A DNA stretch of 64,000 nt, taken from NCBI RefSeq assembly GCF_001678665.1, contig NZ_LZRP01000003.1, forward strand, positions 1 to 64,000. The letters run 5' to 3'. The DNA comes from Erythrobacter sp. QSSC1-22B (GTDB lineage: Bacteria > Pseudomonadota > Alphaproteobacteria > Sphingomonadales > Sphingomonadaceae). How positions within the stretch are numbered: position 1 is the stretch's first letter; every line of letters starts with the position of its first letter. Below the pieces are notes generated by a model. It searched no databases, was not told where the DNA came from, and saw nothing but the letters and a program-made list of their open reading frames with translations. The position numbers were made by a program, and so were the translations under genes. Below, one piece after another: positions 1 to 64,000 of this stretch.

Positions 1-84
1 TTTAACTTTTATTTTTTTATGTTTTATGGCGCGCATTCGTAGCTGCGCGCACGGAAGTTGCAAGAGTCGCCCGACAAACAGCAG

Positions 85-2840
85 TTAGGCTTCTTCCAAC
101 CGTGCCTGTAATGCATCACTTCCGGCTTCGAGCAGCGCTTCCTCGATCCGCGTCAACCGCGCCTCGCCGGTGATTTTCGAGCCGGTGACGTCGGTGATGT
201 AGAAGGTATCGACCGCGCGCTCGCCATAGGCGGTGATATGCGCCGAATGGACCACCAGCCCTTCCTCGAACAGCGTCCGCGCCAGCCGGTTGAGCAGCGC
301 CGAGCGATCGCGCGCATTGACCTCGATCACGGTAAAGCGGTTCGACGCCTTGTTGTCGAACACCACGCGCGGATCGATGTCGAAGGCCTTGGAACGGTGA
401 TGCGGCAGCGGGCGCTGCGCCAGCCGCGGCTCGAGCGCGATGCGGTTGGCGAGCGCATCCTCGATCGAACCCTCGATCCGCTCGAGCTGGCTGGCCTCGC
501 AGAACGGACGGCCATGCGGGTCCTGGACCAGGAAATTGTCGACCGCCCAGCCCGAACGGGTGGTGTGGATTCGCGCGTCGATGATGTTGGCGCCCGCCAG
601 ATGGATGCCGCCGGCGATGCGGTAGAACAGCCCGGGATGGTCGGCGGCGATCACGGTCACCAGCGTCGCGCCGCGCTCCTCGTAATATTCGCAATGGATC
701 GAGAGCTTGTGATCGGCGTTCCGCGCCGCTTCGAAATGCACCAGATTGAGCGCGATGATATCGGGCGCCTCGGCGATCCAGTAGGAATCGTCGAAGCGCG
801 TGCCGATGCCACTGGCCAGTTCCGCGCGCTCGCCGAGCAGTTCGGCGACCTCCTCGCGCTTGGCCGCGACGCGGACATCGCGCCCGTGCCGCGCATGGCC
901 CAGCCGCAGCCGCTCCTGCGCGGTGTCGAACAACTCGCCCAGCAGCTGGCCCTTCCAGCTGTTCCACACGCCGGGCCCGACCGCACGGATATCGACCGCG
1001 GTGAGAATGGCGAGATGGCGCAGCCGCTCGACCCCCTGCACCTTCGCCACGAAATCCTCGATCGTCTTGGGATCGGTCAGGTCGCGCTTGAAGGCGGTGG
1101 CGCTCATCAGCAGGTGTTCGCGCACCAGCCAGGCGACCAGATCGGTTTCGGCACTGGTCAGCCCGAACCGCGGGCACAATTCCTGCGCCACCTCGGCGCC
1201 GAGCAGCGAATGATCGCCGCCGCGTCCCTTGGCGATATCGTGGAGCAGCGCCGCGACATAGGCGACGCGGCGGCTCGAAACCTTGTGGATGAGGTGCGAG
1301 GCGCGCGGATGGTCCTGTTTGAGTTCGCCCTTCTCGATCCGGCTGAGCAGTCCGATCGCGCGGATGGTGTGCTCGTCCACCGTGTAATGGTGGTACATGT
1401 TGAACTGCATCTGCGCGTTGACGCGGCCGAAATCGGGCACGAAGCGCCCCATTACCCCGGCCTCGTTCATCCACCGCAGCACGGCTTCGGGGTCCTTGCG
1501 CCCCGCCAGCAGCTCGAGGAACAGCGCATTGGCGCGCGGGCTCTCGCGCACGCTATTGTCGATCTGCCCGCTGTCGCGGCTCGCCTGGCGCATGGTCTGG
1601 GGATGGATCTCGAGCTGTTCGGCTTCGGCGAGCTGGAACAGCTCGATCAGCCGTACCGGATCCTTGCGGAACCAGTCGTCCGAGGGCGCTGCGATCCTGC
1701 CGCCGTGAACGCGGTAGCCCTTGACCTCGCGCGGGCGGGCACGGAACCCTGCAAAGAAGCCGCTGCGCTGGCTCTTCTGCGCGAGCTGGTCGTCGATATG
1801 CGACAGGAACACGCCGGTCAGGCTGCCGACGCGATTGGCCTGGAGGAAGTAGAACTGCATGAAGCGCTCGACCGCGCTTTTGCCCGGACGGTCGGCGAAC
1901 TTCATCCGCTCGGCGATCTGGCGCTGGAAATCGAAGGTCAGCCGGTCCTCCGCGCGCCCGGTGATCTGGTGGAGGTGGCAGCGCACCGCCAGCAGGAACC
2001 GCTCGGCGCGGCGGAAGCTGCGGTATTCGTCGCTGGTGAACAGGCCGACATCCACCAGTTCCGACGCGCTGCGGACCTGGTGGAGGTATTTGCCGATCCA
2101 GTAGAGCGTCTGGAGATCGCGCAAGCCCCCCTTGCCCTCCTTGATATTGGGTTCGACGACATAGCGGCTGTCGCCCATCCGGCGGTGGCGCGCGTCGCGT
2201 TCGGCCAGCTTTTCGCGCACGAACTGGCGCCCGGTGCCGCGCGCGACCTCGGCCCAGAAGCGGTGCGCCGCCTCGTCGTAAAGTGCCTCATCGCCCCACA
2301 CATAGCGCGCCTCAAGCAGAGCGGTGCGGATGGTGAGATCCTCGCGCGCCAGCCGCGTCGCCTCGTCGACCGAGCGGCTCGAATGGCCGACCTTGAGGCC
2401 GAGGTCCCACATCAGATAGAGCATCGCCTCGATGACCTGCTCGCACCATGGCGCGCTGCGCTGCGGGGTCAGGAAGGCAATGTCGAGATCGGAATGCGGC
2501 GCCATCTCGGCGCGGCCGTAGCCGCCCACCGCCATGATCGCGATCCGTTCGGCGGAGCTGCGGTTGGCGGCGGGGTAGAGATGGGTGGTGACATGGTCGA
2601 ACAGCACGCGGACGAGCTGATCCATCAAGAAGGCATGGCCATTGGCGCAGGCATGGCCGGCAGATGGCTGGGCCTCAAGCCGCCGGGCCAGTTCGGCGCG
2701 CCCTGCGTCGAGCGCTTCGCGGAGCGTTTCGACTATCTGCGGGCGTGCTTCAGCTACCCCCGCTTCCGCCAGCACCGCGATCCTGGCGGCGAGCTTGCGC
2801 CGGTCGATGATCGCGCGCTGGTCGGGAAGCCGGGTCGATT

Positions 2841-2844
<4 letters not shown>
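85..2844 (-). CDS. glnD: [protein-PII] uridylyltransferase / uridylyl-removing enzyme GlnD
   Basis: GlnD senses glutamine and adds or removes UMP on the PII signal proteins, setting nitrogen assimilation in the cytoplasm. The 919-aa product shows the full domain order: nucleotidyltransferase motif GGYGRAEMAPHSDLDIAF near residue 106, an HD hydrolase motif (ALLHDIAKGRGG) near residue 535, then two ACT domains starting near residues 728 (VTVIAADHPGLFYRIAGG) and 836 (FTVIEVNARDRSALLNRLA). The length matches the family. The frame stays open upstream to 3084, but that part lies over the ligase gene. I place the start at GTG 2844 because it forms a GTGA overlap with the ligase stop, suggesting translational coupling. 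An acyl-CoA ligase is not a usual glnD partner. Confidence 0.95.
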
Positions 2845-4532
<1,688 letters not shown>

Positions 4533-4561
4533 GGGTATTCAAATCCTCTCCAGTAAAGGAC

Positions 4562-4579
4562 GAATGCATCATTGCATTC
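4562..4579. promoter_or_regulatory. perfect inverted repeat, candidate operator
   Basis: GAATGCA-TCAT-TGCATTC is a perfect 7-bp inverted repeat with a 4-base centre. It sits 30 bases upstream of the acyl-CoA ligase start and about 120 bases upstream of lgt, in the only divergent spacer of this area. It could bind a dimeric regulator or form a small hairpin; there is no T-tract. Which gene it controls is inference. Confidence 0.4.
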
Positions 4580-4698
4580 CGCCCGGGGCACAAGGCCCCA
4601 GCATGCGCAGGCTTTCCCGAAACCGCCCGCTATGCCACAAGCCGCGCCGCACGGGGTTCCATGCGCGGACTCGGGCGCGTCTCTAAGGGGATATCCAT

Positions 4699-5562
4699 TT
4701 GTTGTCACTACTCGCCGCGACCGGCGCCGAGCCGATCCAGTGGGCCGAACTCGGGCTGAGGCCCTATCTGTTCTCGATCGGCGGCTTCCAGCTACGCTAT
4801 TATTCGCTCGCCTATCTGGGCGGGATCCTGCTGGGATACTGGCATCTGTCGCGCATGGTCCGCGCGCCCGGCGGGCCGATGGCGCAGCGCCATGTCGACG
4901 ACCTGTTCTTCTATTGCACGCTCGGGATCATCCTCGGCGGGCGGCTCGGCTACGCTGCTTTCTACCGGCCCGAACTGTTCGGCAGCCTCGAGCTGTTCCA
5001 GCTGTGGAGCGGCGGGATGAGCTTCCACGGCGGGGTGCTCGGGGTGCTGGCGGCGATCGGCTTCGTGTCATGGCGCGGCCAGCTCAACTGGCTGCGGGTG
5101 TGCGACTATATCGCGGTCAACGTGCCCTTCGGCATGTTCTTCGGGCGGCTGGCCAATTTCATCAATGGCGAACTCTACGGCCGCCCCACCGATGTGCCCT
5201 GGGCGATGGTGTTCCCCAGCGACCCGCTCGGGCTCGCGCGCCATCCCAGCCAGCTCTATCAGGCCGCGCTCGAAGGCCTGCTGCTGATCGCGATCCTGGT
5301 GCCGCTGTTCTGGCTTACCCGCGCCCGCTTTCGTCCCGGCGTGCTGGTCGGGGTGTTCACCGTCGGCGTGTCGGTGGCGCGCTTCGTCAACGAGTTCTTC
5401 CGCGAGCCCGATGCGCATCTCGCCTATGTGGTGCTCGAATCGGGGCTGTCGCGCGGGCAATGGCTGTCGCTGCCGATGATCGCGGTGGGGCTGGCGGTGA
5501 TCGCCTACAGCCTGACGCGCAAACCTGACGACAAACTGTCCGCGCCGCGCAAGTCTGCGTGA
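4699..5562 (+). CDS. lgt: prolipoprotein diacylglyceryl transferase Lgt
   Basis: Lgt moves diacylglycerol from phosphatidylglycerol to the lipobox cysteine of prolipoproteins, the first step of lipoprotein maturation in the inner membrane. The 287-aa protein is hydrophobic with about seven membrane segments and carries the Lgt signature around GRLANFINGELYGRPTDVPW, including the conserved Arg and Asn-Gly-Glu. The start is TTG 4699, chosen because AAGGGG stands 8 bases before it and the N-terminus then fits the family. The stop overlaps the GTG of the next gene (GTGA). Several lipoprotein substrates are encoded in this window (9442, 44485, 47739, 63512). Confidence 0.95.
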   Translation: MLSLLAATGAEPIQWAELGLRPYLFSIGGFQLRYYSLAYLGGILLGYWHLSRMVRAPGGPMAQRHVDDLFFYCTLGIILGGRLGYAAFYRPELFGSLELFQLWSGGMSFHGGVLGVLAAIGFVSWRGQLNWLRVCDYIAVNVPFGMFFGRLANFINGELYGRPTDVPWAMVFPSDPLGLARHPSQLYQAALEGLLLIAILVPLFWLTRARFRPGVLVGVFTVGVSVARFVNEFFREPDAHLAYVVLESGLSRGQWLSLPMIAVGLAVIAYSLTRKPDDKLSAPRKSA

Positions 5563-6650
5563 GCGGGAGCGGTCGCACCGACCTCGCGGAGAGCTTCGCG
5601 CGGCTGATCCGCAGCGACGGGCCGATGCCGGTGGCGCGGTTCATGGGCGAGAGCAATGCGCGCTATTATGCGGCGCGAGACCCGCTCGGCGCGGCGGGCG
5701 ATTTCGTCACCGCGCCCGACATCAGCCAGATGTTCGGCGAGATGGTCGGGCTGTGGCTGGTGGATCTGTGGGTCCGTGCGGGGCGACCCGCCGATGCAAT
5801 CTATGCCGAGCTGGGGCCGGGGCGCGGCACTCTGGCGCGCGATGCGCTGCGGGTGATGCGCGGGCAGGGTCTCGAGCCGCAGGTGCATCTGGTCGAGGGT
5901 TCGCCCGCGCTGCGCAAGGTTCAAGGCGAAGCGCTGCCCGGAGCGGCGTTCCACGACGATATCGCCAGCCTTCCCGAAGACCGTCCGCTGCTGCTGGTAG
6001 CCAATGAATTTCTCGATGCGCTCCCGGTGCGCCAGCTGGTGCGGACCGAGGCGGGCTGGCGCGAGCGGATGGTGGCGTTGGCGCCGGAGGATACCGCTGA
6101 CGTCCCGGGCGCCGCCTTCGTTTTTACCGCGGGAACCCAGCCGATGGATGCCGCGGTATCCGAGCGCTGGCGCGGTGCGCCGGTTGGCACGCTGATCGAG
6201 ACCTGCCCCGGCGCCGCGGCGGCGATGGCGGAGCTTGCGCGGCGGCTGACGACGCAGGGAGGCGCGGCGCTGTTGATCGATTACGGCCATCTCGCGCCGC
6301 GCGCCGGATCGACGCTGCAGGCAGTGCGCGCGCATGCTAAAGTCGATCCGCTGGCGCTGCCGGGCGAGGCGGATCTCACCGCGCATGTCGATTTCGCGAT
6401 GCTCGCCGAGATCGCGCAGAATGCCGGCGTGCCGTGGATCGCGGGGACTACGCAAGGCGCCTGGCTGGGAGCTGTCGGGATCGAAGCACGCGCGCAGGCG
6501 CTGAGTGCCAGAGCGCCCGAGCGCGCCGAGGAGGTCGCGGCCGCGCATCGCCGCCTCGTTCATGGCGACGACATGGGCGACCTGTTCAAGGTGTTCGCGC
6601 TGTCCGGGGGCGGATGGCCGCCGGGCGCCGGATTTGCGCCGCAAGCATGA
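5559..6650 (+). CDS. SAM-dependent methyltransferase, MidA/NDUFAF7 family
   Basis: This 363-aa protein belongs to the DUF185/MidA family, which in mitochondria (NDUFAF7) methylates an arginine of a complex I subunit during assembly. The start of the family is clear (GESNARYYAARDPLGAAGDF, then TAPDISQMFGEMVG). The SAM-binding glycine motif AELGPGRGTLARD follows near residue 87, and NEFLDALPVRQ is also typical. The GTG start overlaps the lgt stop by four bases, so the two are probably coupled. A bacterial complex I role is inferred from the eukaryotic homologue. Confidence 0.88.
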   Translation: MSGSGRTDLAESFARLIRSDGPMPVARFMGESNARYYAARDPLGAAGDFVTAPDISQMFGEMVGLWLVDLWVRAGRPADAIYAELGPGRGTLARDALRVMRGQGLEPQVHLVEGSPALRKVQGEALPGAAFHDDIASLPEDRPLLLVANEFLDALPVRQLVRTEAGWRERMVALAPEDTADVPGAAFVFTAGTQPMDAAVSERWRGAPVGTLIETCPGAAAAMAELARRLTTQGGAALLIDYGHLAPRAGSTLQAVRAHAKVDPLALPGEADLTAHVDFAMLAEIAQNAGVPWIAGTTQGAWLGAVGIEARAQALSARAPERAEEVAAAHRRLVHGDDMGDLFKVFALSGGGWPPGAGFAPQA

Positions 6651-6708
6651 AACCCCCAAGATTAGACAACCCGCCACACTCGGACAGTCATCCAAAAAGG
6701 AATCGCCG

Positions 6709-7128
6709 ATGAAATTCGCCGCTCTCGCCCTCGCCGCCACCGCCGCGCTGACCGCCGGCCCGGCGCTCGCCGCCGCGCCGATCACGGGCAGCTGGGTGAC
6801 CGAGGAAAGGGATGCAGTGATCGCGGTCGGCCAGTGCGGGCGCAGCTATTGCGGCAAGATCAGCCGCTTTCTCAAGCCCCCGCCCGAGGGGGCCGGCCAG
6901 CGCGATGTCAACAATCCCGACCCCGCCAAGCGCAGTCGCCGCATTCTCGGCATGCCGGTGCTGACCTCGTTCACCGAGGATGGCGATCTGTGGCGCGGGC
7001 GGATCTATGACCCCAAAAGCGGCAAGGATTACCGCTCGGTGGTGCGACGACTGTCGAGCGGCAAGCTCGAGGTGAAGGGCTGCCTCGGCCCGTTCTGTCA
7101 GACGCAGGTCTGGACCAAGGCCAACTAG
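6709..7128 (+). CDS. secreted DUF2147 protein
   Basis: A 139-aa periplasmic protein with a clear signal peptide (MKFAALALAATAALTAGPALA). The mature part follows the DUF2147 pattern: GSWVTEERDAVIAVGQCG at the start, a central conserved GMPVLTSF stretch, then a DPKSGKDYRSVVR and a Cys pair near the end (GCLGPFCQTQVW). The start ATG 6709 has AAAAAGG 8 bases upstream; longer readings run into the previous gene. Its stop overlaps the stop of the convergent OpuBC-like gene by four bases. The family function is unknown to me. Confidence 0.82.
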   Translation: MKFAALALAATAALTAGPALAAAPITGSWVTEERDAVIAVGQCGRSYCGKISRFLKPPPEGAGQRDVNNPDPAKRSRRILGMPVLTSFTEDGDLWRGRIYDPKSGKDYRSVVRRLSSGKLEVKGCLGPFCQTQVWTKAN

Positions 7129-8672
7129 AGCCCGATCCGCTCCGCCAGCGCGCGCGCCGCCTCGGCGGGCGAGCGCTTGTCCTCCATGCGGTCGACCTCG
7201 AGATTGGCCTCGCGCATCGCCTCGACGTCGATCGCGCCCAGCAGCGGGTCGAGCGCGGCGACCAGTTTCGCATCGGTCTGCGCCTCGGGCCCGAGCAGGA
7301 TCAGCGCATCGTAGCTGGGCAGCGCCTCTAGCGGGTCCTCGAGCACCACCAGCCGGTCCGCCGCGATCCGCCCGTCGGAAGTATAGGCGCTGATCGCATC
7401 GGCGCCGCCGGAGCGCAGCGCATTGTACATGAAGGTGGGCGAGAAATTGCGCTGGCGGGCGAAGTCCAACCCATATGCCTCGCGCACCGCGACCCATTCG
7501 GGGCGCTCGAAGAATTCGGGATCGCCGCCCACGGTCAGGCGCGGGGCGACGCGCGCGAGATCGGCGAGGCTGCGCACCCCGAGTTCTTCGGCGCGGTCCT
7601 CGCGCATCGCGAAGGCATAGGCATTCTCGAAGCCGAGCCGGCCGAGAATGCGCGCTTCGCTGGTGTCGCGCGTCCACGCGACGATCGCCTCGTACATTGC
7701 CTCGCGTCCGGGATTGTCCTCGCGGCCCATCTGGTTGGTCCACAGCGTGCCGGTGTAGTCGATCGCGATGTCGATCGCCCCGGTGGTCACCGCGCTGTGG
7801 ACCACCGCCGAGCCCAGCCCGTCGCGATATTCGACCGCGTAGCCCGCCTGTTCGAGCTGCTGGCCGATCAGCCGGGCGAGGATATATTGTTCGGAGAATG
7901 ACTTGGCGCCGATCACCACCGTGTCGCGCGTGTCGCCGCGCAGCGCCGGGGCGAATTGCGCCGCCAGCGCCGCGGCGATCCCCAGCAGCACCGCGACCAT
8001 CCCACCCAGCCACAGTACGCGGCGGCGCTGCGCGAAGCCGCGCTCGATCAGCCCCAGCAACAGGTCGGCGCTCAGCGCCAGCCCGGCCGAGGCAAGGCAA
8101 CCCGCCAGCACCAGCGCCCAGTTCTGCGTTTGCAAACCGGCGAAGATCGGATCGCCCAGGCTCTGCTGGCCGATGGTGGTCGACAGCGTCGCAGCACCGA
8201 TGGTCCACACCGCGGCGGTGCGGATCCCCGCCATCACGAAGGGCGCGGCGAGCGGGGCCTCGACCAGCCGCAGCTTCTGCCACTGGCTCATCCCGACGCC
8301 ATCCGCAGCCTCGATCACACCGGGGTCGAGATTGGCCTGCGCGGTGACCGCATTGCGCAGGATCGGCAGCAGCGCATAAAGCGCCAGCGCCAGCAGCGCA
8401 GGGAGAAATCCCAGCGTCGGCAGCCCCTCGCCGAACACCGCGCGCAAGCTCAGCAGGATCGGGAAGAACAGCGCCAGCAGCGCCAGCGCGGGAATAGTCT
8501 GGACGAGGCTGGCAAAACCCAGCGCCACCCGCGCGACGGTCTCCGAACGGCTCGCCCAGACCGCCAGCGGCAGCGCCATGGCGATACCCAGCCCGATCGC
8601 CGCCGCCGAGAGCAGGACATGCGCGGCAAGCGCGTCGCCCAGACCCAGCAGGATCGGCCAGAAACCGTTCAT
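7125..8672 (-). CDS. glycine betaine/choline-type ABC transporter, fused permease and substrate-binding protein
   Basis: The 515-aa protein fuses two parts of an OpuB/ProU-type importer. Residues 1 to about 215 are an integral membrane permease with the ABC inner-membrane pattern (ASLVQTIPALALLALFFPI). From about residue 235 an OpuAC-type binding domain follows (VIGAKSFSEQYILARLIGQQ and IDIAIDYTGTLWTNQMG), tethered on the periplasmic side. It probably takes up a quaternary-ammonium osmolyte; the exact substrate is inference. ATG 8672 overlaps the stop of the ATPase gene (ATGA), so both are one operon read leftward. Confidence 0.88.
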   Translation of the reverse strand: MNGFWPILLGLGDALAAHVLLSAAAIGLGIAMALPLAVWASRSETVARVALGFASLVQTIPALALLALFFPILLSLRAVFGEGLPTLGFLPALLALALYALLPILRNAVTAQANLDPGVIEAADGVGMSQWQKLRLVEAPLAAPFVMAGIRTAAVWTIGAATLSTTIGQQSLGDPIFAGLQTQNWALVLAGCLASAGLALSADLLLGLIERGFAQRRRVLWLGGMVAVLLGIAAALAAQFAPALRGDTRDTVVIGAKSFSEQYILARLIGQQLEQAGYAVEYRDGLGSAVVHSAVTTGAIDIAIDYTGTLWTNQMGREDNPGREAMYEAIVAWTRDTSEARILGRLGFENAYAFAMREDRAEELGVRSLADLARVAPRLTVGGDPEFFERPEWVAVREAYGLDFARQRNFSPTFMYNALRSGGADAISAYTSDGRIAADRLVVLEDPLEALPSYDALILLGPEAQTDAKLVAALDPLLGAIDVEAMREANLEVDRMEDKRSPAEAARALAERIGL

Positions 8673-9445
8673 GCTGCCCCCTCGCTGGTCATCTGCGCCA
8701 GCCGCCCGGCCTGATCGCGCGGCACCGCGACGAGACCCTGCGCCACCTCGCCGCCGCGCCCCGCCAGCAGCGCATGCGGGGCCTCGTCGGCGACGATCCG
8801 CCCAGCCTCCATCACCAGCACCCGGCTGGCGAGCAGCAGCGCCTCGGCCATGTCGTGCGTCACCATCACGGTGGTGAGCGCGAGATCGTCGTGCAACTCG
8901 CGTACCTTATGCCCCAGCGCGGCGCGGGTGATCGGATCGAGCGCGCCGAAGGGTTCGTCCATCAGCAACAGATGCGGCTCACCCGCCAGCGCGCGCGCCA
9001 CGCCCACGCGCTGGCGCTGGCCGCCGGAAAGCGCTTCGGGCAATCGCGCGGCCATGTCGGGTTCGAGCTCGACCAGTTCGAGCAATTGCGCGATCCGTGC
9101 AGGGGGCAGTCTCTCGCCCGCCAGCCGCGGACCGATGGCGATGTTCTCGCCCACGCTCATATGCGGGAACAACCCGATGCCCTGGAAGACATAGCCCAGC
9201 TTGCGGCGCAGCGCGGCAAGCGGGAGCGACGCCGTGTCCTCGCCTTCGAACAGCACGCGCCCGGCAGCGGGCACCACCAGCCGGTTGACCGTCTTGAGCA
9301 GCGTCGACTTGCCCGAGCCAGAGGCGCCGACCAGCGCGACGAATTCGCCCGGCGCGATGGTCAGCGACACCTCGTCGACCGCGCGGATAGAGCCATAGAA
9401 CCGTCCGACCCGGTCGAACTCGAGCGCCGCCGGGGCGGGGTTCAC
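8669..9445 (-). CDS. ABC transporter ATP-binding protein, OpuBA/ProV type
   Basis: A 258-aa ATPase that should power the fused permease encoded next to it. Walker A GASGSGKST, the Q-loop (YVFQGIGLFPHMSV), the signature LSGGQRQRVGVARAL, Walker B LLLMDEPFGALD and the switch His (VMVTHDMAEAL) are all visible. It lacks the C-terminal CBS pair of longer OpuA ATPases. The frame extends upstream, but GTG 9445 gives the normal N-terminus (ALEFDRVGRFYGSIRAVDEV) and a GTGA overlap with the lipoprotein gene stop. Confidence 0.92.
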   Translation of the reverse strand: MNPAPAALEFDRVGRFYGSIRAVDEVSLTIAPGEFVALVGASGSGKSTLLKTVNRLVVPAAGRVLFEGEDTASLPLAALRRKLGYVFQGIGLFPHMSVGENIAIGPRLAGERLPPARIAQLLELVELEPDMAARLPEALSGGQRQRVGVARALAGEPHLLLMDEPFGALDPITRAALGHKVRELHDDLALTTVMVTHDMAEALLLASRVLVMEAGRIVADEAPHALLAGRGGEVAQGLVAVPRDQAGRLAQMTSEGAA

Positions 9446-9957
9446 GAGGTCTCGGCCGCCCCGTCCGCCGTCTCTTCGCCGTCTTCGCCGTCGGTCTCGC
9501 TCTCGACCGGCGGTTCGGGCCGGCGATATTCGACGCTCTCGAGCTGGACTCGCCGCCCGCTGCCGCTGGTGACGATCATATGGCCTCCCTCGTCCATCCG
9601 CTCGGGGCGCCAGCACTGATCCAGCGAATCCTCGGCATCGGGGGTGAAGCAGATCCGGTCTTGCGCGTCGTATTCCCACACACCTTGCTGCCACGGGTCG
9701 CCATTGCGCATATCGCGATAGCGGCCGCCGGGATCGAGGAAGGTGGTGAAGAGCGCGCCGCTCCCGTCGCGCGCGCGCCAGGCGGTACGCGAGAATTCAT
9801 TGGGCAGCGGCGGCGGCTCGGGAGCCGGCTCGGCCTCGGTGGCAGCGCTGTCGAGAGCGGCCTGCTGGGGGGTCTCGACTGCTGCGCTCTGCTCCGAGCC
9901 GTCGCTGCACGCTCCCAGCAGGGCGAAACCGGTAAGGATGGCGATGGCGGATTTCAT
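9442..9957 (-). CDS. putative lipoprotein, unknown function
   Basis: I do not recognise a family. The 171-aa product begins with a lipoprotein signal (MKSAIAILTGFALLGAC, lipobox LGAC), then a Glu/Pro/Ala-rich linker. A compact domain rich in aromatic residues and charges follows (FLDPGGRYRDMRNGDPWQQG), ending in an acidic tail. ATG 9957 has AAGGAG at good spacing. The stop overlaps the GTG of the OpuBA-like ATPase, so it is the first gene of the osmolyte-transport operon and could be an envelope accessory; that is inference. Confidence 0.7.
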   Translation of the reverse strand: MKSAIAILTGFALLGACSDGSEQSAAVETPQQAALDSAATEAEPAPEPPPLPNEFSRTAWRARDGSGALFTTFLDPGGRYRDMRNGDPWQQGVWEYDAQDRICFTPDAEDSLDQCWRPERMDEGGHMIVTSGSGRRVQLESVEYRRPEPPVESETDGEDGEETADGAAETS

Positions 9958-10033
9958 GGGTTTCTCCTTGGGCGCGCCCTGCATAGGAAACCCGCCCGGG
10001 AAACGCGACCCTTTGCCGGGTCGGCGGTCTGCT

Positions 10034-11569
10034 TCAGTCGCTCGCTTCGACCGCTGTGCGCGACAGGGTGAGCGTGACATGCAGCGCATCGTCCTCAAAG
10101 CGGCGCTCGAACTTGCCGCCCAACTGACCCTCGACCGCCATGCGCAGCAGCCGCGAGCCGAAGCCTTCTTCCGTGCTATCGCGATCGGAGGGGCTCAACC
10201 CCTGTTCCAGCCAGTCGGCAGTGATGGTGTCGCCATTGTGCGAGATGGCGATCGAGACCGAACCGGCGGCGTCGCCCAGCGCGCCGTATTTGGCCGAATT
10301 GGTAGCGAGTTCGTGGAATATCAGCGCCAGCGGGGTCGCCGCCTTCTCGCCGATGGTGCAATCGTCGCCCAGCACCGAGACCTTGCCGCCCTGCGCGTCG
10401 CGATAGGGTTCGAGCAGATCTTCGAGCAATCCGTGCAGGCTGGAGCCCTTGCGGCCCTCGAAGGGGCGGACATAGTCATGCGCGCGTCCGAGCGCGCGGA
10501 TCGTCGATTGCAATTCGTTGGCGAATTCCTTGGCTTGCGGCCAGGCGCGCGAACGCACCGAGATCAGCCCGGAAACCACCGCGAAGATGTTCTTGATCCG
10601 GTGCGACAGCTCGCGCGCGAGCAGGTCGCGCGAATCGGAGAGGCGGTGGAGATCGTCGATATCGACCGCGGCGCCGAACCAGGCTTCTGGCGGTTCGTCG
10701 CCGATCGTCACCGGCCAGGCGCGCAGGATCATCCAGCGATAGATCCCGTCGTGGCGCATGACCTGCGCGCGGGCTTCCCAGCGCGAGGAGGTCTCACGCG
10801 AGATCCGGCGCGCATTCTGGACTTCCTCGAGATTGTCGGGATGGACCAGCTTGGCGAAATCGATAGCGGCGAGATCGCTGGTCCCGCAGAACTCGAGTAG
10901 CGGCTGGTTGGCATAGTCGATATCGCCCGCGGCATCGGCCGCCCAGGCGTAGACCGGAAGGTGCTCGGCGAGCTGGCGCACGCGCTGTTCGCTGCGGCTG
11001 AGGTGGGCATCGGCGGCGCGCGCCTGCCGTTCGAAGGTCAGCCGCCGCATCACCGCATCGGCGAGCACGCTCAGCCCTTCCTGCTGGAACTCGGTCAGCC
11101 CCTCGGGACGCGGTTCGAAATCGATGACGCACAGCGCGCCCAGCGGGGTGCCCTCGCTGGAGATCAGCGGCGCGCCGGCGTAGAAACGGATGCCCATTTC
11201 TCCGGTGACCAGCGGGTTTTCGGTAAAGCGCGGATCCTGCGTCGCGTCGGGCACCACCATCGGTTCGCGCTCGAGCATGGCATGCGCGCAGAAGCTGGTC
11301 GGACGCGGGGTCTCGCGCGTCTCGATGCCGGTACGCGCCAGAAAACGCTGCCGTTGTTCCTCGACCACGGTGACCAGCGAGACGGGGACTTCGCACAATT
11401 GCGCGGCGAATTCGACGATCCGTGTCAGCTCAGGATCGTCCTCGACCGCGTCCATGCCATGCGAGGCAATCACCCGGGCACGATCGTGCTCTTCCGATCG
11501 CGCGGGATCGGCGGGTTTGCGACTGGGCCAGAGAGGAAATCTCGCCAATTTCATGGGCCGCAGCGCCAT
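10034..11569 (-). CDS. soluble GAF-PAS sensor histidine kinase, HWE family
   Basis: This 511-aa kinase has no membrane segment, so it senses something in the cytoplasm. A GAF domain (about residues 40-190, with the [18 protein letters not shown] pattern of light/redox-type GAFs) is followed by a PAS fold (about 195-320, [11 protein letters not shown]). The HWE/HisKA_2 core has phospho-acceptor His323 in ELSHRIKN, the N-box [15 protein letters not shown] and the WLE motif (ADWLEQG). In Alphaproteobacteria such kinases often feed the PhyR-EcfG general stress response; a link here is only inference. No response regulator lies nearby. Confidence 0.88.
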
Positions 11570-11723
11570 AGCGCAAGACCCGGAGAAGGCAAGGATTTCA
11601 AATTGTCGACGAGGGTGCGGCGGCTTGCCGTTTGCCCGCCGCCCGCAACCCCGCTATCGCGCCCGGCGACAAGCGAGTGCCCGGCCGGAAACGGCCCGCG
11701 ATGGCCCGCGAACAGGAGCAGAT

Positions 11724-12890
11724 ATGCGCGCGACCCCCGATTTCGATTTCCAGCTTGGCGAGAGCGCCCAGATGATCCGCGAGACGGTCGAGCGCTTTGC
11801 CGACGAACAGATCGCGCCGCTGGCGCAGAAGGTCGATCGCGAGGACTGGTTCCCGCGCGAACTGTGGGAGCCGATGGGCGCGCTGGGGCTGCATGGCATC
11901 ACCGTGGCCGAAGCCGATGGCGGGCTCGGGCTGGGCTATCTGGAACATGTCATCGCGGTCGAGGAAGTCAGCCGCGCCAGCGCCTCGGTCGGGCTGTCCT
12001 ATGGCGCGCATTCGAACCTGTGCATCAACCAGATCGCGCGCTGGGGCAATGACGCGCAGAAGGCGAGATATCTCCCCGGGCTGGTTTCCGGCGAGCATGT
12101 CGGCAGCCTGGCGATGAGCGAGGCGGGCGCCGGTTCGGATGTCGTCTCGATGAAGCTCAAGGCCGAGCAGGTTCAGGGCGGATACGTCCTCAACGGCACC
12201 AAGTTCTGGATCACCAACGCGCCCTATGCCGATACGCTGGTGGTCTATGCCAAGACCGACACCGCGGCCGGATCGCGCGGGATCACCGCATTTCTGATCG
12301 AGAAGGACATGCCAGGCTTCTCGATCGGCCAGAAAATCGAGAAGATTGGCATGCGCGGCTCGCCCACCGCCGAGCTGGTGTTCGACGATTGCGAGGTGCC
12401 CGAGGAAAACGTGATGGGCGCGGTCGGCGGCGGGGTCGGCGTGCTGATGAGCGGGCTCGATTACGAGCGCGTGGTCCTGTCGGGCATCCAGCTGGGCATC
12501 ATGCAGGCATGCCTCGACACGGTCATCCCCTATCTGCGCGAGCGCAAGCAGTTCGGAAAGCCGATCGGCAGCTTCCAGCTCATGCAGGCCAAGGTGGCGG
12601 ACATGTATGTCGCGCTGCAGACCGCGCGGGCCTACACCTATGCCGTGGCCAAGGCCTGCGATGCGGGCCAGACGACGCGGTTCGATGCTGCGGGTGTGAT
12701 CCTGTATTCGAGCGAGAGCGCGTTTCGCGTGGCGGCTGAAAGCATCCAGGCGCTGGGCGGCGCGGGCTACACGCTCGACTGGCCGGTGGAACGCTACATG
12801 CGCGACGCCAAGCTGCTCGACATCGGCGCGGGCACCAACGAGATTCGCCGCATGCTGATCGGCCGCGAACTGATCGGGGCAGCGGGGTGA
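11724..12890 (+). CDS. ivd: isovaleryl-CoA dehydrogenase
   Basis: A 388-aa FAD-dependent acyl-CoA dehydrogenase that oxidises isovaleryl-CoA to 3-methylcrotonyl-CoA in leucine breakdown. The dehydrogenase pattern is complete ([55 protein letters not shown]). The catalytic Glu (residue 248 in [11 protein letters not shown]) sits at the helix position specific to isovaleryl-CoA dehydrogenases rather than the usual acyl-CoA dehydrogenase place. ATG 11724 has AGGAG 5 bases upstream. The stop overlaps the next gene (GTGA), and the carboxylase beta subunit follows, which supports the assignment. The same gene is called liuA in other bacteria. Confidence 0.93.
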
Positions 12891-13192
12891 GCGCCGACGA
12901 GGACTACGTTTACGACGAGGAAAGCGGCGAATGGATGCCCGCTTCCGAACTCGCGGAGAAGCAGGCTTCAGCCGACCGGCCGGAAGTACGCGACGCGGTC
13001 GGCAATCTGCTGGCCGATGGTGACCAGGTGACTCTGGTCAAGGACCTCGAGGTCAAGGGCGCAGGCCAGACCCTGAAGCAGGGTACGCTGATCAAATCGA
13101 TCAGGCTGACCGGCGACGATCAGGAAATCGACTGCAAATATCCCGGCATCAAGGGGCTCGTGCTGCGCGCCGAGTTCGTCAGGAAGCGCTAG
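12887..13192 (+). CDS. PhnA/YjdM-like domain protein
   Basis: The 101-aa product matches the C-terminal PhnA domain ([20 protein letters not shown], then a KG-type strand and [20 protein letters not shown]). The N-terminal zinc ribbon of longer PhnA proteins is absent; instead there is a short acidic stretch ([13 protein letters not shown]). Despite the name, this domain has no proven role in phosphonate use. GTG 12887 overlaps the ivd stop by four bases, so it is translated with a leucine-degradation enzyme, an unexpected pairing. Confidence 0.75.
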
Positions 13193-13243
13193 TTCCGCGC
13201 CTACAACTTTGCAGCGCCATCGATTGTCGCTAGACGCCCGCGC

Positions 13244-14854
13244 ATGACCGCACCCGTCCTCACTTCGCAGCTCGATCGCGAGACGCCCGATGCCCGGGCG
13301 CGCTTCGAGCACAACATGGCGCTCGCCGCAGACTTGCGCGCGACGGTCGCGACGGCCGCGCTGGGCGGCTCCGAGGGCAGCCGCGAGCGGCATGTCGGGC
13401 GGGGCAAGCTGCTCCCGAGAGAACGGGTAGAGCGGTTGCTCGATCCCGGTTCGCCGTTCCTCGAGATCGGCCAGCTCGCCGCGAATGGTCTGTACGGCAA
13501 GGACGAGATCCCCGGCGCCGGGCTGATCTGCGGGATCGGGCGCGTTTCGGGTCGGCAGGTGATGATCGTGTGCAACGACGCCACGGTAAAGGGTGGCACC
13601 TATTATCCGATGACGGTCAAGAAGCACCTTCGTGCGCAGGAAATCGCGCAGGAGAACCGGCTGCCGTGCATTTATCTGGTCGACAGCGGCGGCGCCAATC
13701 TGCCGCATCAGGCCGAGGTCTTCCCCGACCGCGACCATTTCGGGCGGATCTTCTTCAATCAGGCCAATATGAGTGCGCTGGGCATCCCGCAGATCGCCTG
13801 CGTGATGGGCAGCTGCACCGCGGGCGGCGCCTATGTGCCCGCAATGAGCGACGAGAGCGTGATCGTCCGCAACCAGGGCACGATCTTCCTCGCGGGTCCG
13901 CCGCTGGTGAAGGCCGCGACGGGCGAGGAAATTTCGGCCGAGGATCTGGGCGGCGGCGATCTCCATGCAAAGAAATCGGGCGTGGTCGATCATCTGGCGG
14001 AGAACGACGAGCACGCGCTCACCATCGTGCGCGATATCGTCAGCCATCTTGGCGAGAACCCGGCGGAAGCGAAGGCAATCGAGTTGCGCGAACCGCGCCC
14101 GCCGGTGTTCGATGCCGACGATCTTTACGCCATCGTCCCCGACGATGTGCGCGCGCCTTACGATGTCCATGAAGTCATCGCGCGGCTGGTCGACGGCAGC
14201 GAGTTCCACGAGTTCAAGGCGCATTACGGCAGCACGCTGGTGTGCGGTTTCGCGCATATCTGGGGGATGCCGGTGGCGATCCTCGCCAACAATGGCGTGC
14301 TGTTCAGCGAAAGCGCGGTCAAGGGCGCGCATTTCATCGAGCTCGCCTGCCAGCGCCGGATTCCGCTGCTGTTCCTGCAGAACATCTCCGGCTTCATGGT
14401 CGGCGGCAAATACGAGGCCGAGGGCATCGCCAAGCATGGCGCGAAGCTGGTGACCGCGGTCGCCACCGCCAGCGTCCCCAAGCTCACCGTGGTGATCGGG
14501 GGCAGCTTCGGTGCGGGCAATTACGGCATGTGCGGGCGCGCCTATGGCCCCCGGTTCCTGTTCACCTGGCCCAATGCGCGGATTAGCGTGATGGGCGGCG
14601 AACAGGCGGCATCGGTGCTCGCCACCGTCCACCGCGATGCCGACAGCTGGAGCGATGACGAGGCCGAGGCCTTCAAGGCTCCGATCCGGCAAAAATACGA
14701 GGACGAGGGCAACCCCTATTACGCCACCGCGCGATTGTGGGACGACGGGGTGATCGACCCCGCGCAGACCCGCGATGTGCTCGGCCTCGCGCTCGCCGCG
14801 ACGCTCGAGGCGCCGATCCCCGAGCGGCCGGCGTTCGGCGTGTTCCGGATGTGA
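13244..14854 (+). CDS. mccB: methylcrotonyl-CoA carboxylase, carboxyltransferase (beta) subunit
   Basis: This 536-aa subunit transfers the carboxyl group from biotin to 3-methylcrotonyl-CoA, the step after isovaleryl-CoA dehydrogenase. The crotonase-type carboxyltransferase core is clear ([69 protein letters not shown]). The insert and C-terminus ([13 protein letters not shown]) match MCC beta rather than propionyl-CoA carboxylase. The biotin-carrying alpha subunit and the enoyl-CoA hydratase/HMG-CoA lyase of a full liu cluster are not in this window. The stop overlaps the acyltransferase GTG. Confidence 0.93.
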
Positions 14855-15468
14855 CGCTCCGCCCCACGCTCCTTTCGCGGCTCGTTCACCGCCTGCTCGT
14901 CGTGCTTTACCGGCGCCGCGGCTATCGCTTTGAAGGGGGCCATCCCGGGGTCTCGAAATGCGTCGTCACCGGTGCGCCGCACACCTCGAACTGGGATTTC
15001 GTGTTCGTGCTTGGGGCGGTCGAGCAGCTGGGCCTGAAACCAGCCTTCATCGGCAAGCACACGCTGTTCAAATGGCCGATGACGCGGTTCATGCGCGACA
15101 TGGGCGGGATCGCAGTCGATCGCGGCAAGCGGGCCAAGTTCGTCGATCAGGTCGCCGCGGCGTTCGCGGCGAGCGACGAACTGGCGCTGGTGATCGCGCC
15201 CGAGGGGTCGCGTGGATCGGAAGGGCAGTGGAAATCGGGGTTCTACCACATCGCCCTGAGCGCGGGGGTGCCGATCGTACCGGCTTGGGTCGATCAGGAG
15301 CGTCGCACGGGCGGCATCGGCGAGGCAATCATGCCCAGCGGCGATTATCGCGCCGATCTGCTCAAGATCGCGGAATTCTACCGTTCCAAACGTCCGGATT
15401 GCGCGCGGTTCGAACGATTGGCGCAATCGCTGCGCGAGGACGACACGCAAGGGGAAGGACCCACATGA
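14851..15468 (+). CDS. 1-acyl-glycerol-3-phosphate acyltransferase-like protein
   Basis: A 205-aa PlsC-fold acyltransferase. The catalytic motif is the variant HTSNWD (block I, normally HxxxxD) near residue 42, and block III reads [17 protein letters not shown], with the EGSR core of glycerolipid acyltransferases. It probably acylates a lysophospholipid or related lipid at the membrane; the acceptor is unknown. GTG 14851 overlaps the mccB stop (GTGA) and its own stop overlaps the next ATG (ATGA). It therefore belongs to the same operon although its job is lipid rather than leucine metabolism. Confidence 0.83.
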
Positions 15469-16271
15469 TGATCATCGAGGCACTGCTGGCCAATGCGGCG
15501 ATCCTGTTCGGGCTGGCGCTGATCCTGTGGGTGGTGGCGCTGCAGGTTGAGGACGTTTCCTTCGTCGATGCCTTCTGGGGCGGCGGGATCGCGCTGCTGG
15601 CCTTGCTGAGCTGGCTCCAGCTTGCCGAGGCCGGGCCGCTCGCGACCATGCTGATGGCGATGGTGGTGGTCTGGGGCGTGCGGCTGGGGCTGCACCTGCT
15701 GCTGCGCTGGCGCGGCGAGGGGGAAGACCCGCGCTATGCGCGGATGCTGCGCGCCGACCGTGCAAAAGGGCACTTCGCATGGGCCGCGCTGGTCAAGGTG
15801 TTCCTGCTCCAGGCGCTGCTGATGCTGGTGGTCTCCAGCCCGGCGCAATACGGTATCCTCGAGGCCAGCTGGGACCAGCCGATGAGCGGGCTGGCGCTGC
15901 TCGGGCTGGCGCTGTTCGCCATCGGGATCGTGTTCGAATGGGTCGGCGACTGGCAGCTCACGCGCTTCAAGGCGCGGCGCACGGACGAAGCGGCGGTGCT
16001 CGACAGCGGGCTGTGGCGCTACACCCGCCATCCCAATTATTTCGGCGAGGCCTGCATCTGGTGGGGGATCTGGATCGCGGCGGCATCGGCAGGCTGGTGG
16101 GTCGCCGCGTGGACCGTGATCGGGCCGATCGTCATCACCGCCCTGCTGGTCAAATGGTCGGGCGCCGCATTGCTCGAAAAGGGCCTGATGCAGCGCAAGG
16201 GCGAGGCCTATGCGCGCTACCAGCGCCGCACCTCGGGTTTCGTGCCCCGACCGCCGCGTTCGTCGGACTGA
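15465..16271 (+). CDS. DUF1295 / steroid 5-alpha-reductase-like membrane protein
   Basis: The 268-aa integral membrane protein has about six to seven hydrophobic segments. Its C-terminal signature (SGLWRYTRHPNYFGEACIWW) is the DUF1295/steroid reductase pattern shared with isoprenylcysteine methyltransferases. NADPH-dependent reduction of a lipid double bond is the family expectation, but the substrate is unknown. ATG 15465 (a second ATG follows) overlaps the acyltransferase stop and has GGGGAAGG upstream. Together with the preceding gene it suggests a small lipid-modifying unit at the end of the leucine cluster. Confidence 0.82.
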   Translation: MMIIEALLANAAILFGLALILWVVALQVEDVSFVDAFWGGGIALLALLSWLQLAEAGPLATMLMAMVVVWGVRLGLHLLLRWRGEGEDPRYARMLRADRAKGHFAWAALVKVFLLQALLMLVVSSPAQYGILEASWDQPMSGLALLGLALFAIGIVFEWVGDWQLTRFKARRTDEAAVLDSGLWRYTRHPNYFGEACIWWGIWIAAASAGWWVAAWTVIGPIVITALLVKWSGAALLEKGLMQRKGEAYARYQRRTSGFVPRPPRSSD

Positions 16272-16368
16272 CGCCAGCGCTCGACCGGCGGTGCGGATTG
16301 GAGCCGCGCTGGCTTTAAACCTTCGCAAGCTTGGGCTAGATGGGACGGCGACCAAGGAGGCGCGGAGA

Positions 16369-16995
16369 GTGACGAGGGAAGACAGGGCCCGCGAACGCGA
16401 ACGGCTGGCGCAAATGGCGATCGAGCTGACCGCCAGGCGCGGAGCCGAGGTCACGCCCGAAATTCTTGCCGTCGAAGCCGGCCTGTCGCGCGCGCGGATC
16501 GATGCGCTGTTCCCTCAGGAAAGCGATCTGTTCGACGCAACCACCGAGCGCTGGTTCGCACCGCATGTCGCCATGATGGAAGAGGTGCTGGCGAGCGATC
16601 TGCCGACGATCCGCAAATTCTACGAATTCTTTGCACGCCGCTATCTCCACAATCGCAAGGAATACCGCCGCGACCCCGAAGCATTCGCCTTGCTGTGCGA
16701 GCTGGGCGCGCGCCGCTTCGAGCGGGTGCGGTCCTATATCGATCTGGCCGATCACTATCTGTGCGAATTGATCGCGCAGGCGCAGGTCGATGGCGTTTTC
16801 GAGGGGCTGGAGATCGATCAGGCGCTCTCGCTGATCAACCAGATGGTGGTGGCCTACACCCAGCCCGACGTGCTGATGATGCTCGACGAACGGCTCAGCG
16901 AGGAAAAGCTCGCCGCCATCGTCGAGACCATGTTCGCCGGGTTGTCGGGCAAGGACCGCGGCGCCCGCGGCCTGGCGGGGCTGCACGCCGCCTGA
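16369..16995 (+). CDS. TetR family transcriptional regulator
   Basis: This 208-aa protein has a TetR-type N-terminal helix-turn-helix (ELTARRGAEVTPEILAVEAG then LSRARIDALFPQESDLFDAT) and an all-helical ligand domain. The HTH is less canonical than that of the TetR at 59884 (the usual VYNHF is replaced by IDALFP). GTG 16369 is chosen for the strong AAGGAGG 8 bases upstream; upstream in-frame starts would overlap the DUF1295 gene. It follows that gene by about 100 bases and may control the preceding operon; no palindrome was found to prove it. Confidence 0.78.
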   Translation: MTREDRARERERLAQMAIELTARRGAEVTPEILAVEAGLSRARIDALFPQESDLFDATTERWFAPHVAMMEEVLASDLPTIRKFYEFFARRYLHNRKEYRRDPEAFALLCELGARRFERVRSYIDLADHYLCELIAQAQVDGVFEGLEIDQALSLINQMVVAYTQPDVLMMLDERLSEEKLAAIVETMFAGLSGKDRGARGLAGLHAA

Positions 16996-17050
16996 CACAG
17001 CCGCGTTGGCGATCCACGGCCTTAGCCAGCGGTCGCCAGCCTTCGTCTGA

Positions 17051-17075
17051 GGAACGCACCGGCGGGAGGCGGGTT
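17051..17075 (+). promoter_or_regulatory. possible EcfG-type promoter (one mismatch)
   Basis: GGAAC (17051-17055) is followed after 16 bases by GGTT (17072-17075), one base off the EcfG -10 element CGTT. It would start a transcript about 50 bases before the membrane-anchored protein at 17132. It is weaker than the two perfect boxes at 39803 and 40259. Confidence 0.35.
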
Positions 17076-17131
17076 TATCCCTGCAGGCCCGCCAATTCGC
17101 ACGCGCGATCCGGGCGATGGGGAGAATTTCG

Positions 17132-17842
17132 ATGCAGGCCGACCAGACCACCACATTCCTGATCATCATCGCGGCGATCGTAATCGTCCTGGCCGCGATC
17201 TGGTTTTTCCTACGCCAGCGCAAGACCACCAAGCTGCGCGATCGCTATGGCGAGGAGTACGACCGCACAGTCGACCGGGTCGGCGGGCGCGGCAAGGCCG
17301 AACGCAATCTGGCGGAGCGCGAGCAGCGAGTCTCCGACTTCCACATCCGTCCTTTGACTCTCGCCGAGCGCGACCGCTTCACCGCCGAATGGCACGAAAC
17401 CAAGACGCTGTTCGTCGACAGCCCGCAGGAAGCCGTTCTGCGCGGCGATCGGTTGCTGGGCGCGATGATGGAGGCACGCGGCTTTCCGGTGGAGAATTTC
17501 GACCGCCGCTACGAGGATCTGACGGTCGATCACGCCGAGGTCGCCAATCATTATCGCCAGGGGCACGAGATCGCGGACAAGGGCGGTGACGCCACAACCG
17601 AGGAAATGCGCAGGGCGCTCAACCATTACGAGAAGCTGTTCGCGGATATGGTCCGCGATGCCGGCGAAGGAGTTGGCGATCAATCGGGCGAAGTCGACAA
17701 CGCCCGCCATGAAGCGCACACCGAGATCGGCGATGCCGGGGCCGATACCGGGACCGATACCGCTGTCGACACTGGTGTCGATACGCCCGTCGATACCACC
17801 GTCACCTACGACAGTGCAGAACGGCCGATTCGTCCCGGTTGA
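17132..17842 (+). CDS. membrane-anchored hypothetical protein with Asp-Thr repeat tail
   Basis: I do not recognise this 236-aa protein. A single membrane segment sits at the N-terminus (FLIIIAAIVIVLAAIWFFL), followed by a basic stretch and a cytoplasm-facing helical domain (EEYDRTVDRVGGRGKAERNL, LTLAERDRFTAEWHETKTLF). The end is a low-complexity run built from DT and VDT units (residues about 205-225). ATG 17132 has GGGGAGA at good spacing; an upstream start at 17117 is less likely. A GGAAC-N16-GGTT element upstream hints at stress control. Confidence 0.7.
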   Translation: MQADQTTTFLIIIAAIVIVLAAIWFFLRQRKTTKLRDRYGEEYDRTVDRVGGRGKAERNLAEREQRVSDFHIRPLTLAERDRFTAEWHETKTLFVDSPQEAVLRGDRLLGAMMEARGFPVENFDRRYEDLTVDHAEVANHYRQGHEIADKGGDATTEEMRRALNHYEKLFADMVRDAGEGVGDQSGEVDNARHEAHTEIGDAGADTGTDTAVDTGVDTPVDTTVTYDSAERPIRPG

Positions 17843-17849
17843 AGAGCGA

Positions 17850-18605
17850 TCAGCGGTGGGGGCCGCCGTCCTCGGCGAGGGCGTATTTGAGCGCGGCCCC
17901 CACCATCGCTCCCGATATCGCGATGATCAGGATCGCCCACAGCCAGTAGGGCAGCCACAGCGCTTCCTCGAGCGCGCCGGTGTCCGACAGCATCGGGCGT
18001 CCGCCGATCACCGCGCTGTGCGAGAACAGATAATGCCAGTCGCGCAGCATGCTCAGCGCGCCGAGCACCCCGAGGAACTGCACCGCAAACCGCACCAGCC
18101 CGGGGCGTGCCTTCAGCGCGATTGCGACCAGCGCGGCGGCGATCAGCGGCAGGACCAGGAAGCCGACCATGCTGCGCACCCAGATCAGCGTCGAGACGAG
18201 GATGATCGCGGCGAGCACATAGAGCGCGGGACGCCAAAATTCCTGCCGCCTGGTCGCGGCGATCAGCGCGGCGCCGATCACGGTCGGTCCCAGCGGCCCG
18301 CCGAGGCTTACCAAGGCAGTGGCGAAGGCGCTCGGGTTGGCGGGCGAGAAACTCTCGGCATAGCCCGAGCCGTCGGACAGCAGCACCAGCCGCTCGAATT
18401 CCCACCCCAGCGCCAGCGCCGCCATTCCATGGCCCATCTCATGGAACCAGGTCGTCAGGATGGTGAAGGGGTAGAGCAGGTAATTGCCCAGCGGCAGTTG
18501 CGGCAGGAAGATCACCAGCGCGCCCGCGATGATCAGCTGGCCGACTTGCTGCTGCTGCGTGGTCTGGTGGCGCCGGGGCGGAAACGAGGGCGGCTGCCAG
18601 TTCAT
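17850..18605 (-). CDS. M50-like membrane metallopeptidase
   Basis: A 251-aa integral membrane protein with the zinc metalloprotease motif HEMGH in TWFHEMGHGMAALALGW (near residue 55) and about six membrane segments, matching the peptidase M50B-like family. A second conserved element (SLGGPLGPTVIGAALI) resembles the loop after the active site. Substrate unknown; intramembrane cleavage of a regulator is only a family-based idea. ATG 18605 overlaps the stop of the AI-2E family gene (ATGA), so the two are co-translated. Confidence 0.78.
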   Translation of the reverse strand: MNWQPPSFPPRRHQTTQQQQVGQLIIAGALVIFLPQLPLGNYLLYPFTILTTWFHEMGHGMAALALGWEFERLVLLSDGSGYAESFSPANPSAFATALVSLGGPLGPTVIGAALIAATRRQEFWRPALYVLAAIILVSTLIWVRSMVGFLVLPLIAAALVAIALKARPGLVRFAVQFLGVLGALSMLRDWHYLFSHSAVIGGRPMLSDTGALEEALWLPYWLWAILIIAISGAMVGAALKYALAEDGGPHR

Positions 18606-19780
18606 TCGGCGGTTTCGGGCGCGGGGCCGGGCGCGAGTTCGGGTGCGTTCGTGGATGCTTCCTCGCGCTGCTTGCTCAGGATCGACCAGCCGGCGATGAA
18701 CAGCCCGGCGGCGAGCGGCCCGAGCACGATCCCCGACAGGCCGATCAGCGCGAGTCCGCCCAACGTGGTCACCAGGATCATCCAGTCGGGAATCCCGGTG
18801 TCGCGGCCCACCAGGATCGGGCGCAGCAGATTGTCCGCCAGCCCCACCACCGCGACGCCTGAGGCAATCACCACCACCCCCTGCCAGACCGCACCGATCG
18901 CGAGCAGGTAGATCGCCACGGGGACCCAGATCAGCGCCGGACCGACCGCAGGCAGCAGCGAGGCGAATGCCATCAGCAGGCCCAGCAGCAGCACCGAGGG
19001 CATCCCGACGATCCAGAAGGTGATCGCGCCCAGCGCGCCCTGTACCAATCCAACCACGCCCGAACCCTTGATGGTGGCGCGCACGATGGTGAGGAAACGG
19101 TCGGCCAGCTCTTCGGCGATGGCGCGTTCCATCGGCAGCGCACGGACCACCGCATGGCCGATCGCGCTGCCGTCGCGCAGGAAGAAATAGCCCACATAGA
19201 GCGCCACACCCAGCGAGAGCAGGAAGCCCGCAACGCCGCCGCCGATGGCCAGCGCCTGCGCGGCGATCAGCCCTGCGGATTGCTCGGCGAAATCCTGGAT
19301 CCGGTTCTGCGCCGCGACGAGGTCGCCCCAGCCCGATTGCGCCAGCCAGGCCTGCGTCGTGGACGGCAGCGCACCCATGATCTGCGCAAACCAACCTGCC
19401 ACATCGACCCGGCCTTCCTGAAAGGCAATGACGACCTCGATCGCCTGCGCGACGATCGCACTGCCGATCATCACCGCGGGCAGGACGACGGCGAAGGTGA
19501 CCACCAGCAGCGTCGCCACCGCGGCCTGGTTTTCGTGGCCCGGGCGCCAGCCTAGAAAGCGGCGATAGAGCGGCTGGAAGATGATCGCCGCCAGCGCCGC
19601 CCACAGGATCGGCGCGGCGAACGGCCACGCGATCGCAAGGAAGGCAAGCGTCGCCAGCGCCAGGAACACGAGGAAACCGCCGCGTTCGATGCGGTTCTCG
19701 GCAGTGGAAGCCTCCAGCGCATCACCGGTCAGCGAATCGGCTCGATCCCTCGGCGGCGGCAGGTCGCCGGTCTGGCTCAC
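18602..19780 (-). CDS. AI-2E family transporter (PerM/UPF0118)
   Basis: The 392-aa protein has the PerM topology: two N-terminal membrane hairpins, a soluble insert, and a conserved C-terminal half with GLVQGALGAITFWIVGMPSV, FASLLPAVGPALIWVPVAIY and NLLRPILVGRDTGIPDWMIL. Family members move diverse small molecules or ions; the autoinducer name is historical. It starts seven bases after the gyrB stop on the same strand, so it may be read through from gyrB. Confidence 0.88.
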   Translation of the reverse strand: MSQTGDLPPPRDRADSLTGDALEASTAENRIERGGFLVFLALATLAFLAIAWPFAAPILWAALAAIIFQPLYRRFLGWRPGHENQAAVATLLVVTFAVVLPAVMIGSAIVAQAIEVVIAFQEGRVDVAGWFAQIMGALPSTTQAWLAQSGWGDLVAAQNRIQDFAEQSAGLIAAQALAIGGGVAGFLLSLGVALYVGYFFLRDGSAIGHAVVRALPMERAIAEELADRFLTIVRATIKGSGVVGLVQGALGAITFWIVGMPSVLLLGLLMAFASLLPAVGPALIWVPVAIYLLAIGAVWQGVVVIASGVAVVGLADNLLRPILVGRDTGIPDWMILVTTLGGLALIGLSGIVLGPLAAGLFIAGWSILSKQREEASTNAPELAPGPAPETAE

Positions 19781-19786
19781 CCGCGA

Positions 19787-22429
<2,643 letters not shown>

Positions 22430-22544
22430 TTACCGCCGATCTTTCCCACAGATCGCCGGGGTCGATCGACGGCTCGCGCTGCGGCCGCGATGGTTTCGGG
22501 TGCAACCACTTGCTTTGCTACGCCGAGCGGGCCATCTCGCAGCC

Positions 22545-23930
22545 ATGCTTTCGGTGCTCGACATTTTCCGGATCGGGATCGGTCCCTCTTCCTCGCACAC
22601 CGTGGGACCGATGCGGATCGGCGGTATGTTCCTGCGGGCGTTGGCCAAATCCGGTGGTCTGGCGCAGACCGCGCGGGTCACGGTAGAGCTGCAGGGCTCG
22701 CTGGCGCTGACCGGGATCGGCCACGGCACGCCCGATGCGGCGATCCTCGGACTCATGGGTTTCAGCCCCGAAACCACCTGCCCCGACGAGGCAGCCGCGG
22801 CCCTGGCGCATTTGCGCGAAACGGGGCGGCTCGAACTGGCGGGCGGGCACGCGATCGGTTTCGATCCGCGCGGCGACATCGACCTCGCCGGGCACATCAT
22901 CCCCAAGCTGCACCCCAATGGCATGCGGCTGGCAGCGCTCGACCACGCGGGTGCAACGCTGTTCGAGCGGACCTATTATTCGACCGGTGGCGGTTTCGTC
23001 GCCTCCGAGGCGCAATTGAAGAAACGCCCCGCCAACGACCGCGTGGCGGCGGGGACCGCGGTGGCGCATCCCTTCGGTTCCGCCGAGGAACTGCTGGCGC
23101 AATGCGCGGGCAACGAGCTTTCGATCGCCGAACTCACGCTCGCCAACGAGGACAGCTTTCGCCCGCGTGCCGAGACGCTCGCCGGGCTCGACCGTGTCGC
23201 CGAGGCGATGGACAGCTGCATCGAGCGCGGGCTGAGCCAGCGCGGGGTGCTTCCCGGCGGGCTCAAGGTCGCCCGCCGCGCGCCCGATCTGTGGGACAAG
23301 CTGTCCGCCGCGCCGCTGTCCAACGAGCGCGAGGCGCTGTTCGACTGGCTCAACTGCTTCGCCATGGCGGTGAACGAGGAAAACGCTGCCGGGGGACGCG
23401 TGGTCACCGCACCAACCAATGGCGCGGCGGGCATCATCCCTTCGGTGATCCGCTTCTATTGCAAGAATGCCGAGGAAGAGCGCTGCACCGACAGCCGCCG
23501 CACCTTCCTGCTCACCGCCGGCGCGATCGGGCTGCTCTACAAGCAGCGCGCCTCGATTTCGGGGGCCGAGATGGGCTGCCAGGGCGAGGTCGGGGTCGCC
23601 TGTTCGATGGCGGCGGGCGGGCTTGCGGCGCTGTGGGGCGCGAGCCCCGATCAGGTCGCCAGCGCGGCGGAGATCGGGATGGAGCACAATCTGGGCCTCA
23701 CCTGCGATCCGGTCGGGGGCCTCGTGCAGGTGCCCTGCATCGAGCGCAATGCGATCGGCGCTGTGAAAGCGGTCAACGCCGCGCGGCTGGCGCTGCACCG
23801 GACCGCGGCGGAAAGCTGCGTCAGCCTCGACCAGGTGATCGAGACCATGCGCCAGACCGGTCTCGACATGTCGACCAAATACAAGGAAACCAGCCAGGGC
23901 GGGCTCGCGGTCAACGTCATCGAATGCTGA
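22545..23930 (+). CDS. sdaA: L-serine ammonia-lyase (iron-sulfur type)
   Basis: This 461-aa single-chain L-serine dehydratase turns L-serine into pyruvate and ammonia using a [4Fe-4S] cluster instead of PLP. The beta domain opens with SVLDIFRIGIGPSSSHTVGP. The catalytic alpha domain carries APTNGAAGIIPSVIRFYCKN and the cysteines expected to hold the cluster (EMGCQGEVGVACSMAAGG, GLTCDPVGGLVQVPCIERNA). ATG 22545 gives the standard N-terminus; a longer reading from 22500 is less likely. It is divergent from gyrB. Confidence 0.93.
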   Translation: MLSVLDIFRIGIGPSSSHTVGPMRIGGMFLRALAKSGGLAQTARVTVELQGSLALTGIGHGTPDAAILGLMGFSPETTCPDEAAAALAHLRETGRLELAGGHAIGFDPRGDIDLAGHIIPKLHPNGMRLAALDHAGATLFERTYYSTGGGFVASEAQLKKRPANDRVAAGTAVAHPFGSAEELLAQCAGNELSIAELTLANEDSFRPRAETLAGLDRVAEAMDSCIERGLSQRGVLPGGLKVARRAPDLWDKLSAAPLSNEREALFDWLNCFAMAVNEENAAGGRVVTAPTNGAAGIIPSVIRFYCKNAEEERCTDSRRTFLLTAGAIGLLYKQRASISGAEMGCQGEVGVACSMAAGGLAALWGASPDQVASAAEIGMEHNLGLTCDPVGGLVQVPCIERNAIGAVKAVNAARLALHRTAAESCVSLDQVIETMRQTGLDMSTKYKETSQGGLAVNVIEC

Positions 23931-23981
23931 CCGGATAATGCCGACTGGACATGGGGCGCGGGGCGGATAGTCTCGCGCGCC

Positions 23982-25541
23982 ATGACCAAAACCGCACCCA
24001 CCCCCGCCGACCTCACCGCCGAATTCGGCACTTACGACACCATCCTGCGCCGCTGGGCCGCGGTGCAGCCCGAGGCCATCGCGCTGCGCGACGATAGCGG
24101 CGAACTGAGCTGGGGCGCGCTGGACCAGCGGCTCGACCGGATCGCGGCGCGGCTGGTCGAGACCGGGCTGGAACGCGGACAGTCGGTCGCGATCCTGGGC
24201 TATTCCTCGCTGGCCTATGCGCTGGTCTTTCTCGCCGCGGTGCGCGCGGGCGGGGTCGCCGCGCCGCTCACCACCAGCGCCAGTCCCGAGCAGCTCGCGG
24301 GCATGGCCGCCGACAGCGGCGCCCGGCATATCTTCATCGACCGCGCCAAGCTGACCGAGCTGGGCGAGGGCTGCTTCCCGGGCATGGAGCGGATCGTGCT
24401 CGACGAGGAGCTCGATAACTGGATGGCGCCCGCAGGAGCCACGCCGCCTACCTTCGCGCCCGAACCCGGCGATCCCTTCAACATCATCTATTCCTCGGGC
24501 ACCACCGGCACCCACAAGGGGATCGTCCATTCGCATCTGATGCGCTGGCGGCAATTCGCGACCACCGCCGCGAGCTATCGCGCCAGCGAGCAGCCGGTGC
24601 GCGCGCTCGCCTCGACCCCGCTTTATTCCAACACCACCATGGTCGCCTTCCTCGCGCCGCTGCTGGCGGGCGGGACGGCGACCGTGATGGCCAAGTTCGA
24701 TGCCTCGCGCTGGCTGGAAATCGCGCAGGCGCAGGCCATCTCCCACACCATGCTGGTCCCGGTGCAATATCGCCGGTTGATGCAGGAGCCGCGTTTCGAC
24801 AGCTTCGACCTGTCGGCGCTGCGCTACAAATACTGTACCTCGGCGCCGTTCTCGGCCGAGCTCAAGGCCGAGGTGCTCGATCGCATGCCGGGCGCGCTGA
24901 TCGAAATCTATTCGATGACCGAGGGCGGGGTGGTCTGCCTGCTGGCGGCGCATGAGCACCGCGACAAGCTGCACACCGTCGGGCGACCCGCGCCGGGGAG
25001 CGAATTGCTGGTGCTCGACGACGAGGACCGGCCCGTCCCGCCGGGCACGCCGGGCAATCTGGTCGGGATCGGTCCGGCGATGATGATGGGGTACAAGAAC
25101 CAGCCGGGCAAGACCCGCGAAGGCCACTGGACCCACCCCGACACCGGACAGGTGTGCCAGCGGATGGGCGATATCGGACGGCTTGATGCCGAGGGTTTCC
25201 TCGAGCTGGTCGGGCGCGCCAAGGACATGATCATCTCGGGCGGGTTCAACATCTATCCGGTCGATCTGGAAGACGCACTGATGGCCGAAGGCGACGTGGT
25301 CGAGGCCGCGGTGATCGGAGTCGCCTCCGAACAATGGGGCGAGACCCCGGTGGGTTTCGTGGTGCTGGCCGAGGGCGCGCGCGAGTCCGAAGCGATCCGC
25401 AATGCGGTCAACGCGCGGCTGGGCAAGACCCAGCGGCTGGCGCAATTGCACGCGGTCGACGACATGCCGCGCAGCCATATCGGCAAGCTGCTCAAGACCG
25501 AATTGCGCGAGGAAGCGGTCCGCCGCGGGCTGCCTGCCTAA
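23982..25541 (+). CDS. class I adenylate-forming acyl-CoA synthetase
   Basis: A 519-aa AMP-dependent synthetase/ligase. Motifs are intact: YSSGTTGTHKGIVHSHL (phosphate loop), YSMTEGGVVC, MGDIGRLDAEGFLELVGRAK, the hinge and SGGFNIYPVDLEDALM, and a C-terminal lysine region (HIGKLLKTELR). It likely activates a fatty or aromatic acid; the specificity cannot be read. It follows sdaA by about 50 bases on the same strand. It is not closely similar to the ligase at 2841, so the two probably serve different substrates. Confidence 0.85.
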   Translation: MTKTAPTPADLTAEFGTYDTILRRWAAVQPEAIALRDDSGELSWGALDQRLDRIAARLVETGLERGQSVAILGYSSLAYALVFLAAVRAGGVAAPLTTSASPEQLAGMAADSGARHIFIDRAKLTELGEGCFPGMERIVLDEELDNWMAPAGATPPTFAPEPGDPFNIIYSSGTTGTHKGIVHSHLMRWRQFATTAASYRASEQPVRALASTPLYSNTTMVAFLAPLLAGGTATVMAKFDASRWLEIAQAQAISHTMLVPVQYRRLMQEPRFDSFDLSALRYKYCTSAPFSAELKAEVLDRMPGALIEIYSMTEGGVVCLLAAHEHRDKLHTVGRPAPGSELLVLDDEDRPVPPGTPGNLVGIGPAMMMGYKNQPGKTREGHWTHPDTGQVCQRMGDIGRLDAEGFLELVGRAKDMIISGGFNIYPVDLEDALMAEGDVVEAAVIGVASEQWGETPVGFVVLAEGARESEAIRNAVNARLGKTQRLAQLHAVDDMPRSHIGKLLKTELREEAVRRGLPA

Positions 25542-25989
25542 CCGATCTGGCCGAGTCTCCAACACCCCTGGCGGGTGCTTTCGAGACGCGGCCACCATCG
25601 GGAGGGTGGGAGAGGGAGAAGGGGGCCGCGTCTCTACTCGCTGCCATATCGCCTTGCGGGACCGATCGCCGATCGACGGGGGAGAGGATCGCTGGTTGCG
25701 ACCGGTCTCACCGCAAGGAAGGCCGAAAACCACAGCACGATGTCGTGCATCGCGGCGGGTTTCGAACGTGTCGACCGGGAGGGGGGACATCCACTGGTCG
25801 ACTGTGCGATCTGTAATAATGTTACAGCCTCGCGTACGAAAGTGAGAAAACATCCAGCACAGTTGCGATTCGCGCAAGACCGCCCGAGATGGCCGGTTCG
25901 AGCCACATTTCCGATCGCGATCGCTTTGATTTCGCTGCCATGATTGCCCGCGCTGGACGGGTTCCCGTCGAGGCCTTAACGCGGCGCGC
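25542..25989. other. 448-bp intergenic region rich in inverted repeats
   Basis: I see no convincing gene. The region carries a short hairpin (25563-25577, CACCC-CTGGC-GGGTG), an 11-bp inverted repeat (25583-25593 with 25624-25634, GAGACGCGGCC), a palindrome GCACGA-TG-TCGTGC (25735-25748), a 7-bp inverted repeat (GTCGACC, 25770-25776 and 25796-25802) and CTGTAA-N5-TTACAG (25811-25827). A purine-rich tract fills 25599-25625. The guaA promoter must lie here. The repeats could be operators, an RNA gene or the scar of a lost element. Confidence 0.5.
25811..25827. promoter_or_regulatory. inverted repeat CTGTAA-N5-TTACAG, candidate operator
   Basis: CTGTAATAATGTTACAG is a perfect 6-bp inverted repeat with a 5-base centre, 163 bases upstream of guaA in an otherwise GC-rich sequence. 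The spacing fits one DNA turn, as for a dimeric regulator. I cannot name the regulator. Confidence 0.4.
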
Positions 25990-27564
25990 ATGGACCAAGC
26001 GCATCTCCCCGATTCCATCCTTATCGTCGATTTCGGCAGCCAGGTGACCCAGCTGATCGCGCGCCGCGTGCGCGAAGCCGGAGTCTATTCCGAAATCGCG
26101 CCCTACACGATGGCCGAGGAGGCCTTCGCGCGGATGAAGCCCAAGGGGGTGATTCTCTCGGGCTCGCCCGCCAGCGTCCCCGACGAGGGCAGCCCGCGCG
26201 CGCCCGCCGCGCTGTTCGAGGCGGGGATCCCGATCCTCGGCATCTGCTACGGTCAGCAGGTGATGACCCAGCAGCTGGGCGGCGAGGTCCGTCCGGGTCA
26301 CGAAACCGGTGAAGGCGGAGAATTCGGCCGCGCGTATCTGACCGTGACCGAGCCTTGCGCGCTGTTCGACGGCTTGTGGGAAGTCGGCGAGCGCCACCAG
26401 GTGTGGATGAGCCATGGCGACAAGGTCACGCAATTCGCGCCCGGTTTCGACATCGTCGCCACCAGCGATGGCGCGCCCGTCGCGGTGATCGCCGACGAGG
26501 CGCGGCGCTTTTACGGCATCCAGTTCCACCCCGAAGTGGTCCACACCCCCGATGGCGCGAAGCTGATCGCCAATTTCACCCGTCATGTCTGCGGGCTGGC
26601 GGGCGACTGGACCATGGCCGAATTCCGCGCGACCAAGATCGCGGAGATTCGCGCGCAGGTGGGAGATGGCAAGGTGATCTGCGGATTGTCGGGCGGGGTC
26701 GATTCGGCGGTCGCCGCGGTGCTGATCCACGAGGCGATCGGCGAGCAGCTGACCTGCGTCTTCGTCGACCACGGCCTGATGCGGCAGGGCGAGGCCGAGC
26801 AGGTCGTTTCGCTGTTCAAGGGCTCCTACAACATTCCGCTGGTCCACCGCGATGTCGAGGAGCTGTTCCTTTCCGGGCTGGCCGGGGTCACCGACCCCGA
26901 GGCCAAGCGCAAGTTAATCGGCAAGACCTTCATCGATGTCTTCGAGGAGGAAGCCAAGGCGATCGGCGGCGCCGATTTCCTCGCGCAGGGCACGCTCTAT
27001 CCCGATGTCATCGAAAGCGTCAGCTTCACCGGCGGGCCATCGGTGACGATCAAGAGCCACCACAATGTCGGCGGGCTGCCCGAGCGGATGAACATGCAGC
27101 TGGTCGAGCCGTTGCGCGAATTGTTCAAGGACGAGGTGCGCGAGCTGGGCCGCGAGCTGGGGCTGCCCGAAGCCTTCGTCGGCCGCCATCCCTTCCCCGG
27201 TCCCGGCCTCGCGATCCGCATCCCCGGCGAAGTGACCAAGGAGCGCTGCGACATCCTGCGCAAGGCCGATGCGATCTATCTGGAGGAAATCCGCAACGCC
27301 GGGCTCTACGATGCGATCTGGCAGGCCTTTGCGGTGCTGCTCCCGGTGAAGACCGTAGGGGTGATGGGCGATGCGCGCACCTACGACAATGTCTGCGGGC
27401 TTCGCGCAGTGACCAGCACCGACGGCATGACCGCCGATGTCTATCCCTTCGACGCCGGTTTCCTGACCAATGTGGCGACCCGTATCGTCAACGAGGTGCG
27501 CGGCATCAACCGGGTGGTCTACGACTACACCAGCAAGCCGCCGGGCACGATCGAGTGGGAGTAG
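25990..27564 (+). CDS. guaA: GMP synthase (glutamine-hydrolysing)
   Basis: GuaA converts XMP to GMP, the last step of guanine nucleotide synthesis. The 524-aa protein contains the class I amidotransferase (nucleophile Cys in [13 protein letters not shown], His and Glu in [11 protein letters not shown]), the PP-loop ATP pyrophosphatase ([15 protein letters not shown]) and the dimerisation domain with [16 protein letters not shown] near HPFPGPG. The C-terminus KPPGTIEWE is the usual end. Full length and intact. The 448-bp upstream spacer holds several inverted repeats. Confidence 0.97.
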
Positions 27565-27613
27565 AGGGTTGCGCGGGCTTTGGAGATGACACCGATCGTC
27601 TGTAGCGCCTGAA

Positions 27614-28339
27614 ATGCAACTCCCCCTCGGCCCCGATCCGCGCACCGAGACGCTGCGGCGGCTCCAGCCGCTGCTGGTCCAGCGCTTCGGGCGGATCGAG
27701 CGGGCGGCGGCGAAGTGGCGGCGGCCCGAATGGGTGCTGGTACAGGGGCTGATCGGCGCGCGGACCAAATCGCCGATCTCCAACGCCGCGACCGACCGGC
27801 TGCTGGCGCGCTATAGAACATGGGAGGCGGTCGCCGAGGCTCCGCTCGACGAGTTGCGCGAATTGCTGACGACGCAGACCTACCCCAATGTCGCCGCCGA
27901 GCGGCTCAAGCGCGCGCTGCAGGCGGTGGTGGCGGAGCGCGGCGCGTTCGATCTGGGGCATCTCGAACCGCTCGACACGACCGAAGCGCTGGCCTGGCTC
28001 GAAACGCTCCCCGGGGTCGGGCGCAAGATCGCCGCCGGGGTGGTCAACGCCAGCTCGCTCGACCGCAAGGCGCTGGTGCTCGACGGGCACCACATCCGCA
28101 TCCTGCAACGGATGGGGCTGGTGCCGCCAAAGGCCGACACCGCGCGCGCCTATGCCGCGATCATGCCCGCGATGCCGCCCGAATGGAGCGCCGCCGATTA
28201 CGACGAGCATCACCTGCTGATGAAAAAGGTCGGGCAGAATACGTGCCGTCCGAGCCATATGGATTGTCCGGCCTGCCCGGCGCAGGCGCTGTGCAGGACC
28301 GGGCAGGCGCGGCACGAAGCGGCTGAGCCTAGTGCCTAG
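27614..28339 (+). CDS. endonuclease III-like DNA glycosylase (HhH-GPD, 4Fe-4S)
   Basis: A 241-aa base-excision repair protein. The helix-hairpin-helix LPGVGRKIAAGVVN holds the catalytic Lys, and LDGHHIRI keeps the catalytic Asp at the GPD position. The C-terminal cluster CX6CX2CX5C (CRPSHMDCPACPAQALC) matches the endonuclease III iron-sulfur loop exactly. The usual TDxxVN after the hairpin is changed, and GARTKSPISN replaces the typical LSAQTTD, so the substrate may differ from classical Nth (oxidised pyrimidines). The stop overlaps the convergent glyoxalase stop by four bases. Confidence 0.85.
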   Translation: MQLPLGPDPRTETLRRLQPLLVQRFGRIERAAAKWRRPEWVLVQGLIGARTKSPISNAATDRLLARYRTWEAVAEAPLDELRELLTTQTYPNVAAERLKRALQAVVAERGAFDLGHLEPLDTTEALAWLETLPGVGRKIAAGVVNASSLDRKALVLDGHHIRILQRMGLVPPKADTARAYAAIMPAMPPEWSAADYDEHHLLMKKVGQNTCRPSHMDCPACPAQALCRTGQARHEAAEPSA

Positions 28340-28824
28340 CGTCCCGCCATGCTGCGCGCGCTGAGGATTTCGACCCAATAGCCATCGGGGTCCTTGATGA
28401 AGGCGATGTGCTTCATCATCCCGTCCTCGGGGCGTTTCTGGAACTCGACCCCGTGCTTGTCGAAATGCGCCACCGCGACGGCGAGATCGGGAACGTCGAG
28501 CGCGATATGGCCGAAGCCCTGCGGCGCCGCATTGCCATCGTGATAGACCGGGCCGTCTTCCTCCTCGGTGCCCCAATTGTGGGTGAGTTCGAGCACGCCC
28601 TGGCGCGAGAAGACGTATTCGGTCGCATCGGCCTCACCCTTGGGGACCTCGTCCTCGCTCGAGGTGAAACCGAGGAAATAGAGCGAGAACTCGCCGGCCT
28701 CGATATCGGCCTTGCGCAGCAAGGTCATGCCCAGCACCCCGCAATAGAATTCGAGGCTCTTTTCCGGGTCCTTGACCCGCAGCATGGTGTGGTTGAGCGT
28801 GTAGCCGTGCGGATTGGCGGTCAT
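28336..28824 (-). CDS. gloA: lactoylglutathione lyase (glyoxalase I)
   Basis: This 162-aa enzyme isomerises the hemithioacetal of methylglyoxal and glutathione to S-lactoylglutathione. The sequence follows the longer, zinc-type glyoxalase I class shared with yeast, human and Pseudomonas: TMLRVKDPEKSLEFYCGVLG, LELTHNWGTEEEDGPVYHDG, GFGHIALDVPD and FIKDPDGYWVEIL. Metal ligands are visible as His in NHTMLRV, Glu in LELTHNWG, His in GFGHIA and the final Glu in WVEIL. ATG 28824 has AAGGAG 8 bases upstream. Confidence 0.94.
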   Translation of the reverse strand: MTANPHGYTLNHTMLRVKDPEKSLEFYCGVLGMTLLRKADIEAGEFSLYFLGFTSSEDEVPKGEADATEYVFSRQGVLELTHNWGTEEEDGPVYHDGNAAPQGFGHIALDVPDLAVAVAHFDKHGVEFQKRPEDGMMKHIAFIKDPDGYWVEILSARSMAGR

Positions 28825-28897
28825 CGGGGGTTCTCCTTGCGAGTCCTGTGTTGTGCGCTCCCATGCACGGTCGGGCCGAGCGGCGCAAAGGGGTTGC

Positions 28898-29449
28898 CTA
28901 CCAGCTGAAGCCCGCGTCGATGGCGCGCCGTTCGGCGGGTGTCGTGCTGCGCCCCAGTGCCTCGTTGCGATGCGGGTAGCGCCCGAAGCGGGCGATCATC
29001 GTGTGGTGCGAGCGGGCGAAGGACAGCGAAGCGGGAGCGTGGCGCGCGAACATTGTCAGGCTGAGCCGCTGGTCGGCGATCGCCTCGCTGTGCATCAGCG
29101 GCATCAGCAGGAATTGTTTCGCATCCTGCGCCAGCCCCCGGTGCCAGCCACGCGCAAGCATGCCGTGGGTAAGCTCCAGCGCCAGCGGATCCCAGGCGAA
29201 GGCCTGCGCGCCGCCGCGGTAGAGATTGCGCGGCACCTGGTCGAACAGCAGGATGGCGGCGCGCGCGGTTTTGGCATCGCCCAAGAATTCTTTGGCAGGT
29301 CGCCGCCCCAGCGCGTGGAGCCAGCGCTCGAACCGTTCGTACAATAGCAGATCGACCGCTGGAGAGCCGCCGAACCAGTCTTCGGGTCCCAGTTGGTTGA
29401 ACCAGACGTAGAGCAGGTCCGCAGCCCAGGGCCGGTGGGCCAGTGTCAT
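28898..29449 (-). CDS. DUF924 family protein
   Basis: The 183-aa protein has the DUF924 pattern: an N-terminal VWFNQLGPEDWFGG, the central LLFDQVPRNLYRGGAQAFAWD and the RFGRYPHRNEALGR block. The fold is alpha-helical and TPR-like in known structures; the function is unknown. Just upstream of the start (about 29451-29479) the unit CCTGTATCATCCGG occurs twice in tandem. Confidence 0.82.
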   Translation of the reverse strand: MTLAHRPWAADLLYVWFNQLGPEDWFGGSPAVDLLLYERFERWLHALGRRPAKEFLGDAKTARAAILLFDQVPRNLYRGGAQAFAWDPLALELTHGMLARGWHRGLAQDAKQFLLMPLMHSEAIADQRLSLTMFARHAPASLSFARSHHTMIARFGRYPHRNEALGRSTTPAERRAIDAGFSW

Positions 29450-29495
29450 GCCTGTATCATCCGGTCCTGTATCATCCGGGGGTCATGCTGCGGGA

Positions 29496-29894
29496 TCAGC
29501 CTTCGCGGCGGTAGGGAACGAAGTCCTCGAGGAAAATGACGCCGGTGAAGAAATTGCCCGCGCGGCTCGAGGTGGTGATCTGGTCGAGACGGCACAATTG
29601 CGAGGCGCTGGTTTTTCTGATCGTCATCCGGTCGTCATCGTCGAGCGAGTCGGGATTGGCGGTGCGATTGACCCAGATGGTGTCGCCCCGCTTTGCCACG
29701 AGCGCGGCGCCATCGATTATGGTGAGCGGGTCGCTGCCCATCAGTCGGATACAGCGCTCCGGTTCGCCCGCAACGCGGCCTTCGAGCATCTGCGCCAGCT
29801 TGGCCTCGCCCCTGGGGCGCTCCTCGGCGGTTGCGGGTGCAGCCATGAGCGTAAGCGCAGCCGAAGCGGCGGCGAGTGCAGAGAGCTTGTTCAT
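29496..29894 (-). CDS. secreted hypothetical protein
   Basis: An unrecognised 132-aa protein with a signal peptide (MNKLSALAAASAALTLMAAPATA) and cleavage expected after ATA. The mature part has two cysteines (RCIRLMGSD and QLCRLDQI), which could form a disulfide in the periplasm, and a conserved-looking GDTIWVNRTANP. It sits alone between DUF924 and tldD on the same strand, with AAAGGAGA upstream of the ATG. Confidence 0.65.
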   Translation of the reverse strand: MNKLSALAAASAALTLMAAPATAEERPRGEAKLAQMLEGRVAGEPERCIRLMGSDPLTIIDGAALVAKRGDTIWVNRTANPDSLDDDDRMTIRKTSASQLCRLDQITTSSRAGNFFTGVIFLEDFVPYRREG

Positions 29895-29991
29895 CGCGAA
29901 TCTCCTTTGGAACCTACCTGTATCCGAGCAGCGCTGAACCCGCGATGAGTGCCGCCCAGTGGCTGCCCGGTGCCCGCCCTGTGGCCAGCCG

Positions 29992-31416
29992 TCAGCCGGT
30001 GCCGCCCACCGTCAGCCCGTCGATCAGCAGCGTCGGCTGGCCCACCCCGGCGGGGACGCTCTGCCCGGCCTTGCCACAGACCCCGACACCCTCGTCGAGC
30101 GCGAGGTCGTTGCCGATCCCGCTCACCCGCGTGAGCACCGAGGGGCCGTCGCCGATCAGCGTCGCGCCCTTGATCGGGGCGACGATCTTGCCATTCTCGA
30201 CCTTGTAGGCCTCGGTGCAGGCGAAGACGAACTTGCCCGAGACGATATCGACCTGTCCGCCGCCGAAGGAGGTGGCGTAGATCCCGTCTTTCACCCGCGA
30301 CAGCAGCTCGGCGGGATCGTCGTGCCCGGCGCGCATGAAGGTGTTGGTCATCCGCGGCATGGGGGCGTGCTGGTAGTTCTCGCGGCGGCCGTTGCCGGTC
30401 GCCTCGACGCCCATCAACCGGGCGTTGAGCCGATCCTGCATATAGCCCTTGAGCACGCCATCCTCGATCAGCACGGTCTCGCGCGTCGGGGTGCCTTCGT
30501 CGTCGATGCTGAGCGAGCCGCGGCGTTCGGCGATCGTCCCGTCGTCGACCACGGTGACCCCGGGCGCGGCGACCCGCTCGCCGATCCGGCCGGAGAAAGC
30601 GCTGGTGCCCTTGCGGTTGAAATCGCCCTCGAGCCCGTGGCCGATCGCTTCATGGAGCAGGATACCCGGCCAGCCGGGGCCGAGCAGCACGGTGGTTTCG
30701 CCCGCGGGTGCGGCGACGCTGTCGAGATTGACCAGCGCCTGACGCACCGCCTCGTCGATACCTCGCATCCATTGGCCTTCGTCGAACAGGTGGTCGTAGA
30801 GATAGCGTCCGCCCATCCCGAAGCTGCCGCGCTCGCGGCGGCCGTTGGCTTCGGCGACGATGGCGATGTTGAGCCGCACCAGCGGGCGGATGTCGCGCGC
30901 GACGAAACCGTCGGGGCGGATGATCTCGACCGTGCTCCAGCTTGCCGAAAGGCTGGCGGTGACCTGCGCGACGCGCGGGTCCTTGGCGCGCGCCACCGCG
31001 TCGATCTTCTCGAGCAGCGCGACCTTCTCGGCAAAGGGCACCGCGTCGAGCGGGCTGTCGGCGGTGTAGAGATGGCGGTTGCTGCGCTGCGGCGGCGCGG
31101 CGAGCGGAGATTTGGTCGCATCGAGCAATTGCAGCGTTTCGCCTGCGCGGGCGATCGCGGCGGCGCTGATCTCGTTGGCATGCGCGAAGCCGGTCATCTC
31201 GCCCGACACGCCGCGCAGGCCGAACCCGGAATCGCGGCTGTAATCGGCGTTCTTCAGTCTGCCGTCGTCGAAGGCGAAGGATTCCGAAGCGAGGAACTGG
31301 AGGTAGAGCTCGCCATCGTCGCAGGAGGAAAGCAGCTTTGCGGTAAGCGCCTTGGCTTCGTCGGGGGAGAGCGAAGCGCCGTAGAGCAGCGCATGCGGAT
31401 CGGTGGTCTGGTTCAT
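29992..31416 (-). CDS. tldD: metalloprotease TldD
   Basis: TldD forms a heterodimeric zinc protease with TldE/PmbA that trims unfolded peptides and takes part in maturation of some peptides. The 474-aa product carries HEAIGH in LLHEAIGHGLEGDFNRKG, and the C-terminal regions (PRMTNTFMRAGHDDP, GGGQVDIVSGKFVFACTEAY, LIGDGPSVLTRVSGIGND) are typical. I set the start at ATG 31416 (AGGCGGA just upstream), giving the usual length; the frame is open further upstream. The pmbA partner is not in the window. Confidence 0.93.
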   Translation of the reverse strand: MNQTTDPHALLYGASLSPDEAKALTAKLLSSCDDGELYLQFLASESFAFDDGRLKNADYSRDSGFGLRGVSGEMTGFAHANEISAAAIARAGETLQLLDATKSPLAAPPQRSNRHLYTADSPLDAVPFAEKVALLEKIDAVARAKDPRVAQVTASLSASWSTVEIIRPDGFVARDIRPLVRLNIAIVAEANGRRERGSFGMGGRYLYDHLFDEGQWMRGIDEAVRQALVNLDSVAAPAGETTVLLGPGWPGILLHEAIGHGLEGDFNRKGTSAFSGRIGERVAAPGVTVVDDGTIAERRGSLSIDDEGTPTRETVLIEDGVLKGYMQDRLNARLMGVEATGNGRRENYQHAPMPRMTNTFMRAGHDDPAELLSRVKDGIYATSFGGGQVDIVSGKFVFACTEAYKVENGKIVAPIKGATLIGDGPSVLTRVSGIGNDLALDEGVGVCGKAGQSVPAGVGQPTLLIDGLTVGGTG

Positions 31417-31471
31417 TCCGCCTATGTAGGCGTCCGGCGCGCGCTGCGAAAGGTCGCGGCGCCTTGGCTGC

Positions 31472-31732
31472 TTAGCGGTGTCCGGGGTCGCCGCCTTCGG
31501 AAATGTCGGGAAGGGTCGCCTGGTCGGCGCCATCCGCCGGGCCGCCGCGCAGGACGAAGCGGCGATCGCAATAGCCGCAATCGACATAGCCGTGCTCGTC
31601 GATCTCGAGATAGATCTTGGGATGGCCCAGCGCGGCGGGGCGGAAATTCGCGCCGCCGCGAATGTCGCTGGCACCGTCACACCAGACGCGGGTCAGGTCG
31701 ACGGTAATGGTTTCGGGCGGGGCGATGCTCAT
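31472..31732 (-). CDS. zinc-finger (CHCC) domain protein, NDUFS6-like
   Basis: A small 86-aa protein with the zf-CHCC pattern: Cys in VWCDGASD, His in LGHPKIYLEID, and two Cys in YVDCGYCDRRFVLRGG. The same domain forms the zinc site of mitochondrial complex I subunit NDUFS6. In Alphaproteobacteria these small proteins are conserved, and a complex I role is suspected. ATG 31732 gives a compact product; a longer start at 31777 exists. It is transcribed towards tldD with about 55 bases between. Confidence 0.8.
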   Translation of the reverse strand: MSIAPPETITVDLTRVWCDGASDIRGGANFRPAALGHPKIYLEIDEHGYVDCGYCDRRFVLRGGPADGADQATLPDISEGGDPGHR

Positions 31733-31842
31733 GAGCCAAGCCGTTAGAGGCTGCACGGCCCCTGCGCAACGCCGCAATAGCCCCCACGCAGTGCCGCTCC
31801 TGCCGCTTGCCTTGTGCCGCGCGGCTACCTAACCGCCGCAGC

Positions 31843-32784
31843 ATGGTATCACCCCCCGCGATCCGCATTGACAATCTGGCCAAGCGCTACGCCCCCGGCA
31901 AGGGCGAGGCGGGCGAAGGCAAGGAGGCGCTCAAGGGGGTCAGTTTCGACGTCCCTCAGGGCGGCATCTTCGGCCTGCTGGGCCCCAATGGCGCGGGCAA
32001 GTCGACGCTGATCAACATCCTCGCCGGGCTGGTCGACAAGACCGGTGGCAGTGCCGAGATCTGGGGGTTCGACATCGATCGCAACCGCCGCAACGCCAAG
32101 CGCTCGATCGGAATCGTGCCGCAGGAAATCGTCTTCGATCCTTTCTTCACTCCCTTCGAGGTGCTCGAAAACCAGGCCGGGTTCTACGGCGTCCCCAAAT
32201 CCGCGCGCCGCAGCGAGGAACTGCTGCGCGCGGTGCATCTCTGGGACAAGCGCGACGCCTATGCGCGCACGCTCTCGGGGGGCATGAAGCGCCGCCTGCT
32301 GATCGCCAAGGCGATGGTCCATTCCCCGCCGATCCTGGTGCTCGACGAGCCGACCGCGGGCGTCGATGTCGAGCTGCGGCGGCAATTGTGGGAGCTGGTT
32401 TCGGGGCTCAACGCGCAAGGGGTGACGGTGGTGCTGACCACGCATTACCTCGAGGAAGCCGAGCAATTGTGCGACCGGATCGCGATCATCAACCATGGCG
32501 AGCTGATCGCCAACAAGCCGACGCAGGAATTGATCGGGATGGCGCGCGAGAAGATCGTCTCGGTGACGGTCGACAAGGATCTCGCCGGCCCGCCGATGCA
32601 CGAAAGCTTCCTCAAGGCCGAAGTGATCGAAAGCCGCAGGCTCGACATCACCTACGACCGCGACGCCACCACCGCGGGCCAGGTTCTCGCGCTGGTCCAG
32701 AGCCATGGCTATGCGATCCAGGACGTCACCACCCGCGAAGCCGATCTCGAGGATGTCTTCGTCCAGCTGACCGGCGGGGGCTGA
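31843..32784 (+). CDS. ABC transporter ATP-binding protein (ABC-2 type)
   Basis: The 313-aa ATPase has Walker A GPNGAGKST, Q-loop IGIVPQEIVFDPFFTPFEVL, signature LSGGMKRRLLIAKAM, Walker B ILVLDEPTAGVD and the switch His (LTTHYLEEAEQL). A C-terminal extension of about 80 residues is typical of DrrA/NodI-type exporters. No permease gene is adjacent, so its partner must be encoded elsewhere. ATG 31843 is preferred over an upstream ATG (31807) because homologous sequence begins at IRIDNLAKRYAPG. Confidence 0.87.
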   Translation: MVSPPAIRIDNLAKRYAPGKGEAGEGKEALKGVSFDVPQGGIFGLLGPNGAGKSTLINILAGLVDKTGGSAEIWGFDIDRNRRNAKRSIGIVPQEIVFDPFFTPFEVLENQAGFYGVPKSARRSEELLRAVHLWDKRDAYARTLSGGMKRRLLIAKAMVHSPPILVLDEPTAGVDVELRRQLWELVSGLNAQGVTVVLTTHYLEEAEQLCDRIAIINHGELIANKPTQELIGMAREKIVSVTVDKDLAGPPMHESFLKAEVIESRRLDITYDRDATTAGQVLALVQSHGYAIQDVTTREADLEDVFVQLTGGG

Positions 32785-32839
32785 GGCTGTCGCGCAGCTC
32801 CCGCTTGCGGCAGCGGTCCGGGGTGGGCAAGAGATACGA

Positions 32840-34444
32840 ATGAGCGCTTCCCAACATTCGCACGACGTCCTGATCATCGGCTCCGGCGCGGCCGGATTGA
32901 CCGCCGCGCTGGCGCTGGCCGAGAAACGCAAGGTGCTGATTCTCGCCAAGGGTTCGCTCGACGGCGGCTCGACCGCCTGGGCGCAGGGCGGCATCGCCGC
33001 GGTGCTCGATGCCGGGGACACGTTCGAGGACCACATCCGCGACACCATGGTGGCGGGCGCGGGGCTCAACGATCTCGAGACAGTGGAATTCGTGATCGAG
33101 CGCGCGCCGCGCAGCATCGACCGGCTCACCGAGCTGGGCGTCCCCTTCAACCGCGGCTCCGACGATATGGGCGGCGATCTCCATCTCACCCGCGAGGGCG
33201 GGCACAGCCACCGCCGCATCGTCCATGTCGACGATGCTACCGGCTGGGCAGTGCAGGAGGCGCTGCTCAAGGCCGCCGCGGCCAATCCCAACATCACCAT
33301 GCTGCCCGGCCGGGCGTGTATCGACCTGATCACCGGACGCAATGCCGAGCGTTTTTCGGGCGATGGCCATATCTGGGGCGCCTATGCGCTCGACGAGGCC
33401 ACCGGCAAGGTCGAGGCGCATGTCGCGCGCGCCACGGTGCTCGCCGCGGGGGGCGCGGGGCGCTGCTACCGGTTCTCGACCGCGCCGCGCGGCGCCACCG
33501 GCGATGGCATCGCCATGGCGTGGCGCGCCGGGGCACGGGTCTCCAACATGGAGATGATGCAGTTCCACCCGACCTGCCTCTACAATCTCGAGATCAAGAA
33601 CTTCCTCATCACCGAGGCGGTCCGCGGCGAGGGCGGGCGGCTGATCAACCCGCGCACCGGTCACCGCTTCATGGTCGATTACGACCCCGAGCGGATGGAG
33701 CTGGCCCCGCGCGACGTGGTCGCCCGCGCGATCGATTCCGAGATCAAGCGCTTCGGGCTCGACTACGTCCATCTCGACATCAGCCACCAGCCCGCAGAAT
33801 TCGTCCGCGAGCATTTCCCCACCATCGACGAGAAGCTTCGGGGTCTCGGCATCGACATGACCAGCGAGCCGATCCCGGTGGTCCCGGCGCAGCATTACAC
33901 CTGCGGCGGGGTGGTGGTCGATCTCGCCGCGCGGACCGATCTGCCGGGCCTGTGGGCGGCGGGCGAATGCACCGAGAGCGGGCTGCACGGCGCCAACCGG
34001 CTGGCCTCCAATTCGCTGCTCGAATGCTTCGTTTTCGGCGAGGCGGCGGCGCGCGACATCCTCGACCGCTGGGACGAGATGAAGGAACCGCCCGCGATCC
34101 GCGAATGGGACGACACCCAGGTCACCGATTCGGACGAGGAGGTGGTGATCAAGCAGAACTGGACGGAAATCCGCCGCTTCATGTGGAATTACGTCGGGAT
34201 CGTGCGCACCACCAAAAGGCTCGAACGCGCCGCCAACCGCATCGATCTGCTGCGTAAGGAGGTCGAGGATTATTACGGCAGCTTCCGCGTCACCACCGAT
34301 CTCATTGAATTGCGCAACCTGCTCGATGCGGCGGACCTGATCGTCCGCAGCGCGCTCAGGCGCGAGGAGAGCCGGGGCTTGCATTTCATCCTCGACCACC
34401 CGCAGACCGACAAGGTGGCGCGCGACACGGTGCTGGTCCCCTAG
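32840..34444 (+). CDS. nadB: L-aspartate oxidase
   Basis: NadB oxidises L-aspartate to iminoaspartate, the first step of de novo NAD synthesis. The 534-aa flavoprotein has the FAD-binding start DVLIIGSGAAGLTAALALAE, the STAWAQGGIAAVLD and REGGHSHRRIVHVDDATG regions, the HYTCGGVVVD loop and the flavoprotein signature GLWAAGECTESGLHGANRLA. The NadB C-terminal domain distinguishes it from succinate dehydrogenase. Here it stands apart from nadA and nadC, which are not in the window. Confidence 0.94.
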   Translation: MSASQHSHDVLIIGSGAAGLTAALALAEKRKVLILAKGSLDGGSTAWAQGGIAAVLDAGDTFEDHIRDTMVAGAGLNDLETVEFVIERAPRSIDRLTELGVPFNRGSDDMGGDLHLTREGGHSHRRIVHVDDATGWAVQEALLKAAAANPNITMLPGRACIDLITGRNAERFSGDGHIWGAYALDEATGKVEAHVARATVLAAGGAGRCYRFSTAPRGATGDGIAMAWRAGARVSNMEMMQFHPTCLYNLEIKNFLITEAVRGEGGRLINPRTGHRFMVDYDPERMELAPRDVVARAIDSEIKRFGLDYVHLDISHQPAEFVREHFPTIDEKLRGLGIDMTSEPIPVVPAQHYTCGGVVVDLAARTDLPGLWAAGECTESGLHGANRLASNSLLECFVFGEAAARDILDRWDEMKEPPAIREWDDTQVTDSDEEVVIKQNWTEIRRFMWNYVGIVRTTKRLERAANRIDLLRKEVEDYYGSFRVTTDLIELRNLLDAADLIVRSALRREESRGLHFILDHPQTDKVARDTVLVP

Positions 34445-34584
34445 ACGCCAGACCCGCGCTCCGTCGCGTATCCGGTCCGCCCGGGCGCAATCGGGGTTCG
34501 CGGCGCGGATAAAACGCCGCCCCCACTCGTAGATCAGGCAGTGGCCCAGCGAGGCCAATGCAAATTCTACGAGGAGATACCCCT

Positions 34585-35085
34585 ATGTCAGCCCCGAAAA
34601 ACCTGGCCGATTGCTACACCCACGAACTCGCCGACAGCTGGTCCGCCAACGACCAGATGGAGAAGGCCGTTCGCGAACTCGCCGAAGCGGCTGGCGACAG
34701 CAAGCTCAAGCAGCGGCTGAGCAAATCAGCCGATGGCATCGTCAAGCACACCGAGGCGATCAAGAAGCTGCTCAAGGATTGCGGCGTCTCCGAAAAAGAG
34801 CATTGCAAGGGCATGGAAGGCCTCGTGAAAGAGGCGAAGAAGCACGCTCTCGAAGCCGATATCGAGGATCACGACGTCCGCGACGTGCTGATCATCTCGC
34901 AGTTCCAGCGGATGTGCCACTACGGCATCTGCGGCTTCGGCACCGCGAAGGCCTTCGCCGAAGCGCTGGGCAAGAGCGAGCATGTCTCCGAACTCGACCG
35001 CATCACCGCGGAGATCTATGATACCGACGAGAACATGACCGATCTGGCCGAACGCAGCGTCAATCTGCAGGCCAAGCACTCCTGA
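34585..35085 (+). CDS. DUF892 ferritin-like protein (YciF type)
   Basis: A 166-aa all-helical protein of the DUF892/YciF family: the LADCYTHELADSWSANDQMEKAV opening (shown by NLADCYTHELADSWSAND), the central KKHALEADIEDHDVRDVLII and the HYGICGFGTAKAFAEALG helix. The family has a ferritin-like bundle and is often stress-induced; catalytic metal binding is unproven. ATG 34585 has GAGGAGA 7 bases upstream. A strong hairpin terminator follows at 35109-35143. Confidence 0.82.
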   Translation: MSAPKNLADCYTHELADSWSANDQMEKAVRELAEAAGDSKLKQRLSKSADGIVKHTEAIKKLLKDCGVSEKEHCKGMEGLVKEAKKHALEADIEDHDVRDVLIISQFQRMCHYGICGFGTAKAFAEALGKSEHVSELDRITAEIYDTDENMTDLAERSVNLQAKHS

Positions 35086-35108
35086 TCGTCAGACAGTCCG
35101 ACGAACCG

Positions 35109-35143
35109 GCGGGGCGGGGCGTGAAAACGCTTCGCCCGCTTTT
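35109..35143 (+). terminator. rho-independent terminator after the DUF892 gene
   Basis: A GC stem (GCGGGGCG pairing with CGCCCGC, one bulge) encloses an inner GCGT-GAAA-ACGC hairpin and runs into TTTT. It ends transcription of the DUF892 gene and lies between two convergent genes. Confidence 0.7.
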
Positions 35144-35162
35144 CGTCAGAAGCCGTTTTTCG

Positions 35163-35447
35163 TCAGAAGCCGAGGCCCTCGATCCCGAGGCTCTCGAGGC
35201 CCTGGAAATCCAGCAGCCGGGCAATCAGGATCAGCGCCATCGCGCCGAGGATGCTGCTGAGGCAACCCGCGCGGTTGAAGCCGCCGCGTCCGCGATGGAA
35301 CACCAGCCCCGCAAGCAGCGATCCGCCCACCCCGAGCAGGATCGTAGCGATCCAGCCCATTTCGACCGCGCCGGGGTAGAACAAGCGTGCCAGAGCGCCA
35401 ACGATCAGCCCGGTGATAATCGCGCCGAGAATGTTAAGCATGGACAT
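35163..35447 (-). CDS. GlsB/YeaQ/YmgE family small membrane protein
   Basis: This 94-aa hydrophobic protein fits the transglycosylase-associated (YeaQ/YmgE) family: three to four membrane segments, glycine-rich (NILGAIITGLIVGALARLFY, then GVGGSLLAGLVFHRGRGGF). The function is unknown; relatives are stress-induced. Starts at 35447 (MSMLNIL) and 35441 (MLNIL) are both possible; the AAGGAG upstream is better spaced for 35441. A 17-bp tandem duplication (35140-35172) covers its stop codon. Confidence 0.78.
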   Translation of the reverse strand: MSMLNILGAIITGLIVGALARLFYPGAVEMGWIATILLGVGGSLLAGLVFHRGRGGFNRAGCLSSILGAMALILIARLLDFQGLESLGIEGLGF

Positions 35448-35509
35448 TGTCTCCTTCATGCGCCGTATTGGCGTCGCAAAACCATAACAGTGAAACAGGG
35501 AGGCAAGCC

Positions 35510-36403
35510 TTGCCAACAGTGACCGCGAACGGCGTCGAAATCCATTACGAAGAGCAGGGCGATCCGGCAAACCCGGCGATGCTGCTGATCATGGGGTTCG
35601 GTGCACAGCTGACGCTGTGGCCCGATGAGCTGGTCGAGGGGCTGGCGAACCGAGGGTTTCGCGTGATCCGCTATGACAATCGCGATGTCGGGCTGAGCCA
35701 GAAATTCACCGGCCACAAGCCGCCCGGCCCCGCGCGGCAGGTGCTGATGGGCAAGATCGGGCTGAAGCCCAAGGTTCCCTATACGCTCGCCGATCTGGCC
35801 GACGATGCCGCCGGCCTGCTCGATGCGCTCGATATCGCCAAGGCGCATATCGTCGGCGCGAGCATGGGCGGGATGATCGCGCAGCATGTCGCCGCGCGCC
35901 ATCCTGACCGGTGCCTGTCGCTGACCTCGATTTTCTCCACCACCGGCAATCCCAAACTGCCATCGGCGAAGAAGGAAGCACTCGACGCGCTGACCAAGCG
36001 ACCCGAAAGCACCGAGGAAGCGGTGCTGGTGGAGCACGGCAAATATCTCGCCCGCACGATCGGTTCGCCTGCCTATCCGACCCCCGACGACCGGCTTCAC
36101 GAGCGCACCCAGGCTTCGATCCGGCGCAGCCTCTATCCTGAAGGCCCGACGCGGCATCTTGCTGCGATCCTCCACGATGGCGATCGCCGCAAGATGCTGC
36201 GGGAAATCGATCTGCCGACGCTGGTCCTGCATGGCGAGGCCGATCCGCTGGTCCCGGTCGAGGGCGGGCGCGACACCGCGGCGACGATTCGCGGCGCGCG
36301 AATCAAGACCATACCGGGCTGGGGCCACGATCTCCCGCTCGAACTGGTCGACGAGATCGCCGATGAGATCGCGGACCATGCCGGCCAGGCGGTGCCTGCC
36401 TAG
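35510..36403 (+). CDS. alpha/beta hydrolase
   Basis: A 297-aa alpha/beta-fold hydrolase with nucleophile Ser in GASMGGMIAQHVAARHP, acid Asp in LHGEADPLVPVEGG and His in IPGWGHDLPLEL; the oxyanion region is LLIMGFGAQLTLW. The LTLWPDELVEGLANRGFRVI-type start is common in esterases of this group. Substrate unknown. TTG 35510 is chosen because GGGAGG sits 6 bases upstream; GTG 35519 is an alternative. It is divergent from the YmgE-like gene. Confidence 0.85.
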   Translation: MPTVTANGVEIHYEEQGDPANPAMLLIMGFGAQLTLWPDELVEGLANRGFRVIRYDNRDVGLSQKFTGHKPPGPARQVLMGKIGLKPKVPYTLADLADDAAGLLDALDIAKAHIVGASMGGMIAQHVAARHPDRCLSLTSIFSTTGNPKLPSAKKEALDALTKRPESTEEAVLVEHGKYLARTIGSPAYPTPDDRLHERTQASIRRSLYPEGPTRHLAAILHDGDRRKMLREIDLPTLVLHGEADPLVPVEGGRDTAATIRGARIKTIPGWGHDLPLELVDEIADEIADHAGQAVPA

Positions 36404-36581
36404 GAATTACGGGCGAATTACTGGCGTCGGTTCGAAAAAATATAGGCCCGGTGGCGGTCCGTCGCCAGATGCGAATCTGATGCGCCCCAAAACGGGCGTG
36501 CGCAACGGATCACGCTATCCGGGATAATTAGCATCTGATAAATATCGACTCGGCAATGCTTCATTGCTGATGGAGTTACTG

Positions 36582-36749
36582 ATGGATCGGGAAACAATCG
36601 CCTATTTGCTGATCGTCGTTCTGGCTATCGCAACAGTGGCGGCGATGGTGTTCGCGTATCAGAACACCCCCAAGCGCAAACACAAGCGGCTGCTGAAGCA
36701 ACAATACGCGTCGCGTCGCGAACAGCAGGCGAAGCGTCACAGCGATTAG
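36582..36749 (+). CDS. small single-pass membrane protein
   Basis: An unrecognised 55-aa product: one membrane helix (IAYLLIVVLAIATVAAMVFAY) followed by a very basic tail (KRKHKRLLKQQYASRREQQA). ATG 36582 has GGAG 6 bases upstream; in-frame starts at 36564 and 36570 are less well placed. The basic tail may contact nucleic acid or lipids on the cytoplasmic side; that is inference. Confidence 0.6.
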   Translation: MDRETIAYLLIVVLAIATVAAMVFAYQNTPKRKHKRLLKQQYASRREQQAKRHSD

Positions 36750-37283
36750 GCGCACGAGACACGATCTCGCGCCCAATCCCCTACACGAAATTGCCCACCG
36801 GATAGTTGGTCAGCCCGGCCAGGCGGCGACTGCCAGGGATTCGAAAATTGCGGGTTCCGATTCGATCGCTTCAAGCGCCTCGAAAAGCCGTTCTGCCCGC
36901 AAAAATTTTTTCACGGATTCATTTTGGGTCTTGCGCGCGCGCAAACCCCAGCTTGGTCCACGCGTCGCGGCGTTGCAGCCTGATAACACAGCAGGGTTCG
37001 ACAGCCGCGAGCGGTGTTAAATCGACATTCACCCTCTTGCGCCGACGTGGCTTCCGATTCACTATCTAGTGGTTGGAATACCGGGGGGACCCACAAGACC
37101 TAGCGATGGCACGGCGCAGCACCCATATCGGGTCATGCCTGGCCGGAGCGCGGTTCCGGGGACAAGACGGGGATAAGTTTTGATATCCCGGTGGTCCCGA
37201 ACTGCTAGGCTGGGGCCTCCCGCCGACTCGAACACATGCGGAACAGGCTACGGCCGACCGCAGCAAGAAATGGTGGGACTGCA
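36750..37283. other. 534-bp intergenic/leader region upstream of nrdA
   Basis: No protein gene of normal size is seen. The region contains five GANTC sites (36838, 36859, 36916, 37056, 37225), a CACTA-TC-TAGTG palindrome (37060-37071) and a near-CtrA motif TTAA-N7-TTCA (37017-37031). A 25-codon reading frame (37106-37183) ends in the loop of a nested hairpin (37159-37198). This hairpin has an outer stem GGGAC/GTCCC and an inner stem GGGATA/TATCCC. The long leader suggests complex control of nrdA. Confidence 0.5.
36838..37229. promoter_or_regulatory. cluster of five GANTC (CcrM-type) sites upstream of nrdA
   Basis: GATTC at 36838-36842, 36859-36863, 36916-36920 and 37056-37060, plus GACTC at 37225-37229. 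GANTC is the site of the cell-cycle methyltransferase CcrM in many Alphaproteobacteria, and genes with such sites can respond to methylation through GcrA. Five in 392 bases is dense for a GC-rich genome. Confidence 0.5.
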
Positions 37284-39368
37284 ATGGATTTCAGAAACGG
37301 GAACGATGGCGCGATGAACCTCGACGGCGAAACCCAGGAAATCGAGCCGAATATCGAGGACGCGCAAGCTCCCACCAACACAAGCGATGCCGATGCATCG
37401 GGAAAAGCGGTCGAAATGGAACGAAGCGATACAGGTAGCGAAGCCTTGATCGAGGATGGTGCCAGCCGCGCCGTGGCCAGCGCGCTGGCGCAGGCCGCCA
37501 AGGCCAACGCCGCCAACGCGGCCGAAGCTGCGGCCGAGCACGACAGCAAGAAGATCCTCGACCGGCGGTTCACGATTGTCACCGATGCGGCGCGCGATTC
37601 GGAGCTGACCGAATTTGGCAAGGAAACGCTCAACGACCGCTATCTGCTGCCCGGCGAGACCTATCAGGATCTGTTCGCGCGCGTCGCCGATGCCTATGCC
37701 GACGATCAGGAGCACGCGCAGCGGCTCTACGACTATATCTCGCGGCTGTGGTTCATGCCCGCCACCCCGGTGCTGTCCAACGGCGGCACCCATCGCGGGC
37801 TGCCGATCTCCTGCTACCTCAATTCGGTCGACGACAGCCTCGAAGGCATCGTCAACACCTGGAACGAGAACGTCTGGCTGGCGAGCAAGGGCGGCGGGAT
37901 CGGCACCTATTGGGGCCATGTTCGCGGCATCGGCGAGCCGGTCGGCCTCAACGGCAAGACCAGCGGCATCATCCCCTTCGTGCGGGTGATGGACAGCCTT
38001 ACGCTCGCCATTTCGCAGGGCTCGCTGCGGCGCGGCTCGGCGGCCTGTTATCTCGACGTCAACCACCCCGAGATCGAGGAATTCCTCGAGATCCGCAAGG
38101 CTTCGGGCGACTTCAACCGCAAGGCATTGAACCTGCACCACGGCGTGCTGCTGACCGACGCCTTCATGGAAGCGGTCCGCGACGGCGCCGAGTTCGATCT
38201 GGTCAGCCCGCGCGATGGCTCGGTGCGCAAGACCATCGATGCGCGCTCGCTGTTCCAGAAGCTGGTCGAAACCCGGCTGGCGACGGGCGAGCCCTATATA
38301 GTCTTCTCCGACACGGTGAACCGGATGATGCCCAAGCATCACCGCGAACTGGGGCTCAAGGTCTCGACCTCGAACCTGTGCTCGGAAATCACGCTTCCCA
38401 CCGGCCGCGACCATCTCGGCAACGATCGCACCGCGGTGTGCTGCCTGTCCTCGCTCAACCTCGAAAAATGGGACGAGTGGCAGGGCGACAAGCAGTTCAT
38501 CGAGGATGTCATGCGCTTCCTCGACAACGTCCTGCAGGACTATATCGACCGCGCGCCCGAAGAGATGGCGCGGGCCAAATATTCGGCGATGCGCGAGCGC
38601 AGCGTCGGCATGGGGGTGATGGGGTACCACTCCTTCCTCCAGCAGAAGAGCATCGGTTTCGAGAGCCCGATGGCCAAGGTGTGGAACCTCAAGATGTTCA
38701 AGCACATCAGCGCCAAGGCCGAGGAAGCCAGCATGGTGCTGGCCAAGGAACGCGGGCCGTGCCCCGATGCCGAGGAAACCGGCGCGATGGAGCGCTTTTC
38801 GTGCAAGATGGCGATCGCGCCGACCGCGTCGATCAGCATCATCTGCGGCGGCACCAGCGCCTGCATCGAGCCGGTCCCCGCCAATATCTACACCCACAAG
38901 ACGCTGTCGGGCAGCTTCATCGTCAAGAACCCCTATCTCGAGAAGATTCTCGACAAGAAGAGCAAGAATTCCAACAATGTCTGGAATTCGATCCTCGAGA
39001 AGGGCGGCTCGGTCCAGCACCTCGATTTCCTCAGCGTCGAGGAAAAGGCGACCTTCAAGACCAGCTTCGAGATCGATCAGCGCTGGCTGCTCGAATTCGC
39101 CGCCGATCGCGCGCCCTTCATCGACCAGGCGCAGAGCCTCAACCTGTTCATCCCCGCCGATGTCGACAAATGGGATCTGATGATGCTGCACTTCCAGGCC
39201 TGGGAGAAGGGCATCAAATCGCTCTATTACCTGCGCTCGAAGAGCGTGCAGCGCGCAGGGTTCGCGGGCGGCGTCGAGGCCGACAACACCGCCGATGCGG
39301 CCAAGATCGAGCTGATGGCCGGGCTGGAAGAGCAGACCGATTACGAGGAATGCCTGTCCTGCCAGTGA
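37284..39368 (+). CDS. nrdA: class Ia ribonucleotide reductase, alpha subunit
   Basis: NrdA reduces ribonucleotides to deoxyribonucleotides with the NrdB radical subunit. The 694-aa product has the active-site cysteines (LPISCYLNSVDD, SNLCSEITLPT with Asn/Cys/Glu, AVCCLSSLNLEKW), the tyrosine pair of the radical path (IKSLYYLRSKS) and a C-terminal redox CLSC tail. No ATP-cone is visible. Instead about 75 residues of Ala/Asp/Glu-rich low-complexity sequence precede the catalytic core. ATG 37284 has a weak GGTGGGA; starts at 37236 and 37314 are possible. The gene is followed by a strong terminator and separated from nrdB by two opposite-strand genes. Confidence 0.94.
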   Translation: MDFRNGNDGAMNLDGETQEIEPNIEDAQAPTNTSDADASGKAVEMERSDTGSEALIEDGASRAVASALAQAAKANAANAAEAAAEHDSKKILDRRFTIVTDAARDSELTEFGKETLNDRYLLPGETYQDLFARVADAYADDQEHAQRLYDYISRLWFMPATPVLSNGGTHRGLPISCYLNSVDDSLEGIVNTWNENVWLASKGGGIGTYWGHVRGIGEPVGLNGKTSGIIPFVRVMDSLTLAISQGSLRRGSAACYLDVNHPEIEEFLEIRKASGDFNRKALNLHHGVLLTDAFMEAVRDGAEFDLVSPRDGSVRKTIDARSLFQKLVETRLATGEPYIVFSDTVNRMMPKHHRELGLKVSTSNLCSEITLPTGRDHLGNDRTAVCCLSSLNLEKWDEWQGDKQFIEDVMRFLDNVLQDYIDRAPEEMARAKYSAMRERSVGMGVMGYHSFLQQKSIGFESPMAKVWNLKMFKHISAKAEEASMVLAKERGPCPDAEETGAMERFSCKMAIAPTASISIICGGTSACIEPVPANIYTHKTLSGSFIVKNPYLEKILDKKSKNSNNVWNSILEKGGSVQHLDFLSVEEKATFKTSFEIDQRWLLEFAADRAPFIDQAQSLNLFIPADVDKWDLMMLHFQAWEKGIKSLYYLRSKSVQRAGFAGGVEADNTADAAKIELMAGLEEQTDYEECLSCQ

Positions 39369-39436
39369 TGGCCTGCCAATGATTGCCTGCCAGTAGCGGC
39401 ATGCCGCTGGCCGGCGGTCTTGGCCAACCAGACACG

Positions 39437-39474
39437 AAAACCCCGGCGGCACCGCATGGTGCGCCGGGGTTTTT
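39437..39474. terminator. strong rho-independent terminator after nrdA (bidirectional)
   Basis: AAAACCCCGGCG and GCACC pair with GGTGC and GCCGGGGTTTT around a GCAT loop, with one bulged base. The T-run is present in both orientations, so it can end nrdA and the convergent DUF2171 gene. Confidence 0.88.
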
Positions 39475-39522
39475 CATGACCTGCCGATCCCGCGGGGCCG
39501 GTGGTTTCAAATTCCGTTCGGG

Positions 39523-39765
39523 TCAGACGGTTTGCGTCGCCTTGTTGCCCAGGCCGGCGGGGATTCTCGCGCCTTCCTTGAGATAGACTCGGTTGTCTTC
39601 GATCTTGTCGACGTCGTTCATCGACAGGAAGTGATGCATGCTGTCGGCGGCATCCGTCTTGGTCAGCTTGATCTTGTCGCCCTCGACATCGTCGACGGTT
39701 CCGACATGATCGCCCTTGGCGTTTGCGACTTCCATGTGCTCTTTGATGCGGATCTTCTCGAACAT
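39523..39765 (-). CDS. DUF2171 domain protein
   Basis: An 80-aa protein of the DUF2171 family, a PRC-barrel-like fold: IKEHMEVANAKGDHVGTVDD, VEGDKIKLTKTD, MHHFLSMNDVDKIEDNRVYL. Common in sphingomonads and linked to stress regulons. ATG 39765 has GGAG 7 bases upstream. A perfect EcfG promoter (GGAAC-N17-CGTT) ends 38 bases before the start, supporting general stress control. Confidence 0.85.
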   Translation of the reverse strand: MFEKIRIKEHMEVANAKGDHVGTVDDVEGDKIKLTKTDAADSMHHFLSMNDVDKIEDNRVYLKEGARIPAGLGNKATQTV

Positions 39766-39802
39766 AAAGTTCTCCAGTATTTTGCTTTGCTTATACCCTA
39801 TC

Positions 39803-39828
39803 AACGGGTGGGTCAGGGGCTCCGTTCC
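39803..39828 (-). promoter_or_regulatory. EcfG (general stress sigma) promoter of the DUF2171 gene
   Basis: On the minus strand GGAAC (39828-39824) is followed by exactly 17 bases and CGTT (39806-39803), a perfect match to the alphaproteobacterial EcfG consensus. The predicted start lies near 39796, giving a leader of about 30 bases with the GGAG ribosome site. Confidence 0.75.
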
Positions 39829-39894
39829 TCGGTTCGTCGTCGCTGAGCAACGGGTCGTGAGGCGGTGTCTTTTGCGCGGCCACCCGCGCGCCGG

Positions 39895-40236
39895 TCAGTC
39901 GCTGCCGAGTGGTCGCTTGGCATCGGCCTGGGCCTGACGGGCGGGGTCGGTGGAGGTTTCGCCGACAACGGCGTCGCCGTTCTTGCGCTCGTTCGGGCGC
40001 TCTTCCGAGCGCTTGTCCGGCTTCGCGCCGGGCGCGGCGTCCTGTTCCATCTTGCCATCGGCATCGCGGCTGTTGCCATAGCCCGCCTGCGCCTTGCCGG
40101 GCGCCTCGCCCTGTCGTTGTTGACCCTGCTGCTGGCGGGTCTCGCCCTCGCGCGGACCGGTGCGATCGGGCTCGCCCGGTGCGGTGTCGTTCGAGAGGGT
40201 TACCTTGCGGCTGTCGTTTGGTTCATACTGTCCCAT
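39895..40236 (-). CDS. low-complexity hydrophilic protein, stress-promoter controlled
   Basis: A 113-aa protein rich in Gln, Gly, Glu, Asp, Arg and Pro with no hydrophobic core (GQQRQGEAPGKAQAGYGNSR), probably intrinsically disordered. The opening MGQYEPNDSRKVTLS looks conserved. No function is recognised. A perfect EcfG promoter ends 23 bases before the ATG and GGAG is spaced 8 bases from it, so it is almost certainly a real, stress-induced gene; a hydrophilin-like protective role is inference. Confidence 0.7.
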   Translation of the reverse strand: MGQYEPNDSRKVTLSNDTAPGEPDRTGPREGETRQQQGQQRQGEAPGKAQAGYGNSRDADGKMEQDAAPGAKPDKRSEERPNERKNGDAVVGETSTDPARQAQADAKRPLGSD

Positions 40237-40258
40237 GGTGTGTCTCCTTCACACCATC

Positions 40259-40284
40259 AACGGATCGCGGCACCGCAGCGTTCC
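40259..40284 (-). promoter_or_regulatory. EcfG (general stress sigma) promoter of the 40236 gene
   Basis: GGAAC (40284-40280), 17 bases, then CGTT (40262-40259) on the minus strand: a perfect EcfG consensus. The start site should lie near 40253, about 17 bases before the ATG at 40236. Confidence 0.75.
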
Positions 40285-40395
40285 GCGGCCCGTCGCAGGA
40301 AAACCCCGCTTCCAGCCTTGCTTCCGCGCCTGTCTGCGACCCGCTCCGCCGCCCATTTTCCCGCTTTGTTCGCTTGACCGGTGCTTATCCCCGCC

Positions 40396-40446
40396 GAATC
40401 GACAAGGTTTGGCTTCGAAAACCGGCCGCGATTCCCTATATGAGTC
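40396..40446. promoter_or_regulatory. three GANTC sites in the nrdB promoter
   Basis: GAATC (40396-40400), GATTC (40430-40434) and GAGTC (40442-40446) lie within 51 bases, just upstream of nrdB. A -10-like TATATG (40437-40442) with TTCGAA 17 bases before it overlaps the last sites. This parallels the GANTC cluster at nrdA. Confidence 0.5.
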
Positions 40447-40473
40447 GTTCACGCCAAACCGGAGGCACACAAG

Positions 40474-41538
40474 ATGTCGTTGCTCGAAGCCCGCAAGACC
40501 TACAAGCCCTTTGAATACCCGTGGGCCTACGACTTCTGGAAACGCCAGCAACAGATCCACTGGATGCCCGAGGAAGTGCCGCTGGGCGAGGATTGCCGCG
40601 ACTGGGCGCAGAAGCTCTCCGATCACGAGCGCAACCTGCTCACCCAGATTTTCCGCTTCTTCACCCAGGCCGATATCGAGGTGCAGGATTGCTACCACGA
40701 GAAATACGGCCGGGTGTTCAAGCCGACCGAGGTCAAGATGATGCTCGCCGCCTTCTCCAACATGGAGACGGTGCACATCGCCGCCTACAGCCATCTGCTC
40801 GACACCATCGGCATGCCCGAGAGCGAATACGGCATGTTCCTCGAATATGAGGAGATGAAGGCCAAGGTCGATTATCTCGACCAGTTCGGGGTCGATTCCG
40901 ACGAGGATATCGCGCGCACGCTGGCGATGTTCGGCGGCTTCACCGAAGGGCTGCAATTGTTCGCCAGCTTCGCGATGCTGATGAACTTCCCGCGCTTCAA
41001 CAAGATGAAGGGCATGGGCCAGATCGTCAGCTGGTCGGTGCGCGACGAGAGCCTGCATTGCGAAGGCATCATCAAGCTGTTCCACGCGTTCTGCGAGGAG
41101 CGCGGCTGCCTGACCAAGGCGGTCAAGGAAGACATCATCGACATGTGTCAGAAGACGGTGCGGCTCGAGGATGCCTTTATCGATCTGGCGTTCGAGCAGG
41201 GCCCGGTCCACGGCATGACCGCCAAGGAAATCAAGAAATACATCCGCTACATCGCCGACTGGCGGCTGTCGCAGCTCGGCTTCCAGCCGGTCTATATGGT
41301 CGAAGACCACCCGCTCCCCTGGCTCGCCCCGCTGCTCAACGGTGTCGAGCACGCGAACTTCTTCGAAACCCGCGCCACCGAATATTCCAAGGGCGCGACC
41401 ACGGGCAATTGGCAGGACGTCTGGTCGAACTTCGACAAGCGCTCCAGCTCGCGCGCCAAGGCCGCCAACGAGGAAGAGGTCAGCGTGGACGATGGGCCGG
41501 GGCTGTTTGGGGATTCGAGCAGCGTCGCGGCGGAGTGA
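40474..41538 (+). CDS. nrdB: class Ia ribonucleotide reductase, beta subunit
   Basis: NrdB carries the diiron-tyrosyl radical that starts catalysis in NrdA. In the 354-aa protein all metal ligands and the radical residue can be placed: Asp in FFTQADIEVQD, Glu, His and Tyr in NMETVHIAAYSHLLD, Glu in TEGLQLFASFAML, and Glu/His in VRDESLHCEGI. It is therefore the classical tyrosyl-radical type. ATG 40474 has GGAGG at 8 bases. Eight bases after the stop the DUF4160 gene begins on the same strand, so the defence-like module probably shares this transcript. Confidence 0.96.
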   Translation: MSLLEARKTYKPFEYPWAYDFWKRQQQIHWMPEEVPLGEDCRDWAQKLSDHERNLLTQIFRFFTQADIEVQDCYHEKYGRVFKPTEVKMMLAAFSNMETVHIAAYSHLLDTIGMPESEYGMFLEYEEMKAKVDYLDQFGVDSDEDIARTLAMFGGFTEGLQLFASFAMLMNFPRFNKMKGMGQIVSWSVRDESLHCEGIIKLFHAFCEERGCLTKAVKEDIIDMCQKTVRLEDAFIDLAFEQGPVHGMTAKEIKKYIRYIADWRLSQLGFQPVYMVEDHPLPWLAPLLNGVEHANFFETRATEYSKGATTGNWQDVWSNFDKRSSSRAKAANEEEVSVDDGPGLFGDSSSVAAE

Positions 41539-41546
41539 TTTGAGCG

Positions 41547-41771
41547 GTGCCCAAGGTCTTCGACTGGAACGGGTACCGCTTCCACTTTTATTCCAACGAA
41601 GGCGATCCGCGCGAGCCGCCGCACGTTCATGTCCGCAGGGGCATGGCGAACGCGAAGTTCTGGCTGCGGCCCGACGTCGTGCCCGCCTATAGCAAAGGGA
41701 TCACCCCGCAGATGCTTTCGCGGCTGAGCCATGTTATCGAGGACCGTCGCGACGAGATCGAAAGGGCCTAG
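41547..41771 (+). CDS. DUF4160 family protein
   Basis: A 74-aa protein with the DUF4160 pattern: FDWNGYRFHFYSNEGDPREP then PPHVHVRRGMANAKFWL, ending in a helix (LSRLSHVIEDRRDEIERA). The PPHVHV His pair is a family hallmark. DUF4160 genes are often next to DUF2442 genes and the pair has the size and layout of a toxin-antitoxin module, but a toxic activity is not proven to my knowledge. GTG 41547 lies 8 bases after the nrdB stop. Base composition is host-like. Confidence 0.8.
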   Translation: MPKVFDWNGYRFHFYSNEGDPREPPHVHVRRGMANAKFWLRPDVVPAYSKGITPQMLSRLSHVIEDRRDEIERA

Positions 41772-41772
41772 C

Positions 41773-42030
41773 GTGATTTCTTCTCCTGAACCCGTGGCGG
41801 TGCATTTCGACGAACACAGCTTTGTGGTCGAGCTCGCGGATGGCCGCTCGTTGGGCGTGCCGCTGGCGTGGTTCCCGCGCCTGCTGCACGCATCGCCCGA
41901 AGAGCGCGCCAAGGTCGAGCTGAGCAGCGCCGGCCTGCATTGGGAGGCGCTCGACGAGGATATCTCGATTGCCGGGTTGCTGGCGGGGCGGGGCGATGTG
42001 TCGCGGAGCGAGCGCGAGGCGGCGGAGTGA
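41773..42030 (+). CDS. DUF2442 family protein
   Basis: An 85-aa protein matching DUF2442: VHFDEHSFVVELADGRSLGV, the PLAWFPRLLHASPEERAKVE helix and GLHWEALDEDISIAGLLAGR. It starts with GTG one base after the DUF4160 stop, and its own stop overlaps the GTG of the OLD-like gene (GTGA). The order and tight spacing suggest the partner role of an antitoxin or adaptor; this is inference from layout. Confidence 0.8.
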   Translation: MISSPEPVAVHFDEHSFVVELADGRSLGVPLAWFPRLLHASPEERAKVELSSAGLHWEALDEDISIAGLLAGRGDVSRSEREAAE

Positions 42031-43730
42031 AGTGGGCCGAGCTTTTCCCTAGCCGCGAAGATATGCCAAACTCAGCTTCTAGCTTTTACATCGGCGGGGT
42101 GACTTTATCAGAAGGATCAGAGCTTACCTTTACCGAAGGGGACGTTCTGCTCATTGTCGGGCCAAATAATTCGGGAAAGTCAACTTTCCTTCGCAACATT
42201 GCTGACTTTCTTCGGGACTCGCGAATCGCACGAAAGATGCTCGTCAAAGTTGAGCTGAAAACAACGATAGACATCGTAAGGGAGCGTATTAGGGAAGTCT
42301 ACAACGTCCAAGAGAGTGAGCTTCAGCTTTTAATACTTAATGCGGATCAAAACATCGATTTCAGCGTGAGTGTGTACGATTGGAGTGTTGAGAATCCCCA
42401 ATTGGATAAGGCGGTTCGTGCATTTGCCACTACACTGAATGCGGAGACGCGACTTTCGCTCTCAAATCCGACGGACACCTTAGACATTCAGTTCGGAAGA
42501 CCCTCTCATCCTTTCCACAACTTCATGCTCAACAGAGAGGTTCTAAGAAAATTTGCCGGTGTGATTAAAGAGGCCTTCTCGCTGGATTTCACTATAACAA
42601 GGATCGGAAATCCCCTTCGCGGCTACGTGGGCTCTCAGTTCAGGAATTCGGAAGATAACTTGGAGGCAGACAAGGAGATCCCTCAACTCGGAGAGCCGAT
42701 CGACGCCCAAGGTGATGGGATCCGAAGCTACTCAGGTATCGCCGCTGAAATCGTTGGCTCGGATCATCCAATAACACTGCTAGATGAACCTGAAGCTTTC
42801 CTTCATCCTCCTCAAGCTAAGAAGCTGGGGCGCCTTCTGTTGAAGGAGCTATCTCCTAGCCGTCAAGCATTTGTCGCAACTCATAGTAGCGACTTTTTAC
42901 AGGGCGTTCTTTCTTCAAAGTCGCATCGTATAAAGGTTCTGAGACTCGACCGGACCTATGACTCGCTGAGCGCTAACCTGCTTGAGAACGAGCAGTTACT
43001 GTCTGCCCTGATCCACCCTTCAGTTGCCAATAGCAATCTTCTAGACTCACTGTTTTTTTCTCAGACGGTGATTTGTGAAGGAGATGCGGATTGCGGTCTC
43101 TTCGACTGGACAGTTCGAGAGCTAGGCGATGAGAAAATGACCTCCAAAGATCGCTTCTGGTTCGCTAGCGGAGGGAAGCACCAGACGCCTAAGATCGCGA
43201 GATTATTGTCGACGTTCGGCGTGGACTTCCGTGTCATCCTAGACTTGGACGCCATCGCCGACTGGGATCTGCTTAGCCATCTTTCTGAGCTAAAAGGTTT
43301 GGATATAGCTCCCTATAGGGGGAGAATAGCTTCCGCCTTGAGAGTGCTTGCCAGACCAGAAACGGCGGCGGTGATCTCGGAAATTAAGGGTCGTATTGCA
43401 AGCAATAGTGAGTCTCTCGACGAAGGCGAAGCAAGAGTCTTATTAAAAGATATTCAGCGGTCTCTCGAAAAGGTGCGTCGTTCGCAACCCCTAAAGCAAT
43501 ATGGTGTAGCTGCATTCCGGAACGGGCAGGAGCGCAAAGACGTGCAGATATTTCTTCAGCGCCTCACGGATGTCGGTATTATTCTTCTGCCGAAAGGCGA
43601 GCTTGAAAGCTACGTGCCGGAGGTAGGATTGCATGGACCTGGATGGGCTCACGCAGTCTTGGAGGATGACGAGGCTCACAAGGTTGCACTGCGAGAATTG
43701 CTCAGCGACATCTCTCACGGAATCTCATAG
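42027..43730 (+). CDS. OLD-family-like ATPase with TOPRIM nuclease domain
   Basis: A 567-aa protein with an ABC-type ATPase: Walker A GPNNSGKST (residues 45-53), Walker B ITLLDEPEAFLHP (Asp253-Glu254) and H-loop FVATHSSDF. It continues into a TOPRIM-like part with Glu351 in VICEGDAD, a GGKHQTPKIARLL segment and Asp406/Asp408 in VILDLDAIADWD. This is the architecture of OLD nucleases, several of which defend against phages or plasmids. The length fits the stand-alone class, with no UvrD-like helicase next to it. Base composition is far more AT-rich than all neighbours, with non-host codons (TTA, ATA, AGA), a sign of transfer. GTG 42027 overlaps DUF2442; an internal ATG at 42063 is the alternative. 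Confidence 0.8.
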   Translation: MKWAELFPSREDMPNSASSFYIGGVTLSEGSELTFTEGDVLLIVGPNNSGKSTFLRNIADFLRDSRIARKMLVKVELKTTIDIVRERIREVYNVQESELQLLILNADQNIDFSVSVYDWSVENPQLDKAVRAFATTLNAETRLSLSNPTDTLDIQFGRPSHPFHNFMLNREVLRKFAGVIKEAFSLDFTITRIGNPLRGYVGSQFRNSEDNLEADKEIPQLGEPIDAQGDGIRSYSGIAAEIVGSDHPITLLDEPEAFLHPPQAKKLGRLLLKELSPSRQAFVATHSSDFLQGVLSSKSHRIKVLRLDRTYDSLSANLLENEQLLSALIHPSVANSNLLDSLFFSQTVICEGDADCGLFDWTVRELGDEKMTSKDRFWFASGGKHQTPKIARLLSTFGVDFRVILDLDAIADWDLLSHLSELKGLDIAPYRGRIASALRVLARPETAAVISEIKGRIASNSESLDEGEARVLLKDIQRSLEKVRRSQPLKQYGVAAFRNGQERKDVQIFLQRLTDVGIILLPKGELESYVPEVGLHGPGWAHAVLEDDEAHKVALRELLSDISHGIS

Positions 43731-43807
43731 CAGGGTGTTCCCGATTCGGCGCGCTCGGTGTTGCAACGGCCCGTGTCGGCATCGGTCGTAGTCTCGCCCA
43801 CCTCCGG

Positions 43808-43837
43808 CCCCTCCCGCAAGTGGGAGGGGTGTTGTTT
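43808..43837 (+). terminator. rho-independent terminator after the OLD-like gene
   Basis: CCCCTCCC-GCAAGT-GGGAGGGG forms a perfect 8-bp stem followed by TGTTGTTT. It closes the nrdB-DUF4160-DUF2442-ATPase transcript about 80 bases after the last stop. Confidence 0.75.
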
Positions 43838-43889
43838 GGATCGGTTCCGAGCCGATTTCGCAAACCGGAAGGCTAGCTATCTTTATCGA

Positions 43890-44426
43890 TTAACACCATC
43901 CCCGCCGCACACCCTGCCATTCCTCCGCCAGCCCCTCGTCGACCAGCACCGCGCCAAGGCTCGCGCCGTCGCGGGTGACGGTGCGCAGCAGGCGGCCGTA
44001 GCGGTCGCGGTCGCGGTCCACTGGCTCCAGAGAGAACGCGCCCTCGTTGAGCAGCGCCTGCATCCGCCGGGTCGCGGCTCCGCCCAGTGCGGCCTCGCGC
44101 GCGCAGTCGGGGCTGGTCACTTCGGGGGTGTTGATATCGGCGATGCGGATCTTCTCGCCACGGTACCAGATGGTGTCGCCATCGACCACGCAGGTCACCC
44201 GCGCCCCCCCGCCGCAGATGGCGAAACGCGCTCTCTCGCTGTCTCGCGTTCCAGCAGCCTCGCCGCGCGGCAGCTCGAGCACTGCGGCGAGCCCGGCGGG
44301 CGGGCCGTCCCACATAAACACCAGCGCAAACGCTGCCAGCGGCACCGCCACCAGTAGCGCATTGCCCCAGCGCGGGGTCTTGCGGCGGCGGCGGAAGCGG
44401 GCGGGAGCGGGGGAACGACGCGGCAT
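43890..44426 (-). CDS. membrane-anchored thermonuclease-like (SNase) protein
   Basis: The 178-aa protein has an N-terminal membrane segment (ALLVAVPLAAFALVFMW) after a basic stretch, then an SNase fold: VVDGDTIWYRGEKIRIADIN with the metal-site Asp, TPEVTSPDC, and RDRYGRLLRTVTRDGASLG with the catalytic-type Arg. It probably cuts nucleic acid in the periplasm, or is a structural relative. It stands alone and convergent with the OLD-like gene. Confidence 0.82.
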   Translation of the reverse strand: MPRRSPAPARFRRRRKTPRWGNALLVAVPLAAFALVFMWDGPPAGLAAVLELPRGEAAGTRDSERARFAICGGGARVTCVVDGDTIWYRGEKIRIADINTPEVTSPDCAREAALGGAATRRMQALLNEGAFSLEPVDRDRDRYGRLLRTVTRDGASLGAVLVDEGLAEEWQGVRRGWC

Positions 44427-44484
44427 CGCCGCATCATGCGCCGCCAGTTCTCACCGAAGGCTTAAGCCCGCGGCGTGGTCCGGC

Positions 44485-45129
44485 CTAATCGTGGCCCCAC
44501 GGCGCAGGCGGGGCGGGGATCGGCTGCGAGAGGTCGAATTCGACCCGGAAGTCGCGCGCATTGGCGCCCTCGCGCATCAGCCGGTAGGCGAACACCGGGT
44601 TCTCGGCGCCCGCCGGGTCGACCGCGACGCGCCAGACATTGGTGACCGAGACGTCGAGCCCCTCGCGCCGGAACATGGCAACGCTCTCGGCATCGACCGG
44701 GAAGTCCTGAACCCGCGCGGTGCCCTGGGTGGCGGTGTCGCCGCCATACATCGTGACATCGTCCTCGCTGCCGTCCTCGTGGCGGTGGTCGTGCTTGAGC
44801 CGCAGGCCATCTGCCGTGCGGGTGATCAGCCAGGTGCGGCTGCGGTTCCAGCTGCCGTCGGCCTGGCGGATGTGGAACGGGACCGCGATCCGCTCGTCGG
44901 AACATTCGCGGACATGCATCGCCATTTCCATGCCGCGCATGTCGGCGTCGGGCGCCTCGTTGCTGGTCAGTCCGCCGGCATAGGCCTTGCCGCAATGGCT
45001 CGACAGCGCGGCCCAGAATTGGTCCTGCGGGGTCGCGGCGCCAGTGGCGGCGGTTTGCGAGGGGGCGGTAGCGCAGGCGGCGAGCGCCATGGCGGGAGCA
45101 AGGGCGAGGCTTAGTGCGATGTTTTTCAT
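44485..45129 (-). CDS. putative lipoprotein, unknown function
   Basis: This 214-aa product has a lipoprotein signal (MKNIALSLALAPAMALAAC, lipobox LAAC). The mature domain contains DQFWAALSSHCGKAYAGGL, MEMAMHVRECSDERIAVPFH and HRHEDGSEDDVTMYGGDT. The pattern resembles secreted proteins that measure or bind a small ligand, but I do not recognise the family with confidence. A longer start (45207) would add a non-signal stretch and is rejected. Confidence 0.68.
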   Translation of the reverse strand: MKNIALSLALAPAMALAACATAPSQTAATGAATPQDQFWAALSSHCGKAYAGGLTSNEAPDADMRGMEMAMHVRECSDERIAVPFHIRQADGSWNRSRTWLITRTADGLRLKHDHRHEDGSEDDVTMYGGDTATQGTARVQDFPVDAESVAMFRREGLDVSVTNVWRVAVDPAGAENPVFAYRLMREGANARDFRVEFDLSQPIPAPPAPWGHD

Positions 45130-45183
45130 GGCGCAGATGGTGCCATGGCAAGCGCAGTTTGACCAGCGGCACCAGACCGCTGC

Positions 45184-45208
45184 GGAACGGCCAGCGCCGC
45201 CGTCCATT
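45184..45208 (+). promoter_or_regulatory. possible EcfG-type promoter (one mismatch)
   Basis: GGAAC (45184-45188), 16 bases, then CATT (45205-45208), one base off CGTT. It would give a leader of about 20 bases to the 73-aa membrane protein gene at 45237. Weaker than the boxes at 39803 and 40259. Confidence 0.3.
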
Positions 45209-45236
45209 GATTCGGAGACACAAACAGGAGGCTACC

Positions 45237-45458
45237 ATGACCGACCCCGTCCCCGATCCCAAACCCTTCACCCGCTGGTTCTGGGTTGCCGCCCTCGTCC
45301 TGCTGGCGGTCGCGGTGGTGATCTTCGTCTTCGACGCCGATGGCGACGAGGAACTGGAGACCGTTCCCGACTACGCGACCACCACCACCGAGGAACGACT
45401 CAACACCGATCTCGAGATCGACACGTCAGAGCCAGCGCCCGAGCCTGCTCCCGAGTAA
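45237..45458 (+). CDS. small membrane protein with acidic tail
   Basis: An unrecognised 73-aa protein: one membrane helix ([19 protein letters not shown]) followed by an acidic, Thr- and Pro-rich tail ending in [12 protein letters not shown] 45237 has a perfect AGGAGG 5 bases upstream, which supports a real gene. It precedes argB by about 80 bases on the same strand. Confidence 0.65.
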
Positions 45459-45537
45459 TTGCGCCGCAGCCCTTTGCGGTTTCCGCCGACATTGGCTAAG
45501 CGCCTGCCTTCCAGCGACCAGAGGGCAGGCGTTTTCC

Positions 45538-46479
45538 ATGAGCGAAGGCGAGACGAACACCACCGAGCTGCACGCCAAGGCGGCAGTGCTGATCGAGGCG
45601 CTGCCCTATTTCCAGCGCTACGCCGGGCGCACCTTCGTGGTCAAATACGGCGGTCACGCCATGGGCGACGAGAAGGCCGCGCGCGAATTCGCCAGCGACA
45701 TCGTGTTGCTCAAAGCGGTCGGGATCAACCCGGTGGTGGTCCATGGCGGGGGTCCGCAGATCGGCGCGATGCTGGCCAAGCTCGGGGTCGAGAGCAGCTT
45801 CGTCGACGGGTTGCGGGTGACCGACAAGGCCACCGCCGAGATCGCCGAGATGGTGCTGTCGGGCGCGATCAACAAGCAGCTGGTCGGCTGGATCGCGCGC
45901 GCCGGGGGCCGGGCGATCGGCCTGTCGGGCAAAGACGGCAATCTCGTCACCGCGACCAAGCTCGAGCGCACCACGCGCGATCCCGACAGCCTGATCGAAC
46001 AGGCGATCGATCTCGGCTTCGTCGGCAGCCCGACCCATGTCGACACCGCGGTGATCGATACCGTCAGCGCCAGCGGGATGATCCCGGTGGTCGCCCCGAT
46101 CGGCGCGGGCGAGGACGGGCACACCTACAACATCAACGCCGACACCTTTGCGGGCGCGCTCGCCTCGGCGCTGGGCGCTGCGCGGCTGCTCCTGCTCACC
46201 GATGTGCCCGGGGTACTCGACAAGCAGGGGCAATTGCTGTCCGACCTCACCCCCGAGGATATCGCCGGCCTGCGCGCGGATGGCACCATCAGCGGCGGGA
46301 TGATCCCCAAGCTGGAAACCTGCGTCGATGCGGTCGAGGCGGGCTGCGAGGCGGCGGTGGTGCTCGACGGGCGGGTGCCGCATGCGATGCTGCTTGAATT
46401 CTTCACCACCAGCGGCGCGGGCACGCTGATCAGGACCGCGGCCAATGGCGGCGGCGCGACACAAGACAGCCGGACTTGA
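45538..46479 (+). CDS. argB: acetylglutamate kinase
   Basis: ArgB phosphorylates N-acetylglutamate, the second step of arginine synthesis. The 313-aa amino-acid kinase shows [34 protein letters not shown], the [14 protein letters not shown] nucleotide region and [13 protein letters not shown]. The N-terminal helix needed for the hexameric, arginine-inhibited form is present ([20 protein letters not shown]), so feedback inhibition is likely. ATG 45538 gives the normal length. Confidence 0.96.
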
Positions 46480-46552
46480 GTCTGGCGCAGGCCGTCTTAG
46501 CTCTATAAGACAGGTCGCAACTCAGAAACGGCCCATAAACGGACGGAAACCC

Positions 46553-46843
46553 ATGCAGGCGCTCAACACGATCTACGAAATCATCGCGATGCTGACCAAC
46601 GTGCTGGTGATGCTGATCATCATCCAGTTCGTCATCGGCCTGCTGTTCGCCTTCAACGTGGTGAACAGCTCGAACGAATTCCTCGCCAGCTTCTACAATT
46701 CGATCAACCGCCTGCTGGAACCGGTGCTGCGGCCGATCCGCAATGTGCTCCCCAGCACCGGGACGATCGACTTCTCGCCGCTGGTGCTGATCATCCTGCT
46801 GAACATCATCCTCATCGTCCTCGGTTCGTTGCTAAGAGGCTGA
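46553..46843 (+). CDS. YggT family membrane protein
   Basis: The 96-aa protein has two membrane hairpins and the YggT pattern: [20 protein letters not shown], then [20 protein letters not shown] and [20 protein letters not shown]. Relatives are linked to cell division or osmotic tolerance, and the exact role is unclear. It ends 2 bases before folD, so the two are co-transcribed. Confidence 0.88.
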
Positions 46844-46845
46844 CG

Positions 46846-47742
46846 ATGGCGGCCGAACGGATCGACGGTAAGGCCTTCGCCGCCCGCTTGCGCGATCGGG
46901 TCGGCGCGCAGGCGACCGAGTTCGCGCGAGCCGCCGGGCGCAAGCCGGGGCTGGCGGTGGTGCTGGTGGGGGAAGACCCGGCCAGCCAAGTCTATGTCCG
47001 CAGCAAGGGCAAGGCCACGCTCGAGGCGCAGATGAACGGCTTCGAGCACCGGCTCGATGCGGCCGTCGGGCAGGACGAATTGCTGGCGCTGGTCGAGACA
47101 CTCAATGGCGATCCTGCGGTGGACGGGATCCTCGTCCAGCTCCCGCTGCCGTCGCATATCGATGAGCAGGCGGTGATCGCGGCGATTCATCCCGACAAGG
47201 ATGTCGATGGCTTCCACGTCATAAACGCCGGTCGGCTCGCGGTCGGACAGCCGGGTTTCGTGCCCTGCACGCCGCTGGGGTGCATGATGCTGCTGACCGA
47301 CCGGCTGGGTGACCTCTCGGGGCTCGAGGCAGTAGTGATCGGCCGTTCGAACATTGTCGGCAAGCCGATGGCGCAGCTGCTGCTCGACGCCAACGCCACC
47401 GTCACCATCGCGCACAGCCGGACCAAGGATCTGCCCGATGTGGTCCGCCGCGCCGATATCGTCGTGGCCGCAGTGGGGCGGCCCGAGATGGTCAAGGCCG
47501 ACTGGCTCAAGCCCGGCGCGACGGTGGTCGATGTCGGGATCAACCGCCTCCCACCCGTCGAGGGCGAGTCGAGGGGCAGGCTTGTTGGCGACGTCGACTA
47601 CGGCGCCGCGAGCGAGGTGGCGGGCGCGATCACCCCGGTGCCGGGCGGGGTCGGACCGATGACGATCGCGGTGCTGCTCAGGAACACGCTGGTCGCGGCG
47701 TATCGCAATCAGGGGCTCGAGCTGCCCGAGGGCGCGCTGTGA
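46846..47742 (+). CDS. folD: bifunctional methylenetetrahydrofolate dehydrogenase/cyclohydrolase
   Basis: FolD interconverts 5,10-methylene-, methenyl- and 10-formyl-tetrahydrofolate. The 298-aa enzyme has the catalytic Tyr/Lys region ([17 protein letters not shown]), [33 protein letters not shown] and the NADP-binding [20 protein letters not shown]. Length and C-terminus ([15 protein letters not shown]) are standard. The stop overlaps the next GTG (GTGA). Confidence 0.95.
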
Positions 47743-48512
47743 AGCGGGTTGCAGCAATTGTCCTGGGGTTCGGGCTGGTCGGCTGCGCCGGTGGCCCCCC
47801 GTCGGTGCGCTATTCCGATGGCTTCATGCGCGAGGTGCGCGAGACCGCCAATCCCAGCACCGTGGTCGCCACGGAAATCGCCTTCGCTCGTGCGGCGCGC
47901 GAGGATGGGCAGGCGGCGGCGATGCGCCAGTATCTTGCCGGCGGGGGCGTGATCCACGATCGCGGCGGTGTGGTCGATGCCGGTGGCTGGATCGCCGCGC
48001 AGGCCGCGATTCCGGCTCCGCACCAGTGGACCCCGCTCGCGATCTGGTCGAGCTGCGACGGACAACTGGCGATCAGCCAGGGCAAATATGTCGGTCCCGA
48101 CCGCGAATGGGGCTTCTATGTCACCGTGTGGGAGCGCGAGCGCAACGGCAGCTATCGCTGGATCTATACGACCGGCGCGCCCGATGCCGCGCTGACGCAG
48201 CGCGAGACCCGCGCCGCCGCGCCGCCCGCGGAAGAGGACGAAAGCGTCATCGTCGTCCAGGCGATCCCGATGATCCAGGGCGCGGTTGCCGATTGCCGCA
48301 CGGGCGACGACACCTCCTCCCCCGGAGCGAGCGCGATCGCTGACGAGACCGCTTCGGGCGGCGGTGTTTCGGATGACGGGTCGCTGGCCTGGCGCTGGGT
48401 GCAGCGCGCCGACGGGGGCCGCTCCTTCGCCGCGCAGCATTGGCAAGGCGGGCAGTGGAAGAGCGCCTTCGACTTCGTCGTTACCCCCGATGGCAGGGTC
48501 GATCCGCAATGA
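47739..48512 (+). CDS. putative lipoprotein, unknown function
   Basis: An unrecognised 257-aa protein with a lipoprotein signal ([16 protein letters not shown], lipobox LVGC). The front half looks like a DUF4440/nuclear-transport-factor-like fold ([40 protein letters not shown], then the GYWxx-like [14 protein letters not shown]). A second part follows an acidic linker (TDDDG-like [20 protein letters not shown]). It is coupled to folD (GTGA) and to marC (ATGA). Confidence 0.68.
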
Positions 48513-49129
48513 ATGAACTCTTCGTCTCCGCCTTTATCACGCTGTTCGTGGTGATCGATCCGCCAGGTTGCGCGCCGATCTATGCCGGGCTGACCAAGGA
48601 TGCGAGTGCGCCCGAGCGGCGCAACATGGCGATCCGCGCCAGCATGATCGCGCTGGCGATCCTGCTTGGCTTCGCGCTGTTCGGCGAGCAATTGCTCAGC
48701 GCGCTGCATATCCAGCTCGACAGCTTCCGTATCGCGGGCGGGCTGATGCTGTTCTGGATCGCCTTCGAGATGGTGTTCGAAAAGCGCACCCAGCGGCGCG
48801 AGGAGCGAGCGGAGAAGGTCGCCGCTTCGGAAGTCGAGGATGTCTCGGTCTTCCCCATGGCGATGCCGATGCTGGCGGGACCCGGGGCGATCGCGGCGAT
48901 CATGCTGCTGATGAACGAGGCCGACGATCTCAGCGATCAGCTGATGGTGCTTGGCGCGCTGGCGACGGTGCTGGCGATAACCATGGCGGCGCTGGTTGCC
49001 GCCGGGCCGCTGATGCGGCTGTTCGGCGATCGGGTCGAGGCGGTGGTCACCCGCTTGCTCGGCGTACTGCTGTCGGCGCTGGCGATGCAATATGTCATCG
49101 ACGGGTTGAAGGGCAGTTTCGGGATTTAG
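48509..49129 (+). CDS. MarC family membrane protein
   Basis: The 206-aa protein has six membrane segments and the MarC pattern FVSAFITLFVVIDPPGCAPI near the N-terminus and FPMAMPMLAGPGAIAAIMLL in the middle. Despite the name, MarC proteins are not shown to cause multidrug resistance and their role is open. ATG 48509 overlaps the lipoprotein stop (ATGA). It is the last gene of the argB-yggT-folD run. Confidence 0.88.
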   Translation: MNELFVSAFITLFVVIDPPGCAPIYAGLTKDASAPERRNMAIRASMIALAILLGFALFGEQLLSALHIQLDSFRIAGGLMLFWIAFEMVFEKRTQRREERAEKVAASEVEDVSVFPMAMPMLAGPGAIAAIMLLMNEADDLSDQLMVLGALATVLAITMAALVAAGPLMRLFGDRVEAVVTRLLGVLLSALAMQYVIDGLKGSFGI

Positions 49130-49150
49130 TCCGGACCACTGACCGCTGGC

Positions 49151-49756
49151 CTACTGCAGCGTTACCTTGTCGTCGCCGCCATCGCGCAGCGCGAAGAACT
49201 GCATCAGCTGGATCAACAGTTCGCAGCGGGTCGATAGGTCGTCCGCCTCGAGCAGCGCCTGCTTGGCCGCGACATCGAAGGGCGCGATCTGCGAGACGCC
49301 GTTGACCAGCGCTTCGTCGTCGAGCCGTTCGACCGACTCCCAGTCGACGCTGTAACCCTGGATATCGGCAAAGCGGCGGGCCTCCTGCTCGAAACCGGCG
49401 CGTTCGACGCTCGAGAGATAGGCGTCGCGGGCATCGACGATCGGCTCGCCCTCGATCTGGCGGAACGGGGTGGTTACATCCAGTTCGCGAATCAGCCGGA
49501 AGCGGCTCTCGCCCTCGAGGATGAGGTTGTAGCGTCCGTCCTCGAGCGCCTCGACCTCCCCGATCCTGCCGATGCAGCCAACCGAATAGAGCGGCGACTT
49601 GTCGCCTCCGCGCAAGGGCTGGATTAGCGCGATCCGCCGGTCGCGGGCCAGCGCGTCGCTGGTCATCGCGCGGTAGCGCTCCTCGAAGATGTGCAGCGGG
49701 AGCTGCATTCCGGGGAAGAGGATCGCACCGGGAAGCGGGAAGATCGAGAGCCGCAC
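49151..49756 (-). CDS. Lon N-terminal (substrate-binding) domain protein
   Basis: A 201-aa protein made only of the LON substrate-binding domain (IFPLPGAILFPGMQLPLHIF, YNLILEGESRFRLIRELD, then a helical tail). The AAA and protease parts of Lon are absent, so it probably binds or presents unfolded proteins. GTG 49756 is the likely start, 13 bases after the CnoX stop. The pairing with a thioredoxin co-chaperone suggests a proteostasis unit. Confidence 0.85.
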   Translation of the reverse strand: MRLSIFPLPGAILFPGMQLPLHIFEERYRAMTSDALARDRRIALIQPLRGGDKSPLYSVGCIGRIGEVEALEDGRYNLILEGESRFRLIRELDVTTPFRQIEGEPIVDARDAYLSSVERAGFEQEARRFADIQGYSVDWESVERLDDEALVNGVSQIAPFDVAAKQALLEADDLSTRCELLIQLMQFFALRDGGDDKVTLQ

Positions 49757-49769
49757 GCGCGCCGCCAGC

Positions 49770-50693
49770 TCAGCCGAACAGCAGGCGCGAGAGCCGGCGC
49801 CGTGTGGCGACCACCCAGGGGTCTTCCAGACCCACCGCCTCGAAGATCTGCAGCAGCTTGGCCTTGGCGGCGCCCTCGTTCCATTCGCGATCGGCCTCGA
49901 TCAAGGCGAGCAATTCGTCTGCGGCGGCATCGCGCTGGCCGGCGGCAAACGCAGCCTCGGCATAGGCGAGCCGGTCTTCCAGTGCCCCGGCCTGAGCCTT
50001 CTCGTGCAGGGCAGCGAGTTCGCCTTCGTCGGGTGCGTTGGCGGCCAGTTCGAGCGCGGTCTTCGCGGCGACGAGCTGTGCATCCTCGACCAGCGCGGGG
50101 TTCTGTTCGGCGGCGGTCAGCGCAAGGCGCGCCTCGTCGAGCTTGCCCCCTTCTACCAGCGCGCGGACCAGCCCGGCCTGCGCCGCGCCATTGTCCGGCG
50201 CCATCTCGACCACCTGTGCAAAGATGCCCGCAGCGCGCTCGGCGTCGCCTTCGGCCAGCACCTGCTCGCCCATGGTCACGAATTGCGCGACATCCTGCTG
50301 CTGCTTCGCGGCCGGGTCGCCAGCGCCTTCGCCGATCGGCAGCTTCTCGAGCAGCTGGTCGAGCATCTGCTTGAACTGGCTCTCGGTGCGCGCACTGGTG
50401 AGGTCGGCAACCGGCTGGCCCTGGAACATCGCATAGACCGTGGGGATCGAGCGGACCTGGAACTGGCTGGCGATAAACTGCTCTTCATCGACATTGACCT
50501 TGGCCAGAACCACGCCCTTGTCGGCGTATTCGGCAGCCATCTTCTCCAGCATCGGGGTCAGCGCCTTGCACGGCCCGCACCACTCCGCCCAGAAATCGAG
50601 GATGACGAGTTTCGACATCGAGGGTTCGACCACCTCGGTGCGGAACCGGTCGACGGCCTTCTGTTCGTCAATGCTCAGAGCCATGCTCGCCAA
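49770..50693 (-). CDS. thioredoxin-TPR co-chaperone, CnoX/YbbN type
   Basis: The 307-aa protein has a thioredoxin domain with active site WCGPC (LDFWAEWCGPCKALTPML), then a TPR-like helical half (GIFAQVVEMAPDNGAAQAGL and following repeats). This is the CnoX layout; CnoX protects proteins from over-oxidation and works with GroEL. E. coli CnoX has lost the CxxC, whereas this one keeps it, so it may also reduce disulfides. The start is TTG 50693 (AAAGGA at 8 bases) or ATG 50684. Confidence 0.9.
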   Translation of the reverse strand: MASMALSIDEQKAVDRFRTEVVEPSMSKLVILDFWAEWCGPCKALTPMLEKMAAEYADKGVVLAKVNVDEEQFIASQFQVRSIPTVYAMFQGQPVADLTSARTESQFKQMLDQLLEKLPIGEGAGDPAAKQQQDVAQFVTMGEQVLAEGDAERAAGIFAQVVEMAPDNGAAQAGLVRALVEGGKLDEARLALTAAEQNPALVEDAQLVAAKTALELAANAPDEGELAALHEKAQAGALEDRLAYAEAAFAAGQRDAAADELLALIEADREWNEGAAKAKLLQIFEAVGLEDPWVVATRRRLSRLLFG

Positions 50694-50869
50694 TTGTCAC
50701 GTCCTTTCGAATAGCGGGAATTTCTAGCGCCCCATGTGGGGCCTCGCGCGCCAATGTGAAGCCCGGATGCAGGAAGGGCAAGGCGGCGATTTTTGCCTTG
50801 CGTGGCTGGGGTGCCGCTGCTAATCGCGCGCCTCCCACCGACGGTTCGACCGTTCGGGAGCGTCAGTGA

Positions 50870-50944
50870 GCGGGCGTAGCTCAGGGGTAGAGCACAACCT
50901 TGCCAAGGTTGGGGTCGGGCGTTCGAATCGCCTCGCCCGCTCCA
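50870..50944 (+). tRNA. tRNA-Gly (anticodon GCC)
   Basis: The 75-base cloverleaf is complete: acceptor GCGGGCG pairing with CGCCCGC, D arm GCTCAGGGGTAGAGC, anticodon stem CAACC/GGTTG with loop TTGCCAA (GCC at 50902-50904), T arm with GTTCGAATC, discriminator T and an encoded CCA (50942-50944). Confidence 0.97.
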
Positions 50945-50957
50945 TCGACTTGCCGTC

Positions 50958-50981
50958 GACCCTTCCCTTCCGGGTAGGGTC
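50958..50981. other. hairpin downstream of tRNA-Gly
   Basis: GACCCT pairs with AGGGTC around an inner CCC-TTCC-GGG stem, one T-T mismatch between them. There is no T-tract, so it may help end or process the tRNA transcript, but it is not a classical terminator. Confidence 0.4.
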
Positions 50982-51041
50982 CGGCCGGGAGGGGTCCGGC
51001 ACCGGGTCGAGATCGAACCGGGGACCGAACCCGCCACCGGT

Positions 51042-52223
51042 TCAGCTTTCTACAGCAAAGGTGAGCGCAGCGCGGCTTTCGAGCCGTTCGACCAGCGCCT
51101 TGCCGAGGAACGAGCCCGGGGTTCCGACCCCACCTTTCCCGGGGGTTTCCAGGAGCCCCATGCCGGTTTCCGCGATCATCCGGCTGGTCGAACCATAGCC
51201 CGGATCGTAGCGGCCCTTGACCCCGTAGTGGATCGAGGTTCCGTCGGGGAAATCGCCGACCAGCAGGATATCGTACGAGCCGTTCTCGCGTTCCTCGGGG
51301 GTGGGTCCTTCGCCGGGCTTGGGCGGCTTCGCGCCGAACGGGTTCTTGAGCAGCGCGACCATCGCGTCGGCGGCCTTCTTGCCCGCCTCGCCCGGGCTGG
51401 TCAGCACCATCTCGTCATAGCGGAAATCCGCCCCATAGCGGTGGTCGAGCAAGAAATTGGTGCGGTGGACGTTCTTGGTGTTGATCGCCGCCATCACGAA
51501 AGGCGCGGCCCATTTGCCCAGATCCTCTTCGTAATGCGGCAGCATGCCCGATGGCTGATCGGGGCCTTCGAAGCCCGGAGTCAGCGCGAAGGACGAACGC
51601 AGCAGGCCGATGATCTTCGGGTTGGTTGCGGCCGCTTTCATGGTTGCGGTCAGGCTGGCCGCGGTGCCGCCCGAGAAGGTTCCGTTCATCGACCGGACGC
51701 GCCCGCGGATGCGCGGGGCGGGTTTGCCGCGGGTGGCGAGCGCATGCTCCTGCAGCATCAGCACCCCGAGATCGAAGGGGATCGAATCGAAGCCGGACGA
51801 AAAGCAGATCCGCGCGCCGCTGGCCTTGGCGGCTTCGTGATGGAGGTCGATCTGTTCGCGCATCCAGGCGGGTTCGCCGCACAGATCGGCATAGTCGGTG
51901 CCGGTCTCGACACAGGCGGCGACCAGCGCATCGCCGTATAGCTGGTAGGGGCCGACCGTGGTCAGCACGACCTTGGTGCGGTTGCACATCGCGGTCAGCT
52001 CCGCCTTGCTGTCGGCATCGGCGATGATGAGCGGAGTGCTGGTCGGGGCGCCGATCTCGTCGCGAACCGCTTCGAGCTTTTTCAGGCTGCGCCCCGCCAT
52101 CGCCCATTTTGGCGCGCCGGGCCTGTCGCCGTATTCGCGCAGGAAATGCTCCGCCACCAGCCGCCCGGTGTAGCCGGTGGCTCCGTAGACAATGATATCG
52201 AACTCGGCGGTTTGTTTGGTCAT
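51042..52223 (-). CDS. saccharopine dehydrogenase-like / trans-acting enoyl reductase family protein
   Basis: A 393-aa NAD(P)-binding protein. The N-terminal Rossmann motif IVYGATGYTGRLVAEHF, TTVGPYQLYGDALVAACVE, GTDYADLCGEPAWMR and CFSSGFDSIPFDLGV are the hallmarks of the saccharopine dehydrogenase-like oxidoreductase family, which includes mycobacterial trans-acting enoyl reductases. The substrate is unknown; lysine metabolism should not be assumed. It stands convergent to the tRNA with about 100 bases between. Confidence 0.85.
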   Translation of the reverse strand: MTKQTAEFDIIVYGATGYTGRLVAEHFLREYGDRPGAPKWAMAGRSLKKLEAVRDEIGAPTSTPLIIADADSKAELTAMCNRTKVVLTTVGPYQLYGDALVAACVETGTDYADLCGEPAWMREQIDLHHEAAKASGARICFSSGFDSIPFDLGVLMLQEHALATRGKPAPRIRGRVRSMNGTFSGGTAASLTATMKAAATNPKIIGLLRSSFALTPGFEGPDQPSGMLPHYEEDLGKWAAPFVMAAINTKNVHRTNFLLDHRYGADFRYDEMVLTSPGEAGKKAADAMVALLKNPFGAKPPKPGEGPTPEERENGSYDILLVGDFPDGTSIHYGVKGRYDPGYGSTSRMIAETGMGLLETPGKGGVGTPGSFLGKALVERLESRAALTFAVES

Positions 52224-52321
52224 GGTGCTCTCCTGTTGCAGCGCAGAATGCGCGCGCCGGGAGGCGGTGTCAAAACCGCAGCGTCACCGCGGGTTTGCCG
52301 GAGCTTGTGCCAGAGCTTGGT

Positions 52322-52876
52322 TTAGAGCCGGGGCAGGGTGACCCCGCGCTGGCCCATGTATTTGCCCGCGCGGTCGCGATAGCTGGTCTCGCAGCGTTCG
52401 TTGCCCTGCAGGAACAGGAACTGGCACGCGCCTTCATTGGCGTAGATCTTGGCGGGCAGCGGGGTGGTGTTGGAAAATTCCAGCGTGACATGGCCCTCCC
52501 AGCCCGGCTCGAGCGGGGTCACGTTGACGATAATCCCGCAGCGCGCATAGGTCGATTTGCCAAGGCAGATCACCAGCACATCCTCGGGCACGCGGAAATA
52601 CTCCACCGTGCGGGCAAGCGCGAAGCTGTTGGGGGGGATGATGCAGACATCGGTCTGACGGTCGACGAAGCTGCGCGGATCGAACTGCTTGGGGTCGACG
52701 ATCGTCGAATCGACATTGGTGAAGATCTTGAACTCGTCGGCGACGCGCGCGTCATAGCCGTAAGAGCTCAGCCCGTAGGATATACAGCCGTCGCGCCGCT
52801 GCGCCTCGGTAAAGGGTTCGATCATGCGCTCGGCCTGCGCCTTGGAGCGGATCCACTTGTCGGAAAGAATCGCCAT
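52322..52876 (-). CDS. dcd: dCTP deaminase
   Basis: Dcd converts dCTP to dUTP, feeding dTMP synthesis. The 184-aa protein has [40 protein letters not shown] and the catalytic Glu region [13 protein letters not shown], with the trimer-type C-terminus ([14 protein letters not shown]). ATG 52876 is the first good start; the frame is open further upstream over the neighbouring gene. With nrdA and nrdB it is the third dNTP-supply gene in this window. Confidence 0.95.
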
Positions 52877-52932
52877 GCGCCAACGATCCTTCACCCGGCT
52901 GCGCTGCGCAAGCCTCAGGGCTGTGCTTATCC

Positions 52933-53460
52933 CTAGTCGATCTGCGGGGCGCGAAGCCGCGGGTTCCTCGCGGTGACATGGTTGAGCCATTTCTTGGGGC
53001 GACGCAGCATGTCTTCGGGATAGGTCACCCGCACCCCGACGATCTGCGCGATCGCCCCGACGAAATGGATGCAATTGCGGGTGGCGAGGTCGTAATATTT
53101 GCCCGGCGCATCGCGCCAGCGCGCGACCTCCTTGCGGATTGCCCAATATTTCGCGTCGTCGATGGTGAGGGTGAAATGCTGGTTGGTCCGCTCGATCCAC
53201 TTCGGGTCCTCGACCAGGATCACATGCTCGACCGGGCCGCGGAGAACCGCCGGGGTCGCGCGGCGGGCGGAGAAGCCGTAGTTCTCGCTGATCGGGGTTC
53301 CGTCCTCGAGCTCACCTTCGAGCGACACGAAAGTGTGCGGATAGCGGCCGAACAGTACCGAGCCATTAAAGCTGTGGAAGGTCAGGCGGACTTCTGCAGA
53401 AGCGGCGGCGGCCCAGAAAAAGGCGGTAAGCACGACTGCGAGCTGGAGGATGCGTCCCAT
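52933..53460 (-). CDS. secreted protein with possible permuted NlpC/P60-like Cys-His pair
   Basis: A 175-aa protein with a signal peptide ([22 protein letters not shown]). I do not recognise the family, but the order His in [18 protein letters not shown], then Cys in [19 protein letters not shown] is that of permuted papain-like (NlpC/P60, LRAT-like) hydrolases. Such proteins cleave or acylate amide/ester bonds in the envelope; the assignment is inference. Confidence 0.6.
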
Positions 53461-53519
53461 GGGACGCTCCCTAACCCGGGGCCACTTGAACCTTCAATGA
53501 AAACTCTTGGCTGTTTGCA

Positions 53520-56500
53520 TCATCCCGCCAGCAGCGTGGCGTTGCCGCCCGCCGCCGTCGTGTCGATGCAGACCACCCGTTCGGTGGCGAAGCGCGCGAC
53601 GTAGTGCGGCCCGCCGGCCTTTGGTCCGGTCCCCGACAGTCCTTCGCCGCCAAAAGGCTGGCTCTCCACCACCGCGCCGATCTGGTTGCGGTTGACGTAG
53701 AAATTGCCGACCCGGGCGCGCGCCTCGACGAATTCACGCGTCGTCTCGATCCGGCTGTGGAGGCCGAGTGTGAGCCCGTATCCGGTCGAATTGATGTCAT
53801 CGACCACCTTCTCGAGCTCGCTCGCCTTGAAGCGCGCGACGTGGAGCACCGGGCCGAAATTCTCGCGCCGCAGGTCGGTGATCGATTCCAGCTCGATGAT
53901 GGTCGGGGCAACGAAACAGCCGTTTGCCACGCTGCGCGGCAGCTTGCGCCGCCAGACCGTCCGGCCGTTCTTGCGCCGACGCGCAACGTGGCGTTCGAGC
54001 GCGGCCTTGGCATCGGGATCGATCACCGGGCCGACATCGGTGGCGAGATCGGCCGGATCGCCGATCACCAGCGCTTCGAAAGCGCCGCGGATCATGGTCA
54101 CCATCTCGTCGAACACTTCGTCCTGGATATAGAGCATCCGCAGTGCGGAGCAGCGCTGGCCCGCACTCTGGAAGGCCGAGGCGACGACATCGCGCGTTAC
54201 CTGCTCGGGCAGCGCCGAACTGTCGACGATCATCGCGTTTTGCCCGCCGGTTTCGGCGATGAAGGTCGCGATTGGTCCGTCGCGCGCGGCCAGCGAGCGG
54301 TTGATCGCCTGGGCGGTTACGGTCGATCCCGTGAAGGATACGCCCGCGATGCGCGGATCCGAGGTGATGAACTGGCCGACCTCGCCTGCTCCGGGGAGCA
54401 GCTGGAACACCTCGCGCGGGATCCCTGCACGGTGACACAGATTGACCGCCAGCGCCGCGATCAGCGGGGTTTGCTCGGCGGGCTTGGCGACCACGGAATT
54501 GCCCGCGGCAAGGGCGGCAGCGGCGGGGCCGATGAAGATTGCGAGCGGGAAGTTCCACGGAGAGATCGTGGCGAAGACGCCGCGCCCGGCCATAGTGAGC
54601 CGGTTCTCTTCGCCGGTGGGACCGGGCAGCGCGAACGAGCCGGAAAACATCTGCCTCGCCTCGCCGGCGTAAAAACGCAGGAAATCGACAGCTTCGCGGA
54701 GTTCGAGGACGGCATCGGGCAGCGTCTTGCCCGCTTCGCGCTGGCACAGCGAGATGAACTCGTCGGTATGTTCTTCGAAGAGATCGGCCGCTTCCTCAAG
54801 CAGCAACGCGCGCTTTTCGCCGCCCAGCGCGTTCCAGCCGGGCTGGACCGCCTGCGCGATCCGGATCGCCTGCTCGACCTCTTCGGGCAGCGTGTCACGC
54901 CGTGTGCCTACCTCGACCGTCAGGTCGTGCGGCTTGGTGATCGGCGCGACCTCGCCCTCCTGGTCTTCGAAGTGGAAGGTCGGCTCGGCATGCCAGCGGC
55001 GGTCGCGCAATTTGTCGAGTCGCTCGATCAGCGGTTCGCGCACCAGCGGATCGCCCAGATCGATGCCCGCGCTGTTGATGCGGTCGGGGAAGATGTCGCC
55101 CGGCAGGGGAATGTCGGGATTGCGCTTGGGCTCGAGCGCGGCGAGCTCGGCCACCGGGTCAGTCGCGAGATCTGCAGCCGGTACGTCGGCATCGGCCATG
55201 CGGTTGACGAAGCTGGAATTGGCGCCATTCTCGAGCAGGCGGCGCACCAGATAGGCGAGCAAATCCTTGTGGCTGCCCACCGGCGCATAGATCCGGACCG
55301 GGGTGCGGGCGTTGCCCTCATGCTTGGCGAGCGCGCCGTAAACGTCCTCGCCCATGCCGTGGAGCCGCTGAAACTCGTACCGCCCCTCGCGCCCATGGCT
55401 TTGCGCGAGCGCCTTGATCGCACCGATGGTATAGGCGTTGTGGGTGGCAAACGCCGGATAGAGCGCATCGCCCGCAGCGAACATCCGCTCGGCGCAGGCG
55501 AGATAGGAGACATCCGTCGCGACCTTGCGGGTGAAGACCGGGAAATCCTTGTAGCCGCCGACCTGGCTCAGCTTGATCTCGGTATCCCAATAGGCGCCCT
55601 TGACCAGTCGGACGAACAGCTGGCGGCCGTGCCGCCGCGCGAGCTTGGCGACCCAGTCGCACAGCGGCGCGGCCCGCTTCTGATAGGCCTGGATCGCGAG
55701 GCCGAAGCCCGTCCAGCCACTGGCGGTACCATTGGCAAACAGCGTGTCGTCGGCGACCAGCGCCTCGAGGATGTCGAGCGACAGCTCGAGCCGTTCGGCC
55801 TCCTCGGCATCGATCGTGAAATGGATATCCGCATCGCGCGCCCTGCCCGCCAGATCGCGCAGGATCGGGACCAGCGCCTCGATCGCGGCCTCGCGGTGGA
55901 AGAAGTCGTATTTGGGATAGAGCGCCGAGAGCTTGACCGAGATCCCCGGCGAGCCGTGGACGCCCGCTCCGGCTTCCTTCGCCAGCCGCTCGATCGCGCC
56001 CTCATAGGCGATACGATAGCGGTCGGCATCGGCATGGGTCATCGCCGCCTCGCCCAGCATGTCGAAGCTGTGGGTCAGCCCACGCGCTCGCTCGGGCGCA
56101 GCGCGCTTGAGCGCCTCGGTCATGGTCCGCCCGAACACGAACTGGCCGCCCAGAATGCGCATCGCCTGCAGCGTCGCCTTGCGGATCACCGGTTCGCCGA
56201 GGCGGTTCATGGTGCTCTTGAAGGTCCGCGCCAGTCCGCGCTGCTGCTCTTCGGGCCGTTCGAGCACTTCGCCCGTCAGCATCAGCGAGAAGGTCGCCGC
56301 ATTGACGAAGGTCGAACTCGATTCACCGAGATGGTCCGACCACTCGATATCGCCGATCTTGTCGCGGATCAGCGCATCGGCGGTGCGGCTGTCGGGAACG
56401 CGCAGCAGCGCTTCCGCGAGACACATCAGCGCGATGCCTTCCTCGGTGGCAAGCCCGAACTGGTGAAGGAAGGCATCGATGCCGCTTGCCTTCTGGCGGC

Positions 56501-56666
56501 GGGCGCCCTCGACCAGCGTGATCGCGAGCGCTTGCGACTCATCGTGCAAGGCCGCGACCGGACGGGCCTGCGCCAGACGTTCCGCGACGCACTCCTGCTC
56601 GTCCTGCCGATAGGCGAGGCGTATGGACTGGCGGTCGAGAAGCGTGGTGGGGTCGTTACGGGCCAT
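53520..56666 (-). CDS. putA: bifunctional proline dehydrogenase / L-glutamate gamma-semialdehyde dehydrogenase
   Basis: PutA oxidises proline to glutamate in two channelled steps. The 1048-aa product has the FAD barrel (GISVKLSALYPKYDFFHREA, VRLVKGAYWDTEIKLSQVGG, FATHNAYTIGAI) and the aldehyde dehydrogenase with ISPWNFPLAIFIGPAAAALA, Glu in AETGGQNAMIVDSS and nucleophile Cys in QSAGQRCSALRM. No ribbon-helix-helix domain precedes the first domain, so it is an enzyme only and not a self-repressor. The start at ATG 56666 is chosen by length; the frame runs open upstream over glpD. It lies 77 bases after glpD, likely the same transcript. Confidence 0.95.
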   Translation of the reverse strand: MARNDPTTLLDRQSIRLAYRQDEQECVAERLAQARPVAALHDESQALAITLVEGARRQKASGIDAFLHQFGLATEEGIALMCLAEALLRVPDSRTADALIRDKIGDIEWSDHLGESSSTFVNAATFSLMLTGEVLERPEEQQRGLARTFKSTMNRLGEPVIRKATLQAMRILGGQFVFGRTMTEALKRAAPERARGLTHSFDMLGEAAMTHADADRYRIAYEGAIERLAKEAGAGVHGSPGISVKLSALYPKYDFFHREAAIEALVPILRDLAGRARDADIHFTIDAEEAERLELSLDILEALVADDTLFANGTASGWTGFGLAIQAYQKRAAPLCDWVAKLARRHGRQLFVRLVKGAYWDTEIKLSQVGGYKDFPVFTRKVATDVSYLACAERMFAAGDALYPAFATHNAYTIGAIKALAQSHGREGRYEFQRLHGMGEDVYGALAKHEGNARTPVRIYAPVGSHKDLLAYLVRRLLENGANSSFVNRMADADVPAADLATDPVAELAALEPKRNPDIPLPGDIFPDRINSAGIDLGDPLVREPLIERLDKLRDRRWHAEPTFHFEDQEGEVAPITKPHDLTVEVGTRRDTLPEEVEQAIRIAQAVQPGWNALGGEKRALLLEEAADLFEEHTDEFISLCQREAGKTLPDAVLELREAVDFLRFYAGEARQMFSGSFALPGPTGEENRLTMAGRGVFATISPWNFPLAIFIGPAAAALAAGNSVVAKPAEQTPLIAALAVNLCHRAGIPREVFQLLPGAGEVGQFITSDPRIAGVSFTGSTVTAQAINRSLAARDGPIATFIAETGGQNAMIVDSSALPEQVTRDVVASAFQSAGQRCSALRMLYIQDEVFDEMVTMIRGAFEALVIGDPADLATDVGPVIDPDAKAALERHVARRRKNGRTVWRRKLPRSVANGCFVAPTIIELESITDLRRENFGPVLHVARFKASELEKVVDDINSTGYGLTLGLHSRIETTREFVEARARVGNFYVNRNQIGAVVESQPFGGEGLSGTGPKAGGPHYVARFATERVVCIDTTAAGGNATLLAG

Positions 56667-56743
56667 GGAGAGGAAACTCGAATGTTCGATTTGCGACAAC
56701 AGGTGCGATAACGGGCGGCCCTTGGACCCGCTCGCACGGGCAA

Positions 56744-58228
56744 TCAAGCGAAGTCGCCGCCCTGCTTGTCCAACCAATCCGCGACGCGGCGTTCCGTTTC
56801 CGCAGGCAGGTGCAGGCCAAGCTTGCTGCGCCGCCAGAGAATGTCTTCCGGCATCCGCGCAAACTCCTCTTTTACAAGGTAACCCAGCTCCGCTTCGTAG
56901 AGATCGCCACCGAAGTGATCGCCCAGCCGGTCGAGCCCGTCGGCGGTGCCGATGACCCGGTCGATCCTCGTGCCATAGGCGCGGGCCAGCCGCAGCAGCA
57001 TGTCGGGCGGGATCCAGGCATAGCGTTCGCCCGCGCGCTGCAGGAAATCGGCGAAATCCTCCATCTCGCCGCCGGGCAGCGGCGCATCGCGAGTCCATTT
57101 CGGCCCCATCGGCAGATGCGGCGCAAGCTTGCCCAGCGCGTGCTCGGCGAGCTTGCGAAAGGTGGTGATCTTGCCGCCATAGACCGACAGGATCGGCGCT
57201 CCGCCCTGCGTCTCGAGTTCGAACACGTAGTCGCGCGTGACGGTGGAATTCTTGGCAGAACTGTCGTCGTAGAGCGGGCGCACGCCGGCGTAAGCGGACA
57301 CGATCTCGTTGTCCGAGATGCCGCTTTTGAAATACTCGCCAGCGGCTTCGCGCAGATAATCGCGCTCCTCGCGCGAGATGCGCACGCTGTCGAGATCGCC
57401 CTCGAACAGTTGGTCGGTGGTACCGATCAGCGTGAAATCGCGCTCGTAGGGAATGGCAAAGACCACCCGCCCGTCGCCGTTCTGGAAGATATAGGCGTGC
57501 TCGCCGGGAAACTTGCGGGGTACGATGATGTGGCTGCCCTTGACCAGCCGGAGACGCGCGGGCGTGCCTGTCCCCAGCGCGTTGCGGGCGACCGCGTCGA
57601 CCCACGGTCCCGCCGCATTGACGAGCGCGCGCGCCTCGACGTTTCGCGTCGTGCCGTCCGCGCTGCGCAAGGTTGCGCGCCAGTGCGACGGGTGCCGTTC
57701 GAGCGCCACGCATTCGGTCCGCGTGAGGATTTGTGCGCCGCGATCGCGCGCGTCCATCGCGCACAGCACCACCAGCCGCGCATCCTCGACCCAGCAGTCC
57801 GAATATTCGAAGCCGCGCGTCAGCCGGTCCTGCAACACTCCGCGATGCGGCGGTTTGGTCAGGTCCACGCCGCGGCTGCCCGGCAGGCTGCGCCGCCCGC
57901 CGATGGTGTCGTAGAGCGCCAGTCCGATCCGCAGCATCCAGCCGGGTCGCAGACCCTTGTCGTGCGGGAGGACGAAGCGCAGCGGCCAGATGATGTGCGG
58001 CGCGGCCTTGAGCAGCACTTCGCGTTCGCGCAGCGCCTCGGCGACCAGCCGGAACTCATATTGTTCGAGGTAGCGCAGCCCGCCGTGGACCAGCTTGGTA
58101 CTGGCCGAGGAGGTGTGCGAGGCGAGGTCGTCCTTCTCGCACAAGGTGACCGACAGCCCGCGCCCGGCGGCGTCGCGGGCGATGCCGACCCCGTTGATCC
58201 CGCCGCCTATGACCAGCAGGTCCTGCAA
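56744..58228 (-). CDS. glpD: aerobic glycerol-3-phosphate dehydrogenase
   Basis: GlpD oxidises glycerol-3-phosphate to DHAP and passes electrons to quinone at the membrane. The 494-aa flavoprotein starts with the FAD motif LVIGGGINGVGIARDAAGRG, followed by SSASTKLVHGGLRYLEQYEF, KGSHIIVPRKFPGEHAYIF and GGKITTFRKLAEHALGKL. TTG 58228 has GGAG 6 bases upstream and lies directly after the mtnP stop. The glycerol genes glpF and glpK are not nearby. Confidence 0.94.
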   Translation of the reverse strand: MQDLLVIGGGINGVGIARDAAGRGLSVTLCEKDDLASHTSSASTKLVHGGLRYLEQYEFRLVAEALREREVLLKAAPHIIWPLRFVLPHDKGLRPGWMLRIGLALYDTIGGRRSLPGSRGVDLTKPPHRGVLQDRLTRGFEYSDCWVEDARLVVLCAMDARDRGAQILTRTECVALERHPSHWRATLRSADGTTRNVEARALVNAAGPWVDAVARNALGTGTPARLRLVKGSHIIVPRKFPGEHAYIFQNGDGRVVFAIPYERDFTLIGTTDQLFEGDLDSVRISREERDYLREAAGEYFKSGISDNEIVSAYAGVRPLYDDSSAKNSTVTRDYVFELETQGGAPILSVYGGKITTFRKLAEHALGKLAPHLPMGPKWTRDAPLPGGEMEDFADFLQRAGERYAWIPPDMLLRLARAYGTRIDRVIGTADGLDRLGDHFGGDLYEAELGYLVKEEFARMPEDILWRRSKLGLHLPAETERRVADWLDKQGGDFA

Positions 58229-58230
58229 AA

Positions 58231-59112
58231 TCAGCTCCGATCCTGCGCGAACAAGCGACCCGCGACCGCATCGAGTTTGGTCATCAACGCGCGGTCCCGC
58301 TGCTCGGGGGCGGTGATGACCGCGAAATCGAGCGTGCGGTCGATCGGCGAGGGTTCGCGTCGCTGCGGCAGCGATCGAACCAGTTCTTCCACCGTCCTGC
58401 GCGCCAGCTCACCATTGGCCGCCATCTGCGCGAGGATCGCGCCGACATCGACCGCCGCTTCGCCGTCGCGCCAGCTGTCCCAATCGGTGACCATCGCGAG
58501 CAGCGCGTAAGGCAGCTCGGCTTCGCGCGCGAGCTTGGCTTCGGGCATCCCGGTCATGCCGATCACCTGTGCGCCCCATTGGCGGTAGAGCTTGCTTTCG
58601 GCGCGGGTCGAGAATTGCGGACCTTCCATCGCCAGATAGGTGGCGCCGCGGTGAGGCTCGCCGCCCGCCTGCTCGACGGCGCTGGCGGTGAGATCGGTCA
58701 GCCGCTCGCACACCGGATCGCCCATCGAGACATGCGCGACGAAGCCATTGTCGAAGAAGGTCGAGGGGCGGGTTTTGGTGTTGTCGATGAACTGGTCGAC
58801 CATGACGAAACTGCCCGGCGGCAGCTCCTCGCTCAGCGAGCCGACCGCCGAGATCGCGAGGATATCGGTGCAGCCCGCGCGTTTGAGCGCGTCGATGTTG
58901 GCGCGCGCGTTGAGCTGTCCGGGTAGCACGCGGTGCCCGCGGCCGTGGCGCGGCAGGAAGCGGACCTGGACATGGCCGATCCGCCCGCAAAGGATTTCAT
59001 CGGACGGCTCGCCCCAGGGCGACTGGACCGCGATCCACTGCTCGTCCTCGAGCGCCTCGATTTCGTAGAGACCCGATCCGCCGATAATGCCGATGACCCA
59101 CTCTTCGCTCAC
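58231..59112 (-). CDS. mtnP: S-methyl-5'-thioadenosine phosphorylase
   Basis: MtnP phosphorolyses methylthioadenosine to adenine and methylthioribose-1-phosphate in methionine salvage. The 293-aa protein has IGIIGGSGLYEIEAL, the phosphate-site PRHGRGHRVLPGQLNARANI, AISAVGSLSEELPPG, TYLAMEGPQFSTRAESKLYR and IGMTGMPEAKLAREAELPYA. GTG 59112 is preferred over GTG 59136 because the fold begins right after it. It is the first gene of the mtnP-glpD-putA run. Confidence 0.92.
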   Translation of the reverse strand: MSEEWVIGIIGGSGLYEIEALEDEQWIAVQSPWGEPSDEILCGRIGHVQVRFLPRHGRGHRVLPGQLNARANIDALKRAGCTDILAISAVGSLSEELPPGSFVMVDQFIDNTKTRPSTFFDNGFVAHVSMGDPVCERLTDLTASAVEQAGGEPHRGATYLAMEGPQFSTRAESKLYRQWGAQVIGMTGMPEAKLAREAELPYALLAMVTDWDSWRDGEAAVDVGAILAQMAANGELARRTVEELVRSLPQRREPSPIDRTLDFAVITAPEQRDRALMTKLDAVAGRLFAQDRS

Positions 59113-59191
59113 TGCAATCCCCGTCGTTGATGGCACCGGTGGGGGTTAGCGGCTTATCGCGCTGCTGCAAGCATAGGGGGCGCTCCTGCGC

Positions 59192-59722
59192 CTATTGCCG
59201 GACCTTCATCAGCATATCGGTGAGCGAGCGGGCGGTCTTGCGGAGAACGCCGCGCATCGCGAATTCCACCACATGCGCGGCCCTGATCTGATATTCAATG
59301 ATCAGATCGCGCAGGCTGAGCACCGGGAAACCCCAGATGAAGCTGATCAGCGGCCGCACGCGGACCCGCTTCGCCACGATCTCGATCACCAGCGGCTGAT
59401 AGGGACCGAAGGGTTCGATGATCTCGACATTGGCCGCAAACAGCAACAGCCGCCCGGGATGGCTGTAGTCCATCTGGAACAGCGCGCCGGGCTGCGGGTC
59501 GACGAACCCGGCGAGCAGCGGCTTGATCAGCTCGATCGCCACCGCCGGATCGGTCGCGCGATCGGTGTAATACATGGTCAGCGAGCACAACCGTCCTTGC
59601 GATACCAGCGCGCAGCCCAAAGCCTCGAGCGTGGAGGGCAGATCGCGATAGGACCGCCCCACGCTTTCAAAGAGGCGCTCGCCGAAGCTCTCCCTGGTGA
59701 ATGCCACATGCCTCCCATCCAC
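59192..59722 (-). CDS. hypothetical protein
   Basis: I do not recognise this 176-aa protein. It is soluble-looking, with an opening RHVAFTRESFGERLFESVGR, a central TDRATDPAVAIELIKPLLAG and a hydrophobic stretch near the end (LISFIWGFPVLSLRDLIIEY). No signal peptide or clear motif is visible. It precedes mtnP by about 80 bases on the same strand, so it may share that promoter. Confidence 0.6.
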   Translation of the reverse strand: MDGRHVAFTRESFGERLFESVGRSYRDLPSTLEALGCALVSQGRLCSLTMYYTDRATDPAVAIELIKPLLAGFVDPQPGALFQMDYSHPGRLLLFAANVEIIEPFGPYQPLVIEIVAKRVRVRPLISFIWGFPVLSLRDLIIEYQIRAAHVVEFAMRGVLRKTARSLTDMLMKVRQ

Positions 59723-59883
59723 GCCCTAACGCCGGTATGACCCGGCGCAATTGCTCGGCGCAAATGCTGCGGTGTGGGGAATGGAGCCTTTGTCGGGACC
59801 CTTGCAGAAGGTTTCGCGTCCCTCATGCCGGTCCGGCGCCGCCTTTCAATTACCTCGGGAATGGAGATAATATTTCAGTCCGG

Positions 59884-60510
59884 TCAGCCGGTTGCATAGG
59901 CCCGGCAGAAGACTTCGACCGCGCCGTCGATCCGCTCGCGGTCGCGCGCCTCGTCCCTGGGCCTGCCGAAGCGGCGGTCGAGATCGCCCATTCCCTTGCA
60001 CATCGCGGCGAACTGTTCCGCGGCCAGATCGGGATCGTCGATCGCCACTTCGCCCGCGGCGTTCATCGCCGCAAGCAGTGCGGCGAACCCCGCCTTCATC
60101 CGGTGCGGCCCGGCGGCGAGGAAGGCTTCTCCGATCGCCGGTTCCTGTTCGGTCTCGGCGGCGATGCGGCGCTCGAACTGGACCATCTCGGGGCGCGAGA
60201 GGAAAGCCGACATCGCCTCGCCAATCGCGGTCAACCGGGCGCGCAAATCTGCGCCCTCGGCGGGAGCGATGGAGAAGTGGTCGCGCAACCGCTCGCATTC
60301 GGCCTCGACTGCGGCGGTAAACAGTCCACGCTTGTCGCCGAAGTGATTGTAGACCGTGACCTTGGACACGTTGGCGTCAGCGGCGACCTGTTCGATCGAA
60401 GTCGCTGCGAACCCGACATCGAAAAAACTGCGTCCGGCGGTCCGCAGGATCGCCTCGAGCTTGGCGAGATCGGTGGGTCGCCCCGGCTTGACGTCTTGGC
60501 TGCTTGACAA
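59884..60510 (-). CDS. TetR family repressor of the adjacent export operon
   Basis: A 208-aa TetR/AcrR regulator with a canonical HTH: FFDVGFAATSIEQVAADANV then SKVTVYNHFGDKRGLFTAAV, and a helical ligand domain. TTG 60510 is the likely start; GGAG sits 9 bases upstream, inside the palindrome. It is divergent from the DevBCA-like operon, and the palindrome TGAACGG-CT-CCGTTCA lies between them, covering both its own ribosome site and the operon promoter. Autoregulation and repression of the exporter are strongly suggested. Confidence 0.88.
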   Translation of the reverse strand: MSSSQDVKPGRPTDLAKLEAILRTAGRSFFDVGFAATSIEQVAADANVSKVTVYNHFGDKRGLFTAAVEAECERLRDHFSIAPAEGADLRARLTAIGEAMSAFLSRPEMVQFERRIAAETEQEPAIGEAFLAAGPHRMKAGFAALLAAMNAAGEVAIDDPDLAAEQFAAMCKGMGDLDRRFGRPRDEARDRERIDGAVEVFCRAYATG

Positions 60511-60532
60511 AGTGAACGGCTCCGTTCATTTA
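60504..60532 (+). promoter_or_regulatory. sigma70-type promoter of the export operon
   Basis: TTGACA (60504-60509) is a perfect -35. After 17 bases CATTTA (60527-60532), or after 18 ATTTAA, serves as a weak -10. The spacer contains the whole TetR palindrome, so a bound repressor would block RNA polymerase. Confidence 0.65.
60513..60528. promoter_or_regulatory. TetR operator palindrome
   Basis: TGAACGG-CT-CCGTTCA is a perfect 7-bp inverted repeat with a 2-base centre, located between the TetR gene start and the export operon and inside the -35/-10 spacer. Its shape and place fit a TetR/AcrR operator. Confidence 0.72.
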
Positions 60533-60607
60533 AACGCTGTCGTTCAGTAATGGCGGGTGCATGTCGTTCCGGCAAGCCCTCCCATCAAACCGGGGGTAAT
60601 CCGAAAC

Positions 60608-61744
60608 ATGCTTTGGATCGCGATCCGCATGCTGACCGGCGACAAGCAGAAATTCTATGGGCTGGTGTTCGGGATCGCGTTCTCGACCCTGCTGATCACC
60701 CAGCAGCTGACGATCTTCGTCAATCTCGTCGAGCGCGGGGCGAGCGGGGTCTACAACGTCCCCACCGCCGATGTCTGGGTGATGGACGAGGTCAGCCGCA
60801 CCACCGACGTCAATTTCCCCATGCCCTCGACCGCGCTCGACAAGGTCCGCAGCGTGCCTGGGGTCGAATGGGCAGTGCCGCACCTGCGCGCCAATGCCTC
60901 GGTGCGAAGCGGCGATGGCGATCTGGAAGGCGTGAGCGTGATCGGGGTCGACGATGCGACGCTGATCGGTCTGCCCAAGCGCATGGCGCAAGCCAGTGCC
61001 GACGTGCTGTCGAGCCCCGACAGCGTGATCATCGACGATGTCGGCACCACGAGGATGTACGAAGCCGGCCAGAGCCCGATCGGCCAGCGGCTCGAACTCA
61101 ACGATCAGCGCGCGGTCATCATGGGGATCGCCGATGCCATCCCCAGCTTCACCAGCCAGGTCACGCTCTACACCAAATACAGCCGCGCGCTGAACTATGT
61201 GCCCGGAACGCGCAACCGGATGAGCTTCGTGCTGGTCGGCGCATCGGACGGCGTCGCGCCCGCCGAACTGACCGCCCGCATCACCGAACTTACCGGCCTG
61301 CGCGCCCGTACGCGGGATCAGTTCGCGCAGGATGGCGTCGATTTCATCATCCAGAACACCGGCATCCCGCTCAATTTCGGGATTACCGTGATGCTCGGCT
61401 TCATCGTCGGGGTCGCGATCGTCGGGCTGACCTTCAGCCTGTTCATTCGCGACAACATCAAGCAGTTCGGCGCGCTCAAGGCGATCGGGGTCACCAACGC
61501 CAAGATCCGCGGGATGGTCGCGAGCCAGGCAGCGCTGGTCGGGCTGGTCGGCTATGGTCTCGGGGTGCTCGGCACCGTGGCCTTCATCTGGGGCTTTTCC
61601 GCGAATCCCACCTTCAAGGGGTTCTACATTCCCTGGCAGGTGCCGCTGGTCAGCCTCGCGGCAGTTGCGCTGATTCTCGCGCTGACCGGCTGGCTGGCGC
61701 TGCGCAACGTCCTCAAGACCGAACCCGCCTCGGTGTTCCGGTGA
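60608..61744 (+). CDS. ABC transporter permease, DevC/FtsX-like
   Basis: A 378-aa membrane protein of the MacB/FtsX superfamily: one N-terminal helix (FYGLVFGIAFSTLLITQQLT), a periplasmic domain of about 200 residues, and three C-terminal helices with RDNIKQFGALKAIGVTNAKI, the conserved cytoplasmic loop of DevC-type permeases. Together with the next genes it forms a tripartite exporter. ATG 60608 fits the family; a longer GTG start at 60557 is possible. The stop overlaps the ATPase GTG. Confidence 0.85.
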   Translation: MLWIAIRMLTGDKQKFYGLVFGIAFSTLLITQQLTIFVNLVERGASGVYNVPTADVWVMDEVSRTTDVNFPMPSTALDKVRSVPGVEWAVPHLRANASVRSGDGDLEGVSVIGVDDATLIGLPKRMAQASADVLSSPDSVIIDDVGTTRMYEAGQSPIGQRLELNDQRAVIMGIADAIPSFTSQVTLYTKYSRALNYVPGTRNRMSFVLVGASDGVAPAELTARITELTGLRARTRDQFAQDGVDFIIQNTGIPLNFGITVMLGFIVGVAIVGLTFSLFIRDNIKQFGALKAIGVTNAKIRGMVASQAALVGLVGYGLGVLGTVAFIWGFSANPTFKGFYIPWQVPLVSLAAVALILALTGWLALRNVLKTEPASVFR

Positions 61745-62460
61745 CCGGTGCTGCCGCGACAGGCGCCGCGATCAGCACGCGCGCCGTGACCCGCGATTTC
61801 AAGGCGGGTCAGCAGACCATCACGGTTCTGCACGGGATAGACCTCGAGGTGAAAGCGGGCGAGCTGACCTATCTGGTGGGCGAAAGCGGTTCGGGCAAAA
61901 CCACGCTGATCTCGATCATGTGCGGGATCCTTTGGCCGACGCTCGGCGAGGTCGAGGTGTTCGGCACCGACATCTACAACCTCACCGACACCCAGCTGGT
62001 CGAGTTTCGCCTCAACAACATCGGTTTCATCTTCCAGCAGTACAATCTCATCCCCTCGATCGATGCGGCGTCGAACGCGGCCGTGCCGCTGATCGCGCAG
62101 GGCATGGACCGGCTCGAAGCCCGCCAGCGCGCGGTCGCGATGATGGAAAAGCTCGCCATCGGCGATCAGGTCGACAAGCTGCCCAACCAGCTTTCGGGCG
62201 GCCAGCAGCAACGCGTTGCGATCGCCCGCGCGCTGGTCCACGAACCGCGGCTGGTGGTCTGCGACGAGCCCACCGCCGCGCTCGACGCCCGCTCGGGCCG
62301 AAAGGTGATGGACCTGCTGCGCGAAGTTGCGGTGGCGGAAGACCGCGCCTGCATCATCGTCACCCACGACAACCGCATCTTCGATCTCGCCGACCGTATC
62401 CTGGTGCTCGAGGACGGGCGGATCACCCATGATGGCACATCCATGCCGGAGGACCACTGA
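61741..62460 (+). CDS. ABC transporter ATP-binding protein, DevA/LolD-like
   Basis: A 239-aa ATPase with Walker A GESGSGKTT, Q-loop IGFIFQQYNLIPSIDAASN, signature LSGGQQQRVAIARALVHEPR, Walker B VVCDEPTAALD and switch His (IIVTHDNRIF). The insert after the Q-loop is that of MacB/LolD ATPases, which drive mechanotransmission rather than import. GTG 61741 overlaps the permease stop (GTGA) and its own stop shares one base with the next ATG. Confidence 0.92.
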   Translation: MTGAAATGAAISTRAVTRDFKAGQQTITVLHGIDLEVKAGELTYLVGESGSGKTTLISIMCGILWPTLGEVEVFGTDIYNLTDTQLVEFRLNNIGFIFQQYNLIPSIDAASNAAVPLIAQGMDRLEARQRAVAMMEKLAIGDQVDKLPNQLSGGQQQRVAIARALVHEPRLVVCDEPTAALDARSGRKVMDLLREVAVAEDRACIIVTHDNRIFDLADRILVLEDGRITHDGTSMPEDH

Positions 62461-63515
62461 TGGCGATACTACCCGAGAATTTCAGCTTTTCGCGCCAAGG
62501 CCTGCCGATCATCGCGGTGATCGGGCTGGTCGGGGCGGCGATCTTCGTCGGCGCTGGGCTGCCCGATCGCCAGCTTGAGGAGCCGGACCGCGAACCGCCC
62601 CGCGCAACCGGCGAGCTCGCCGGGTCGCCGCGGGTTGCAGGCGCGGGCGTGGTCGAGCCTTCGAGCGAGACGATCCAAGTCGGCACCGCGCTGTCGGGTC
62701 TCGTGACCGACCTGCTCGTCCAGCCGGGCGTCTATGTTTCCAAAGGGCAGCCGCTGTTCGTGGTCGACACCCGCGCGCTCCGGTCGCGGATCGCGGAAAC
62801 CGGCGCCGCGGTCGGCGAGGCGCGCGCCGCCATCGCCGAGGCACGCGCCGCCATCGCCGAAGCGCGCAGCGCGGAAGCGACCGCCGGCCGCCAGCTCGGG
62901 CTCTATCGCGAGGTCGAGGATCCCGCCGCGGTCAGCCGCGCCGAGGTCATCCGCGCCGAGGGCGAGGCCAATGCGGCGCGCGAACGCCGGCAACTCGCCG
63001 AAGCGCGGCTCGCGCAGGCGCAGGCCAGGCTCGCCAGCGCGCAGGCGCAGGTCGGCAGCGCCCAGACCGAGCTCGGCCGCGCCACGGTGCGCGCGCCGAT
63101 CGCGGGCGAGATTCTCGCGGTCAACATCCGGCCGGGCGAATATCTCTCGACCATGGGGGGCGGCGGGTCGCAGGCCTTCATCGAAATGGGCGAGACCCGG
63201 CCGCTGCATATCCGCATCGATATCGACGAGGAACAGGCTCCGCGTGTCGCGCTTGGCGAACCGGCAACAGTGTCGCCGCGCGGAGCGGCGGAGCGGCAGG
63301 TGAAGGCGCGCTTCGTCCGCGCCGAACCGCGCGTCGTGCCCAAGCGCTCGCTCACCAACAGCGCCGCGGAACGGGTCGATGTCCGCGTGCTGCAGATCAT
63401 CTACGAACTGCCCGATACCAATGGGTTGTTCCGGGTGGGACAGCAGGTCGATGCCTTCATCCCCGCGCGGGAGCCCGCAGCACGGCGGGCCGAGGCTGAA
63501 AGCGCACCGCGATGA
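62460..63515 (+). CDS. periplasmic membrane-fusion protein (HlyD/DevB-like)
   Basis: This 351-aa adaptor has one N-terminal membrane helix (GLPIIAVIGLVGAAIFVGAG), a lipoyl half (VGTALSGLVTDLLVQPGVYV and ATVRAPIAGEILAVNIRPGE) and a long Ala/Glu/Arg coiled coil (residues about 115-205, with EARAAIAEARA repeated). It should bridge the ABC permease and the outer-membrane factor. ATG 62460 overlaps the ATPase stop by one base; its own stop overlaps the next ATG (ATGA). Confidence 0.88.
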   Translation: MAILPENFSFSRQGLPIIAVIGLVGAAIFVGAGLPDRQLEEPDREPPRATGELAGSPRVAGAGVVEPSSETIQVGTALSGLVTDLLVQPGVYVSKGQPLFVVDTRALRSRIAETGAAVGEARAAIAEARAAIAEARSAEATAGRQLGLYREVEDPAAVSRAEVIRAEGEANAARERRQLAEARLAQAQARLASAQAQVGSAQTELGRATVRAPIAGEILAVNIRPGEYLSTMGGGGSQAFIEMGETRPLHIRIDIDEEQAPRVALGEPATVSPRGAAERQVKARFVRAEPRVVPKRSLTNSAAERVDVRVLQIIYELPDTNGLFRVGQQVDAFIPAREPAARRAEAESAPR

Positions 63516-64000
63516 GCGCTCGCCTGCTGATGATGGCACCATTGCTGGCATTGGGCGCCTGCGTTGCGGGCCCCGCGCCCGAAATCGATACCGCGCCGCC
63601 GCCGCTTCCCGAGAGCTTTGCCTTCGCGCCCGATACGGCGACCGGCGGGTCGCTGGCCGCGCTGCTGCCTTCGGAGGATCCGGCCTATGCGGGTCTGGTC
63701 GCGCTGGCGCTGGCCGAAGCACCGTCGCTGGCCCAGGCCGTGGCACGGATCGAGATCGCTCGTGCGGGCGTCGCGCGCACCGGTGCCGAGCGCCTGCCAG
63801 CCATCGGCGCCGATGCCTCGGTCACCGGGGTGCGGACCAACCCGGACCAGTTCGGCACCACCCTGCCGCCCGGTGCTGCGATCGATACCGAGCGCGTCCG
63901 CTACGGCGCCAATCTCACCGCGAGCTGGGATCCGGACCTGTTCGGGCGGCTGCGCGCCCGGGAAGATGCGGCGCGGGCCCGACTGGACGCCGCGGGCTTC
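63512..64000 (+). CDS. outer-membrane efflux lipoprotein, NodT/TolC family (partial, cut by window end)
   Basis: The first 163 codons of an outer-membrane factor are present and run off the window without a stop. A lipoprotein signal (MSARLLMMAPLLALGAC, lipobox LGAC) is followed by the NodT-type start, LALAEAPSLAQAVARIEIA and the hallmark SWDPDLFGRLRAREDAARAR. It completes a three-component exporter with the preceding genes. ATG 63512 overlaps the fusion-protein stop (ATGA). Confidence 0.85.
   Translation, partial: MSARLLMMAPLLALGACVAGPAPEIDTAPPPLPESFAFAPDTATGGSLAALLPSEDPAYAGLVALALAEAPSLAQAVARIEIARAGVARTGAERLPAIGADASVTGVRTNPDQFGTTLPPGAAIDTERVRYGANLTASWDPDLFGRLRAREDAARARLDAAGF

Follow-up and report, generated by a model that had tools for sequence, protein, structure and literature searches.

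A predicted class 1 OLD nuclease gene and a DhiTA-like gene pair in a probable defence slot behind nrdB of a sphingomonad genome

Gene content, order and surroundings of the locus described here recall several known systems. The nearest known concept is the core defence hotspot, as outlined for Pseudomonas aeruginosa (PMC10250203). As for the individual genes, DhiTA of Dickeya dadantii is a working type II toxin-antitoxin (TA) system with the domains DUF4160 and DUF2442; its toxin gene comes first and its promoter is repressed by its own products (PMC8198452). Class 1 OLD genes are described as having a solitary genomic setting (PMC10568477, PMC13261556), and according to PMC10568477 other candidate defence genes do not occur close to them. 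In the class 1 OLD protein YbjD, the TOPRIM domain was dispensable and a Walker A mutant was still active (PMC13261556). For P2 Old, loss of RecBC function is given as the trigger and host tRNA as the target (as cited in PMC13261556).

The window (64,000 nucleotides, positions 1 to 64,000 of contig NZ_LZRP01000003.1 of Erythrobacter sp. QSSC1-22B) contains nrdB, encoding the ribonucleotide reductase small subunit (40474..41538, + strand; Pfam Ribonuc_red_sm, E 6.7e-77). It is followed on the same strand by a DUF4160 gene (41547..41771; PF13711, E 3.6e-17), a DUF2442 gene (41773..42030; PF10387, E 6e-22; like DUF4160 above the Pfam cut-off) and a gene for a predicted ATPase-TOPRIM nuclease of the class 1 OLD type (42027..43730; 567 amino acids). 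The first of these follows the nrdB stop (41538) at a distance of 8 bases, a single base separates the two DUF genes, and the DUF2442 and OLD genes overlap by GTGA; the coordinates thus confirm the tight three-gene order which an earlier note on this DNA had described. The immediate neighbours of the OLD gene are the DUF2442 gene upstream and a convergent SNase-domain gene downstream (43890..44426, - strand; Pfam SNase, E 2.1e-7). We take nrdB and the SNase gene as the left and right boundaries of the slot, the alignment to locus L040 running from window position 43890. A terminator-like hairpin is located 3' of the OLD gene (43807..43830, + strand), in a consensus scan that returned two sites in the region where 3.0 were expected by chance, and no promoter was found in a scan of the region in which 1.0 was expected by chance. 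Both scans were at chance level. The 8-base distance to the nrdB stop suggests read-through. Among named organisms, the closest nrdB is that of Pseudoblastomonas halimionae (89%), with Sphingomonas and Erythrobacter names ranking lower; this points to Sphingomonadales.

The two DUF genes match DhiTA in both domains and order, DUF4160 lying directly before DUF2442, and the TA-like nature which had been suggested for the module is thereby supported for this pair (PMC8198452). The DUF4160 protein scored 22.3 bits against the NCBIfam DhiT model, far under its cut-off of 100. It is therefore DhiT-like by domain and not a named DhiT protein, and its toxicity, like the role of the DhiA-like putative antitoxin, would follow from the domain pair. 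No PADLOC match was obtained for the pair, though it is a TA-type pair adjoining OLD. DUF2442 was present in 7 of 60 genus genomes and in 81 of 397 family genomes, and DUF4160 accompanied it in 26 of 30 family loci. Behind nrdB, the pair was found in 8 of the 141 loci scanned (including three that end within 2 bp of nrdB) and always came first. Elsewhere in the family, a long frame on the same strand mostly precedes it, at a distance of 0 to about 110 bases. Among the frames that could be assigned by reading their C-termini, nine are thiC-like (with thiC checked additionally) and others scpA-like, nrdB-like or bioB-like.

Base composition separates the pair from the gene behind it. GC content is 0.653 for the DUF pair, 0.657 for the whole window and 0.499 for the OLD gene; in sliding windows, values of 0.64-0.67 over the two DUF genes give way to 0.46 from position 42050. 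Given this sharp fall at about 42040, the GTGA overlap links two genes of native appearance to one which its composition marks as foreign. It was also found in only 1 of the 60 genus genomes, eight others giving weak matches of 4.9e-6 or worse.

The OLD architecture proposed earlier for the ATPase is supported. The protein exceeded the curated Pfam cut-offs for AAA_21 (E 2.9e-18) and OLD-like_TOPRIM (PF20469, E 7.8e-7), and its best PADLOC model was Old (E 1.7e-23). It contains the Walker A sequence GPNNSGKST, whose core residues G45, N47, G50 and K51 were invariant in 44 aligned sequences, as were D253 and E254 of Walker B. As for the acidic residues of TOPRIM, Glu351 and Asp406 were invariant and Asp408 was at least 90% conserved in the same alignment. 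Structure prediction points the same way. The AlphaFold model reached a mean pLDDT of 92.1, and its best Foldseek match by E-value was the OLD nuclease 6p74 of Thermus scotoductus (E 5.8e-11 over 625 alignment columns), at a TM-score by query length of only 0.38; retron Eco8 and GajA chains ranked next. In VIA-align, the ATPase head resembled SMC, Rad50 and ABC heads, with coverage mainly of residues 16-344; no chain titled OLD was among the 50 matches listed, which excludes nothing. Residues 1-10 and 12-17 of the model fell below a pLDDT of 50, and a later start, e.g. ATG 42063, is therefore possible.

Three features of class 1 OLD are present, namely an N-terminal ABC ATPase, a C-terminal TOPRIM domain and a single gene without UvrD-like or reverse transcriptase partner. 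Membership in Gabija was rejected, as there is no UvrD-like GajB gene and the next gene is the SNase gene on the opposite strand. An Eco8-type retron with OLD effector was rejected as well: no reverse transcriptase adjoins, the neighbours being DUF2442 and SNase, and the protein scored 32.6 bits against the NCBIfam Eco8 effector cut-off of 250. The dispensability of the YbjD TOPRIM domain, as reported in PMC13261556, speaks against assuming that the OLD protein of the window cuts through its own TOPRIM site.

The earlier note had suggested that this may be a three-gene system in which the pair regulates, or is guarded by, the nuclease. Under this reading, the DUF pair would serve as sensor or brake of the OLD nuclease in a true defence system. 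The tight order, with its 1-base gap and GTGA overlap, favours this, and such an overlap is also expected of a co-evolved operon, a point against any reading of the locus as stacked cassettes. An argument against it comes from G038, the closest relative to yield a readable slot. Its NrdB, DUF4160 and DUF2442 proteins are 96, 97 and 94% identical to those of the window, and its DNA homology ends at window position 42023 and resumes at the SNase gene, at 43890. Between the pair and the SNase gene, G038 carries a different low-GC gene, encoding a 520-amino-acid DRT4 antiviral reverse transcriptase (PADLOC, E 2.7e-142; solved chains with the name UG15 are matched as well, E 3.2e-75). From this break in homology, it can be concluded that two close relatives carry either OLD or DRT4 behind the same pair. 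Another genome, G006, is closer at nrdB (100% amino acid identity over the 127 residues present); its contig (L041) ends inside nrdB, and no OLD match was found in this genome, which is 79% complete. Four nrdB loci of other genera possess the pair, followed by a high-GC gene in three and by the contig end in one.

The relatives of the OLD gene tell the same story. The best 80 of 445 confirmed loci were retrieved together with flanks of up to 6 kb in either direction; these flanks are often cut by contig ends, and in 70 of the 80 both of them measure 700 bp or more. Neither DUF4160 nor DUF2442 was detected in the fetched flanks of any of the 80, with four-sequence DUF profiles (which, out of 30 family loci, recover DUF2442 in all and DUF4160 in 26) as well as with profiles rebuilt from family hits, though profiles built from the pair's own family could miss distant DUF pairs beside OLD in other phyla. 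No same-strand neighbour family recurred in more than two of these 80 loci. In the flanks fetched for the best 80 of 445 OLD loci, the ATPase thus stands without the DUF pair, an outcome which the earlier note itself had named as speaking against its reading. DUF2442 is present in 81 of the 397 genomes of the family and in 7 of the 60 of the genus, whereas the OLD gene was found in a single one of these 60, which also speaks against a fixed triplet. With DRT4 behind the same pair in a close relative, and with no DUF pair and no neighbour family recurring in more than two loci in the fetched flanks of 80 OLD relatives, we reject the three-gene system, which we regard as quite unlikely. Of the earlier interpretation as a whole, the OLD protein, the TA-like pair and the defence setting tied to nrdB (see below) were retained, while the single three-gene system was not.

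The exchange of OLD for DRT4 is one instance of a wider pattern, surveyed in the DNA behind nrdB throughout the genus and in 80 of 155 nrdB-positive family genomes, each from another genus. For the 51 genus genomes in which 9 kb or more follow nrdB, GC averaged 0.538 in the first and 0.532 in the second 300-bp bin after the stop codon, with 31 and 35 genomes below 0.55, respectively. From 2.1 kb on, means were 0.636-0.667, and at most two of the 51 fell below 0.55 in any bin. Among 75 family genomes, the first bin was at least 0.08 below the genome's own base in 41, compared to no more than four in any bin from 2.1 kb, where bins at 2.7-5.4 kb are near base by construction since the base was measured there. 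The bin within nrdB itself, 900-600 bases before the stop, was also low in 45 of these 75. Downstream of the one control gene used, taken from the window, 0 of 29 fell below 0.55 in the first 1.2 kb. By a cumulative GC score, a low-GC stretch was present in 94 of 130 slots (median 1408 bp, 95th percentile about 2.5 kb) and absent from the remaining 36. Among 20 loci drawn from the class's other families, the dip was weaker and spread out, affecting one to five loci per bin over 0-2.4 kb and none beyond, where the base was measured.

As for the occupants, 55 low-GC slot genes were found in 41 of 55 genus loci. Thirty of the 55 were chosen and scanned singly against Pfam, ten of these also against PADLOC, as was the G038 slot gene against both; further genus loci were assigned through blastp clusters only. 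Among the gene products are i) DNA cytosine and MT-A70 methyltransferases and NaeI, NgoMIV and BglII endonucleases, ii) TIR, Abi_2 (AbiD), SIR2_2, FRG (PDC-S15) and putAbiC proteins, and iii) a metallo-beta-lactamase-fold protein (PDC-M48B), DUF5343 (PDC-M34A), an IrrE-type peptidase, DUF4747 and DUF4145. For 14 of the 30 singly scanned occupants, no Pfam match was obtained at 1e-4; one such Pfam-less occupant, that of locus L070, matched a PADLOC TIR effector. No integrase or transposase family was recognised in the slot genes of the window or among these 30 occupants, 14 of which gave no Pfam match.

A paired comparison was made in 128 loci (54 from the genus, 74 from the family, the window excluded), with one gene each taken at 0-1500 and at 3500-5000 bp. 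At E 1e-10, 176 PADLOC models were matched by the 128 slot genes and none by the 128 control genes. The count refers to models. All of the 25 listed are methyltransferase models that match six genes each, which puts the number of genes below 176; the difference from the empty control result is unaffected. Among the 25 of 76 Pfam families listed for the slot set, some had no relation to defence (SNase 4, DUF1294 3, sulfotransferase 2, LepA and others), probably because the next chromosomal gene was taken where the slot was empty. The control gene set was rich in argB. Of the slot genes with GC below 0.58, 65 of 75 lie on the strand of nrdB, and their median start is 55 bases after its stop. The defence setting tied to the position behind nrdB, which had been suggested from the window alone, is borne out by the contrast between slot and control genes. 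Judged from gene content and composition, the space directly behind nrdB appears to be an exchangeable defence slot across genus and family, in which, as in core hotspots, a fixed core border gene is accompanied by varied defence genes in many genomes. No description of such a slot was found in the literature searched, a body of work outside which most subscription journals and preprints lie, and the word nrdB does not occur in the main text of PMC10121019, on Escherichia coli defence hotspots. Side by side with the account of class 1 OLD genes in PMC10568477, the nrdB slot appears to depart from the rule, as relatives carry defence genes at this position.

This setting bears on the role of the OLD protein. 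The similarity of its head to those of SMC and Rad50 would suit a housekeeping ATPase of DNA repair or the cell cycle, a role proposed for archaeal Cran1 (PMC12796447), rather than a defence protein. Its sporadic occurrence (1 of 60 genus genomes), foreign GC and defence-rich slot make this very unlikely.

How cargo reaches the slot may be reflected in partial second copies of the upstream sequence, present beyond the pair in 8 of 32 dhiTA loci. Two of the four genus nrdB loci with the pair (L048 and L049) possess such a 3'-end copy, and so do six of 28 other dhiTA loci (L107, L191, L193, L195, L199 and L218), no upstream frame being recognised in L191. No 3'-end copy was found at nrdB loci lacking the pair (58 genus loci and the family loci), aside from a 25-base match in L045 (E 0.001), which was not counted. 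Behind thiC, 3'-end copies occurred in 5 of 30 genus loci, two of them with HigBA-type-looking pairs (by reading) in between. One-sided, homology-anchored insertion is known from homology-facilitated illegitimate recombination (PMC3240628). Based on the copies beyond the cargo, we tentatively propose, as a possibility to which we give somewhat less than even weight, that small defence and TA cassettes dock without integrase behind the stop codons of a few conserved genes, anchored by the 3' end of the gene and leaving a broken copy. The docks would be nrdB, thiC, scpA, bioB and perhaps sdhB and fabI, the tail of nrdB would be the main defence dock in the family, and the second, broken 3' end would be left beyond the cargo.

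Two other routes were considered and rejected. The 12-base end GCGGCGGAGTGA shared by positions 41527 and 42019 was discarded as an attachment site, as the similar GCGGAGT(A/G)(A/G) also closes 108 of 130 nrdB genes that lack the pair, and no exact direct repeat above 10 bases was found between the zones flanking the OLD gene. Gene transfer agents as carriers were dismissed for the GTA type and genus covered, GTA_TIM (PF13547) being found in none of 60 genus genomes but being detected in the control, Caulobacter vibrioides.

The nrdB 3'-end copies beyond dhiTA in two genomes, read as insertion scars, would suit a passive pile at a harmless site behind nrdB, where genes are transient and mostly idle. 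We find this unlikely, given that the OLD gene has an unbroken frame and preserved catalytic motifs and that slot genes match defence models while nearby control genes match none. Another alternative makes the OLD protein functionally dependent on nrdB, sensing or answering changes in dNTP supply; its place behind nrdB and the foreign-looking genes found there in most relatives are consistent with this. However, the occupants (restriction enzymes, TIR, SIR2, reverse transcriptase) have no common biochemistry, and other core genes (thiC, scpA) also carry cargo behind them. Both observations fit docking rather than dNTP sensing, and we consider a functional tie to nrdB highly improbable.

Taken together, we favour with good though not full confidence the reading that nrdB and the SNase gene enclose a defence slot, in which an independent DhiTA-type TA pair and a solitary class 1 OLD gene are stacked. 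Gene content, foreign composition, the varied cargo behind the pair, the fold, the active-site residues and the defence enrichment are the observations on which this reading is built. Enzymatic activity, trigger, read-through and phage protection are predicted in what follows. OLD, which occupies the place taken by DRT4 in G038, would act alone, its ATPase head sensing an infection-linked state and licensing the TOPRIM site. This site would cut nucleic acid and so stop phage growth, perhaps at the cell's cost. DhiT would be kept in check by DhiA, the two genes forming an operon that represses itself, and would not regulate OLD. All three genes are probably expressed at least partly via read-through from nrdB. 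If docking is true, read-through from the essential nrdB would give an arriving defence gene immediate expression. The slot opens to testing the question of how defence genes travel when they bring no mobility genes along. A fixed, compact slot behind a universal marker also eases the collection of defence genes: whichever gene comes first after nrdB in a sphingomonad genome is a good candidate, and the 14 of 30 occupants without Pfam match are candidates for new systems.

In comparison with known systems, the OLD protein shares with class 1 OLD (P2 Old, T. scotoductus 6p74, E. coli YbjD/OldB) the ABC head, the C-terminal TOPRIM domain with conserved acidic residues and the single gene with neither helicase nor reverse transcriptase partner. 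It differs in standing directly behind a TA-type pair, in a slot filled by other defence genes in relatives, and its sequence similarity to 6p74 is only distant (profile E 1.6e-11). With Gabija (GajA-GajB), it has the OLD-type ATPase-TOPRIM protein in common and lacks the adjoining UvrD-like gene. As in DhiTA, the identical domain pair is arranged with the toxin gene leading and near-zero spacing; unlike there, the DUF4160 protein lies far below the NCBI DhiT cut-off (22.3 vs 100 bits), and the pair of the window's family is often located directly behind core genes. As for the slot, the E. coli hotspots described in PMC10121019 are likewise fixed chromosomal places with exchangeable defence cargo, but they usually reside on prophages, integrative elements and transposons. 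The hotspots cDHS1 and cDHS2 of P. aeruginosa, as presented in PMC10250203, share with the nrdB slot a fixed core border gene and variable defence cargo, and perhaps also that this cargo is not one mobile element. They are bordered by tRNA or tmRNA genes and cDHS1 spans 1-224 kb (median 26 kb), whereas the low-GC stretch of the nrdB slot begins at a protein gene's stop codon and has a median of 1.4 kb.

In two loci of relatives, the 3' end of nrdB recurs as an incomplete second copy past the DUF4160-DUF2442 pair: L048 (8923-9066, minus strand) and L049 (8171-8368, plus strand). These copies share 85-88% DNA identity with the intact nrdB end. In the window, an identical 12-mer, GCGGCGGAGTGA, closes both nrdB (41527-41538) and DUF2442 (42019-42030). 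Since nrdB genes commonly end in a similar sequence, this 12-mer is probably not an attachment site.

DUF4160-DUF2442 pairs were also located directly downstream of other core genes, methylmalonyl-CoA mutase-like or thiC-like, in five loci (L107, at 4750-5420, and L193, L195, L199 and L218), and in each of these the 3' end of the upstream gene was repeated past the pair.

The database protein for the OLD-type gene of the window (P0004; 42027-43730) comprises 497 aa, 70 fewer than the frame used in our analysis. As this shortening would remove Walker A, the P0004 start was probably mis-called. A second, distant OLD-like ATPase (L249, 4277-5971, minus strand; E 2e-14 with the profile of the alignment A1) was seen directly 3' of nrdB in another genus.

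Several genes occupying the space behind nrdB had no Pfam match at 1e-4 (L062, 1269-2057; L077, 1268-2059; L101, 1278-2177; L085, 8360-9970; L072, 8501-9052). Some of them read as membrane proteins, and all five are candidates for defence genes of a new kind.

Within the genus, GC was low on the 3' side of thiC in about half of 30 loci. Five genus loci (L329, L332, L339, L349 and L353) carried an insertion 3' of thiC, followed by a copy of the thiC 3' end; most of these insertions were single small genes, while the other two resembled HigBA-type toxin-antitoxin pairs.
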